A DNA stretch of 39,939 nt, from contig CAIMZS010000397.1 in NCBI GenBank assembly GCA_903846015.1, positions 1 to 39,939 on the forward strand, in the 5' to 3' direction. The notes below the pieces were generated by a model. It saw nothing but the letters and a program-made list of their open reading frames with translations, was not told where the DNA came from and made no database searches. The stretch is from an uncultured Anaerolineae bacterium. Its GTDB lineage: Bacteria > Chloroflexota > Anaerolineae > Anaerolineales > Villigracilaceae. The translations under genes and the position numbers were made by a program. Positions 1 to 39,939 of the stretch are shown here, one piece after another. Position 1 is the first letter of the stretch, and the number at the start of each line of letters is the position of its first letter.

Positions 1-879
1 CTTATAACGCAAAGCGCTCAGGTAATTCCACGGATGGCGCAGACCATTGAGATGGATGATGATCTCGTTAAAATTGGGAATAGCCGGAAACCAGCCGACG
101 GTCTGACCATCATCCTCGGCAAACAAGACAAACTGCGGATCAGCCAGATCCTTGAGCGGAAGCAGCATGGCGGCGATTGATTCACGCGCGTACGGCACAA
201 ATCCAGCCAGGTGTTCAAGCGCGCGGTTTTGCAGGATCAGGATGCGCTCGATCTCGCCATCCAGATCATCCATGCGCACCGCGCGAATGGTAAAAGGCTT
301 GCGGCGGGCCACCCGCGCAGCCAGGCTGTAGAGACGCTGAAGCTTGGGGTCATCCGGATTGAGCTCATAGGCATACGCCAGGCCGTCATCATGACGCGGC
401 GCAAAACCGTAGCGCTCAAAGAAGGCCGGGTAATACGGCGGGTTGTGACCACACAGCAAGACAGGCGGCCGGTCGCGCCCCTCCAACAGGATACCGCGCC
501 CATCTTCGCGATCAAGATTATAGGTGCCGCACAACATGGTCAGATTGTGCTGGCGCGCCCAGGCTTCGGCCTGCTGAAACAACGCTTCAGCCACATTATT
601 ATCATCGATACACTCAAAGAACCCGAGCGAGCACTCTGCCGGGTCGCCGCTATTCTCATGCGAACAGCACAGCGTACCCGCCAGGCGGCCATCTTTGAAA
701 GCCAGGAAAAAATCGGCGTAACCGTCCTTGAAAAAGATCCCGCGAGCCGGATCGGTGATTTTTTGGCGTTCAGAGAAGATCGGCATGACCCACAACGGAT
801 CATCTTTGTAGATCTGCCAGGGAAAGGTCAGGAAAAGCTGCTTTTCCTGTGGCGAGCGCACCAGCCGGGTTTCGATCAT
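1..879 (-). CDS. GNAT-like N-acetyltransferase family protein, partial
   Basis: An open frame of 293 codons begins at an ATG at 877-879 and runs off the left edge without a stop, so the C-terminus is missing. The start overlaps the stop of the upstream symporter gene as ATGA, implying translational coupling. The protein begins MIETRLVRSPQEKQLFLTFP and contains 'IYKDDPLWV' near residue 25 and 'GRGILLEGRDRPPVLLCGHN' followed by PPYYPAFFERYGF around residues 130-160. From memory, this pattern is typical of a roughly 370-380 aa family annotated as GNAT-fold or hypothetical proteins, in which a pseudo-duplicated acetyltransferase domain is expected. The second half, starting near 'FTIRAVRMDDLDGEIERIL', looks like another GNAT N-terminus. 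The acyl substrate is unknown. The coding assignment is secure; the biochemical activity is inferred from family resemblance only. Confidence 0.75.
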   Translation of the reverse strand, partial: MIETRLVRSPQEKQLFLTFPWQIYKDDPLWVMPIFSERQKITDPARGIFFKDGYADFFLAFKDGRLAGTLCCSHENSGDPAECSLGFFECIDDNNVAEALFQQAEAWARQHNLTMLCGTYNLDREDGRGILLEGRDRPPVLLCGHNPPYYPAFFERYGFAPRHDDGLAYAYELNPDDPKLQRLYSLAARVARRKPFTIRAVRMDDLDGEIERILILQNRALEHLAGFVPYARESIAAMLLPLKDLADPQFVLFAEDDGQTVGWFPAIPNFNEIIIHLNGLRHPWNYLSALRYK

Positions 880-2264
880 GCCGGTTTGCCCGTGTTCGCG
901 TCAGAGGCCTCGCGCTGCAGAGCGCGGCGCGCTTCCAGCTCGCGGGTGATCTCTCTGAAGTTTTCACGGCCGAGCGGGAAGAGCAGGGTGAACAGGATGC
1001 CCATGCACAGCATGAAGGCCGGAATGGGGCCTGCCACCATGCGAATACCAAAGATGGCGCTGGCAGGCTGGGTCAGGCTGTTGGGGACATAACCGGTGAA
1101 TTGCAGCACCAGCAAGGCCAGCGGCACAGCAACCGAAGTGGCGATCTTCTGGGCCAGGGTGATCAGGCTGTAAAACATGCCCTCATGGCGCTGACCCGTC
1201 TTCCATTCGCCGTATTCGATCGCATCCGGGATGATGGCCCAGGGCATGACGTGCATGGCAGATACGCCGATGCCCGCCAGGACGCACAGTACCAGGATGA
1301 AGAACATGTCGGTGCCGGGCGTCAACGAGGACAGCACCAGCAGGACAACCGCCAGGAAGGCGATACCGCTGATGTAGGCCCAGCGTTTGTTCAGGCGGCG
1401 TGAGATCCATTCCCACAGCGGCAGGGCCAGCATGGCGACGACAAAGATGGTGGCCATGATCAGGTCGCTTTGAGCTTCACGCAGAACCACATATTTGACA
1501 TAATACAACAGCACCACCTGGATGATGCTCATGGTGACGCCGTTAAAGAGAAACATGACCAGGCCAAACACAAATGGCCGGTTCTGCGAGGTGGCCTTGA
1601 TCGATTCGCGCCAGCCGGCGGTGGCTTGTTTTTCCATGAATTCGGGACGTTCGCGCGCGCCCCAAAATACCAGGAAGAGCGGCAAGGCCGAAACCAGCCC
1701 GAAGATTCCGCCCATCAGCAGCACGCGCCAGGCGTGGTCGGCGCGGAAGCCATCCACCACGGCCAGCGGCAGGGTGAAAGCCACCAGGCTGCCCAGGATG
1801 GAAAAGAACATGCGCGTGGAGGTCAGCGAAGTGCGCTCGTCGTAATCATCGGTCATTTCGGGGGTCAGGGCGAAATAGGGCATGTACACGAAGGTGGCGG
1901 CGGTATCGTACAGGGCAAAAACAAGCGCATAATAAATGGCCAGTGCGATCGGGCTTTCCAGCGGGGGCCGCCACCACAACAGGGTGAAGGCCGCCGCAAA
2001 TGGCAGGGCGCCAAACAGTAAAAATGGCCGCCGCCGCCCCCAACGCGAATGGGTACGGTCAGAAATATAGCCCACAATCGGGTCGTTGATGTAATCCCAG
2101 GTGCTGCCAACGAATATGGCGACAGCGGCAATGGCAGGCGAGACCCCGACAACATCGGTCAGAAAGAGGGCGAAATAGACGTTGAGGATCGTGTTGGTCA
2201 GGCTGAAACCGAGATCGCCTGAACCGTAAATCCATTTGGCGCGGCGCGATAATTTGGCAGTCAT
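876..2264 (-). CDS. MFS transporter, GPH (glycoside-pentoside-hexuronide) cation symporter-like
   Basis: 462-aa inner-membrane protein with about twelve hydrophobic segments. The segment 'DYINDPIVGYISDRTHSRWG' followed by RRRPFLL is the loop 2-3 signature of the GPH/melibiose-permease branch of the major facilitator superfamily, which co-transports sugars or glycosides with Na+ or H+. I chose the ATG at 2264 because GGAGG lies 8 nt upstream; the frame stays open 21 codons further but without a ribosome site or sensible sequence. The gene overlaps the downstream acetyltransferase-like gene by 4 bp, so the two are probably co-transcribed. The specific sugar cannot be told from sequence. No adjacent glycosidase gene is visible to suggest one. 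Confidence 0.88.
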   Translation of the reverse strand: MTAKLSRRAKWIYGSGDLGFSLTNTILNVYFALFLTDVVGVSPAIAAVAIFVGSTWDYINDPIVGYISDRTHSRWGRRRPFLLFGALPFAAAFTLLWWRPPLESPIALAIYYALVFALYDTAATFVYMPYFALTPEMTDDYDERTSLTSTRMFFSILGSLVAFTLPLAVVDGFRADHAWRVLLMGGIFGLVSALPLFLVFWGARERPEFMEKQATAGWRESIKATSQNRPFVFGLVMFLFNGVTMSIIQVVLLYYVKYVVLREAQSDLIMATIFVVAMLALPLWEWISRRLNKRWAYISGIAFLAVVLLVLSSLTPGTDMFFILVLCVLAGIGVSAMHVMPWAIIPDAIEYGEWKTGQRHEGMFYSLITLAQKIATSVAVPLALLVLQFTGYVPNSLTQPASAIFGIRMVAGPIPAFMLCMGILFTLLFPLGRENFREITRELEARRALQREASDANTGKPA

Positions 2265-2480
2265 GCGGTGGGCCTCCAATGTTGCGTTGGGTGTGGTATC
2301 TATAACACCCAACAGTCTGAATCGCAACGGCCCGGTTCCTGTGCGTTCTTCGCAAGAGAGCAGGACATAGGCGCTAACTTAAGCAGCGCTTGTTTTCTTT
2401 AGAATGCTATCCAACCTAAATGGGCGGGGTTAATCTCACTATATCAAAGCTGCTATTTGCATTTACCCGGGAGGTCTGCC

Positions 2481-2987
2481 ATGACGCAAAAGAAGTACTC
2501 TACTTATTACGTTCTTAACCAGAAGGTTGCAGCATCAAAGCTGGGAAGCTGGATTTTCTCCCGCACGTTTCATCATTTAGATCGGATGTTCTTGAAGGTA
2601 ACTGGCGGGAGGATGGCCATGACTACTCTGGTAGCTGGTCTACCCATAGTCACGTTGACAGTCACAGGTGCAAAGAGCGGGCTGCCACGCAGTCTACCTC
2701 TTGTCGCGGTCCAGGATGAACAGGATGCAACCAGCTTCGCGCTGATTGCATCCAATTGGGGGCAGCAGCATTATCCGTCCTGGTACTACAACCTGAAGGC
2801 TAATCCGCGGGCCACTTGCGTAATCAATGGGAAGACAGGTCAGTATATCGCTCACGAAGCAGTTGATGAAGAATACAAGAAATTCTGGCAATATGCCGTG
2901 GACACTTACGTCGGCTACCCACTCTACAAGCAGCGCATCAGCGGGCGGGGCATCCCCATTATGGTGATGCTGCCGCAAAAGTCATAA
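2481..2987 (+). CDS. Deazaflavin (F420)-dependent nitroreductase family protein
   Basis: 168-aa protein of the DUF385/Ddn-like split-barrel family (nitroreductase/deazaflavin-dependent oxidoreductase). Members bind F420 or related flavins and reduce quinones or nitro compounds. The family pattern is visible: 'LTVTGAKSGLPRSLPLV', then 'FALIASNWGQQHYPSWYYNL' followed by KANPRATC, which is the conserved phosphate-binding and cofactor-facing stretch, and a C-terminal 'YPLYKQRISGRGIPIMVM'. The ATG at 2481 has GGGAGG 6-7 nt upstream, so I prefer it over an in-frame ATG at 2457. It is divergent from the symporter gene, with 216 bp between. No F420 biosynthesis gene lies in the window, so cofactor use is inferred from the family. 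Confidence 0.85.
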   Translation: MTQKKYSTYYVLNQKVAASKLGSWIFSRTFHHLDRMFLKVTGGRMAMTTLVAGLPIVTLTVTGAKSGLPRSLPLVAVQDEQDATSFALIASNWGQQHYPSWYYNLKANPRATCVINGKTGQYIAHEAVDEEYKKFWQYAVDTYVGYPLYKQRISGRGIPIMVMLPQKS

Positions 2988-3181
2988 GACTTTCGGGGTG
3001 GATCTCCGGGATGATAATATGCAGAACACCCGTTCCGTCTATGCAGACCGAACCTCCCCTGTTGAAAACCCGGCTGCCCTGCTCCTGCCCGACATGCGGC
3101 AATCCCCGTCGTTATCGTGACCAACGCAACAGGCAGGAAATCAAGTCCGAGCTGTTCTTCAAACTCGATTTATCGGCAACC

Positions 3182-3733
3182 TTATCTTCGGTTGTTACGG
3201 GTGCGAAGCAGGCCGCCTAATTCCCAAAAGCCCCAGGTGATCAGGCCGAGAACGACCGCAGCCGGGACGACCATGATCACCGCTGGAATGAGGTCAAAAG
3301 GAGAGCCATAGCCATCCTGCCAGACGTGCACTCCACCATCCTGGGTGATGGCATAAACCGAGAGCACCCTGGAATATTCGGAGATCTGGGTGTAGAGTTT
3401 TTTGGTCGCCACCACCCCTGAGAGAGCCGGAGGTTCGCGATAGCGCTTAAGCCAGGTGTCCTTATCTTCGGTGTAACGGAATTTCGGCAGGACTTTTTGA
3501 ACCCAGCATTCGCTCCCGTAACGGAATCGGCAGTAATACTGCTCACTTGCATTTGTCTGTACGAGCACGGATTCGTTGTCGGCGTCAACAATCCACAGGA
3601 CTTTCCCGGGCGGTGCGCCCAGGTCCCGCCAGAAGAAGGTGGTATCCATGAAAACCAGCACGACGCTGATGGCGGGCACACACAACAGCAGAAAAACGAA
3701 CTCGATCATACTCAGACGCAGAATGGTTTTCAT
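3182..3733 (-). CDS. Hypothetical protein with two transmembrane segments
   Basis: 183 aa from the ATG at 3731-3733 (MKTILRLSMIEFVF). One hydrophobic helix lies at about residues 8-30 and a second near 145-170 ('LIPAVIMVVPAAVVLGLITW'), with an extracytoplasmic-looking domain between. That domain has two cysteines ('YYCRFRYGSECWVQK') which could form a disulfide. The C-terminus is basic (RTRNNRR). I do not recognise the family. The frame extends upstream to 3838, but the extra residues are not preceded by a better ribosome site; a weak GGAG lies about 13 nt before the chosen start. A 13-bp palindrome at 3757-3769, CTCTATTATAGAG, sits upstream and contains TATAAT on this strand, so it may be a promoter or operator. 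Confidence 0.6.
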   Translation of the reverse strand: MKTILRLSMIEFVFLLLCVPAISVVLVFMDTTFFWRDLGAPPGKVLWIVDADNESVLVQTNASEQYYCRFRYGSECWVQKVLPKFRYTEDKDTWLKRYREPPALSGVVATKKLYTQISEYSRVLSVYAITQDGGVHVWQDGYGSPFDLIPAVIMVVPAAVVLGLITWGFWELGGLLRTRNNRR

Positions 3734-3893
3734 CTTGAACGGCTCCGTTTTAGTGACTCTATTATAGAGCGATATAAGCAAGACGGCTATTTTATTTATC
3801 CATGCTCCTGCCAGTATGTGGCATTCTCCGCCATACATTGCAAGAAATTAATCTCGATATGCAGTCAAGGTGAGAAATTCCCCCGGAAGAAAA

Positions 3894-3983
3894 ATGAAAA
3901 TCCGAGTACACACAATCGGCGACTACTGCATCTTTCTGACGCTGCTGACTGCCGCCATATTGTTGGTCAAGTTTCTTACCTGA
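3894..3983 (+). CDS. Small hydrophobic protein, 29 aa (smORF 1)
   Basis: ATG at 3894 preceded by GGAAG at ordinary spacing; the frame closes with TGA at 3981-3983. The peptide is MKIRVHTIGDYCIFLTLLTA followed by AILLVKFLT, with a single hydrophobic stretch suitable for a membrane helix. Its core D-Y-C-I-F-L-T-L-L reappears as D-F-C-V-F-L-T-L-L in a second small ORF at 5012-5161, and the two are also similar at DNA level across that core. An inverted repeat follows 17 nt after the stop. No function can be assigned. Conservation of the motif plus a ribosome site at both copies is the reason for calling it. Confidence 0.4.
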   Translation: MKIRVHTIGDYCIFLTLLTAAILLVKFLT

Positions 3984-3999
3984 CATTCCCATCTATACC

Positions 4000-4031
4000 A
4001 ACGAGCCCGCTCTGAAAAATGCGGGCTCGTT
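4000..4031. terminator. Strong inverted repeat between convergent genes
   Basis: An 11-bp perfect stem, AACGAGCCCGC with GCGGGCTCGTT, encloses a 10-nt loop (TCTGAAAAAT). It lies between the end of smORF 1 (plus) and the stop of the SDR gene (minus). Neither strand has a clean T-tract, so intrinsic termination is uncertain. The sequence resembles the hairpin at 5672-5704 in both its stem (GCGGGCTC) and its loop (CTGAAAA). Confidence 0.5.
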
Positions 4032-4038
4032 GCAGACT

Positions 4039-4845
4039 TTACGTATACATATTTCTCAAGATGTTTCCCATCATCTGGATTGCCACCTTGCGCGGGAGAA
4101 TATGGCGCATGATAAAGCTGGAGAACCGGTTGAGCTTACCCGGAATGACGAAAGGTTGTTTTCCCAGGGCGTTCAGGGCCTCACGCACCACTACTTCTGG
4201 TTCAAGAGTGGCGTCTGAGAACCGTCCTGTTTGTTTGGGATTGCTGGCCTTGTATTTTGGTGTGCTGGTAGCGCCTGCAACACAGGCCATCACGTCAATC
4301 CCGCTATTCCGCCACTCTTCCCAAAGTCCTTCCGCGAGCAGGATATTGAAAGCCTTGGTTGCCGCATAATTGGCTATGAACGCAGATCCCTGAAATGCGC
4401 TCAAAGATGACATCAAAACGACGCCGCCACGACCGCGTGCGAGCATCTGTCCGCAAAAATGATGGGTCAGTACCAGCGGCGCACGAACGTTTGTCTCTAT
4501 CTCTTTCAGGTGCTCGTCAATGCTGTGCTCTAAAAAGGGGCCGACAACCGAAGATGCGGCGTTGTAGATCAGCAGACCAATTTCCAGGTCCCTGGTTTTC
4601 TGGACGATATTCTCGGTTGAGTCGGGTTGTGAAAGATCGAGAGTCAAAATCCTGACCTGGATGCCGTATTTTTCGACCAGGCCACCGGACAATTTTACCA
4701 ACATCGCTTCCCGGCGCGCAATCAGCACCAGGTTCAACCCTTTTTGGGCAAGCTGGTCTGCATAAGCGGCTCCCAATCCTTCCGATGCGCCCGCCACCAC
4801 TGCCCAGGGGCCGTACTGCTCTTGAAACGTTGCCTGTTTATTCAT
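4039..4845 (-). CDS. Short-chain dehydrogenase/reductase (SDR)
   Basis: 268-aa classical SDR. The N-terminal Rossmann motif is G-A-S-E-G-L-G at about residues 19-25 (a TGxxxGxG variant). 'LTLDLSQPDS' is the adenine-ring aspartate region, N-A-A near residue 95 replaces the usual NAG, 'VVLMSSLSAF' holds the catalytic serine, and YAATK near residue 160 supplies Tyr and Lys. The C-terminal 'PGKLNRFSSFIMRHILPRKV' resembles the short SDRs of COG0300, often annotated as oxidoreductases of unknown or lipid-like substrates. It would catalyse an NAD(P)-dependent carbonyl/alcohol interconversion in the cytoplasm. It appears monocistronic, flanked by the two related small ORFs. The substrate cannot be inferred. 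Confidence 0.88.
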   Translation of the reverse strand: MNKQATFQEQYGPWAVVAGASEGLGAAYADQLAQKGLNLVLIARREAMLVKLSGGLVEKYGIQVRILTLDLSQPDSTENIVQKTRDLEIGLLIYNAASSVVGPFLEHSIDEHLKEIETNVRAPLVLTHHFCGQMLARGRGGVVLMSSLSAFQGSAFIANYAATKAFNILLAEGLWEEWRNSGIDVMACVAGATSTPKYKASNPKQTGRFSDATLEPEVVVREALNALGKQPFVIPGKLNRFSSFIMRHILPRKVAIQMMGNILRNMYT

Positions 4846-5011
4846 CGAATGAAAATCCTGTTTATAAAGTTATGGTTGTTGCCACACTGCCAGTCGATTA
4901 TACCCTTTGCAAAAAGGGGGATCCGCTCATCAAACCATCGCGACTATTCAAAAAGGAGGCAATTTGACATAATCCGATAAATACCCCGCATTTCCCTCGA
5001 GGGAAAATTTG

Positions 5012-5161
5012 ATGAATATAAGACGGTCCGTTTATATCGCCCTTGCAGATTTCTGTGTATTCCTGACGCTCCTGCCCGTTGTGAGCAAGATCCACCCACA
5101 CATGATACGAATGAAATTATTTGTGGAAAGTGATCTCACAATAAGCTGGATTGTTTTATAA
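5012..5161 (+). CDS. Small hydrophobic protein, 49 aa (smORF 2)
   Basis: ATG at 5012 with GAGGG upstream; TAA at 5159-5161. The translation MNIRRSVYIALADFCVFLTL continues LPVVSKIHPHMIRMKLF and so on. The A-D-F-C-V-F-L-T-L-L core matches smORF 1 at 3894-3983, but this copy has a longer, more polar C-terminal half. It ends 15 bp before the start of the broken DUF4160 frame, so the three downstream ORFs could be co-transcribed. It is not a family I recognise. It may be a short membrane peptide belonging to the DUF4160/DUF2442 module or simply a neighbour. Confidence 0.4.
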   Translation: MNIRRSVYIALADFCVFLTLLPVVSKIHPHMIRMKLFVESDLTISWIVL

Positions 5162-5176
5162 TGGTCAAGAGGTAAT

Positions 5177-5416
5177 ATGTCACCCACAATATTTCGGTAA
5201 GGTTCATATCGTTTCTACTTCAACAGCCGAGAAGAATCACGGATGCATGTACACATCGAAACGCCGGATGGGGAAGCCAAATTCTGGCTGGAGCCTTTGG
5301 TAGGATTGGCTGAATATCATCGTCTCAAGCCCCAGGCACTTCGAGAAATTGAGCGAATTGTGCAGGAACATCAGGAGAAGTTCATCAATGACTGGCACAA
5401 CCACTTTACCAATTGA
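5177..5416 (+). pseudogene. DUF4160 family gene with an in-frame TAA at codon 8
   Basis: An ATG at 5177 with AGAGG just upstream starts MSPTIFR, then TAA at 5198-5200. The same frame continues GSYRFYFNSREESRMHVHIE TPDGEAKFWLEP and so on to a TGA at 5414-5416; the region after the stop is exactly what a DUF4160 protein should contain. Homologues as I recall them read FRE or FRI at this point, so GAA to TAA (one G-to-T change) is the simplest explanation. Re-initiation at the in-frame ATG at 5243 could still give a 57-aa product (MHVHIETPDGEAKFW...) that lacks the first beta strand. DUF4160 proteins are commonly paired with DUF2442 proteins, as here, and such pairs have been discussed as toxin-antitoxin-like. 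That role is not demonstrated by this sequence. Confidence 0.7.
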
Positions 5417-5642
5417 TTCAGTTGTTACCAGTATCCAGCGCACAGGCTTCTGGATACTCATTGACGATAAGGAGTATTTTGTTGACTTTGAGGAGTATCC
5501 CGATTTTACGAAGGCGACTGTGGCTCAAATCCATCACTTCCGCCATTCACACGGGGAACTGCACTGGGATGAACTGGATGTGGACATTGAGATCGAAGCG
5601 CTAATTCATCCCGAAAAATACTCGTTAAAATTCAAAAAGTAA
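5388..5642 (+). CDS. DUF2442 family protein
   Basis: 84 aa from the ATG at 5388, which has AGGAG about 11 nt upstream; the frame stays open back to 5349 but without a better site. The sequence 'SVVTSIQRTGFWILIDDKEY' followed by FVDFEEYPDFTKATV, then 'LHWDELDVDIEIEALIHPEK', is the DUF2442 pattern (compact beta-rich protein, often partnered with DUF4160). It overlaps the 3' end of the DUF4160 frame by 29 bp in another register, so its translation may have depended on reading through that gene. It is apparently intact although its partner carries a nonsense codon. A terminator follows at 5672-5704. Confidence 0.78.
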   Translation: MTGTTTLPIDSVVTSIQRTGFWILIDDKEYFVDFEEYPDFTKATVAQIHHFRHSHGELHWDELDVDIEIEALIHPEKYSLKFKK

Positions 5643-5671
5643 ATTCACGAATTTCTATCCTGGAAGTCACA

Positions 5672-5704
5672 AGAGAGCCTGTGCTGAAAAGTGCGGGCTC
5701 TTTT
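5672..5704 (+). terminator. Intrinsic terminator after the DUF4160/DUF2442 pair
   Basis: AGAGCC and GGGCTCT form the stem around a loop containing GTGCTGAAAAGTGC, followed by TTTT. Its stem and loop resemble the inverted repeat at 4000-4031. Confidence 0.6.
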
Positions 5705-6045
5705 GATTGATCGGGTAGGGTAATGAATTTGAACCGGTGTTCCTGGCCGGGATTTGCGGGATAATACAACTGGAGCCAATTTAACAATTGCCAGTGAATA
5801 AGATGGGCGGAATTGAACATCGATTTCCATGTGAATTTCTCCTATGTGAAGTAATTACGGATGCAGGATAGACCGGTTCCTGGAAGGGAAGTGGCAGCGC
5901 GTCAATTCCAGGACGACTCTTGGAGACGCGCAGTTGTTCGTTGAATACATCTTTGGTGTCAGCACTCAAGAAGCTAACCAGGGCCAGGAATAACAGCCCG
6001 GCTTGCCCTGCTTGATATACTTACAACGTAAGCACAGGAGGCAGT
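5705..6045. other. Intergenic region with no recognised gene
   Basis: About 340 bp between the DUF2442 terminator and the antitoxin-like gene. Short overlapping open frames on the minus strand have no ribosome sites or recognisable sequence. An AGGAGG just before 6046 serves the next gene. I see no repeat or RNA gene here. Confidence 0.5.
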
Positions 6046-6222
6046 ATGTTGAGAAAAATATTCAAAACAGGGAACAGCACCGTGGTTTCGCTCCCACGCG
6101 AAATGCTCGAAAGTTTGGGCGTAAGGGATGGGTCGGATGTTTCGGTGGATGAAGTTTTTGCCCGTCAGGTGGCAGAGTTCATCGATGAATACCGCTCTGC
6201 CCTGGATGCTTTGGCGCGTTGA
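6046..6222 (+). CDS. AbrB/MazE/SpoVT-type antitoxin, internally shortened
   Basis: 58 aa from an ATG preceded by AGGAGG. 'MLRKIFKTGNSTVVSLPREM' plus LESLGV is a clear swapped-hairpin AbrB/MazE start, a dimeric DNA-binding fold used by antitoxins and transition-state regulators. The C-terminal 'DEVFARQVAEFIDEYRSALD' plus ALAR matches the toxin-side helix of a common roughly 75-80 aa subfamily. In relatives I recall, about 20 residues, including a beta strand of the type REQGQIVIKP, separate these parts; here GSDVSV joins DEVFAR directly. The reading frame is kept, so this is an in-frame deletion rather than a frameshift. No Doc/Fic or PIN toxin follows. The protein may be a remnant or a small repressor. 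Confidence 0.72.
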   Translation: MLRKIFKTGNSTVVSLPREMLESLGVRDGSDVSVDEVFARQVAEFIDEYRSALDALAR

Positions 6223-6248
6223 TGTCACGATCGATTAAAAAATCACTC

Positions 6249-6287
6249 AAACAGGAGGCTGGAATTCCAGTCGCCTGTTTTTTTTAT
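6249..6287 (+). terminator. Intrinsic terminator after the AbrB-like gene
   Basis: ACAGG...CCTGT with an inner CTGGAATTCCAG palindrome forms a hairpin, followed by eight consecutive T. It ends the antitoxin-like transcript 13 bp before the start of the next frame. Confidence 0.8.
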
Positions 6288-6299
6288 TAAGGACCAGAA

Positions 6300-6704
6300 A
6301 TGACTAAACTTGATGGACAAGAAAAGCTCACCGTAGAAGAATTCGAAAGCAACCTGGCTCATTTCGCCAGTACAGAAGGCTACGCTCGCATGAAATATCC
6401 CGGCGTGAACCTGCTGCTTGCCGATGGCGCGGCAAATCTGTGAGAAAACGCGAAATCTTACTGGCTTCTGGAACTGATCGCCTCCTACCAGATCAAGAAA
6501 CTGCGCGGCTGCGAATTTCAACACTGGGTTGTGAAGACCGAAGACCATACAGCGGTTGTGACCTGTAACGATGGCAACAATCACATCCTGGTTGAGCAGC
6601 ACACCGGCTGGACCGATTTTCCCTTGAGGGAAACCCACCTGTATGTCCAGCCCACGAAATATCCCGAACCCTGCCTGGTGGTAATGCTGACCAGCGAGTA
6701 TTAA
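6300..6704 (+). pseudogene. DUF6876-like gene interrupted by an in-frame TGA
   Basis: ATG at 6300 with AAGGA upstream. Codons 1-47 read MTKLDGQEKLTVEEFESNLA and so on to GVNLLLADGAANL, then TGA at 6441-6443. The frame continues without another stop for 86 codons: ENAKSYWLLELIASYQIKKL, 'FQHWVVKTEDHTAVVTCNDG', 'DFPLRETHLYVQP' and a final MLTSEY before TAA at 6702-6704. The continuous match across the TGA to DUF6876-type proteins (FxGTE... DG... YWLxDAIASYQ ... DFPLxxIxLYV) shows one gene. CGA to TGA is the likely change. The function of the family is unknown; members occur on plasmids and in accessory regions. Product loss is inferred unless the stop is read through. Confidence 0.68.
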
Positions 6705-6973
6705 TCCTGTGAGTTGGGCAGTATTCCAACGTGGCCTGCCAGATCAAGAACATTCGATTTCCACAGATATAAAAGGTGTCTCATCAATTTGGAAAATCCT
6801 TGGATCGTTTTACTACGAAAACGAGCAGGGATTGAAGATTCAAATTCGTAGAGAAGCGATATACATCATGAGATGAACGAATAATCCCCAAAACGGCATA
6901 TTTATGAGTGCAGAATGTGGGTTGTATAGTTCCACCAGCAAAAATTCAAACACAACCAACGTTTGATGCCCGC

Positions 6974-7900
6974 CTATGGCTGTGAAACCGCACAACGAAA
7001 ACCAATCTTGTCGTTTGATATCCACGGTTCGTATGCTATTCGAGTAGCGGTACGAACATTGAAATCATTGCTATCGTCGATGCTCCACGCACCACCGCGT
7101 AAGACACGGCGATCGCCGCTCTCTGGGCCGGTTGGATTCGACGAAGGGGAAATACTATAATAAGATCCAGAATACCAATCAGCCACCCATTCCCAGACGT
7201 TGCCAGCCATATCCATAGCCTCAAACGGACTCGCGCCGGCAGGGAAAGAACCAACCATCATGGTATCGTTTGCCCCACCATAATTAGCAAGTTGCTTGCT
7301 GGGCTGGTTGCCCCAAGGATATTCACGCCCGTCGCTACCACGCGCAGCCTTTTCCCATTCCGCTTCCGTTGGTAACCTTCGACCCGCCCACGCACAATAA
7401 TCATTGGCATCCGACCAGGAAACAAAGATCACAGGATAAGCTGCATAACGAACATCGTCGTAGTAAATTTTGCGAGTGGCGGAATATTTTTTTCCCGGCG
7501 GTTTGCATTTGCCTGCCTTGACGCATAGCGTATACATGCGATTGGTCACCTCTGTCCGGTCAATCCAAAAGGCGTTCAGTCTGACTCTATGTATTGGAAC
7601 TCCATCACCAAGTGCTGGATTGCCGCCGCCACCCATGATAAATTCCCCGCTTGAAACATACATCAAAACCATATTATCAGCACTTGACGGCTTAGATGGA
7701 TATTGAATAAGGTCGGTTATCTTCCACCCCAAAAACACGAAAACTGGCAGCATACAAATGCCACAACAAACCAACAATAAGCAGCTGATGATTGCAACCA
7801 GCAGCTTGCCAGGAGTTACGCTGAAAGATCGCGGCTTTTCTGGAACCTGGTTATTTACAAGGAGTGGTTCTATCATTGACATCCATCCAGATTCTTGCAC
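6974..7900 (-). CDS. Membrane-anchored SUMF1/FGE-sulfatase-domain protein
   Basis: 308 aa. A hydrophobic helix at about residues 32-60 ('LLVAIISCLLLVCCGICMLP') anchors the protein. Residues 75-305 form a SUMF1 (formylglycine-generating-enzyme-like, C-type-lectin fold) domain: 'FIMGGGGNP', 'VRLNAFWIDRTEVTNRMYTL', 'YPVIFVSWSDANDYCAWAGR' plus RLPTEAEWEKAARG, 'YPWGNQ', 'MAGNVWEWVADWY', 'RVLRGGAWSIDD' and final 'IGFRCA'. The catalytic Cys pair that true FGE carries after the RGG motif is absent (SIDDSNDFNVRTATR), so formylglycine generation is unlikely. Such proteins are frequent in Chloroflexota and often serve as surface or sensor modules of unknown role. Starts at 7900, 7882 or 7876 are all possible. 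It seems to stand alone. Confidence 0.82.
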   Translation of the reverse strand: MQESGWMSMIEPLLVNNQVPEKPRSFSVTPGKLLVAIISCLLLVCCGICMLPVFVFLGWKITDLIQYPSKPSSADNMVLMYVSSGEFIMGGGGNPALGDGVPIHRVRLNAFWIDRTEVTNRMYTLCVKAGKCKPPGKKYSATRKIYYDDVRYAAYPVIFVSWSDANDYCAWAGRRLPTEAEWEKAARGSDGREYPWGNQPSKQLANYGGANDTMMVGSFPAGASPFEAMDMAGNVWEWVADWYSGSYYSISPSSNPTGPESGDRRVLRGGAWSIDDSNDFNVRTATRIAYEPWISNDKIGFRCAVSQP

Positions 7901-8040
7901 AAAAAGAAATTCTTAAACCGCGGCGCAAAGTCACCAAACTTTTGCGTGTAAAAAGAACTGCTTACTTTTTGCTTAATACCCTTCGCGCTCTTTTTTTTCC
8001 AGGGCTTTCCCTTACAGATAGTCCCGGTTCCAGCACGAGG

Positions 8041-8128
8041 CGGTTCAGACACTTGCTCTTGCTCTAATCTGCGTAATCGTCCTAATCTGCGAAAATCTGC
8101 GGTTCAGACACCTGCTCTTGCTCTAATC
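8041..8128. repeat. 29-bp direct repeat, two copies, 59-bp period
   Basis: The unit CGGTTCAGACAC(T/C)TGCTCTTGCTCTAATC starts at 8041 and again at 8100 with one mismatch. Between the copies the short word CTAATCTGCG also recurs. It sits between the end of btuD and the start of the SUMF1-like gene. It looks like a small tandem duplication of intergenic sequence rather than a CRISPR, having only two copies. Confidence 0.8.
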
Positions 8129-8160
8129 CCGAAAGAATCCTGAAAATCAAGGTCAGGCAA

Positions 8161-8937
8161 TCAACGCGCGATATCCGGCAGGATCAGCGGGGCGTCCAGG
8201 AAAGGATGGTCGATGACCTGCACCGGCCAGCGATAAGCCTCACCAATCACATCAGCGCGCAGCACCTGCTTCGGAGCACCGATGGCCTTAATCTGCCCGT
8301 TGACCAGCAGAGCGATGCGGTCGGCATAGCGGGCCGCCAGGTTCAAATCGTGCAGGGCGATCACAATGGTCAGGTTTTCTTCGCGTGCCAGCCGGTGGGT
8401 AAGATCGAGCAGGCCCATCTGGTGCTGTAAATCAAGATGGGTGGTGGGCTCATCCAGCAGCAGGATCGGGGTCGATTGGGCCAGGGCGCGCGCCAGCAGG
8501 ATGCGCTGTTGCTCGCCGCCGGAAAGCTCACCGATGCAGCGCTCCGCGAGCCCGAGCGCATCCACCTTTTCAAGGGCGCAGCGGGCGATTTTTTCATCCA
8601 CGGAGGAGATCTGCCCAAGGAAATTGATGTAGGGTGTGCGGCCAAGCAGTACTGTTTCCCAGGCGGTAAAAGCCGGTGGCAGGCTGGCATTCTGCGGCAC
8701 AACGGATATCCAGCGGGCCCGGGCCTGAGGGGTGAGTGTGCCAATCGAATGCCCGGACAGGTAGACCTCGCCCTGGGCAATGGGCAGCGTGCCGCAGATA
8801 CTGCGCAGCAGGGTGGATTTTCCGGAGCCGTTCGGCCCGAGCAGCGCCAGCATTTCGCCCTTTTTAACATCCAGGTTGATGTTCTTCAGAACAGGGCGCG
8901 AAGCGTAGTTGACATACAGATTCTGGACTGTGAGCAT
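8161..8937 (-). CDS. btuD: Corrinoid ABC transporter ATP-binding protein
   Basis: 258 aa from the ATG at 8935-8937 (MLTVQNLYVNYASRPVLKNI), which has AGGTG upstream and lies 7 bp after the cobU stop; a longer open frame back to 9051 runs into cobU and is not credible. Walker A is GPNGSGKST (about residues 35-43), the ABC signature is 'ELSGGEQQRILLARAL', Walker B is 'ILLLDEPTTHLD', and the switch histidine is in 'IVIALHDLN'. The family is FecE/BtuD-type ATPases, which power uptake of corrinoids, heme or Fe-siderophores. Placement in a riboswitch-controlled cobamide operon with btuF and btuC makes corrinoid the likely substrate. It is the last gene of the operon, separated from btuC by four enzyme genes. 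Confidence 0.92.
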   Translation of the reverse strand: MLTVQNLYVNYASRPVLKNINLDVKKGEMLALLGPNGSGKSTLLRSICGTLPIAQGEVYLSGHSIGTLTPQARARWISVVPQNASLPPAFTAWETVLLGRTPYINFLGQISSVDEKIARCALEKVDALGLAERCIGELSGGEQQRILLARALAQSTPILLLDEPTTHLDLQHQMGLLDLTHRLAREENLTIVIALHDLNLAARYADRIALLVNGQIKAIGAPKQVLRADVIGEAYRWPVQVIDHPFLDAPLILPDIAR

Positions 8938-8944
8938 GGGACAC

Positions 8945-9535
8945 CTATTTAATGACAGTTGGAATTCCGGCAACCATGAAGATGACGCGCTTTGCGGCGC
9001 GGGCCAGCCGCTGATTGGCCCAGCCGAGGGCATCGCGATAAACGCGCCCAAGCGGATAGGGTGGCACCAGTCCCAGACCGACCTCGTTGGAGACGAGCAG
9101 CCAGCGCCCGCCCAGTCGTGTTTGGGCCTCGATCAATTCATCGATCTCACCCTGCAGCTTTAACATCAACTCAGCCGCAGCAGTGCCCTCGGGCAAGGAA
9201 AAGAGCACATTATTAACCAGCAGCGTGATGCAGTCTACGATAACCAGGTTGGGCAGGGGCGCAGCCAGGCTTCGACCAACCTCAAGCGGCAGCTCGAGGG
9301 TTTGCCATTCGGCCGGGCGCGAGGCGCGATGGCTGCGGATGCGCTCGGCCATTTCTTCATCACCCGCGGTGGCGGTGGCGATGAAGAGCACCGGGCCATC
9401 TGTTTCACGCCCGATCTGCTCGGCAAAGAAACTCTTGCCGCTGCGGGCGCCGCCCAGGATAAGGGTGATGCCTTCGGGAATTGAAGGTTGAAGATCGATT
9501 TCGGACGACTGGATCACCGGGGTTTCAGGCTTCAT
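8945..9535 (-). CDS. cobU: Adenosylcobinamide kinase / guanylyltransferase
   Basis: 196 aa. After a short acidic N-terminus, 'GITLILGGARSGKSFFAEQI' is the CobU P-loop. 'VLFIATATAGDEEMAERIRS' plus HRASRPAEW contains the guanylylated-histidine region (RxxHRxxRP), and 'IVDCITLLVNNVLF' plus 'LLVSNEVGLGLVPPYPLGRV' with YRDALGWANQRLA are further hallmarks. The enzyme phosphorylates adenosylcobinamide and attaches GMP to give AdoCbi-GDP, the substrate of CobS. The start overlaps the stop of the CbiR-like gene as ATGA. If the neighbour releases cobinamide phosphate, as reported for CbiR, CobU would need only its guanylyltransferase step on that product. Confidence 0.95.
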   Translation of the reverse strand: MKPETPVIQSSEIDLQPSIPEGITLILGGARSGKSFFAEQIGRETDGPVLFIATATAGDEEMAERIRSHRASRPAEWQTLELPLEVGRSLAAPLPNLVIVDCITLLVNNVLFSLPEGTAAAELMLKLQGEIDELIEAQTRLGGRWLLVSNEVGLGLVPPYPLGRVYRDALGWANQRLARAAKRVIFMVAGIPTVIK

Positions 9536-10323
9536 AAGCCCGCCTGTGCGCTTTGAAGCGCGCCGAGAGAGGTGATGAAATCATCTTCCGAGAAGATTTC
9601 CAGGGTCAGCACGCCAGTGTAATTGGCGCGGATGAGTTCTGCCAGCACAGCACGCAGTTTTTCAACCGGGACATGCGTGAGAGATTGGTGATCGCGCCCG
9701 GAAATGCCGTGAATATGCATCACCCGCGTGCGCGGCAGAGCCTGGCGCAGATAGGGAATGGGGTCATGACCATCCAGCCACAGGTGGCCAATATCGACCG
9801 TGCGGCTGACGGCGATCCGATCCAGCACCGCTTGGTGGAAATCGAGCGGATAGCCTTCCAGGTTTTCCACCGCCAGCCTCTCAAGAGACCCGGCCCACTC
9901 ACCCACCAGCTCGAGTGAACGCACAGCCTGATCCTGCCAGCGAGTTGGGGCCGGGGATGATTCCGCAGAACGCCCATCCAGGTGCAGCACATAGGCCCAC
10001 GGGTCCAGATCGCGGGTGCAGTCGATCACACGGCGGGCTTTTTCCAATGAGCGCGAGAGGCCCTGGTTTGGCCCTGAGCTTTCATCGTCCGCCAGGCGTA
10101 AATCGAGCGGCAGATGAACCGTAAACGTCAGGGCATGCTGGTTCGCAAGGCTGCGCATTTCGGCGATTTGAGCGCGATCCGGCAGGTTGTTTTGGCCATC
10201 ATCCACCTCAAACAGCACCAATTCAATATCATCGACCTTGCCGGCCAGGTAGTGAATATTCGGCAAAATATCCGCCGGAATGATATAAGACGTGGTGCCA
10301 AGCCGAAATGGAAAAGGATTCAT
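9532..10323 (-). CDS. cbiR: CbiR-like cobamide-remodelling TIM-barrel hydrolase
   Basis: 263-aa protein of the AP endonuclease 2 / xylose-isomerase-like TIM-barrel superfamily. It begins MNPFPFRLGTTSYIIPADIL and shows 'KVDDIELVLFE', 'FTVHLPLDLRLADD', 'AYVLHLDGR', 'AVENLEGYPLDF', 'TVDIGHLWLDGHD', 'RVMHIHGISGRDHQSLTHVP' and 'GVLTLEIFSEDDF'. The His, Glu and Asp residues in these blocks are the expected metal ligands. CbiR of Akkermansia muciniphila, a member of this superfamily, was shown to hydrolyse the phosphoribosyl bond in the cobamide nucleotide loop. Identification here rests on fold motifs plus a position between cobS and cobU with ATGA overlaps at both ends. It would allow imported cobamides to be stripped and rebuilt with another lower ligand. 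An unrelated sugar isomerase is less likely. Confidence 0.82.
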   Translation of the reverse strand: MNPFPFRLGTTSYIIPADILPNIHYLAGKVDDIELVLFEVDDGQNNLPDRAQIAEMRSLANQHALTFTVHLPLDLRLADDESSGPNQGLSRSLEKARRVIDCTRDLDPWAYVLHLDGRSAESSPAPTRWQDQAVRSLELVGEWAGSLERLAVENLEGYPLDFHQAVLDRIAVSRTVDIGHLWLDGHDPIPYLRQALPRTRVMHIHGISGRDHQSLTHVPVEKLRAVLAELIRANYTGVLTLEIFSEDDFITSLGALQSAQAGL

Positions 10324-11069
10324 CTGACTCCGATCGTGAAGACCACAAGAATGATGGTTTCGATGCCTTCGACCAGCATGCCAAAGACATCACCGGTGAC
10401 ACCTTTGATCCGCGTTTTTGCCAGCCACAAGACAACACCCAGCAAGAGCAGCGCGGCCACTGACGCGGCGGCAGCAGTCCAACCGAGTAAAAAGACAAGC
10501 GCGAGCGGCAGAAGCGCGCCAAACCAGATCGCCAGCGGGCGTAGACCGGCCGAAAAATCCGCGCCCATGCCGCCGGAACGCGCCAGCGGCAGCAGACCGG
10601 CGGGAAGGATGCACCAACGGCTGAGAACGGCGGCCAAAAGAATACCAGGCGCAGCGGATGCAGACAACGAACTGAGCGCCGAGGCTTTGAACAGCAAGAT
10701 CAGCACCAACCCGACGCCGCCGAAAGTGCCCAGGCGCGGGTCCTTCATAATCTCAAGCCGCCGCTCCACAGAGGCCGAGGCGAACAATCCATCGCAGCAG
10801 TCCGCCAATCCATCCAGGTGCAGTCCGCCGCTCAGAACGATCCAGACCAGCAGGGTCAGGATTCCAGCAATGGTGGGCGGGAAAAAAGACATCGAAAGAC
10901 GCCAGCACAACCAGGTGATCAGGCCGATAACCAGGCCCACCAGCGGGTACCAGACAGCAGCGCGGCCGCTGTCCCCGCTGCGCCAGTCCTCCGGCAGACC
11001 AAAAGGCAGGGTGGTCAACAGGCCAAAGGCGGTGCGCAGATTTCGCATGATGAAATAATCCTGGTTCAT
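10320..11069 (-). CDS. cobS: Adenosylcobinamide-GDP ribazoletransferase (cobalamin synthase)
   Basis: 249-aa polytopic membrane enzyme joining AdoCbi-GDP to alpha-ribazole or its 5'-phosphate, the last step of nucleotide-loop assembly. 'AFGLLTTLPFG' at the N-terminus, 'WYPLVGLVIGL' and 'LSGGLHLDGLADCCDGLFAS' (the D/E-rich metal-binding loop after GGLHLDG) are diagnostic, followed by 'RRLEIMKDPRLGTFGGVGLV'. Two starts are possible. ATG at 11069 has no ribosome site, whereas ATG at 11048 (MRNLRT) has AGGA about 11 nt upstream. The first 24 bp contain a second copy of GATTATTTCATC, so the upstream start may be a duplication artefact. The stop overlaps the next start (ATGA). Confidence 0.93.
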   Translation of the reverse strand: MNQDYFIMRNLRTAFGLLTTLPFGLPEDWRSGDSGRAAVWYPLVGLVIGLITWLCWRLSMSFFPPTIAGILTLLVWIVLSGGLHLDGLADCCDGLFASASVERRLEIMKDPRLGTFGGVGLVLILLFKASALSSLSASAAPGILLAAVLSRWCILPAGLLPLARSGGMGADFSAGLRPLAIWFGALLPLALVFLLGWTAAAASVAALLLLGVVLWLAKTRIKGVTGDVFGMLVEGIETIILVVFTIGVR

Positions 11070-11085
11070 GGTTAAGATGAAATAA

Positions 11086-12129
11086 TCAGGGCTGATCGCT
11101 GACGCCAGCTTCGGCGAAGGTGGCCATCCCGGATAAAATGCGGGTGGAGGCTTCGATCAGGTGAAATGCCAGCACCGCGCCGGTGCCTTCGCCCAGGCGC
11201 AAATTCAAATCGAGCAGCGGGGAAAGCCGGAGCTGATTCAACATGGCCTGATGACCAATCTCGACGGAACGATGGGCGCTAAAGAGATAATCACGCACAG
11301 CCGGAACCAACCCGACCGCGATCAGCGCGGCGGCGGTGGAAATGAAGCCGTCCACCACCACCGGGATGCGGCGTGAAGCGGCGGCGATCATCACCCCGGC
11401 CAACCCGGCGATCTCAAGTCCGCCGACCTTGCAGAGCACATCAAAGGCATCATTCGGGTCTGGCTGGTTGGTGGCGATGGCTTGTTCAATGATGGCAATC
11501 TTACGCGCCAGCCCGGCATCATCCACACCCGTGCCGCGTCCGGTCACCATATGGACAGGCAGACCGGTCAACAGGGCTGCAATCGCAGCCGATGGAGTGG
11601 TGTTGCCGATGCCCATATCTCCGGTGGCGACCAGATCGAGGCCATCCTCAGCGACGAGCGCCAACACATCCATACCTTCGGCCAGGGCAGTCTCGGCCTC
11701 CGCACTGGTCATGGCCGGGCCGGCAGCCATGTTATGGGTACCGTGGGCCACTTTGCGCCTGAGCAGCGCTGACAGAGCGGGGTCAAAATCAGCGGCAACG
11801 CCGATATCGACAATCGTTACACTGGCCCCGGCCTGGCGGGCGAGCACGTTGATGGCAGCGCCGCCGTGCAGAAAATTTAACACCATCTGATAGGTGACCT
11901 CAGACGGATAGGCGCTGACGCCTTCCAGGGCAACGCCGTGATCGGCGGCCATGACAATGACGGCCTTGCGCTCGACAGACGGGAGCGGGTTGGCCTTCAT
12001 GCCAGCCAGTTGAATGGAAATCTCTTCCAGGCGGCCCAGGCTGCCTGCCGGTTTGGTGAGGCTGTTCTGGCGCGCTTCGGCCTGGCGCGCGGCAGAAAGA
12101 TCGATGCTTGGAATGGATGGGAAGTTCAT
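11086..12129 (-). CDS. cobT: Nicotinate-nucleotide-DMB phosphoribosyltransferase
   Basis: 347 aa from the ATG at 12127-12129, which has GAGG upstream and follows the btuC stop by 13 bp; a longer open frame to 12351 lies inside btuC and is spurious. Family hallmarks are 'RQNSLTKPAGSLGRLEEISI' near the start, 'VIVMAADHGVALEGVSAYP', 'VTYQMVLNFLHGGAAINVLA', 'DLVATGDMGIGNTTPSAAIA', and near the C-terminus 'AHRSVEIGHQAMLNQL' and LRLGEGTGAVLA containing the catalytic glutamate. The enzyme makes alpha-ribazole 5'-phosphate from the lower-ligand base and nicotinate mononucleotide. Length matches the family. With cobU and cobS it completes nucleotide-loop assembly. No CobC phosphatase is seen in the operon. 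Confidence 0.95.
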   Translation of the reverse strand: MNFPSIPSIDLSAARQAEARQNSLTKPAGSLGRLEEISIQLAGMKANPLPSVERKAVIVMAADHGVALEGVSAYPSEVTYQMVLNFLHGGAAINVLARQAGASVTIVDIGVAADFDPALSALLRRKVAHGTHNMAAGPAMTSAEAETALAEGMDVLALVAEDGLDLVATGDMGIGNTTPSAAIAALLTGLPVHMVTGRGTGVDDAGLARKIAIIEQAIATNQPDPNDAFDVLCKVGGLEIAGLAGVMIAAASRRIPVVVDGFISTAAALIAVGLVPAVRDYLFSAHRSVEIGHQAMLNQLRLSPLLDLNLRLGEGTGAVLAFHLIEASTRILSGMATFAEAGVSDQP

Positions 12130-12142
12130 GATTTCCTCATAT

Positions 12143-13147
12143 TTACCAGTGTCCCAGGCTTTTGGCGCGGCGCAGCACCCACAGGAAAAACGGCGCACCA
12201 GCCAGGGCGGTGACAATACCCACAGGCAGTTCCTGCGGGGCCAGAACAACACGCGCCAACACATCCGCCAACAGCAAGGCGCTCGCTCCACCCAGAATGC
12301 TGAGAGGAATAATGCGCCGGTAGTCCGCTCCCCAAAAGATGCGAACCACATGTGGGACGATCAGCCCGATAAAACCGATAATGCCGGCAAACGAAACGGC
12401 TGCGGCAGTGACAAGCGAGGCAGCTACAATGATGATCAACTTCGCCCGGCGCGTATCCAGACCCATTTGGAAGGCCTGGTCATCGCCAAACTGCAGCAGG
12501 TTGAGGGCATGACCACTTAGAACAAGCACGGTCAGGCCGATGGCAAGGTACGGAACCAACGTCAATACGGAAGACCAGCCTGTCAGGCTGACGCCTCCCA
12601 ACAGCCAGCTCAGCGCGCGGCGCAGCTCGCCGGTTGAGCGCAGCATCAGGAAGGAAGTCAGCGCGCCAGCAAAGGATGAAATCGCCACTCCTGCCAGGAT
12701 CAGGTTGGTATTGGGAACACTGGATCCAACACGGGCAAACAAGTAGACCAGGAAAACGGTCACCAGGCTGGCCACGAACGCCATCGCCGGGATGGATATA
12801 AGGCCAAGCATGCTGTACGGCCAATGGATCGACATGGCCAAAACAGCGCCCAGCCCCGCGCCGGATGCCACGCCGATCAGGTAAGGATCAGCCAACGGGT
12901 TACGGAAAAGACCCTGATAGGCCGCGCCGCTGCCAGCCAGCGCTGAGCCGACCAACGCAACCAGGACCGTGCGAGGCAGGCGGATATCCCATAAGATGGT
13001 ATTAAAGGTTACGTTAACAGACTGTCCAATAAGCGTGCGCCAGACATCCAGCGGAGAAATAAACACAGAGCCAATCGCGATGCTGAGCAAGAGCGCGATG
13101 CCAAGAAGCAGAAAAGTCCAGATGTAAGGCTGCTGTGTTTTTTTCAC
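12143..13147 (-). CDS. btuC: Corrinoid ABC transporter permease (FecCD family)
   Basis: 334-aa FecCD/BtuC permease with about ten hydrophobic helices. 'DIRLPRTVLVALVGSALAGS' plus GAAYQGLFRNPLADPYLIGV is the family signature, and 'AAAVSFAGIIGFIGLIVPHV' with VRIFWGADYRRIIPLS is the conserved cytoplasmic loop that contacts the ATPase. The start is GTG at 13145-13147, with only a weak TGGA upstream. A 10-bp hairpin and two copies of a 19-bp tandem repeat lie in the 85-bp gap to btuF. It should form the membrane channel with BtuD, fed by the lipoprotein BtuF. Confidence 0.92.
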   Translation of the reverse strand: MKKTQQPYIWTFLLLGIALLLSIAIGSVFISPLDVWRTLIGQSVNVTFNTILWDIRLPRTVLVALVGSALAGSGAAYQGLFRNPLADPYLIGVASGAGLGAVLAMSIHWPYSMLGLISIPAMAFVASLVTVFLVYLFARVGSSVPNTNLILAGVAISSFAGALTSFLMLRSTGELRRALSWLLGGVSLTGWSSVLTLVPYLAIGLTVLVLSGHALNLLQFGDDQAFQMGLDTRRAKLIIIVAASLVTAAAVSFAGIIGFIGLIVPHVVRIFWGADYRRIIPLSILGGASALLLADVLARVVLAPQELPVGIVTALAGAPFFLWVLRRAKSLGHW

Positions 13148-13161
13148 AAAATAATCCAGTA

Positions 13162-13184
13162 GGGGCGGAGCGGTGCTCCGCCCC
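13162..13184 (-). other. Stem-loop between btuF and btuC
   Basis: GGGGCGGAGC and GCTCCGCCCC form a perfect 10-bp stem with a 3-nt loop. On the operon strand it is not followed by a T-tract, so an RNA processing or stability element, or partial attenuation between btuF and btuC, is likelier than a full terminator. Confidence 0.6.
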
Positions 13185-13190
13185 TTTACT

Positions 13191-13228
13191 TAAACAGTTC
13201 AGGCAACCCTAAACAGTTCAGGCAACCC
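13191..13228. repeat. Perfect 19-bp tandem repeat next to the btuF stop
   Basis: TAAACAGTTCAGGCAACCC occurs twice head to tail. A diverged third version (GAACAGCTCAGGATGG) follows at about 13240 and is the coding 3' end of btuF (ELFK and stop), suggesting the repeat arose by duplication of that end. Confidence 0.85.
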
Positions 13229-13232
13229 GCGT

Positions 13233-14165
13233 TTATTTGAACAGCTCAGGATGGATCAATTTCGCCAGGGCTTCCAGGCCGTCGACAAGGCGAGGGCCGG
13301 GGCGGCTGACCAGGTTATCGTCAAAGGGGAAAATCTGTTGGCCCACTACCGCCTTGAGCTTTTCCCAACCCGGACGCTGTCCGACAGATTCGATGGTTGT
13401 GCCCCACATTGAATCGCCCAGGACGATCTTATCCGGGTCGGTGGTGACAACCTGCTCAACACTGACCTGCGGATAGGGATCCTTGATGCCGGCGGCGGTG
13501 GTCAGGTTGGCGCCTCCAGCGCGGACGATAAGCAGATCCACAAAAGTTCCGGGACCGGCGGTATAGGGTTTGGCCGGATCGGTGGAATCCAATTCGTAAA
13601 AGACAACCGGCCTGGATGTGACAGCCTTGAGCTTTTCATCCAGAGCGGCAACGCGTGTTTTGAGTGTCTCGATCAGCGAGGCGGCATCTTTTTCGTGACC
13701 GGTTAGACTGGCAACGATCAGCAGGTTGGTGTACATATCTTCCAACGTCTTGGGGTTGGCGAGATAGTAAACCGTGATGCCCAGGTCTTCAATCGACTTG
13801 ACCTGTTCAGGAGTATTGATCTCAGCCATCAAAACGAGATCGGGTTTGAGAGCCACAATTTGTTCAATGTTGTATTTATTCGTGCCGCCGATCTTGGGAA
13901 GTGCACTGACCTCGGCGGGAAAATCTGAGAAGTCATCGCGAGCGATCACCTGTTTGCCCGCGCCTACCGCAAAAAGAAGCTCAGTATTCGAGGGGGCCAT
14001 CGAAACAATTTTTTGGGCGGGGCCGGCCAATTTGACGACGCGCCCAAGACCATCGGCCACACTGATACCGGTCGGTACGGCGGTGGGTTGCGGGGTGGCC
14101 GGGGCGGCGCAGGCGCTGACCAACAGGGCCAGGACGAACAAAACAAGGGCTAATTTACGAAACAT
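13233..14165 (-). CDS. btuF: Corrinoid ABC transporter substrate-binding lipoprotein
   Basis: 310 aa. The N-terminus MFRKLALVLFVLALLVSACA has a lipobox (LVSA/C) with Cys at residue 19, then a Pro/Thr-rich linker, so the protein is a membrane-anchored extracytoplasmic lipoprotein. The mature part is a helical-backbone class III binding protein: 'QKIVSMAPSNTELLFAVGAG' plus KQVIARDDFSDFP, 'VALKPDLVLMAEINTPEQV', 'VVFYELDSTDPAKPYTAGPG' and 'SRPGPRLVDGLEALAKLIHP'. This is the BtuF/FhuD-type layout for corrinoid, heme or siderophore. It is the first gene after a cobalamin riboswitch, which fixes corrinoid as the probable ligand. GGAG upstream supports the ATG at 14165. Confidence 0.93.
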   Translation of the reverse strand: MFRKLALVLFVLALLVSACAAPATPQPTAVPTGISVADGLGRVVKLAGPAQKIVSMAPSNTELLFAVGAGKQVIARDDFSDFPAEVSALPKIGGTNKYNIEQIVALKPDLVLMAEINTPEQVKSIEDLGITVYYLANPKTLEDMYTNLLIVASLTGHEKDAASLIETLKTRVAALDEKLKAVTSRPVVFYELDSTDPAKPYTAGPGTFVDLLIVRAGGANLTTAAGIKDPYPQVSVEQVVTTDPDKIVLGDSMWGTTIESVGQRPGWEKLKAVVGQQIFPFDDNLVSRPGPRLVDGLEALAKLIHPELFK

Positions 14166-14197
14166 GCAGGTTCTCCAAAAACAAAAAATGATTGAAT

Positions 14198-14224
14198 CAA
14201 AATCCCCTGTCCAGGGGACAGGGG
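14198..14224 (-). terminator. Intrinsic terminator of the cobalamin riboswitch
   Basis: On the minus strand CCCCTGTCC-CCT-GGACAGGGG is followed by ATTTTGATT, 33 bp before the btuF start. It is placed as the expression platform of the upstream aptamer, so ligand binding probably stops transcription here. A competing CCAC/GTGG pairing just upstream (about 14252-14275) could act as an anti-terminator. Confidence 0.72.
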
Positions 14225-14284
14225 AGGGGGATACGGGTTAAGGTCGCCGTTCCCACCTCCTTTCTGCGAGAGAGTGGTGAACAA

Positions 14285-14512
14285 CGGTTAGGGCGGTCGA
14301 CCTGACTTATCAGATAAAACATTCCGGTTGACTTCACCGCATGATTGTCACCAATTACGCCGGTGACGAAGATACGGGCCAGATTTGGATCATCTGAATT
14401 ACAGTTGCGCGACAGTGCCGGAATTACACCGGCTTCGCCATTGAGACTTCCCACCGCATGGAAATGAGAGCATACCCATTCATGCTGAGGGAAAAGGAAC
14501 CCTGACCGTTAT
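14285..14512 (-). promoter_or_regulatory. Cobalamin (AdoCbl) riboswitch aptamer
   Basis: Reading the minus strand, GGGAAGTCTC is followed by GAAGCCGGTGTAATTCCGGC and then ACTGTCGCGCAACTGT at about 14401-14452. This matches the conserved cobalamin riboswitch core (GGTGAAATTCCGGCACTGTCGCGCAACTGTA). The 3' B12 box AGTCAGGTCGACCGCCC lies at about 14294-14311. The aptamer fills nearly all the space between the end of the GT87 gene (14513) and the terminator before btuF. In known members, AdoCbl or related corrinoid binding represses downstream uptake and salvage genes, which is exactly the gene content here. Confidence 0.93.
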
Positions 14513-15763
14513 TTAGTTAGGTATCGATCCCGTGTAGAGATCAGGGTCATTGTATGCCTCCCCGGCAGGCGAGTCAATAGGCCGGCGCAAAATAAGGATG
14601 AATGTCACTATTCCGGATATAACAAGCAGGACGTTGCCAGAACGCCCCAGCGCCAACAGCAGCCACGGGACAAAATAGGGCAGCCACACCAGGCGGGATT
14701 GGCGCACCAGCCAGAGCAGCGGCAAGATCAGTAAAATATAATCATAGTTAAGCAAATAAGGGTCGATCAACAGGGTGATCACAGCCGAGAGCGACATAAA
14801 CAAGGCCGCGTCCATTTTCCGGCTACGGTAGCGCCAGAACAACACGAGGGCCAGTCCCGCTACCAGGAAGATGCTCAGCCAGACGGAAGCGAAGGTACTC
14901 TCCTGACCAGTTAACAGTTTGAGCAGGGCAACCGGCAGGCTGGAACACAGCCCGCAGGTCTGCACGCCGGGGATTTCACGGTAACGTCCAAGCGATTGGT
15001 ACCAGTTCAGCGGCCAGGCGGGATCGGCGACGAATCCAATCACTGCCAAAAACAGCCCGGCAGCAATGGTCAGCCAGAGCGCGCGCTGCGCAAATGGGGA
15101 ACCCTGACCCCTGAAAAGACCGGGACCGGCTTCCACAACCAGCCATGCCATCCCTGCCAATAGCAGGATACCGCCCACATGGGGCTTGAACGTCATCAGG
15201 ACGAAGCCAAGCGCTGTCAGCCACGCTGACTTGCGTCGGGAGGCGAAAACGAACAAGGCCGAGCCGAGCAGCACCGGGGCCGAATACTGCCCAACCATCA
15301 ACAAGCCAAAGGCGGGGATGAACATGATGGCGGCAAAAGCCGCGAGAATACGCCAGGTACCTTTCCAGCCAGGGGTAAGCAGCCAGACCGAGAGTGAAAT
15401 CATACCTATATTGATCAAAAACCAGGCCCGCGCAGCCACCTGAATGGGCAGCATGCCAATATAAAGCGTTGAAAGCGCATACCAGGGAGGATATGGATAA
15501 GGAAAGAAGGTAAATTTGGGGCTGGTTAAGGCCTTGACGAACACAAGCTGGGCCGGGTAATCATAAATGGGAATATCATTCAAGAGACCCTTATCGGTAA
15601 AGTACATCACCGAAAAATCCTGAAAATACGGGATCGGCAGCGGCGCCAGGTAAGAAATAGCCACCACCGCCGCGCCAAGCGTGACGAGAACGGTTATCAG
15701 GAGCACCCAAAAACGGGGCTTATTTCCGGGTTGATTCGAAAATGGGGTCGGAACAGGGTTCAT
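14513..15763 (-). CDS. GT87-family (DUF2029) polytopic glycosyltransferase
   Basis: 416-aa membrane protein with about ten hydrophobic helices. 'VMYFTDKGLLNDIPIYDYPA' plus QLVF and 'FPYPYPPWYALSTL' near residues 50-110 are typical of the DUF2029/GT87 family, GT-C fold enzymes that use polyprenyl-phosphate mannose or a similar lipid-linked donor at the outer face of the membrane. The extracytoplasmic loop 'QSLGRYREIPGVQTCGLCSS' contains a close Cys pair, and 'LLIDPYLLNYDYILLILPLL' is another family pattern. It lies 43 bp downstream of the 447-aa reductase on the same strand. The acceptor is unknown. Its 3' end hosts the promoter of the cobamide operon. Confidence 0.83.
   Translation of the reverse strand: MNPVPTPFSNQPGNKPRFWVLLITVLVTLGAAVVAISYLAPLPIPYFQDFSVMYFTDKGLLNDIPIYDYPAQLVFVKALTSPKFTFFPYPYPPWYALSTLYIGMLPIQVAARAWFLINIGMISLSVWLLTPGWKGTWRILAAFAAIMFIPAFGLLMVGQYSAPVLLGSALFVFASRRKSAWLTALGFVLMTFKPHVGGILLLAGMAWLVVEAGPGLFRGQGSPFAQRALWLTIAAGLFLAVIGFVADPAWPLNWYQSLGRYREIPGVQTCGLCSSLPVALLKLLTGQESTFASVWLSIFLVAGLALVLFWRYRSRKMDAALFMSLSAVITLLIDPYLLNYDYILLILPLLWLVRQSRLVWLPYFVPWLLLALGRSGNVLLVISGIVTFILILRRPIDSPAGEAYNDPDLYTGSIPN
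14549..14577 (-). promoter_or_regulatory. Sigma-70-type promoter of the cobamide operon
   Basis: TTGACT (14572-14577) and TACAAT (14549-14554) are separated by exactly 17 bp on the minus strand. The predicted start near 14542 lies inside the 3' end of the GT87 gene, about 30 nt before the riboswitch aptamer. Confidence 0.7.
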
Positions 15764-15806
15764 GCTTGGCTCCAGTCCCGCACAATGACCGGGACCATGT
15801 CAGGAC

Positions 15807-17150
15807 TCAAGAGCTGCGGCCTCTCGACAGCACCTCATCCATCAGGCTGTGGATGAGACGGATGATGATACGGCGGTAAAACACATACAAACCATACCCG
15901 CTATTAAAACCAGACATCCCTTTAGGGGCGAAGAAAACGGTTTGTTCCAATTGGTTGGAGGTCAACTTCCACTCCAGCCAACCATCACCCGGGAAGTTAG
16001 GCGCAGTTACTTTCAACCGCAGAGTGGCGGCGTCTGGATCGAGCAAATCAACCTCAAAGTCCCTGATCTGTCCCAGGTGAAAAGATGGGGCAGTTACACT
16101 TCGGCGCAGAACCGCGAAGGCTTCGTCCAGATGCCCGTGCAAAGTTTGCGGGAAATGGATCCGGCGGTAATCCACCAGCATACCTTCATGCTTCATCTCC
16201 ACCGCATCTTTACCCAGGTCGAGCCAGATACGTTCCATTAGATCCGGGTGGGTCTCAGCCAATGCCCGCTGGACGGCGCTGGTGTAATCCAGAAGATGAA
16301 TATCTGGAAACAAACTCAACGAGCGCTGATCTAAGACCACGCTGTCATTTTGCAATCCTTCGATCAACGGGTGAGCATAGGATCGCTCGACTGGGGTGAA
16401 AAGCTCAATAAATAAAACCATCAGCGAAACCGGGAAAAAGGGCAGCGGCAGCGGGATGCGCTTTAGACCGCGTATCTGCGCATAACGGGAAACGATTTCT
16501 TTATAAGTATATACTTCCGGGCTGCCAATTTCGATAACCTGCCCGCGCGCAGAAGGAGTGGTGAGAGCAGCAATCAGAAAATCAAGAACGTTGCTGATGG
16601 CGATGGGCTGGGAAAAATGCTCCCGGCCGGGTACCGCCAGGATGGGAAGCTGTTCGACCGAAAACCGGATCATTTCGAAAGAGACCGAACCAGGCCCGAC
16701 AATGACGCCCGCTCGAAACTCAGTCACCGGAACGCCCGCCTCGCGCAGGGCATCACCACTTTCGATACGCGATTTCAAATGACGGGCAAGCCCAGGATCA
16801 GATGGATCCGCCAGCCCGCCCAGGTAGATGATATGCTCAACGCCTGCCTGCCTGGCAGCCTGGGAAAAATTACGCGCGGAAAGCAAGTCAACCCGGTCGT
16901 AACCATGCCCCGCCGCCATGCTGTGGATCAGATAATAAGCGGCATTGACACCCTGCATTGCTAGTGACAGGCTATCTGGCTGAATGACATCCGCAGCGAC
17001 AATCTCAACGCTGGAATACCATTCCCGGCCCCTGAGTCGTTCGGGCCGGCGCACCATGCAGCGCACATTGTAACCCGCCTTAAGCAGGCGTGGGATCAAC
17101 CTGCTGGCAATATATCCTGCGGCGCCAGTGACAAGCACGGTTTGTGGCAT
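15807..17150 (-). CDS. NmrA-like NAD(P)-binding protein with C-terminal DUF2867/SRPBCC domain
   Basis: 447 aa; ATG at 17150 preceded by AGGTGG. Residues 1-280 are an atypical extended SDR/NmrA-like domain: 'TVLVTGAAGYIASRLIPRLL' is the Rossmann GxxGxxx motif, 'CMVRRPERL' suits NADP binding, and 'AYYLIHSMAAG', 'HIIYLGGLADPSDPGLARHL' and KSRIESG follow. From about residue 310 a DUF2867 domain (SRPBCC-like lipid-binding fold) runs to 'MSGFNSGYGLYVFYRRIIIR' plus LIHSLMDEVLSRGR. The combination is usually annotated as an oxidoreductase of unknown substrate. It is paralogous to the next gene upstream and shares its order of motifs, including a variant C-terminal helix. Confidence 0.82.
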   Translation of the reverse strand: MPQTVLVTGAAGYIASRLIPRLLKAGYNVRCMVRRPERLRGREWYSSVEIVAADVIQPDSLSLAMQGVNAAYYLIHSMAAGHGYDRVDLLSARNFSQAARQAGVEHIIYLGGLADPSDPGLARHLKSRIESGDALREAGVPVTEFRAGVIVGPGSVSFEMIRFSVEQLPILAVPGREHFSQPIAISNVLDFLIAALTTPSARGQVIEIGSPEVYTYKEIVSRYAQIRGLKRIPLPLPFFPVSLMVLFIELFTPVERSYAHPLIEGLQNDSVVLDQRSLSLFPDIHLLDYTSAVQRALAETHPDLMERIWLDLGKDAVEMKHEGMLVDYRRIHFPQTLHGHLDEAFAVLRRSVTAPSFHLGQIRDFEVDLLDPDAATLRLKVTAPNFPGDGWLEWKLTSNQLEQTVFFAPKGMSGFNSGYGLYVFYRRIIIRLIHSLMDEVLSRGRSS

Positions 17151-17263
17151 CGTTCCACCTGTAATAATCTAGTCCGTGCCTCAAGACTGTCGCAGGAACC
17201 GGGGCTATCACACATGCCCCACCTAGCCTGCTGCGCAGAACGCCTGCCCGCGAGACAGTCCGG

Positions 17264-18907
17264 CTAAGGCAGAGTGAATGAATGGGCGCGTTCAGCAATT
17301 TTGCGGGTAAGCCCATCAAAGATGAATTTATGGAAGGGCCACATGGCATACCAATATAAAAAGCCAAACAGGCCATGAGGATCAAAATAGGCGGTGGTGG
17401 TAAGCAAGGTCTGACCATTTCCATCCGCGCCATGCGCCGGATCCGGAAGCTTGTTCACGTCAGAAGCCGGGAGCGCATCCTGCTCGCGCTGCGGACTGGC
17501 CTGAAATTCCAACCAGGCCTTGCCGGGCAGTTTCATTTCAGCCCGCAAACGCATCGAACGGTTTTGCGTTACAGCTTCCACCCGCCAGAAGTCAAGCGAT
17601 TCGCCCACCCAGATTTCATCAGGATGGCGGCGGCCGCGCCTCAAACCAACTCCGCCGATTATTTTATCCATCCAGCCGCGGATGCCCCAGGCCCAGTCCA
17701 TGTAAAACCAGCCGCGCGCACCTCCGATGCCAGTAAAGGAACGGAAAACACTGTCAGCGGGTAGATCCACCAACAACTGGCGTTTTTCGATGAACATGCC
17801 CTGGACGATGTCAAAGCTGTAGGGTTTAATATCGCCAGCCGAAGTCACAAGCGCGTCGCTCCAGGAAGATTCGATATCGCCAGTTTCGATCTTTTTCAGA
17901 GCATAACGCACCGCAGTTTCAAAGTTCAATAATTTTATATACGGAAAAAGCCACTTTGCCAGGTCATTATTCACAACCGAATCAACATGCAGGCCTTCGA
18001 TCAACGGCAGAACTGCATTATACGGCACAGGTGTAATCATATGCACCCAGTAGGCCGAAAGATGAGGCAGGTAGAACGGCGTTGGCAGCAGCAGTCGTTT
18101 AAGACCGCGCACCCTGGCGTATCCCAGCAGCATATCCGCATAAGTAAGCCGGGCGGCGCCGCCGATCTCCAGTAATTTGCCCGAGCTCTCAGGCTGTTTG
18201 ATGGCGCCTGCCAGATAATCCAGAACATTGCGAATGGCGATAGGTTGAGCTTTGGAAAAAAACCAGTGTGGACAAATCAGTAAAGGCTCGCGCTCGGCCA
18301 GGTAGCGAATCATTTCGAACAGGACGCTGCCCGAGCCAACGATCATACCGGCGCGAAACTCGGTCACCGGAACCCGAGACTGACGCAGAATATAACCGGT
18401 CTCATGGCGGGAACGCAGATAGGGCGAGAGCCGCGCGGTGGTATCCACCAGCTCACCGAGGTAGATGATGCGATCGATGTTGGCATTTTCGGCCGCGTAA
18501 GCAAAATTACGGGCAACATTCATATCGCGCTCTGCGTTTACCTTGCCGCCTTGCATGCCGTGAATGAGGTAATATGCCACAGACACCCCTGAAAAGGCAC
18601 TGGTCAGGCTCTCGGGAATCAAAGCGTCCCCCTGGATCACTTCAACTCGATCCAACCAGGGGCGGCCCTGAAGCCGAGAAGGATCGCGCACCAGCACGCG
18701 CACCTTGCAGCCCAATTCGAGCAGGCGGGGAACAAGCCGCCCACCTACATAACCTGTGGCGCCTGTGACCAGCACGGGTTTATCGTATGATGGGTTGAAC
18801 ATTTCAAAGCTGGGTCCGGTCACGGGAAGCGCTTCTGTATTCCATGATGGTTTGGGTTGCATACTTGATCCAGGCGAGATTGCTACGCGGGAGAGCATCA
18901 CTCGCAT
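17264..18907 (-). CDS. NmrA-like NAD(P)-binding protein with DUF2867/SRPBCC domain, paralogue 2
   Basis: 547 aa from the longest ATG, although the conserved part starts at 'KPVLVTGATGYVGGRLVPRL' (about residue 43). Starts at 18862 (MQPKPSW) or 18802 (MFNPSYD) are equally possible since none has a strong ribosome site. The Rossmann motif TGATGYVGG, 'VRDPSRLQGRPW', 'AYYLIHGMQGG', 'RIIYLGELVDTTARLSPYLR' plus SRHETG and 'VTEFRAGMIVGSGSVLFEMI' parallel the downstream 447-aa protein. The C-terminal DUF2867 part has 'GIGGARGWFYMDWAWGIRGW', 'WRVEAVTQNRSMRLRAEMKL', and 'LFGFLYWYAMWPFHKFIFDG'. It lies 113 bp upstream of its paralogue, so this is probably a tandem duplication. The substrate is unknown. 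Confidence 0.83.
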   Translation of the reverse strand: MRVMLSRVAISPGSSMQPKPSWNTEALPVTGPSFEMFNPSYDKPVLVTGATGYVGGRLVPRLLELGCKVRVLVRDPSRLQGRPWLDRVEVIQGDALIPESLTSAFSGVSVAYYLIHGMQGGKVNAERDMNVARNFAYAAENANIDRIIYLGELVDTTARLSPYLRSRHETGYILRQSRVPVTEFRAGMIVGSGSVLFEMIRYLAEREPLLICPHWFFSKAQPIAIRNVLDYLAGAIKQPESSGKLLEIGGAARLTYADMLLGYARVRGLKRLLLPTPFYLPHLSAYWVHMITPVPYNAVLPLIEGLHVDSVVNNDLAKWLFPYIKLLNFETAVRYALKKIETGDIESSWSDALVTSAGDIKPYSFDIVQGMFIEKRQLLVDLPADSVFRSFTGIGGARGWFYMDWAWGIRGWMDKIIGGVGLRRGRRHPDEIWVGESLDFWRVEAVTQNRSMRLRAEMKLPGKAWLEFQASPQREQDALPASDVNKLPDPAHGADGNGQTLLTTTAYFDPHGLFGFLYWYAMWPFHKFIFDGLTRKIAERAHSFTLP

Positions 18908-19226
18908 ACCTGTCCCGGGGTTCTTCGGGAATGAATTACGGTTTCCCCAGCGTGAACCGGGTTATCCTTATGAATAAAAAATGCTATACTCAGCGAAGTA
19001 TAAATGTTTTGGCAGGGATTACTGATTACTGATCCCGTCACCAGGCATAGGCTTCGCGCTGCATTATGCAAAAATGAAGCTAAATGTTTTCAGAGCTGTG
19101 CCGTGTAATCTGAAATATCCGCACGATATGGATATATTTTATCAACAAGATGGCAGATAGTCTAATGGATTTTCATGCCAAACAGGAACAACCCTGCCAG
19201 TACCAGGACTTCCGCGGGATTATTTC
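18908..19226. other. Divergent intergenic region
   Basis: 319 bp between the minus-strand reductase and the plus-strand unknown gene. It holds an AT-rich stretch with the inverted repeat TATACT-cagcga-AGTATA (18985-19002), which supplies a -10-like TATACT on both strands, but no convincing -35 element at proper spacing. I see no RNA gene or conserved small ORF. Confidence 0.45.
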
Positions 19227-19757
19227 ATGAGTAATTATCAACGCTCCACACGAGAATGTTCTGTCAGCCAGCTGCAGCCCGAGCTGTTAACCGCAATCCG
19301 GGAGTATTTTCAGAACCATGATCTGGGAGACGTGGAGACTGAATGCCAGTTATGCTGCGAGACAGTTACCGAGTCCCGCGCCGGAATCGGGACTACTCCG
19401 AACATGCAGACCAATTGGCTTGCTGGATGGCTGGAGCCTCGCGCTGATGCAAAAGAATATTTAGCCGTCTTGCTGACCAGCCAGGCGCTTATCTGGGCGC
19501 GATCCGGGGCTGAGGTGCGCGCCAACGGGGCAAATCTGCAGAATATCCAGGTGAAACCAGCCGTCTCTCTTTTTTCAAAGAACACCGGCCTGGTGGTGGA
19601 AGGCTTGATCTACGACTCGAAGGCCCTGATCCGCGGAACGATCGGAATGGGTCCGGAATTGGCGGCCCAAAAATTTTACGAAGAAGTACAAAAGGCTGTG
19701 GAAAAGGCCAACCCAACGGTAAAACGGAAACTTCCGGGCTGGTTAGGAGGGCGCTAA
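19227..19757 (+). CDS. Hypothetical protein, 176 aa
   Basis: ATG at 19227 with GGGA 9-10 nt upstream. It is a soluble-looking protein without signal peptide or membrane helix. An N-terminal part with 'QPELLTAIREYFQNHDLGDV' plus ETECQLCCETV (three closely placed cysteines) is followed by a beta-rich middle ('KEYLAVLLTSQALIWARSGA', 'NLQNIQVKPAVSLFSKNTGL' plus VVEGLIYD) and a C-terminal amphipathic helix ending KRKLPGWLGGR. The middle resembles small PH-like domains that read out stored transcripts of the form 'LTSQALIWAR', but I cannot assign the family. It ends 43 bp before comEC on the same strand, so co-transcription is possible. Confidence 0.65.
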   Translation: MSNYQRSTRECSVSQLQPELLTAIREYFQNHDLGDVETECQLCCETVTESRAGIGTTPNMQTNWLAGWLEPRADAKEYLAVLLTSQALIWARSGAEVRANGANLQNIQVKPAVSLFSKNTGLVVEGLIYDSKALIRGTIGMGPELAAQKFYEEVQKAVEKANPTVKRKLPGWLGGR

Positions 19758-19800
19758 AACTGCGAGAGAAACAAGTGGGGTTTTGATGTAAAATGTCTTC

Positions 19801-22146
19801 GTGAAAACAACCTTATCCGACCAGATCTCAGCCTCGCCCCTGTTGTGGGTATCCACAGCGCTGGTGACAGGTATTGTGCTCGCCAGTTTGAAAACCCTCG
19901 AGCCGCTGGCGTGGTTTGGATTGGCTTTTGCGGGGCTGGTCGTAGCGCTGCTGGTCCATCGCTTGCGCCCACAGGCTTCATTTGCGATCCTGCTGATCCC
20001 GGGTTTCATATTCATCGGTGCGGCGCGTTACCAAATGGCGCAGCCCATCATCACCCCAGAATCCATCTCCTATTACAATGACCTTGACCGGCGCGTATAT
20101 GTCACCGGTACATTGGCAGAACCACCAGATGTGCGCGATACTTACATGAACCTGCGCATCAATACATCAGCCATTGACCTGGGTCTGGGTGACATCCCTG
20201 TGCATGGTGCCATCCTGATACGCCTGACAAATGAGTACGATCTGGTTTATGGCAACCTGGTGCGGGTGCGCGGCTTCGTGCAGACACCCCCCACAAACGA
20301 AGAATTTTCCTACCGGGACTATCTGGCCAACCAGGGGATCAACTCCACCATCCAAACAAGCACCATTACCATCCTGCCAGGCAGCAGCACTGAGCCCTTC
20401 TGGGGCTGGATATACCAGGTAAAAGACAGCCTGAACAAGAGCCTGTATCGATTGTTCCCAGACCCGGAGGCATCCCTGTTGGCAGGTATCCTGCTGGGAA
20501 TGGCAAAAGCAATCCCAGCAAGTGTGCAGCAAGCCTTCCAAAACACGGGCACAGCGCACATCATCGCAATCTCCGGTTTTAATATCGCCATCCTGGCAAC
20601 CATCGTGGTATCGATTTTCAGCCGTCTATTTGGGAAGCGCATGGGCGCGCTGTTGGCGATTGCAGTCATTATTTTTTACACACTGCTGGTGGGTGCGAGC
20701 GCCTCAGTAGTGCGAGCCGCCATCATGGGCACCCTGACGGTCATCGCCGGGCAATTTGGACGGCGGAGCCTGGCATTAACCACCCTGGCAGTTTCTGCCA
20801 TGGTAATGGCACTGCTCAACCCATTGGTGCTTTGGGATGTTGGCTTTCAACTTTCCTTTGCAGCCACCCTGGGCCTGGTGCTCTACGGTCAAGCATTAGA
20901 GGACGCCTTCACATCTTTCCTGGGGCGCTACTTCTCACCAAAAAGTGTGGATAGGTTTGTTGCGCCTTTCTCGGAGTATTTTCTTCTGACGTTTGTGGCG
21001 CAGTTGACCACCCTGCCGGTTATCATCTATCATTTTGGACGATTATCGCTGGTATCTTTCATCGCCAACCCCGCCGTGCTGCCGGCACAACCCGCCGTAA
21101 TGATACTGAGCGGGCTGGCGTTGCTGTTCAGCCGCTTATACCTGCCGCTTGGGCAGGCGTTTGCGTGGGCAGCCTGGCCATTTGCCGCCTACACAGTGCG
21201 CATGGTGGAGTTTTTCAATGGTTTCCCGGGAGGTGTTGTCACCCTGGGCGAATTCAGCCTGCTGGCTGCAGTTGTGTTTTATATTGTTCTGTTCGGTCTT
21301 ACGCTGGCCTGGTCACGCGTAAAAGGTATCTTAACCCCCGGCGCCATCTTCTCCCTGCTGGCCATATTCACCGTTCTCACGTGGAGTTCTGTCTTTAATG
21401 CCCCGGATGGCCGGCTGCATGTCATCTTTCTCGATACCGGTTCGTCCGATGGGATGTTGCTCATCACCCCTAGCGGGCGCTTCGTATTGATCAATGGCGG
21501 CGATAGTCCTTCAGCGCTGGCAGACCAACTCGGCCGGCGCATTCCTGCCTTCAGCCGCGGGATCGATACGCTTATAGTGGCTTCCACACAGGAAAACCAG
21601 GTCGCCGCCCTGCCAAGAGTATTGGAGCAGTACCATCCTAAAATGGTGCTGTGGTCCGGCAACCCACAGGCATCCTTCTCGTCCCAACGCTTAATCGACT
21701 CGCTGACAACCAACCAGGTAGCGCTGCAAAAAGTCAAAAAAGATGCCGCTTTTGACCTGGGCGATGGGGTCATCTTGCGTATTCTGGCAGTTTCTGCGCG
21801 CGGTGCTGTGTTGAGCATCGAAATGGGAAAATTCAAGGCAATCCTACCCATCGGGGTAAACTATGACGTTTTTGCCGCATTGAAGAATGGCAGCGGTCTC
21901 GGCCCGGTGACAGCGCTTTCGATCTCTGAGAGCGGCTATGGCCCATCAAACCCACCGGAATGGCTCGCAAACCTGAACCCACAGGTGGCAATTTTAAGCG
22001 TGGCGGCCGGTGACCCAAATGGGATGCCATCTCCTGATGTTCTCAAGGCTTTCGAAAATAAAAACCTGATGCGCACAGATGTATATGGCTGGATCGATCT
22101 ATCCAGCGATGGCCAGGCGTTTTGGATCACAAATGAGAAGAAATAA
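19801..22146 (+). CDS. comEC: ComEC/Rec2 DNA-uptake channel with degenerate MBL-like domain
   Basis: 781 aa with a GTG start; no alternative ATG precedes the conserved region and no ribosome site is evident. Residues about 1-190 hold N-terminal helices and a DUF4131 OB-like domain ('RRVYVTGTLAEPPDVRDTYM'). Residues about 215-500 form the Competence channel domain: 'LLAGILLGMAKAIPASVQQA' plus FQNTGTAHIIAISGFNIAIL is its signature. Residues about 535-781 align with the ComEC metallo-beta-lactamase domain ('VIFLDTGSSDGMLLITPSGR', 'INGGDSPSALADQLGRRIPA'). Where an active domain has LTHPDADH (HxxxDH-type metal ligands) this protein has 'LIVASTQENQ' (residues 591-600), so nuclease activity should be lost. 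Channel function in transformation is inferred. Confidence 0.9.
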   Translation: MKTTLSDQISASPLLWVSTALVTGIVLASLKTLEPLAWFGLAFAGLVVALLVHRLRPQASFAILLIPGFIFIGAARYQMAQPIITPESISYYNDLDRRVYVTGTLAEPPDVRDTYMNLRINTSAIDLGLGDIPVHGAILIRLTNEYDLVYGNLVRVRGFVQTPPTNEEFSYRDYLANQGINSTIQTSTITILPGSSTEPFWGWIYQVKDSLNKSLYRLFPDPEASLLAGILLGMAKAIPASVQQAFQNTGTAHIIAISGFNIAILATIVVSIFSRLFGKRMGALLAIAVIIFYTLLVGASASVVRAAIMGTLTVIAGQFGRRSLALTTLAVSAMVMALLNPLVLWDVGFQLSFAATLGLVLYGQALEDAFTSFLGRYFSPKSVDRFVAPFSEYFLLTFVAQLTTLPVIIYHFGRLSLVSFIANPAVLPAQPAVMILSGLALLFSRLYLPLGQAFAWAAWPFAAYTVRMVEFFNGFPGGVVTLGEFSLLAAVVFYIVLFGLTLAWSRVKGILTPGAIFSLLAIFTVLTWSSVFNAPDGRLHVIFLDTGSSDGMLLITPSGRFVLINGGDSPSALADQLGRRIPAFSRGIDTLIVASTQENQVAALPRVLEQYHPKMVLWSGNPQASFSSQRLIDSLTTNQVALQKVKKDAAFDLGDGVILRILAVSARGAVLSIEMGKFKAILPIGVNYDVFAALKNGSGLGPVTALSISESGYGPSNPPEWLANLNPQVAILSVAAGDPNGMPSPDVLKAFENKNLMRTDVYGWIDLSSDGQAFWITNEKK

Positions 22147-22215
22147 TGTTCATGGTTTATCCGCACAATAAGCGGCCCAACCCAAATTGGAAATCTGGCA
22201 TTATGGAGCACACTC

Positions 22216-22833
22216 ATGTCAAACGAATCCTGCCCGGTTCTTAAAGACCCCACTGGACAGGAACACCAGCTAGCGGGGGTTGTGACGCGCATCGGGCGGG
22301 ATGTGGAAAACGAAATTGTGGTGGTCAGCAAGCGCGCCTCGCGCGAGCATGCCCATGTTGTGCGCGAAGGACGGCGCGTTTTGATTGAAGATCAAAACAG
22401 CACCAACGGCACTTATCTGAATGGTGAACGCATCCAGGGCAAGGCCCTCATGCGCGATGGGGACAAAATTGGAATCGGAGATGTGAACTTCATTTTCCAT
22501 GACCCTGAAACCACCACCCGTGAAACCCCCTTTCCAGAACTAACTATCAACCTGGCCACCGGAGAAGTGCGTGTAAACCGGCAGGTGGTGAGCCTCTCCC
22601 CCAAGGAATTCAGCCTGCTGGCGTATTTGCGCCAAAAACGGGGCACGGTATGCTCAAAAGATGAGATCGGTCGGGCAGTCTGGGCAGAGTACCAGGCCGG
22701 AATTTTCGATTACCAGATTGAAAACCTGGTAAGACGCCTGCGCACAAAGATCGAGAACGACCCGAATACCCCGCTGTTAATCATCACAATGCGTGGGCTG
22801 GGTTACAAGCTGGTTGGCGAACCTGAAGAATGA
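22216..22833 (+). CDS. FHA domain protein with OmpR-type winged-helix DNA-binding domain
   Basis: 205 aa; ATG at 22216 preceded by GGAG. Residues about 20-85 are a forkhead-associated domain, which binds phosphothreonine: 'VVTRIGRDVENEIVVVSKRA' plus SREHAHV and 'LIEDQNSTNGTYLNGERI' contain the conserved GR, SxxH and NGT residues. Residues about 105-200 are a Trans_reg_C winged helix: 'VSLSPKEFSLLAYLRQKRGT' plus VCSKDEIGRAVW and 'LVRRLRTKIENDP' to RGLGYKL, as in OmpR-class response regulators. There is no receiver domain. An FHA-to-DNA-binding arrangement lets a Ser/Thr kinase act directly on transcription, and such a kinase is the next gene downstream (147 bp). Confidence 0.9.
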   Translation: MSNESCPVLKDPTGQEHQLAGVVTRIGRDVENEIVVVSKRASREHAHVVREGRRVLIEDQNSTNGTYLNGERIQGKALMRDGDKIGIGDVNFIFHDPETTTRETPFPELTINLATGEVRVNRQVVSLSPKEFSLLAYLRQKRGTVCSKDEIGRAVWAEYQAGIFDYQIENLVRRLRTKIENDPNTPLLIITMRGLGYKLVGEPEE

Positions 22834-22891
22834 TGCTCCCGGTCTCTGCACGGGAAGTTGTTCGCATCAGCGTCAATCGGTAGGCAGGTTT

Positions 22892-22920
22892 ACAGCCGTT
22901 TGTTAGCAAACGGATAGGCT
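22892..22920. other. Inverted repeat upstream of the kinase gene
   Basis: CCGTTTG-TTAG-CAAACGG forms a 7-bp stem, extended by an outer AGCC/GGCT pairing. It lies in the 147-bp gap between the FHA gene and the kinase gene. Without a T-tract it may be an operator or a weak terminator. Confidence 0.45.
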
Positions 22921-22980
22921 AAAAAATGGGGTTGGGGGTATCATCAGCCCAGATCAAAACGCACTTTTGGAGAAAACAGC

Positions 22981-24546
22981 ATGTCCCGGCCAACACTTGA
23001 AGGACAAACCATCGGTAAGTATCGCGTGCTTGAAGCACTCGGACGTGGAGGCATGGCGCAGGTCTACCGGGCCTACCATGCCCAGCTCAACCGTTACGCA
23101 GCCATCAAGGTGCTGCGGTCTGACCTGGTGGAAGATGATGAATTCAAGACACGCTTTCAACGCGAAGCGCGCCTTATCGCCGGTCTGCGTCATCACAACA
23201 TCGTCCATGTGTTTGATTTTGACCAACAGGATGATCTCTTTTACATGGTCATGGAACTGCTGGAAGGCGACAGCTTGCGCGATCGCTTGATAAAATACCG
23301 CGCAAATGGCAGCCGCATGCCCCTACCCGAAGTCAACCGCATCATGAAAGATGTGCTGGAGGGGCTGGGCTACGCTCACAGCCAGGGTCTGGTCCACCGT
23401 GATATCAAGCCAGCCAACATCATGCTGACAAGTCGTGACGAAGCAGTGGTGACTGATTTTGGCATTGCTCAAATCATTGGAGGTACTCAGCAGACCGTCT
23501 CTGGGGCACTGATGGGCACACTCAGTTATATGGCCCCGGAACAGGGCCTGCAAGGAGTTTGCGACAGGCGCAGCGATGTGTACTCATTAGGGATCGTATT
23601 CTATGAGATGTTGACGGGGTTTACACCCTTCGATGGTGACACTCCCCTGGCAATCCTGATGAAACATCTGAACGACCCCCTGCCCCTGCCGCGTCAGGTC
23701 GATCCTTCGCTGCCGCTATCGCTGGAACGCATTTGTATTAAAGCGCTGGCCAAAGACCCGGCTGACCGGTACCAGAACTGCCCCGAAATGGCCGCCGCCC
23801 TGGCCCAAATCAGCCCTGAAGATTTGTCCGATGGCAAGCGCACTGCGGTCAGTGACCCGAACGAATATGATTCCAAAGCAGTCTTCTCAGGAACTTCCCG
23901 GCAAAAAATCACAGATCTGCGCCGCGCCAACCAGGATACTGACCCGGACCTGGCTCCGTCCCGACCAGTTATAGACGGGAGCGCTGATCCCATCGCGCCT
24001 GAGCACTCCAACCGCCTGCTGCGCCAGCTTGACCGGCCCTTGAACGTCACCAGCTCCATACTGGGAAGCCTGGGTTTGATCCTTTTTATCAATTTTTGCG
24101 CAACCATGATCGCGACCACCTCCGCGCAAAACATTTATGCGCGCGGCTGGCCGTTTGAACTTTTCCTGTTAGCCGGGTTCCTGTCTGTATTAATGTGGTC
24201 AGTGGAAACGCATTGGCTGCTGATCCCCATCGGCATCATCTTTGGAAATGCAGTTTTACTAGCTTACTCCACCCTCAGCGGACGCTGGGGCGACTGGGCT
24301 TTCCTGTGGATGTTGGAACCGCTCATCATCGGTCTGGCAGTTATCATTCCAATCCGCTATTCCATGAAAAAAGAAATCACACCGAATAATCTAAAGTCGA
24401 TTGACTTGTTAACAGGGTTGTCCGGAGCCAAACCGCAATCCGTGGCGCGCGTGGGCGGGGCGCTGTGGGGCTTGATATGTATTTTGCTGGCCTGCGCCAC
24501 CTGCCTGATCTCGTTGGCTGCGGGCCTGCTGCCGCCAATTCACTGA
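22981..24546 (+). CDS. Eukaryotic-type Ser/Thr protein kinase with C-terminal membrane helices
   Basis: 521 aa; ATG preceded by GGAGA. The kinase domain spans about residues 12-275: glycine loop LGRGGMAQVY, ATP lysine K43 in AAIKVL, alpha-C glutamate in 'FQREARLIAGL', catalytic 'HRDIKPANIML' (D141), DFG at 159-161, 'GTLSYMAPEQ' activation segment and 'SDVYSLGIVFYEMLTGFTPF'. All active-site residues are present, so it should be active. A linker (about 275-345) with many Ser/Thr precedes four or so hydrophobic helices instead of the PASTA repeats found in other bacterial kinases. So the kinase is at the N-terminus and faces the cytoplasm, while the membrane part is C-terminal. The neighbouring FHA-winged-helix protein is a plausible partner. 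Confidence 0.92.
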   Translation: MSRPTLEGQTIGKYRVLEALGRGGMAQVYRAYHAQLNRYAAIKVLRSDLVEDDEFKTRFQREARLIAGLRHHNIVHVFDFDQQDDLFYMVMELLEGDSLRDRLIKYRANGSRMPLPEVNRIMKDVLEGLGYAHSQGLVHRDIKPANIMLTSRDEAVVTDFGIAQIIGGTQQTVSGALMGTLSYMAPEQGLQGVCDRRSDVYSLGIVFYEMLTGFTPFDGDTPLAILMKHLNDPLPLPRQVDPSLPLSLERICIKALAKDPADRYQNCPEMAAALAQISPEDLSDGKRTAVSDPNEYDSKAVFSGTSRQKITDLRRANQDTDPDLAPSRPVIDGSADPIAPEHSNRLLRQLDRPLNVTSSILGSLGLILFINFCATMIATTSAQNIYARGWPFELFLLAGFLSVLMWSVETHWLLIPIGIIFGNAVLLAYSTLSGRWGDWAFLWMLEPLIIGLAVIIPIRYSMKKEITPNNLKSIDLLTGLSGAKPQSVARVGGALWGLICILLACATCLISLAAGLLPPIH

Positions 24547-24644
24547 CCACCGCACCCCGTACCCCACGCAAAAACTGGGGCTATGTCGCAAAGAGCGCGG
24601 CCGTTGGCCTTTTGATGTATTACAACACGTAGCTGGAGGTGAGT

Positions 24645-25355
24645 ATGAAACCTGATCGAACTATTTTCCTGGTGATCGGCCTTGGATTGATTGGCATCGG
24701 GGCACTGAGCTTTGCCGGAAACATGATCCTGCAAATGGAGGCGTGGCGATTGTGGCCAATTGTCGTCATCCTGTTCGGCCTGGGGCTGACTGCCCCAGGA
24801 TTATGGGGATTCAAACGGCGCGGTCTTGGCTCGTTTTTTATTCCCGGAATCCCGGTATTGACAACCGGCATCATCCTGTTGGTTGCCAGCCTGCTCAACC
24901 GTCCAGGGGTGTGGGCGGCGGCCTGGCCGTTTGAAGTGACCGGGCTGGCGTTCGGCTTTGTGCTGGCCGCCATCTTTATGCGACTGCCTGCACTGGCCAT
25001 TCCAGCCTTTATCCTGGGGGCCAATGGCATACTGCTGGTCTTTTGCAACCTGACCGGGCTCTGGCAGGCCTGGGTGCTGCTCTGGCCAATCGAACCACTA
25101 TCGGTGGGGCTTGGACTGCTTGTTCTGGCATTCTTCAAAAAATCTTCCGGAACCCGCGTTGCAGCAGTGGTATTGTTCTTCGTTGCCGGGGCAGGTTTCT
25201 TTGCAATGTCGTTTATCAGCATCTTCAACGCAACCATTCTGCGACTTGGCGCCCCGCTCATGTTGGTACTCACCGGCATCCTTTTAGCCGGGCTGAGCTT
25301 CTTCAAGAAAACGCCTGAAGCCGTCAGCGCCCCACCAGAACCACCAGTAGAATAA
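24645..25355 (+). CDS. Polytopic membrane protein of unknown function
   Basis: 236 aa from the ATG at 24645, which has GGAGG 6 nt upstream. There are seven or so hydrophobic helices. 'TIFLVIGLGLIGIGALSFAG', 'AWRLWPIVVILFGLGLTAPG' and 'AWVLLWPIEPLSVGLGLLVL' repeat a W-P-I/L pattern, pointing to internally repeated LiaF/DUF5668-like units. The C-terminus is short, acidic and proline rich (EAVSAPPEPPVE). It lies 98 bp after the kinase gene on the same strand and shares the phrase 'W-P' and 'EPL' motif with the kinase's membrane part ('WMLEPLIIGLAVIIPI'), hinting at a common origin of these helices. It ends at a strong terminator. Confidence 0.7.
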   Translation: MKPDRTIFLVIGLGLIGIGALSFAGNMILQMEAWRLWPIVVILFGLGLTAPGLWGFKRRGLGSFFIPGIPVLTTGIILLVASLLNRPGVWAAAWPFEVTGLAFGFVLAAIFMRLPALAIPAFILGANGILLVFCNLTGLWQAWVLLWPIEPLSVGLGLLVLAFFKKSSGTRVAAVVLFFVAGAGFFAMSFISIFNATILRLGAPLMLVLTGILLAGLSFFKKTPEAVSAPPEPPVE

Positions 25356-25370
25356 GCAAGCCAAACAAAA

Positions 25371-25405
25371 GCCCCCCACTAAGATGAAGTGGGGGGCTTT
25401 TTGAT
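25371..25405. terminator. Bidirectional intrinsic terminator
   Basis: A perfect GCCCCCCACT / AGTGGGGGGC stem is flanked by AAAA on the left and TTTTT on the right. It therefore works for both the plus-strand membrane-protein gene and the minus-strand TPR gene, which converge here. Confidence 0.92.
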
Positions 25406-25409
25406 TTCT

Positions 25410-27722
25410 TTACATCTGGGCCAATAAAATACGATATTCTTCAATATTGGGCGGATTCATTGCAATAATCTGCTTGATTACCCTGGCAACGCCTTCCTTA
25501 TCACCACTTTCCATCAGCTTCTCCCCGAGTGCATCCAACCTGGTGATGGCTTCGGCAGTCTTGCCATCCTTGTGCAGCTGATCAGCCAGAATACGATGAA
25601 TCATGGTCTGATCATTATGTTCTTCGAGAAGTTTTTGAAGAAAAGGAATAATCTCCTCGCGTTTGTTGCTCTCAAGGTAAGCAACAAACGACTCCAGTTC
25701 AGCCTGGGCCTGCGGCACCTGGGCCAGGCGCAAGTTTAATTCAATCAAACTTTCACGGACGCTGGAATCGCCGGGGTTGAGAGTGCGTATCTGCTCGAAA
25801 ACACGCATCGCCTGGCGCCAATCGAGTCGCTGCATATCAATATCTGCCATGGACTTAAGGATTTTAACATTCCAATCACGATTGGAATTTGACTGACCAG
25901 CCAGGCGTAAAGCGGTCGTATAAGACTTACGCGCCATATCCAACTCAGCCAACCGGTAGTAAATATCAGCCATATCCATATATTCGCCAATAGCCTGATC
26001 AACCTCACCACGCGCGGTCAGTTGATCAATCAAGCGGCTACGAGAGACCAGATCCATGGGAGAAAGCTGGATGACGCGCTTGAGAATGGCTGTGGCCTGG
26101 GCCCCTTCCCCGCGCACACTGTAAGAATTGGCAATCGTGTTGAACTTGGTAATTGCATCCGGCGTGCGTCCCTCACGGATAAGCAGTTCGCCTATCAGGA
26201 TATGCAGAGGCAAGTAGGTGGGCGCATATAAAAGTGTATGAAAGGCTTCATCCATCGCGGAGCGCAGGAAATTGGCGCGGGCCAGTTCGTTGACCGTCTT
26301 CATGGCCTCAATAACCTGGCTGGATTGAGCCTGGATGATAATCTCAGCGATCGGCAAGACCTGACCATCACCCGCTGACATTTCATCACGCATCTTAAGC
26401 AGGTGCTGGCGCCAATTAACACGCACCAACATTTCTTCAACATTGTCACATAGTTTAACTTGAGCCTGGACATCATTATCACGCCCGACTGATTCGATCA
26501 AAGGCTCATACAACTGGCGAACCACATCGGCCTGGTCAGGTGCCACAATGGATATATCCGCAATTTTGAGGGCTTCAAGGTATTCAGAGGCAGCCTGTTT
26601 GACACGATTAAGACCGCGCAGAACCTTCCCACTCAATAAACGCGCCGCCAGATCATAATCATTGTGTTTGACACACTGCTGGAGCCTGCGAAGGGCATTT
26701 TCTTGCTGGGCTGTTTTAGAGAGCATCAGACCCAGATCAAAAAATATTGCCGGGTGCGCAAAGCCAGCTTCGATGGCATGCTCCAATTCTTCGATGGCTA
26801 CACCCTCGTTCTCCTTGGTCTGGGCATCGATGGCCTCGCTGAGATGCAGCAGGATGCGGGTATGTTCAGACTGGCCGATGTTAATCTGGGCAATATCTCT
26901 GACGATGGCGGCCAGACCACGCCGGGCAACCGCATCACCGCTATCATCTTCCATATCAAAAAGCACATCTGCAAAAACCTTTAATGCCTTCTGACGCGAC
27001 TCTATAATAGGATCAGGGCTCGATTTGCTCAACAAATCAAGAACAGGTGCAGCGGGGGGATTCAGTTCTCTCACCTGAGCCATGCGCAGCGGACCGGTGC
27101 CACCCTTGGGACGCATCGGTCTGGGGAGCATTCGACCAGATCTGATTAAACTCAGAGCCTGGCGCAGTTCAGCACTTTCGGGATCCAGCTGCGCAGCATG
27201 TTGCAAAATTTCAAAGGCCTTTTGCGGGGTGCCGCCATTTTGCAGAATGCTGGCGAGCGCAATGAACTCGGCGATGGCTTGACGAGTCTGACCAGTCTTT
27301 TCATGAATAAGCGCCAGGCGCGAACGCGCCTGGATATTCTCCGGTTTTAGCTGAATCACGCTCAACCAGTTTTCAAGTGCTTTATCCAAATCACGGATTT
27401 TTAAATATAGCTCAGCGGCATGCAGCGCAGACTGAACGGCATCGTTAAGATTCCCCAGTCGTTCATTAATCTGCGCGATCTTTTCAAAGGGAATGGGATC
27501 TTCAGGACTGACCCTGGCAGCATGAATATAAGCCTTTAAAGCGGCATCAAAACGCTGCAGTTGGTATTGCGCCAGGGCATAACTATTGAGTGCCTTGGCG
27601 CTCTCCGGAAATTCGGCCAGGGCCTTTAAATAGGCCTTTGCGGCTTCATCCCAGTTTTGATCCCAGGCCGCCGAATGGCCCTCATTCATCGCTTTCTGAA
27701 AAACATCTTCACGTCCAGCCAT
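25410..27722 (-). CDS. Tetratricopeptide-repeat protein, 770 aa
   Basis: Soluble helical-repeat protein with no signal peptide or membrane helix. TPR units are visible at the N-terminus ('WDEAAKAYLKALAEFPESAK' plus ALNSYALAQYQLQRFDAALK), around residues 110-190, 300-390 and 500-740 ('AITKFNTIANSYSVRGEG', 'AIGEYMDMADIYYRLAELDM'). It is a scaffold or protein-interaction module; no catalytic domain is seen. It starts 10 bp after the polA stop with AAAGGTG as ribosome site, so it is almost certainly co-transcribed with polA, although a functional connection is not evident. Similar large TPR proteins are common in Chloroflexota. The frame is uninterrupted over all units. Confidence 0.85.
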   Translation of the reverse strand: MAGREDVFQKAMNEGHSAAWDQNWDEAAKAYLKALAEFPESAKALNSYALAQYQLQRFDAALKAYIHAARVSPEDPIPFEKIAQINERLGNLNDAVQSALHAAELYLKIRDLDKALENWLSVIQLKPENIQARSRLALIHEKTGQTRQAIAEFIALASILQNGGTPQKAFEILQHAAQLDPESAELRQALSLIRSGRMLPRPMRPKGGTGPLRMAQVRELNPPAAPVLDLLSKSSPDPIIESRQKALKVFADVLFDMEDDSGDAVARRGLAAIVRDIAQINIGQSEHTRILLHLSEAIDAQTKENEGVAIEELEHAIEAGFAHPAIFFDLGLMLSKTAQQENALRRLQQCVKHNDYDLAARLLSGKVLRGLNRVKQAASEYLEALKIADISIVAPDQADVVRQLYEPLIESVGRDNDVQAQVKLCDNVEEMLVRVNWRQHLLKMRDEMSAGDGQVLPIAEIIIQAQSSQVIEAMKTVNELARANFLRSAMDEAFHTLLYAPTYLPLHILIGELLIREGRTPDAITKFNTIANSYSVRGEGAQATAILKRVIQLSPMDLVSRSRLIDQLTARGEVDQAIGEYMDMADIYYRLAELDMARKSYTTALRLAGQSNSNRDWNVKILKSMADIDMQRLDWRQAMRVFEQIRTLNPGDSSVRESLIELNLRLAQVPQAQAELESFVAYLESNKREEIIPFLQKLLEEHNDQTMIHRILADQLHKDGKTAEAITRLDALGEKLMESGDKEGVARVIKQIIAMNPPNIEEYRILLAQM

Positions 27723-27732
27723 AATTCACCTT

Positions 27733-30684
27733 TCAGAGCAGCACTTGCATTGCGCCCCAGCTTTTTCCAGAACGAGCCTCGGTGGAGAGCGGGATATCCA
27801 ACGGATAGGCCGATTCCATCGTTTGCTGCACGATCCGGGCGGTCTGGATTAATTCAGATTGAGGGCATTCTATCACAATCTCGTCGTGTACCTGTAAGAG
27901 CATCTGACCTTTCAAACCAGCCTGCTTAAGCGCAGGTGAAATGGCCAGCATGGACAGCTTCATGATGTCAGCCGCGCTGCCCTGGATAGGCGCATTGATG
28001 GCCTCGCGTTCTTCACGGTTGCGCAATTGGGCATTCATCATGTTCTTGAGTGCAGGAAAATAACGCCTGCGCCCAAGCAAGGTCGTGACATAGCCCTGCT
28101 GAGATGCCAACCTGCGCGTGGCATCGAGGTAATCCTTGACGCCAGGAAAACGGGCGAAATAGGTCTTGACAAAGTTTTCAGCCTCGCCAAGGGTCAGATC
28201 AGTTGTGCGCATCAACCCAAACGGCGACATACCATAGATCAGCCCAAAGTTTATCGCCTTGGCGTGCCGGCGCATATCCTTGGTCACCCCAGACAATTCC
28301 TGTCCAAAAATAGCAGCAGCAGTACTGGTATGAATGTCCTGCCCGGAGCGAAAAGCATCCAGCATGGCTTCATCGCGAGCCATGAAAGCGACAAGGCGTA
28401 GTTCCACCTGGGAATAGTCCACTGAGAGCAATACATTATCTTCATCAGCAATAAAACCATTGCGAACACGGCGCCCGATTTCGGTACGGATGGGTATATT
28501 TTGAAGATTGGGATTGTTCGATGAGAGCCGGCCTGTGACAGCGCCAGCCTGGCTGTAAGAGGTATGCACCCGCCCAGTATTGGCATCAACCGCAGCGGGC
28601 AGCGCATCCACATAGGTGGATTTCAACTTGGAAAGCTCGCGGTGTTCCAGGATCAGATCCACAACAGCATGCTGACCTCGCAATTCATCGAGCACATCGG
28701 CCGATGTGGAAAAATGGCCGCTGGCAGTTTTGCGGCCGCGGTTCGGAGGAATCAGCATCAACCGGTTGAAGAGCACTTCCGATAACTGCTGGGTGGAATT
28801 AATGTTAAAGGGTTTACCCACCTGCTCAAAGATCCGTAATTCCAGCGAAGCCAGGTTGGTGGTTAATTCCTTTGAAAAAGCGTGGAAAAAATCCAGATCC
28901 AGGCGCACACCCACCAATTCCATACCTGCCAATACGCTGACCAGCGGCATTTCAATCTCATCCATAAGCCTTTCCAGGCTGTCACGCTTGATCTCGAACT
29001 TCAGTTGTGGCATCAGCCGCAGACAGGTCTCTGCATCTGCGACAGCATACGGAGCAGCCGCATCGATCGGCACCTGGGCCATTGTTATCTGGTTTTTACC
29101 CTTGCCAATCAATTCTTCGATGTGGGTCATCTCCTCGCCAAGACGACTGAGCACCAGGTTCTTTAGACCCAGGTTATGCGAGTTGGGATCAAGCAGCCAT
29201 TCGGCCAGCATGGTATCGAATGAGAGCGGCGATACCATCAGCCCATGACGAGTCAGAATAACATAGTCATACTTAACATTATGACCAATTTTTTGAATGG
29301 AAGGGTTGGTAAGCGGCCCAGTCAGGGCATCCACAACTTGCTTAAGCGGCAGATTACGCGCACTTGGGACGAAACCCTGCCCCCCCACCCCAAAAGAACC
29401 TGTGGGCATGGGTTCAAGATGACCGATGGGAATATACCAACCAGAGCCAGCTCTGATGGCAAGCGATATCCCCACCAGCGCAGCCTGCATTTCATCAGTC
29501 GATGTCGTTTCAGTATCGAAGGAAATGATGGCAGCCTGATTAAGCTCGTCGACCAGCTTCTCCAGCTTTTCGGCGGTATCCACAACAAAAGCCTGCGGGC
29601 CTGTCACCAGTGTAGTTATCTGGGAAATTGAATCCGGAGAATGAGCGGATGAATCGCCACGGCCAATGTTGGTTTGTTGGGGCAGCCTGGTTACATCCAT
29701 ATCGAACAAGGAAAGCTGACCGGCCATCCCACCAGAGTCTGCTGGGGCCGGCCTGGACACCGGGCCGGATAAATCATGCTGTTTCACAGACCCACCGCCG
29801 GGCAGCGCAGCCACCCTGGGAATCAGTGTGCGGAATTCCAATTCGCGGAACAACTTTTCAACAGCCGAAACGTCAAATTGGTCAGCGCGGGCATGTTCCA
29901 AATCCAGCCGGATAGGCAGATCAGTATGAATAAGTGCCAGATCACGGCTCAGGTAAGCCATTTCACGGTTTTCTTCAAGCTTTACCCGTATTTTGGGAGC
30001 AACCTGATCGAGATGAGCATAAATATCATCAAGCGAAGAAAACTTCTCGAACAGTGCTTGGGCGGTTTTCTCACCCACACCTTTTACGCCCGGGATATTA
30101 TCGGATGTATCCCCAACCAGCGCCTTGTAGTCGACAACCAGGCTGGCCGGAACACCAAATTTCGTGCGTACATCATCATCCGTGACAAAATCTTTCGCAT
30201 CTGCCAGCTTGCCACCCTCGGGCAGGTTGACAATAATATGGTTACCCACAAGCTGAAGAAGGTCACGGTCACCGGTAATAATTTTGACGCCCAGGCCCTG
30301 AGCGGCAGCCTGTTTTGCGATCGAGCCGAGCACATCATCTGCTTCGAAGCCTTCCATCTCCAGGCGAGGGATGTTAAAAGCATCCACCATCTGGCGGATG
30401 CGCTCGATCTGCGGGCGAAGATCATCCGGCATCTTGGCACGGGTAGCCTTATATGCCGGGAAAAGTTCGTCACGAAAGGTTTTGCCCGTATCAAAAGCGA
30501 CAGCGATATATTCCGGCCGGTCATTTTCCAACAAACGCATCAGCACGGTAGCAAAACCGAATATACCTGCCGTTGGCTCCCCACTGGATGTCTGCCAACG
30601 CGAACCAGTTGCGCCGCTGGTAAGCGCAAAGAAGGTACGATAAGCCAGCGCATGTCCATCAATCAAATAAAGTTTGGAAGGCAT
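27733..30684 (-). CDS. polA: DNA polymerase I
   Basis: 983 aa, full three-domain enzyme. The 5'-3' flap nuclease domain (1-300) has 'LYLIDGHALAYRTFFAL', 'GFEADDVLGSIAKQA' and 'KIITGDRDLLQLV' plus 'KALVGDTSDNIPGVKGVGEK'. The 3'-5' exonuclease domain (about 375-570) keeps its acidic residues: 'ISFDTETTSTD', 'IGHNVKYDYVIL' and 'PYAVADAETCLRL', so proofreading should be active. The polymerase domain has motif A 'LLSVDYSQVELRLVAF', motif B 'RRHAKAINFGLIYGMSPFGL' and motif C 'LLQVHDEIVIE'. It repairs DNA and removes RNA primers. TTGACC about 30 nt upstream of the start might be a -35 element, but no good -10 or ribosome site is visible. Confidence 0.97.
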   Translation of the reverse strand: MPSKLYLIDGHALAYRTFFALTSGATGSRWQTSSGEPTAGIFGFATVLMRLLENDRPEYIAVAFDTGKTFRDELFPAYKATRAKMPDDLRPQIERIRQMVDAFNIPRLEMEGFEADDVLGSIAKQAAAQGLGVKIITGDRDLLQLVGNHIIVNLPEGGKLADAKDFVTDDDVRTKFGVPASLVVDYKALVGDTSDNIPGVKGVGEKTAQALFEKFSSLDDIYAHLDQVAPKIRVKLEENREMAYLSRDLALIHTDLPIRLDLEHARADQFDVSAVEKLFRELEFRTLIPRVAALPGGGSVKQHDLSGPVSRPAPADSGGMAGQLSLFDMDVTRLPQQTNIGRGDSSAHSPDSISQITTLVTGPQAFVVDTAEKLEKLVDELNQAAIISFDTETTSTDEMQAALVGISLAIRAGSGWYIPIGHLEPMPTGSFGVGGQGFVPSARNLPLKQVVDALTGPLTNPSIQKIGHNVKYDYVILTRHGLMVSPLSFDTMLAEWLLDPNSHNLGLKNLVLSRLGEEMTHIEELIGKGKNQITMAQVPIDAAAPYAVADAETCLRLMPQLKFEIKRDSLERLMDEIEMPLVSVLAGMELVGVRLDLDFFHAFSKELTTNLASLELRIFEQVGKPFNINSTQQLSEVLFNRLMLIPPNRGRKTASGHFSTSADVLDELRGQHAVVDLILEHRELSKLKSTYVDALPAAVDANTGRVHTSYSQAGAVTGRLSSNNPNLQNIPIRTEIGRRVRNGFIADEDNVLLSVDYSQVELRLVAFMARDEAMLDAFRSGQDIHTSTAAAIFGQELSGVTKDMRRHAKAINFGLIYGMSPFGLMRTTDLTLGEAENFVKTYFARFPGVKDYLDATRRLASQQGYVTTLLGRRRYFPALKNMMNAQLRNREEREAINAPIQGSAADIMKLSMLAISPALKQAGLKGQMLLQVHDEIVIECPQSELIQTARIVQQTMESAYPLDIPLSTEARSGKSWGAMQVLL

Positions 30685-30722
30685 ACTAATAATTTACCAT
30701 AGAATTGCCCTGGTCAACTAAC

Positions 30723-30753
30723 AAAAAAGCCCGGCTGACAACCGCCGGGCTTT
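30723..30753 (-). terminator. Intrinsic terminator between the receiver/Y1-like gene and polA
   Basis: On the minus strand AAAGCCCGGC-loop-GCCGGGCTTTTTTG forms a 10-bp stem followed by six T. It terminates the 669-aa gene and separates it from polA. Confidence 0.9.
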
Positions 30754-30775
30754 CGGAATAAACCGGGACTAATTT

Positions 30776-32785
30776 TTACCCGTTCGGGCCCAGACCCTGC
30801 ATTCCACGTGAACGCCTGATAAAGTCGCGAACAAGGTAATGAGGTGGTGGCTCAGTGCTTCCGATGATCATTGAGCCTGGAGCCCAGAAATCATCGGATG
30901 GGTTATCCGCCCTGAAACGCGGAAACTCGGCAAAAAGACGGTTGGATGTTTGCTGGCGAATAACGCGGGTAACATACCCGGCAGAAGTATTCGGTGGTAC
31001 CCGTACGATCCACTGCAAGTAATCTGGCCGCACCGAGATGTATTCCAGCCTCCAGGCAAAAGCCAAACATAAATTCGGAACCCATTCATTCAATCGCCCG
31101 GCTGCGTCACCCACCAGATGATGGGTATCGAAACGAGGGATAAGCACAAAAGCATAACCCAGATCAACCAGCGATGGCGATGGAGGTTCTAGCAGAATGC
31201 GGTGTGACTTCTCGGATGACGACTCACCACTGGATTGCGGGCGGGTCTCAGCCACCGACGGAGAGTCTTTCACTTCCTGTTTGCGAGTTTCCTGTACATC
31301 ATCGCGAATCTTGCTGACACGAGTTTCTGCCAGGTTTTCGCGGTTCTGCATGGGCAGCATCAGGCGGGCGATGTTTGCCGAAGATGCCATAGTCTCATCC
31401 ATGGCAGGTTTATCAGCCACGGGGTGCAATTTTTCGACCTGCTCATTGGAAACTACAGGCAGTGGTTGCTCTTTTTGACCAGGATTCGTGACCAGACCAC
31501 GCTGGATGGATGGAGAACTTTCCCGGCTATATTGATTCTCAGGCATAGGTCTGATATCTGCATCTACTTCAGAACGAAGCGCATTGAGCGAAGCCAACGG
31601 AGTGGTGGGCGCCTCATTAACCCCAGTGTTATGCCGCATTTCGACTGGAACAACAGTTGCCGGTCTGTAAACAGCAGCTACTAGTGCAGGCGGGATGGGA
31701 GGCGGCACATCGCCGATCAACTTCGAGATGGGTGGCAGGTCATCCCCATCATCGTCATCTTCATCGGAATACACATCGGTATTCGCGGGAGCAGCCAGCT
31801 TTGCCATTTTGTCATTGCTCGCGGCAAGCTCCGGCGTGGCAACCTCGTCTTTCGTGTTGAAAACTTCGGTTTCCGGTTTTAATACAGACGAAAGATTGGG
31901 AGCTGGCGGTTCAAATGACGCTTCAGGCTGCGACGGAACAGTCCCTGTGACAGTCGGAGTTATTTTTTGGGATGAAGTGGATACCCCAATCGCCGATGAT
32001 GTTTCAGAAAGATTTTTTATGAGCCGGTTAGCCTGAGAGCGGATAGTGCTGAAGGGTGTTTCGGCGTCGAAAACCAGCGCCAACAGCATGTTGTCAGCGA
32101 GTTTGCGCGCATACAGCATGTGTTGAGCATCGGTGGAGCGCAGACGCACAAACCGCAACAAATCACTTTCACCCTGGGCATCCCAGTAATGCTGTAAAGA
32201 ATCAGTCAATTCCTGAGCCGCTTCACGTGAAAGCTGCCCGGCATAAGCCCACAATTCTTTATGAAGAGTGATCAGGGCTGCCTGGGCAGACGATTCGAGA
32301 GTCAGCCGCGTGAGGTGCTGGGCAGCTTTGCTGACATCTTTGAGCCATACTGGACCGGAGAGCTCAACCGGGGTTTCAGCAGAAATAAACATTTGTTTCA
32401 AAGCGCTCCCCTTGGGTTTTCCTGGAGAAGAAAGAAGTAATGTTTCAAGCAGCTGGTTTAGATCTGGCATAGACAGCGGCTTGGTAAGAGTAGCTGCCGG
32501 GGAAAGCGAATCTGCATCGGCATTTAAACCTGCACCTGCTACCAGCACAAACCGAAGATTGGGCCTGACCTGACGCAAGGCAAAACCGATATCCATAACA
32601 GAAAGTTCAACATCTTCCCGTTCCACATCAAGAATTGCTACGGGACAATCGTTTTTCCGGGCGTAACGAACCGCTTCGGTAAAGTCTGATGTGGAAAACG
32701 AGTCAAACATTACAGCATCCATACCCGCACAGATAGATTCACCAAATTCAGCCTGGGGGGTGACAATCAATACGGGGAAGGCCAT
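30776..32785 (-). CDS. Receiver-like domain, disordered linker and degenerate IS200/Y1 transposase-like domain
   Basis: 669 aa. Residues 1-115 look like a response-regulator receiver: 'FPVLIVTPQAEFGESI', candidate phosphoacceptor D53 in 'VAILDVE' and K102 in 'LTKPLSMPDLNQLL'. A helical part (about 140-270) is followed by a roughly 260-residue low-complexity linker rich in Pro, Ser, Glu and Thr. Residues 543-665 align by eye with the IS200/TnpA-REP (Y1) fold: 'GYAFVLIPRF', 'RLEYISVRPDYLQWIVRVPP', 'RQQTSNRLFAEFPRF', 'FWAPGSMIIGSTE' and 'VRDFIRRSR'. The HUH pair of an active enzyme (PDHVHLLV) is replaced by PDYLQWIV (589-591), and the catalytic Tyr position is F655. It is therefore probably a domesticated, non-catalytic nucleic-acid-binding domain. 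I know of no named family with this layout. Confidence 0.7.
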   Translation of the reverse strand: MAFPVLIVTPQAEFGESICAGMDAVMFDSFSTSDFTEAVRYARKNDCPVAILDVEREDVELSVMDIGFALRQVRPNLRFVLVAGAGLNADADSLSPAATLTKPLSMPDLNQLLETLLLSSPGKPKGSALKQMFISAETPVELSGPVWLKDVSKAAQHLTRLTLESSAQAALITLHKELWAYAGQLSREAAQELTDSLQHYWDAQGESDLLRFVRLRSTDAQHMLYARKLADNMLLALVFDAETPFSTIRSQANRLIKNLSETSSAIGVSTSSQKITPTVTGTVPSQPEASFEPPAPNLSSVLKPETEVFNTKDEVATPELAASNDKMAKLAAPANTDVYSDEDDDDGDDLPPISKLIGDVPPPIPPALVAAVYRPATVVPVEMRHNTGVNEAPTTPLASLNALRSEVDADIRPMPENQYSRESSPSIQRGLVTNPGQKEQPLPVVSNEQVEKLHPVADKPAMDETMASSANIARLMLPMQNRENLAETRVSKIRDDVQETRKQEVKDSPSVAETRPQSSGESSSEKSHRILLEPPSPSLVDLGYAFVLIPRFDTHHLVGDAAGRLNEWVPNLCLAFAWRLEYISVRPDYLQWIVRVPPNTSAGYVTRVIRQQTSNRLFAEFPRFRADNPSDDFWAPGSMIIGSTEPPPHYLVRDFIRRSRGMQGLGPNG

Positions 32786-32840
32786 AATACTTAAAGTTTA
32801 TCACGGGTTAAACCTGGATTTGAGTTATTTAAGGATTAAT

Positions 32841-32870
32841 ATCATATCAATTTCTAGCGAGTGTTTACAA
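32841..32870 (-). promoter_or_regulatory. Candidate promoter of the receiver/Y1-like gene
   Basis: TTGTAA (32865-32870) and TATGAT (32841-32846) are separated by 18 bp on the minus strand, about 55 bp before the ATG at 32785. Confidence 0.5.
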
Positions 32871-32917
32871 TAAGTGCCCAATATCCAACGCCAGGATTTT
32901 AGAAAGCCAAAATAAAA

Positions 32918-33220
32918 TCAGGACGCGGGGGGTATCGGGCCGTCGTAGCTTTGCGCGACGGGTGAAACAGCTTCGGCAGGCTTCTTGCGAAGTGTAAAGA
33001 ACCCTACTGCAATCGGAATGATGATCAGAATCACCGAAACGCAAATCAGAGAAAACCCTATCATAGGCGGGTACGTTTGTACCGATTGAACGCCATTTAA
33101 ATCCTGGTTGAATGGTACGCCACCAGCAATCATTCCACCAAAAATACAGGACATGATTGCCATACAACCACAACAGAGAGAAGTGATCACAGTTATTGCA
33201 ATTCCAACAGTTCGGTTCAT
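32918..33220 (-). CDS. Small membrane protein, 100 aa
   Basis: ATG at 33218-33220 with GGAGG upstream (the open frame to 33259 has no site). Two hydrophobic helices: residues 4-30, rich in Cys and Gly ('ITVITSLCCGCMAIMSCIFG'), and about 52-75 ('MIGFSLICVSVILIIIPIAV'). A short polar loop (VPFNQDLNGVQSVQTYPPM) lies between them and a proline-ended tail (DGPIPPAS) closes the protein. Function unknown. It sits between pheT and the receiver/Y1-like gene on the same strand, apparently as its own unit. Confidence 0.72.
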   Translation of the reverse strand: MNRTVGIAITVITSLCCGCMAIMSCIFGGMIAGGVPFNQDLNGVQSVQTYPPMIGFSLICVSVILIIIPIAVGFFTLRKKPAEAVSPVAQSYDGPIPPAS

Positions 33221-33359
33221 ACAGCCTCCATTAAAGAAAGAAAATAAATTCAACCCCATATAGACAGTGGGGTCATATAATTAGTATACAACATATTGGG
33301 TAATATTTTACCAGATAAATAACGGTATTCTTTCTCGTGAACAGAAGTGACCTGGGCCA

Positions 33360-35930
33360 TCAGGCCCGCAATTTTGCACTCAATTCCTGTTCAAGCCGTT
33401 TGATGATGCGGCTGCGGATTTGGGCCGCATCCTTGTCAGTCAGAGTGCCATCAGGCGACTGATAGGTGAGCGCATACGCGAGCGATTTCTTTCCGGCACC
33501 GATCTGGTCTGAGCGGAAAACATCGAACAAGCGCACTGAAGCCAGCATTTTGCCACCGGTCTGGCGGATGAGCGCCTCAACACGATCGGCGGGAAGATTT
33601 TCATCAACGATAACGGCGATGTCTTCCAGCACAGGTGGGAAATCGCTGACTGACTTGAGGTCAAAGGCAGTGTTCATGGCAAACAATACTGTCTCGAGGT
33701 CAAAATCGGCAGCCACCACCGGTGAACTGAAATCGTAGTTCTCCTGGACGAGCGGGTGAAGTTCCCCAAAGACTCCCAACGGGGTCTTATCCAGCAGCAC
33801 TGCGGCGCACTTGCCCGGATGAAATGCGGGATGCTCGGCAGGCGTGTAGCTGACCCGCAGGTGCAGGGCCGCCATGAGAGCCTCGATAATCCCCTTCAGG
33901 TCGTAGAAATCCAGCTTGACTCCCAATCGAGTATCCCAGGCCTGCTCGTAACGCCGGCCGGAAAGCGTGATAGCCAGGCGGCGGGGTTCAAGCGGCAAAT
34001 CGCTACCCTGAGGGATGAAAACAGGACCAACTTCGAAGAATGCCAGAGAATCGGAAAGACGCGCGTTGCGCTCAACCACATTGAGCACGCTGGCAAGCAC
34101 ACTACGACGCATCACCCGTTTTTCAGGCGCAATGGGATTGGCGAGCCTGACGTATTCAATGGCAACCGGTGAAACCGAACGGGGCAGCAGGCGGTTTTCG
34201 ATCTCAGGGGAGCTCATGCGATGGGTAATGACCTCCTGCAGACCAAGCCCAGCCAGGATGTCACGAACGTGCTCTTCGCGTTCGAGTGATGGATTGCCAC
34301 GCTGCGGCGGGAGCGGATCAGCCATGCGAGTTTCAGGAATAAGGTCAAAACCGTACAGACGCGCAACTTCTTCCATGATGTCGGCCACACCCACTACACC
34401 TTCGCCAATATCGGTTCGGAAGGGCGGGGTCTGTACACGAATAGTTGTGCCGTCGAGGCTGCATATAAATTCAAGGCGTTCCAGCATCGTGGCGATCTGC
34501 GCGGCAGGAATATGCACGCCCAGCGCGCGTTGGACATCGTTTTCGGTAATCTCGACGCTCGGATCAACGGGTGGCAGCGGATAGTTATCCACAATACCGG
34601 GCGCAACAGTGCCACCGCTCCAGGCTGCCATCCAGTACAGGCAGCGGCGCAGGCCTGCGATCGTCAATGCCGGGTGAACACCGCGCGAGAAGCGGTAAGC
34701 GGCTTCAGAGTGCAGATTATGGGCATTGGCAGTTTTGCGAATGTTAATGAAGTTCCAGGCAGCCGCCTCAAGCAGGATATTGGTGGTGCGTGAACGCACA
34801 GCGGACTGAGCAGCGGCATCATCAGACGAATCGGAAACATCATGGATCTCGCTTTCCAGACCGCCCATCACCCCTGCCATCGAGAGAGGGCCCTGGTCAT
34901 CACACACCAGGACATTACCCGGGTTGAGTGTGCGGACAACATTATCCAGTGTGGTCAATTTTTCAGCAGGCAGCGCAGCGCGCGTATTGATACGCACTGG
35001 TTTGTCACCGGCTCGCGTCAGCAGCACATCATAATCAAATGCGTGCAGGGGTTCGCCAATCTCGAGCATGGTGTAATTGGTGGCATCTACCACGTTGTTG
35101 ATCGGGCGCATGCCCGCCAACTTAAGACGGCGTTGGACCCAGTAGGGGCTGGCTTTAATCTGGATGTTGCGGATGAGCGCCAGGGAAAAGCGTGGATTGA
35201 GGGCCGGATCGCTGATCTCGATGACAACCTTGCCAGCCAGCGCTTCACCAGCGGTTTCCAGCTCGAACTGGTTCTTTTTAAGAGCTTGCCCGGTGAGTGC
35301 CGCAATCTCGCGGGCAATGCCTAGAATATTGGCATTGCGAGCATTATTAGGCAGGATGCTCACTTCCAGAACGGCATCACCGAGATAGTCCGCCAGGGCG
35401 GCGCCAACCGGGGCATCGTCATCCAGTAAGATAACACCCTCATGTTCTGCCGAAATACCCAATTCTTTTTCCGAACACACCATTGAATAAGATTCGATAC
35501 CGCGGATTTTTGCGCGTTTGAGGGTGGTCAACACCTGTCCATCAACGTGACCATCATAGATGGTGGCGCCTTCCCGGGCATAAGCCACTTTGAGAGGGGT
35601 GGATAATTTCCCCTGGCCTTTGTAAGGGTACAGATTAGGCGCACCGGTCAGCACGGTATGTTCTTGTTGTCCATCGAACAATTCGCACAGCGTCAGGCGG
35701 TCTGCGTTGGGATGCGAATTGACGGCGCGGATCTCGGCGACAACAATTTTTTCCCTATCCCAGGCGATGCCATTGATTTTGAAACCGTATTTGTTCTCTG
35801 CAGGCATCTGCCAGCCAGTGTAATGAATCTCTTCCACTTCAAGGCCAGAAACAGTCAGCAAGCGGGCGAGTTCTTCAACAGGGATGTTGATATCAACGTA
35901 ATCTTTCAACCACGATACGGGTACTTTCAT
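33360..35930 (-). CDS. pheT: Phenylalanine-tRNA ligase beta subunit
   Basis: 856 aa; ATG preceded by AGGAG. 'MKVPVSWLKDYVDINIPVEE' is the standard N-terminus. A tRNA-binding (EMAP/OB) domain covers about residues 45-165 ('IVVAEIRAVNSHPNADRLTL', 'VCSEKELGIS'). The B3/4 editing domain and B5 domain follow ('MRPINNVVDATNYTMLEIGE' plus PLHAFD; 'RFSRGVHP'). The catalytic-like core has 'LQEVITHRMSSPE' and 'PIAPEKRVMRRSVLASVLNV'. The C-terminal FDX-ACB anticodon-binding domain starts at 'DFPPVLEDIAVIVDENLP'. With PheS it forms the alpha2-beta2 enzyme. It lies 70 bp after pheS in one transcript controlled by the T-box. Confidence 0.97.
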   Translation of the reverse strand: MKVPVSWLKDYVDINIPVEELARLLTVSGLEVEEIHYTGWQMPAENKYGFKINGIAWDREKIVVAEIRAVNSHPNADRLTLCELFDGQQEHTVLTGAPNLYPYKGQGKLSTPLKVAYAREGATIYDGHVDGQVLTTLKRAKIRGIESYSMVCSEKELGISAEHEGVILLDDDAPVGAALADYLGDAVLEVSILPNNARNANILGIAREIAALTGQALKKNQFELETAGEALAGKVVIEISDPALNPRFSLALIRNIQIKASPYWVQRRLKLAGMRPINNVVDATNYTMLEIGEPLHAFDYDVLLTRAGDKPVRINTRAALPAEKLTTLDNVVRTLNPGNVLVCDDQGPLSMAGVMGGLESEIHDVSDSSDDAAAQSAVRSRTTNILLEAAAWNFINIRKTANAHNLHSEAAYRFSRGVHPALTIAGLRRCLYWMAAWSGGTVAPGIVDNYPLPPVDPSVEITENDVQRALGVHIPAAQIATMLERLEFICSLDGTTIRVQTPPFRTDIGEGVVGVADIMEEVARLYGFDLIPETRMADPLPPQRGNPSLEREEHVRDILAGLGLQEVITHRMSSPEIENRLLPRSVSPVAIEYVRLANPIAPEKRVMRRSVLASVLNVVERNARLSDSLAFFEVGPVFIPQGSDLPLEPRRLAITLSGRRYEQAWDTRLGVKLDFYDLKGIIEALMAALHLRVSYTPAEHPAFHPGKCAAVLLDKTPLGVFGELHPLVQENYDFSSPVVAADFDLETVLFAMNTAFDLKSVSDFPPVLEDIAVIVDENLPADRVEALIRQTGGKMLASVRLFDVFRSDQIGAGKKSLAYALTYQSPDGTLTDKDAAQIRSRIIKRLEQELSAKLRA

Positions 35931-36000
35931 TGGAATACTCCTTCAGGTGCAGATTGCCACGTCGTCTGCTTCGCAGAGCACGCTCTTCGCAGCAGTAATC

Positions 36001-37059
36001 TTAAAATTGTTCCAGGAATCTGACATCATTGCCCCAGAAATAGCGAATGTCATTCATGCGATGGAGCAGCATGGTCTGGCGCTGGGGACCCATGCCAAAA
36101 GCAAAGCCGGTGTAGCGGCGCGGATCGTATCCGCCATTCTGAAGCACGACCGGGTGCACCATACCACAGCCCAGAATCTCCAACCAGCCTGAATTTTTGC
36201 ATACAGCGCAGCCCTTGCCGCCGCACACAAAACATTCCACATCCACTTCAGCGGAAGGTTCGGTAAACGGGAAGTACGAGGCTCGGAAGCGGATATTGGC
36301 TTGCGGCCCAAACATGCGCCGGGCAAAATCTGCCAATGTGCCTTTTAGATCGCCATAGGTGATGTTCTCACCCACAGCAAGACCTTCCACCTGGTAGAAC
36401 TGGACCTCGGAGCGGGCCGTGATCTGTTCATAGCGGTAGCACATGCCAGGCAGAGCGATGCGGATGGAGGGCGGGTTTTCAGGGTTGGCAGCCGAGAATT
36501 CACGCATAGCGCGGATTTGACCAGGCGAGGTGTGCGTGCGCAGCAGAAGCGGGTTATCACCGCGGTCGGCAGCCTCCACATAGAAAGAATCTTGCATTTC
36601 ACGCGCCGGGTGGTGAAGCGGAAAATTGAGCGCCTGAAAGTTCATTTCGTCGGTTTCGATATCTCGCGAGGTGTACACCTGGAAGCCCATCTCAGCCAGG
36701 ATGGCGAGAATACGGCGCAGGGTGATGGTGGCGGGGTGCAGCCCGCCGCGCCGGGCGGGACGCCCAGGCAGGGTCACGTCCAATTGCTCACTCTCCAGCG
36801 AACGAGCCAATGCCGCCGATTTGACCAATTCGGCGCGCTCAGTAAAAGCCTTTTCAATGGCGAGTTTTACCTGGTTAGCACGCTGACCAACCAGGGGGCG
36901 TTCTTCCTTGGAAAGCCCGCCCATCTGGCTGAATATATTCATGACGGCTGAACTGCGACCAATATTGGCCACACGCCAGGCCTCAAGTGCGACCTCATCA
37001 TTGATGGCAGCCAACGAAGCAAGAGCAGCCTGTTCAATTTCGTTCAATTTATCGAGCAT
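36001..37059 (-). CDS. pheS: Phenylalanine-tRNA ligase alpha subunit
   Basis: 352 aa from the ATG at 37057-37059, preceded by GGAGG; the longer frame from 37119 adds an unconserved stretch within the leader. An N-terminal coiled-coil arm is followed by class II catalytic motifs: 'FPLHHPAREMQDSFYVEA', 'LLRTHTSPGQIRAMREF', 'YRYEQITARSEVQFYQVEGL' and motif 3 'YTGFAFGMGPQRQTMLLHRM' ending NDIRYFWGNDVRFLEQF. Between motifs 2 and 3 an insert 'VECFVCGGKGCAVCKNSGWL' plus EILGCGMVHP has two CxxC pairs, which could bind zinc; this insert is known in a subset of bacterial PheS. It makes Phe-tRNA(Phe) with PheT. Confidence 0.96.
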   Translation of the reverse strand: MLDKLNEIEQAALASLAAINDEVALEAWRVANIGRSSAVMNIFSQMGGLSKEERPLVGQRANQVKLAIEKAFTERAELVKSAALARSLESEQLDVTLPGRPARRGGLHPATITLRRILAILAEMGFQVYTSRDIETDEMNFQALNFPLHHPAREMQDSFYVEAADRGDNPLLLRTHTSPGQIRAMREFSAANPENPPSIRIALPGMCYRYEQITARSEVQFYQVEGLAVGENITYGDLKGTLADFARRMFGPQANIRFRASYFPFTEPSAEVDVECFVCGGKGCAVCKNSGWLEILGCGMVHPVVLQNGGYDPRRYTGFAFGMGPQRQTMLLHRMNDIRYFWGNDVRFLEQF

Positions 37060-37150
37060 ATTGCCTCCAAAAGTCTCACCACAATGACCAGACGCATCCC
37101 GTGCAGAAACCGGGAGCATTGACAGGTCTTCATTCTATGCGGGCTTGTTA

Positions 37151-37458
37151 ATACAAAACTCCCGTCCACACTGGGACGGGAGAGAATTCCCGCGGTACCA
37201 CCCAAATTGACCAGATAAAATGGTCCACTTTTTGCCGACAATGATCGGCTTCCCTGGTAACGCCGGGGTCGCGGCCTGGGCTACTTCCTGTAAAACACCG
37301 CAGTTTCGGCGGGACAACAGGTTTTTCACTCAAGCGGCTCGAGAGGGAACTTCAAATGGGTTGGGTTGAGCGCGAATCACAGCAAAACTTGCGCATCTCT
37401 GGCAACCTCCACCAATCTACTTTCCTCTGTCAATGCCATTGGACAGGTTTGTTAATGT
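37151..37458 (-). promoter_or_regulatory. T-box riboswitch leader of pheST (tRNA-Phe sensing)
   Basis: The minus strand carries a full T-box leader. Stem I begins with GAGGAAAGTAG (about 37424-37414), followed by an AGAGATGCGC apical motif. The T-box bulge GGGTGGTACCGCGG (about 37203-37190) precedes the terminator hairpin. The UGGU of the bulge pairs with the ACCA end of an uncharged tRNA having A73, which fits tRNA-Phe. The specifier is probably a Phe codon in CATTTGAAGTTCC (37358-37346), either TTT at 37356-37354 or TTC at 37349-37347; I cannot decide by eye. Uncharged tRNA-Phe would favour antitermination and raise pheST expression. Confidence 0.93.
37155..37182 (-). terminator. T-box terminator hairpin
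   Basis: CTCCCGTCC-CAGTGT-GGACGGGAG followed by TTTTGT on the minus strand. Its 5' arm overlaps the region that pairs in the antiterminator, as expected for a transcription-attenuation T-box. Confidence 0.88.
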
Positions 37459-37464
37459 GTTCCT

Positions 37465-37492
37465 ATTATCGTCAGAATCGAGAGCCTGTCAA
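37465..37492 (-). promoter_or_regulatory. Promoter of the pheST T-box transcript
   Basis: Consensus TTGACA (37487-37492) and GATAAT (37465-37470) with 16-bp spacing on the minus strand. It starts 12 bp after the stop of the upstream deacetylase gene and gives a leader of about 400 nt. Confidence 0.8.
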
Positions 37493-37504
37493 GCCCTGGA
37501 ACGT

Positions 37505-38473
37505 TCAGGGTGTATTCCAGGGTAGGAACGAGCCAAAGGTGTGCAAATCCCAACCCGGGTCAACGGGACGGCGCCACAGGTAAAAGAGGTTGCCAGGCTC
37601 CTGCCTCACCAGCGAGCCAAGCCCCATCGCAGCACGATAATTATCCTTCACCAGTCCAAGCGATACAACAGTCTTTATACCGTAAGGATAGGCAAAAGTC
37701 TCAACCTTGACGCCAAGCAGTTCTTCCAGCGAATGGCGTGATTGAACCACTTCCCACTCCACTCGCCTGTTCTGGGTCAAATCCGAGTGAGTCATGCTGT
37801 GGCTGCCGGTTTCCCAGCCCGCGGCAGCCAATTCCTTGAGCTGGTCAACACTCATGAAACCTTCCATGCCAATATAATTGACAACGATGTAATTAACACC
37901 TGTGAAGCCAAATTCCTGCATAATGGGGAATGCATCGGTGTATACGGAAAGATCGCCATCATCAAACGAGATCACCACCGGGCGCTCTGGCAGCTTGGCC
38001 CCAAAATTGATGGCTTTCGCCAACAGGGTAGGCGAGATGGAGGTATAACCCCATTGTTTGAGTGCCTGCATTTGGGCGCGAAACTCCAGCGGGGGCACAT
38101 AATAAATGTTGTTTGTTTTAGATATGGCGATATGGTGATAGAGCAAAATGGGGCAGATAATTTTCCCTGGTCCCTGCTTTACAAACACCGCTGTAGGCAT
38201 GGTCACAACAGGTGTGATGGTAGCAAAAGACGTGGCTGTGACGGGGAAAGTGGCCGTGACCTCCGGCGGAACGGTAGCGAAAGATGTAGCGGTGGCAGGA
38301 AGGCTGGCTGTGGCAACCGGCGAAAGGGTGCCCGAAGGCCTGATGATCATGGTTGGTACGCTGTCAGTTGCGGGAACACCAATCCGGACCGGCGCAGACA
38401 TAAGCGGCAGCGCGCCGGAAACACAGGCGCCAAGTAGGAAAAGGATTAAACCAAACAAGATGAAATTTTTCAT
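37505..38473 (-). CDS. Polysaccharide deacetylase lipoprotein (CE4/NodB domain)
   Basis: 322 aa from the ATG at 38471-38473. The N-terminus MKNFILFGLILFLLGACVSG has a lipobox (LLGA/C). A Thr/Ala/Pro-rich linker contains two copies of 'PATATSFAT'-like sequence before the catalytic part. The NodB domain has 'PGKIICPILLYHHIA', motif 1 'VVISFDDGDLSVYTDAFPIM' with the Asp pair, motif 2 'GSHSMTHSDL' (H...H metal ligands) and 'VETFAYPYGIKT'. It should act outside the cytoplasmic membrane on N- or O-acetyl groups of cell-wall or exopolysaccharide. No ribosome site is seen, but a consensus TATAAT lies only 11 bp upstream of the ATG, suggesting a near-leaderless transcript. Confidence 0.87.
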   Translation of the reverse strand: MKNFILFGLILFLLGACVSGALPLMSAPVRIGVPATDSVPTMIIRPSGTLSPVATASLPATATSFATVPPEVTATFPVTATSFATITPVVTMPTAVFVKQGPGKIICPILLYHHIAISKTNNIYYVPPLEFRAQMQALKQWGYTSISPTLLAKAINFGAKLPERPVVISFDDGDLSVYTDAFPIMQEFGFTGVNYIVVNYIGMEGFMSVDQLKELAAAGWETGSHSMTHSDLTQNRRVEWEVVQSRHSLEELLGVKVETFAYPYGIKTVVSLGLVKDNYRAAMGLGSLVRQEPGNLFYLWRRPVDPGWDLHTFGSFLPWNTP

Positions 38474-38483
38474 GATAACGATC

Positions 38484-38489
38484 ATTATA
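38484..38489 (-). promoter_or_regulatory. Consensus -10 element close to the deacetylase start
   Basis: TATAAT on the minus strand, 10 bp before the ATG. A start about 7 nt downstream would leave a leader of only about four nucleotides. The -35 region is poor (TTGTGG at a 19-bp distance). Confidence 0.45.
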
Positions 38490-38539
38490 CAACAATGAGG
38501 TAATTGACCACAAATTGCGCCCGGGCTCTGGCAAAGCAA

Positions 38540-38574
38540 CAGTTCCCGACAGGATATAAACTTGTCGGGAACTG
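38540..38574. terminator. 12-bp inverted repeat downstream of the hydrolase gene
   Basis: CAGTTCCCGACA and TGTCGGGAACTG form a perfect 12-bp stem with an 11-nt loop, 28 bp after the stop of the alpha/beta hydrolase. The following minus-strand bases (TTGCTTTG) are only partly T-rich, so it is a probable but imperfect terminator. Confidence 0.6.
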
Positions 38575-38601
38575 CAGATCAGATTCGATAATATCAGGGG
38601 T

Positions 38602-39747
38602 TTACGGCTGGCTTACAAGCCAGGAGAAAGCACCCAGCACTTCACCGGATGTAAAATTACAGTGTCCATAGCGTTCCACTGAAATATTAAGGTAATGCGC
38701 AGCGCTGCCTTTGTTCGCAAGCACCTTTTTCCCGTAGAGTGTTTCATGCCAGGCTGGCACGATCGGATCAAGGGTCGTGTGCATGGTCACCAGGGGAGTG
38801 GAAAGTTTGCCGGATGTCTGATAAATAATATTAATTATCTTCAATGCCTTTCCATCCGCGGTAAATCGCTGCACTCCCTGATTTAAATATGGATCAAGAT
38901 ATTGGGTATCATGGTTATCAAATGGTTGACCGTGTAATACAATCCTTCCATTATTCGTGGCAAAAACGTTATACCACAATAAACCCAGTACGGTCGACCC
39001 TGTGGAAGTTGCGGGATCCGTTGGATCGATCGGGGCGCCTGTGACTGTCAGCAGCTTTCCTATTGTGATAGGGTTAGCCGTTGACAATGCATAAAGAATT
39101 CCGGGTTTGGTGGCCGTGTCCCAATTCTCGATCACAGATTGCGGAATTCTAGTAGCCGTAGGAGGCAATACCCCTGGGAAATAATAGTCGAATGCGACCC
39201 GAAATTTACCCCAATAATTAATTTGCTTGTTGAAATTTCCAACAGGTCCACACAGGGCCATGCCACCATTAAACTTTTCAGGATGTTTTTCGATCATCAA
39301 GGTTGTGATCAAGCCACCTTCCGAAGCCCCCACCAGGTAAGCCCGAACCGGTTTGCTATGAAGTGACTTAAAAATCTTCAACAGGTCGCTGATGTCATCC
39401 TGACCCTGCACCACGGCCAGGCCATTCTGACTGTAACTGGTGGTGGCAAAAGCATACCCCAACGAGTTGACCACATCGGGAATGTATGCGCCGTCCTTAA
39501 GATACATTTGATCCCAAGGGATGCCTACAGGCTCAGTAACCGAAACATAGCCATGGGCGAAAACCACCAGACCTCCATTCCATGGAACGGAAGATGGCAT
39601 TTTAATACAATATATCGCCCCACTGGCTTGGAGACCAGAATTATCACAAAGAACCGGGGGGGTCTCCGATAAGGCCCGGGCAGGAACAGCAGGTACCAAC
39701 GCAAATACCATAAAAACAGCTACCATTAATTTCAACCAGCGTGACAT
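38602..39747 (-). CDS. Secreted alpha/beta hydrolase
   Basis: 381 aa; ATG preceded by AGGAG. The N-terminus MSRWLKLMVAVFMVFALVPA followed by VPARALS is a Sec signal peptide with cleavage near Ala24-Ala26. The alpha/beta hydrolase fold shows 'WNGGLVVFAHGYVS' (oxyanion region), nucleophile elbow 'LVGASEGGLITTL' with Ser142 in GxSxG, a late Asp in 'TTLDPIVPAWHE' and a His in 'ERYGHCNFTSGE'. The catalytic triad is therefore complete. It resembles extracytoplasmic esterases/peptidases of the S9/prolyl-oligopeptidase-like class. Two or more Cys residues may pair outside the cell. The substrate is unknown. The gene appears monocistronic. Confidence 0.85.
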   Translation of the reverse strand: MSRWLKLMVAVFMVFALVPAVPARALSETPPVLCDNSGLQASGAIYCIKMPSSVPWNGGLVVFAHGYVSVTEPVGIPWDQMYLKDGAYIPDVVNSLGYAFATTSYSQNGLAVVQGQDDISDLLKIFKSLHSKPVRAYLVGASEGGLITTLMIEKHPEKFNGGMALCGPVGNFNKQINYWGKFRVAFDYYFPGVLPPTATRIPQSVIENWDTATKPGILYALSTANPITIGKLLTVTGAPIDPTDPATSTGSTVLGLLWYNVFATNNGRIVLHGQPFDNHDTQYLDPYLNQGVQRFTADGKALKIINIIYQTSGKLSTPLVTMHTTLDPIVPAWHETLYGKKVLANKGSAAHYLNISVERYGHCNFTSGEVLGAFSWLVSQP

Positions 39748-39939
39748 TGGAACTCCTTATGTTGAACAGGGTATCTAAAAATAAACAGGCGGTTTCTTCC
39801 GTTTAGGAATGACAATCTACTGAACCAATAGATCTGGACAAAACAACATCCATCAATACCGGAAACACAGTAAATTCTGCGCAGAAGCCAGGCAAATTTC
39901 TGTTCCTGGTTTCTTAATTAAAACAAAACTACTTTTTTA

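Follow-up and report, generated by a model that had tools for sequence, protein, structure and literature searches.

A receiver–Roadblock protein of Anaerolineae carries an IS200 transposase fold without its histidine pair and is often encoded next to polA

The window analysed here, a stretch of 39,939 nucleotides from an uncultured Anaerolineae bacterium, encodes a cellular protein of four parts, in which a receiver-like domain, a Roadblock domain and a long linker precede a domain with the fold of an IS200-type (Y1) transposase that lacks the HUH histidine pair in all relatives examined, and which we refer to as pseudoY1. The gene belongs to the cell and not to a mobile element, and is passed on vertically among Anaerolineae; it cannot be taken for an insertion sequence because both of its halves are present in 10 of 16 genomes of the order outside its family, and a relative is encoded in 172 stretches from named genomes. 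The loss of the histidine pair suggests that the cell has permanently adopted an enzyme of a mobile element, which would now bind without cutting.

Layout of the gene

The gene lies in a genome of approximately 6.5 Mb in 662 contigs (G000). The only Pfam family detected in the window protein is Y1_Tnp, and the layout given in Table 1 is based on AlphaFold2 models and Foldseek matches of both halves. An earlier note on this DNA, made from the sequence alone, had treated everything between receiver and Y1 domain as linker; this holds for the poorly conserved remainder, but the Roadblock/LC7 domain at residues 145–268 had been missed. The same note had credited the gene with a promoter-like sequence and a terminator of its own, of which the terminator-like stem of 11 pairs (30754–30725, minus strand) was recovered, while promoter-like matches in the window are at chance level (four seen, 3.1 expected).

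Table 1. Features of the pseudoY1 gene and its neighbours in the window
Feature	Position	Strand	Basis or remarks
REC-Roadblock-linker-pseudoY1 protein, 669 aa	30776..32785	-	669 codons, ATG to stop
Receiver-like (REC) domain, residues 1-120	32426..32785	-	AlphaFold2 and Foldseek; D53, K102 kept; T9-P10 in place of acidic pair
Roadblock/LC7 (MglB-like) domain, residues 145-268	31982..32353	-	Predicted structure, Foldseek, weak MglB match
Linker, residues 269-530, poorly conserved, length varies	31196..31981	-	Alignment, pN/pS
PseudoY1 (IS200 transposase fold without HUH), residues 535-664	30794..31183	-	Pfam, AlphaFold2, Foldseek, alignment
HUH motif site, Y589-L590-Q591	31013..31021	-	Alignment with canonical Y1 proteins
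Catalytic tyrosine site, F655	30821..30823	-	Alignment with canonical Y1 proteins
Intrinsic-terminator-like hairpin, 11 pairs, between gene and polA	30725..30754	-	
Promoter-like match before polA (TTGACC, 17, AATTAT)	30689..30717	-	Such matches at chance level
polA (DNA polymerase I)	27733..30684	-	PF00476 match G000:C397:27754-28887; synteny
TPR-repeat protein gene, usual 3' neighbour of polA	25410..27722	-	

A Y1 fold without the histidine pair

The C-terminal part of the protein matches the Pfam model Y1_Tnp (PF01797) over residues 541–638 (E 2e-7, 31.6 bits, cut-off 23) and the NCBIfam IS200 transposase model below its cut-off (39.7 versus 55 bits), while a sequence search of solved structures returned Y1 transposases only, all of them weak (6 sequences, E 0.006 to 0.07). 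The last 145 residues were modelled with AlphaFold2 from 46 sequences (alignment A3) at a mean pLDDT of 91.8 and a pTM of 0.83. Foldseek placed IS200/IS605-type transposases in rows 1–29 of the matches to this model and a RAYT in row 30; 2fyx superposed on the model at 2.3 Å (target TM 0.80), and the other 28 transposase rows had rmsd values of approximately 7–14 Å. Of the rows of A3, 35 are members of the family, either fused or partial, another 8 are standalone paralogues, and the last 3 are canonical Y1 sequences (L047, L048 and L049), which could have helped the fold; these three are not its sole support, however, because every one of the thirty-one full-length members (alignment A1), searched singly, is matched by the Y1 models of both Pfam and NCBIfam (31/31, E ≤ 1). 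The Y1 fold described in the earlier note is thus borne out, as is its observation that the HUH histidines are replaced and that phenylalanine holds the tyrosine site: aligned with canonical Y1 proteins (L047, L048), the window protein has Y589 and Q591 in the HUH columns, F655 in the tyrosine column and S659 in the glutamine column.

Not one of the 43 non-canonical rows in A3 has both HUH histidines (8/43 have one), and neither does any of the best 80 of 172 named loci (one in 2/80, tyrosine and glutamine in 76/80), two counts that are not independent since the sets share some genomes; the histidines are also absent in six deeper relatives. As a control served the 20 Y1 sequences, canonical or of other kinds, that the same profile retrieved from the class. 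Of these, 17 keep both histidines and 14 keep both together with the tyrosine and the glutamine; among the exceptions, two sequences have Y-H and one H-R, one has Arg in the glutamine column, and two stop short of the tyrosine. These 20 were drawn from 30 rows of that profile search, the remaining 10 being members of the pseudoY1 family or paralogues. The tyrosine column holds Tyr in 54 and Phe in 26 of the best 80 of 172 (14/35 and 21/35, respectively, among the members in A3), and the glutamine column holds Thr in 75 of the same best 80. Judged by these columns, the loss of the histidine pair, and with it the metal site, is fixed among the relatives examined, whereas loss of the tyrosine nucleophile is not fixed, so that the question raised in the earlier note, whether both losses are fixed, receives a divided answer.

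The domain is conserved. In 115 rows (80 + 35, sharing some genomes and hence not independent) 47 columns of the Y1 domain are at least 90% conserved, P550, S614, W634 and R660 are invariant, and many basic residues reach 90% conservation or more (R551, R579, R586, R607, R610, R623, R660 and R662).

The receiver and Roadblock half

The AlphaFold2 model of residues 1–270 (29 sequences; mean pLDDT 87.6, pTM 0.50) begins with a receiver fold, which is followed by the order helix-strand-strand-helix-strand-strand-strand-helix that is characteristic of Roadblock/LC7 domains. Foldseek matched this model to receivers, Rag/Gtr complexes and MglB of Myxococcus, the MglB structures 6hjm/6h5b with a probability of 1.00 and a target TM of approximately 0.7. 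The Pfam receiver model gave no match to the window protein alone at E ≤ 10, but Response_reg was matched by 25/30 of its aligned relatives when these were scanned one by one (E ≤ 1), which together with the model supports the receiver-like domain, with D53 and K102, proposed before. The NCBIfam MglB model matched weakly in 8/31 full-length members (in the window protein at E 0.01, residues 220–266), and a search of the window's own genome with Pfam Robl_LC7 (PF03259) matched two other places and not the window gene. The Roadblock assignment therefore rests on structure and on weak MglB matches, because the Pfam model misses the domain.

Among the 31 full-length members, D53 is Asp in 29, K102 is Lys in 26 and P103 is present in all 31, while position 9 of the acidic pair is Asp or Glu in three members and position 10 is acidic in none. 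Taking the roles of these residues (phospho-acceptor Asp, Lys, acidic pair) to be those of CheY-type receivers, the receiver appears to be degenerate in most members, and since the acidic pair is gone in most receivers, phosphorylation-dependent gating is doubtful; the signalling gate suggested in the earlier note thus finds little encouragement. The Roadblock domain is probably the dimerising and partner-binding part of the protein. A search of the genome for Ras-like GTPases (MglA) gave three Arf-family matches, all weak and in longer frames, and no clear MglA partner gene was found there.

Standalone paralogues

The Y1_Tnp model found two places in the window's own genome, the window gene and a standalone protein of 209 aa on contig C501, both without the HUH pair. 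Eight standalone pseudoY1 proteins were identified across the family. NACHT genes with FGE-sulfatase (Pfam) lie directly beside those of G000 and G002, and chemoreceptors near those of G000, G002, G006 and G008. In G015 and G018 the standalone gene has Mrr-type restriction endonucleases in its vicinity; elsewhere the neighbours are other genes.

Distribution, conservation and inheritance

Matches to the window gene were found in 36/41 genomes (its own and 40 of the genus, family and order). Both halves are present in the ten order-level genomes mentioned above (in G040 as separate frames), G025 and G039 have the N-terminal half alone of a REC-Roadblock-Y1 gene, and G028 has a piece at a contig end; no match to the gene was found in G030, G034 and G038 of the order or in G004 and G005 of the genus. 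A scan of approximately 85,000 named genomes yielded 188 matching stretches; a relative is encoded by 172, and the best 80 of these were kept. The records kept are metagenome-derived and mostly labelled Anaerolineae, Anaerolineales, Anaerolinea or Chloroflexi; two are titled Chloroflexus sp. and Herpetosiphon sp. All of these best 80 of 172 carry the Roadblock-Y1 fusion (80/80), 72 with a recognised receiver as well, and one ends at a contig end. As a query against the class, an alignment of REC and Roadblock was non-discriminating, as receivers match everywhere (150/150 genomes).

Mean pN/pS was calculated over 36 pairs in each of two nine-gene sets, and since synonymous sites are near saturation the values are rough and usable only as a contrast between domains: within the genus they were 0.45 for REC, 0.23 for Roadblock, 0.61 for the linker and 0.31 for Y1, and among other family members 0.55, 0.35, 0.65 and 0.24, respectively. 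The Y1 and Roadblock domains lie below the linker in both sets and are by this contrast conserved, unlike the linker. Over 66 loci, Roadblock, Y1 and polA distances correlate (Mantel r 0.71 for Y1 and 0.83 for Roadblock, p 0.001), and this looks like the joint vertical descent of gene and polA. Vertical inheritance and conservation without mobility, the marks of a domesticated transposase, were thus both found; variable insertion sites, the mark of mobility, were not, given co-divergence and a polA gene on the 3' side at 70 of the best 80 of 172 named loci. Conservation and vertical inheritance with polA accordingly sustain the earlier note's view of a Y1 fold that lacks HUH, has been domesticated and does not simply represent an insertion sequence.

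Linkage to polA

At those 70 of the best 80 of 172 loci polA is downstream on the same strand, in 69 cases within 500 bp, and at 57 of the 70 the TPR gene is present too; of the other 10, the downstream sequence is shorter than 500 bp at two and runs to 1.5–5 kb without a polA at eight. This linkage went unmentioned in the earlier note. At the order level polA lies directly 3' of the gene at most loci and 2.7 to 3.6 kb off in L028, L031 and L033. Other families of the class share the domain order, the inserts that separate receiver and Roadblock being longer there. Among deeper relatives, polA is within approximately 130 bp in L121, L124 and L129 and 1.4 kb downstream in L127, while no polA was found in 14 kb at L130, nor in 19 kb (L211; G145), nor on the short contig of L113. 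REC-Roadblock loci without Y1 have polA directly after the gene in 4/12 cases (L034, L035, L119, L122) and show no polA in 4–14 kb in the other 8/12 (L114–L118, L120, L123, L125); G053, with a receiver only, was not counted as a member. Gene and polA are on different contigs in G012, and in G116 and G090 the REC-Roadblock genes are on other contigs than polA.

The sequence upstream of polA was also surveyed at 80 further loci of our own choosing, mostly one per family, with polA recognisable in 79. A Roadblock gene precedes polA in 0/38 loci outside the class and in 4/41 loci within it (L181 and L204 with a receiver, L195 and L205 without). The survey includes L203, L209 and L210, from genomes with a related match known elsewhere, as well as L181 and L204, from genomes with a receiver match already placed near polA; it left out genomes in which linkage had already been seen (G049, G115, G094, G059, G122, G165). 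Some loci offer less than 1 kb before polA, too short to tell, and L178 (G067), with a receiver match just before polA, is a possible miss because of the overlap filter (≤ 120 bp). The linkage is common and probably of long standing; it is by no means universal, as the unlinked loci among the named, class and REC-Roadblock sets show.

An element at the gene-polA junction

Terminator-like hairpins occur in 41/64 gene-polA junctions of the named loci, compared to 1.1 expected from mononucleotide shuffling, and are by themselves ordinary at such places. A palindrome with both arms (GCAGAG, then CTCTGC) is present in 25/65 gene-polA junctions compared to 0/46 polA-TPR junctions of the same loci, and GTATAAT in 28/65 compared to 1/46. 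Its usual form is CGCAGAGTATAATCAACTCTGCG or near to it, with the arms usually around TATAAT, and this TATAAT-loop pattern was found in 25 of the best 80 of 172 named loci. The arms display paired changes, from CGCAGAG/CTCTGCG to CGCGGAG/CTCCGCG, and also GTGCAGAG with CTCTGCAC and ACCGCAGAG with CTCTGCGGT; the pattern search restricts the changes that can be seen, whereas the hairpin scan of the junctions does not.

The TATAAT palindrome is absent from the window and its genus, where the window junction instead has an ordinary 11-pair terminator and the promoter-like match before polA. The 41 genomes contain a single instance of the strict TATAAT pattern, in G018, and arms with any loop number 0–12 per genome over 31 genomes (0–5 for a reversed-pattern control), so that the junction palindrome is not a high-copy repeat; a REP-like repeat served by the protein was considered and rejected on these counts. 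Any-loop arms lie at the gene-polA junction in G011, G014, G015, G017 and G018, those of G011 and G015 being variants. G012 has polA apart from the gene, and 67 bp upstream of that polA is a palindrome that shares these arms but differs in its loop; this one case suggests that the junction element may belong to polA and not to the pseudoY1 gene. Column counts gave no consistent -35 element before the TATAAT palindrome. Conceivably the element terminates transcription, serves polA as promoter plus operator, or forms a hairpin bound by a protein.

Possible roles of the protein

It is likely that the pseudoY1 protein binds rather than cuts. We propose, at about even probability, that the domesticated domain serves to bind, and no longer to cut, folded single-stranded DNA or RNA, that it is coupled to a partner and that it acts most plausibly at the polA region. 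A degenerate receiver and a Roadblock domain would be tethered by the long linker to a Y1 fold without its metal-binding histidine pair; this fold, a putative binder of folded single-stranded DNA or RNA, would have kept an ancestral skill of TnpA, and the N-terminal half would couple the putative nucleic-acid binding to a partner. The likeliest site of action would be the polA region, for example the gene-polA junction palindrome in part of the family. This explanation is backed by the Y1 fold, the loss of the HUH pair in all relatives examined, conservation, co-divergence with polA and the junction palindrome; it is weakened because the window lacks the TATAAT palindrome, by the case of G012 and by the non-universal polA linkage. 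A far more specific version is improbable in our estimation: a cleavage-dead hairpin reader, wired via a Roadblock hub and pseudo-receiver to DNA polymerase I, would bind folded DNA or RNA including the TATAAT-overlapping palindrome before polA in part of the family and set polA expression or activity, with the standalone pseudoY1 proteins, two of them beside NACHT-FGE genes, as related sensors.

There is a considerable chance, somewhat short of even, that the polA linkage is incidental and the gene has an unrelated role in slowly rearranging genomes, which would be compatible with a function in binding or as a scaffold. The terminator between gene and polA in the window is consistent with this, as are the persistence of the gene without an adjoining polA at 8 of the best 80 of 172 loci and in G012, and the lack of polA at 8/12 REC-Roadblock loci without Y1. 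However, linked loci turn up again in several families of the class, some of them members without Y1 (L119, L122, L181 and L204, with weak Roadblock scores of approximately 12–54 bits).

TnpA is a dimer, and pseudoY1 might have kept this skill to serve as a protein-protein scaffold, that is, as a signalling adaptor without a nucleic-acid ligand; we hold this to be possible but less probable than nucleic-acid binding. The conservation of the Y1 domain despite the loss of catalytic residues would fit such a role, as would the standalone paralogues that in several genomes adjoin genes for chemoreceptors or NACHT proteins, and the regulation of Ras-like GTPases by MglB-type Roadblock proteins that is described in the available text of PMC4316618, but many of the basic residues are at least 90% conserved, and the polA linkage hints at a DNA context.

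Continued activity as a nuclease or ligase, through another metal site or the remaining tyrosine, is very unlikely: the tyrosine is kept in 54 of the best 80 of 172, yet the window protein has Phe655, the glutamine position is Thr in 75 of that same set, and the HuH motif, crucial for the metal ion according to the accessible part of PMC8266576, is gone. A decayed insertion sequence or chance fusion, which a transposase-like sequence with lost catalytic residues might bring to mind, can be dismissed almost entirely, as it is rejected by open frames with the same domain order (Roadblock-Y1 in 80/80 and the receiver in 72 of the best 80 of 172), pN/pS under that of the linker and co-divergence with polA. 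A phage-defence gene was also considered and rejected, PADLOC giving AbiEii alone (E 0.039).

If pseudoY1 is the non-cutting binder we propose, the cell has retained the hairpin-reading half of a transposase and dispensed with its chemistry, while the best-known domesticated Y1 proteins of prokaryotes (TnpA-REP, RAYTs) are still enzymes. With 47 highly conserved positions, many genomes and one candidate target site, the family offers a testable case for the role of dead transposase relatives, and a 'transposase' match in such genomes need not mean a mobile element.

Comparison with known systems

Among the papers listed by searches of the open-licence literature, none dealt, by its title or the start of its abstract, with a dead Y1 domain of the present kind, whether alone, with Roadblock or receiver, or beside polA in these bacteria. 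Partly HuH-less Y1 proteins are already on record, because in a survey that arranges Y1 proteins in classes around a HuH-Y core, 5/10 members of class 3 TnpA-Y1 lack a conserved HuH or Y (PMC6006769, in the text available); the hosts of class 3 are given there as Planctomycetes, Acidobacteria and Proteobacteria, and that text mentions no fusion to REC or Roadblock. Fusion proteins of Response_reg and Robl_LC7 are described in the accessible portion of PMC4316618, which also reports the regulation of Ras-like GTPases by MglB-type Roadblock proteins; they resemble the window protein in having a receiver followed by an MglB-like region, and this portion mentions no transposase domain.

RAYT/TnpA-REP proteins are like the present family in being domesticated and in the palindrome found near part of it. 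TnpA-REP is catalytically active and keeps HuH, which is crucial for the metal ion, and Tyr (PMC8266576, same part); in pseudoY1 the histidine pair is lost, and the junction palindrome is not high-copy. The combination that marks RAYT/TnpA-REP, HUH and Tyr kept with many REP copies, was not found in the window family. With TnpA of IS200/IS605 pseudoY1 shares the fold and the residue pattern outside the active site; it differs in having no HUH pair, in its fusion to REC and Roadblock and in mostly occupying one conserved chromosomal place. TldR is a domesticated, nuclease-dead TnpB that is RNA-guided. It shares with the reading proposed here the idea of a dead transposon protein turned regulator, starting from TnpB where pseudoY1 would have started from TnpA.

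Junctions on either side of polA

In part of the family, the junction between the gene and polA carries a conserved palindrome, usually with TATAAT inside it (e.g. at L275:5471, L286:5469 and L018:1463), and in G012, a genome in which the gene and polA lie on different contigs, the arms of this palindrome remain with polA. Three members from the window's genus (loci L002, L006 and L009) have a junction hairpin of another kind, in which TTCCTCTTTC pairs with GAAAGAGGAA. Among the named loci (the best 80 of 172 relatives), 10 of the 46 junctions between polA and the TPR gene contain GGTTATAAT, which is perhaps part of a promoter of the TPR gene.

Linker motifs, variant architectures and the adjacent small protein

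The linker of the window protein contains short repeated motifs at residues ~460–517 (e.g. MDETMAS, QETRKQ and AETRPQ), and similar motifs occur in most of the 11 relatives listed; they are candidate phosphothreonine sites. In L033:5962-7509 (G040), where only the pieces were searched, the REC, Roadblock and Y1 parts are carried by three separate frames; the sequence may be misassembled, or this copy of the gene may be broken. Roadblock-only proteins lie immediately 5' of polA in two genomes from another family of the class (L195:5021-5596 and L205:2849-3331).

The small protein beside pheT is hydrophobic, as judged by eye; among the loci compared, relatives were seen in members of the genus only, and in a Pfam search no family reached the cut-off.

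Locations of the small protein and of two standalone pseudoY1 proteins
Feature	Location	Strand	Context
Small protein, 113 aa	window 32918-33259	-	between the 669-aa gene and pheT
Standalone HUH-less Y1 protein	L039:1069-1698 (G000:C501)		window's own genome
Standalone HUH-less Y1 protein	L040:6746-7327		G002

Neighbours of standalone pseudoY1 genes

Both tabulated standalone genes are followed by a NACHT plus FGE-sulfatase gene, which begins 17 bp past the Y1 gene in the window's own genome (encoded protein 835 aa) and 46 bp past it in G002 (encoded protein 759 aa), and both have a chemoreceptor gene as the neighbour on the opposite side. In two other genomes the standalone pseudoY1 gene is followed, immediately or as the second gene, by an Mrr-type restriction endonuclease gene (L041:1791-2648 in G015, L042:4226-5122 in G018).
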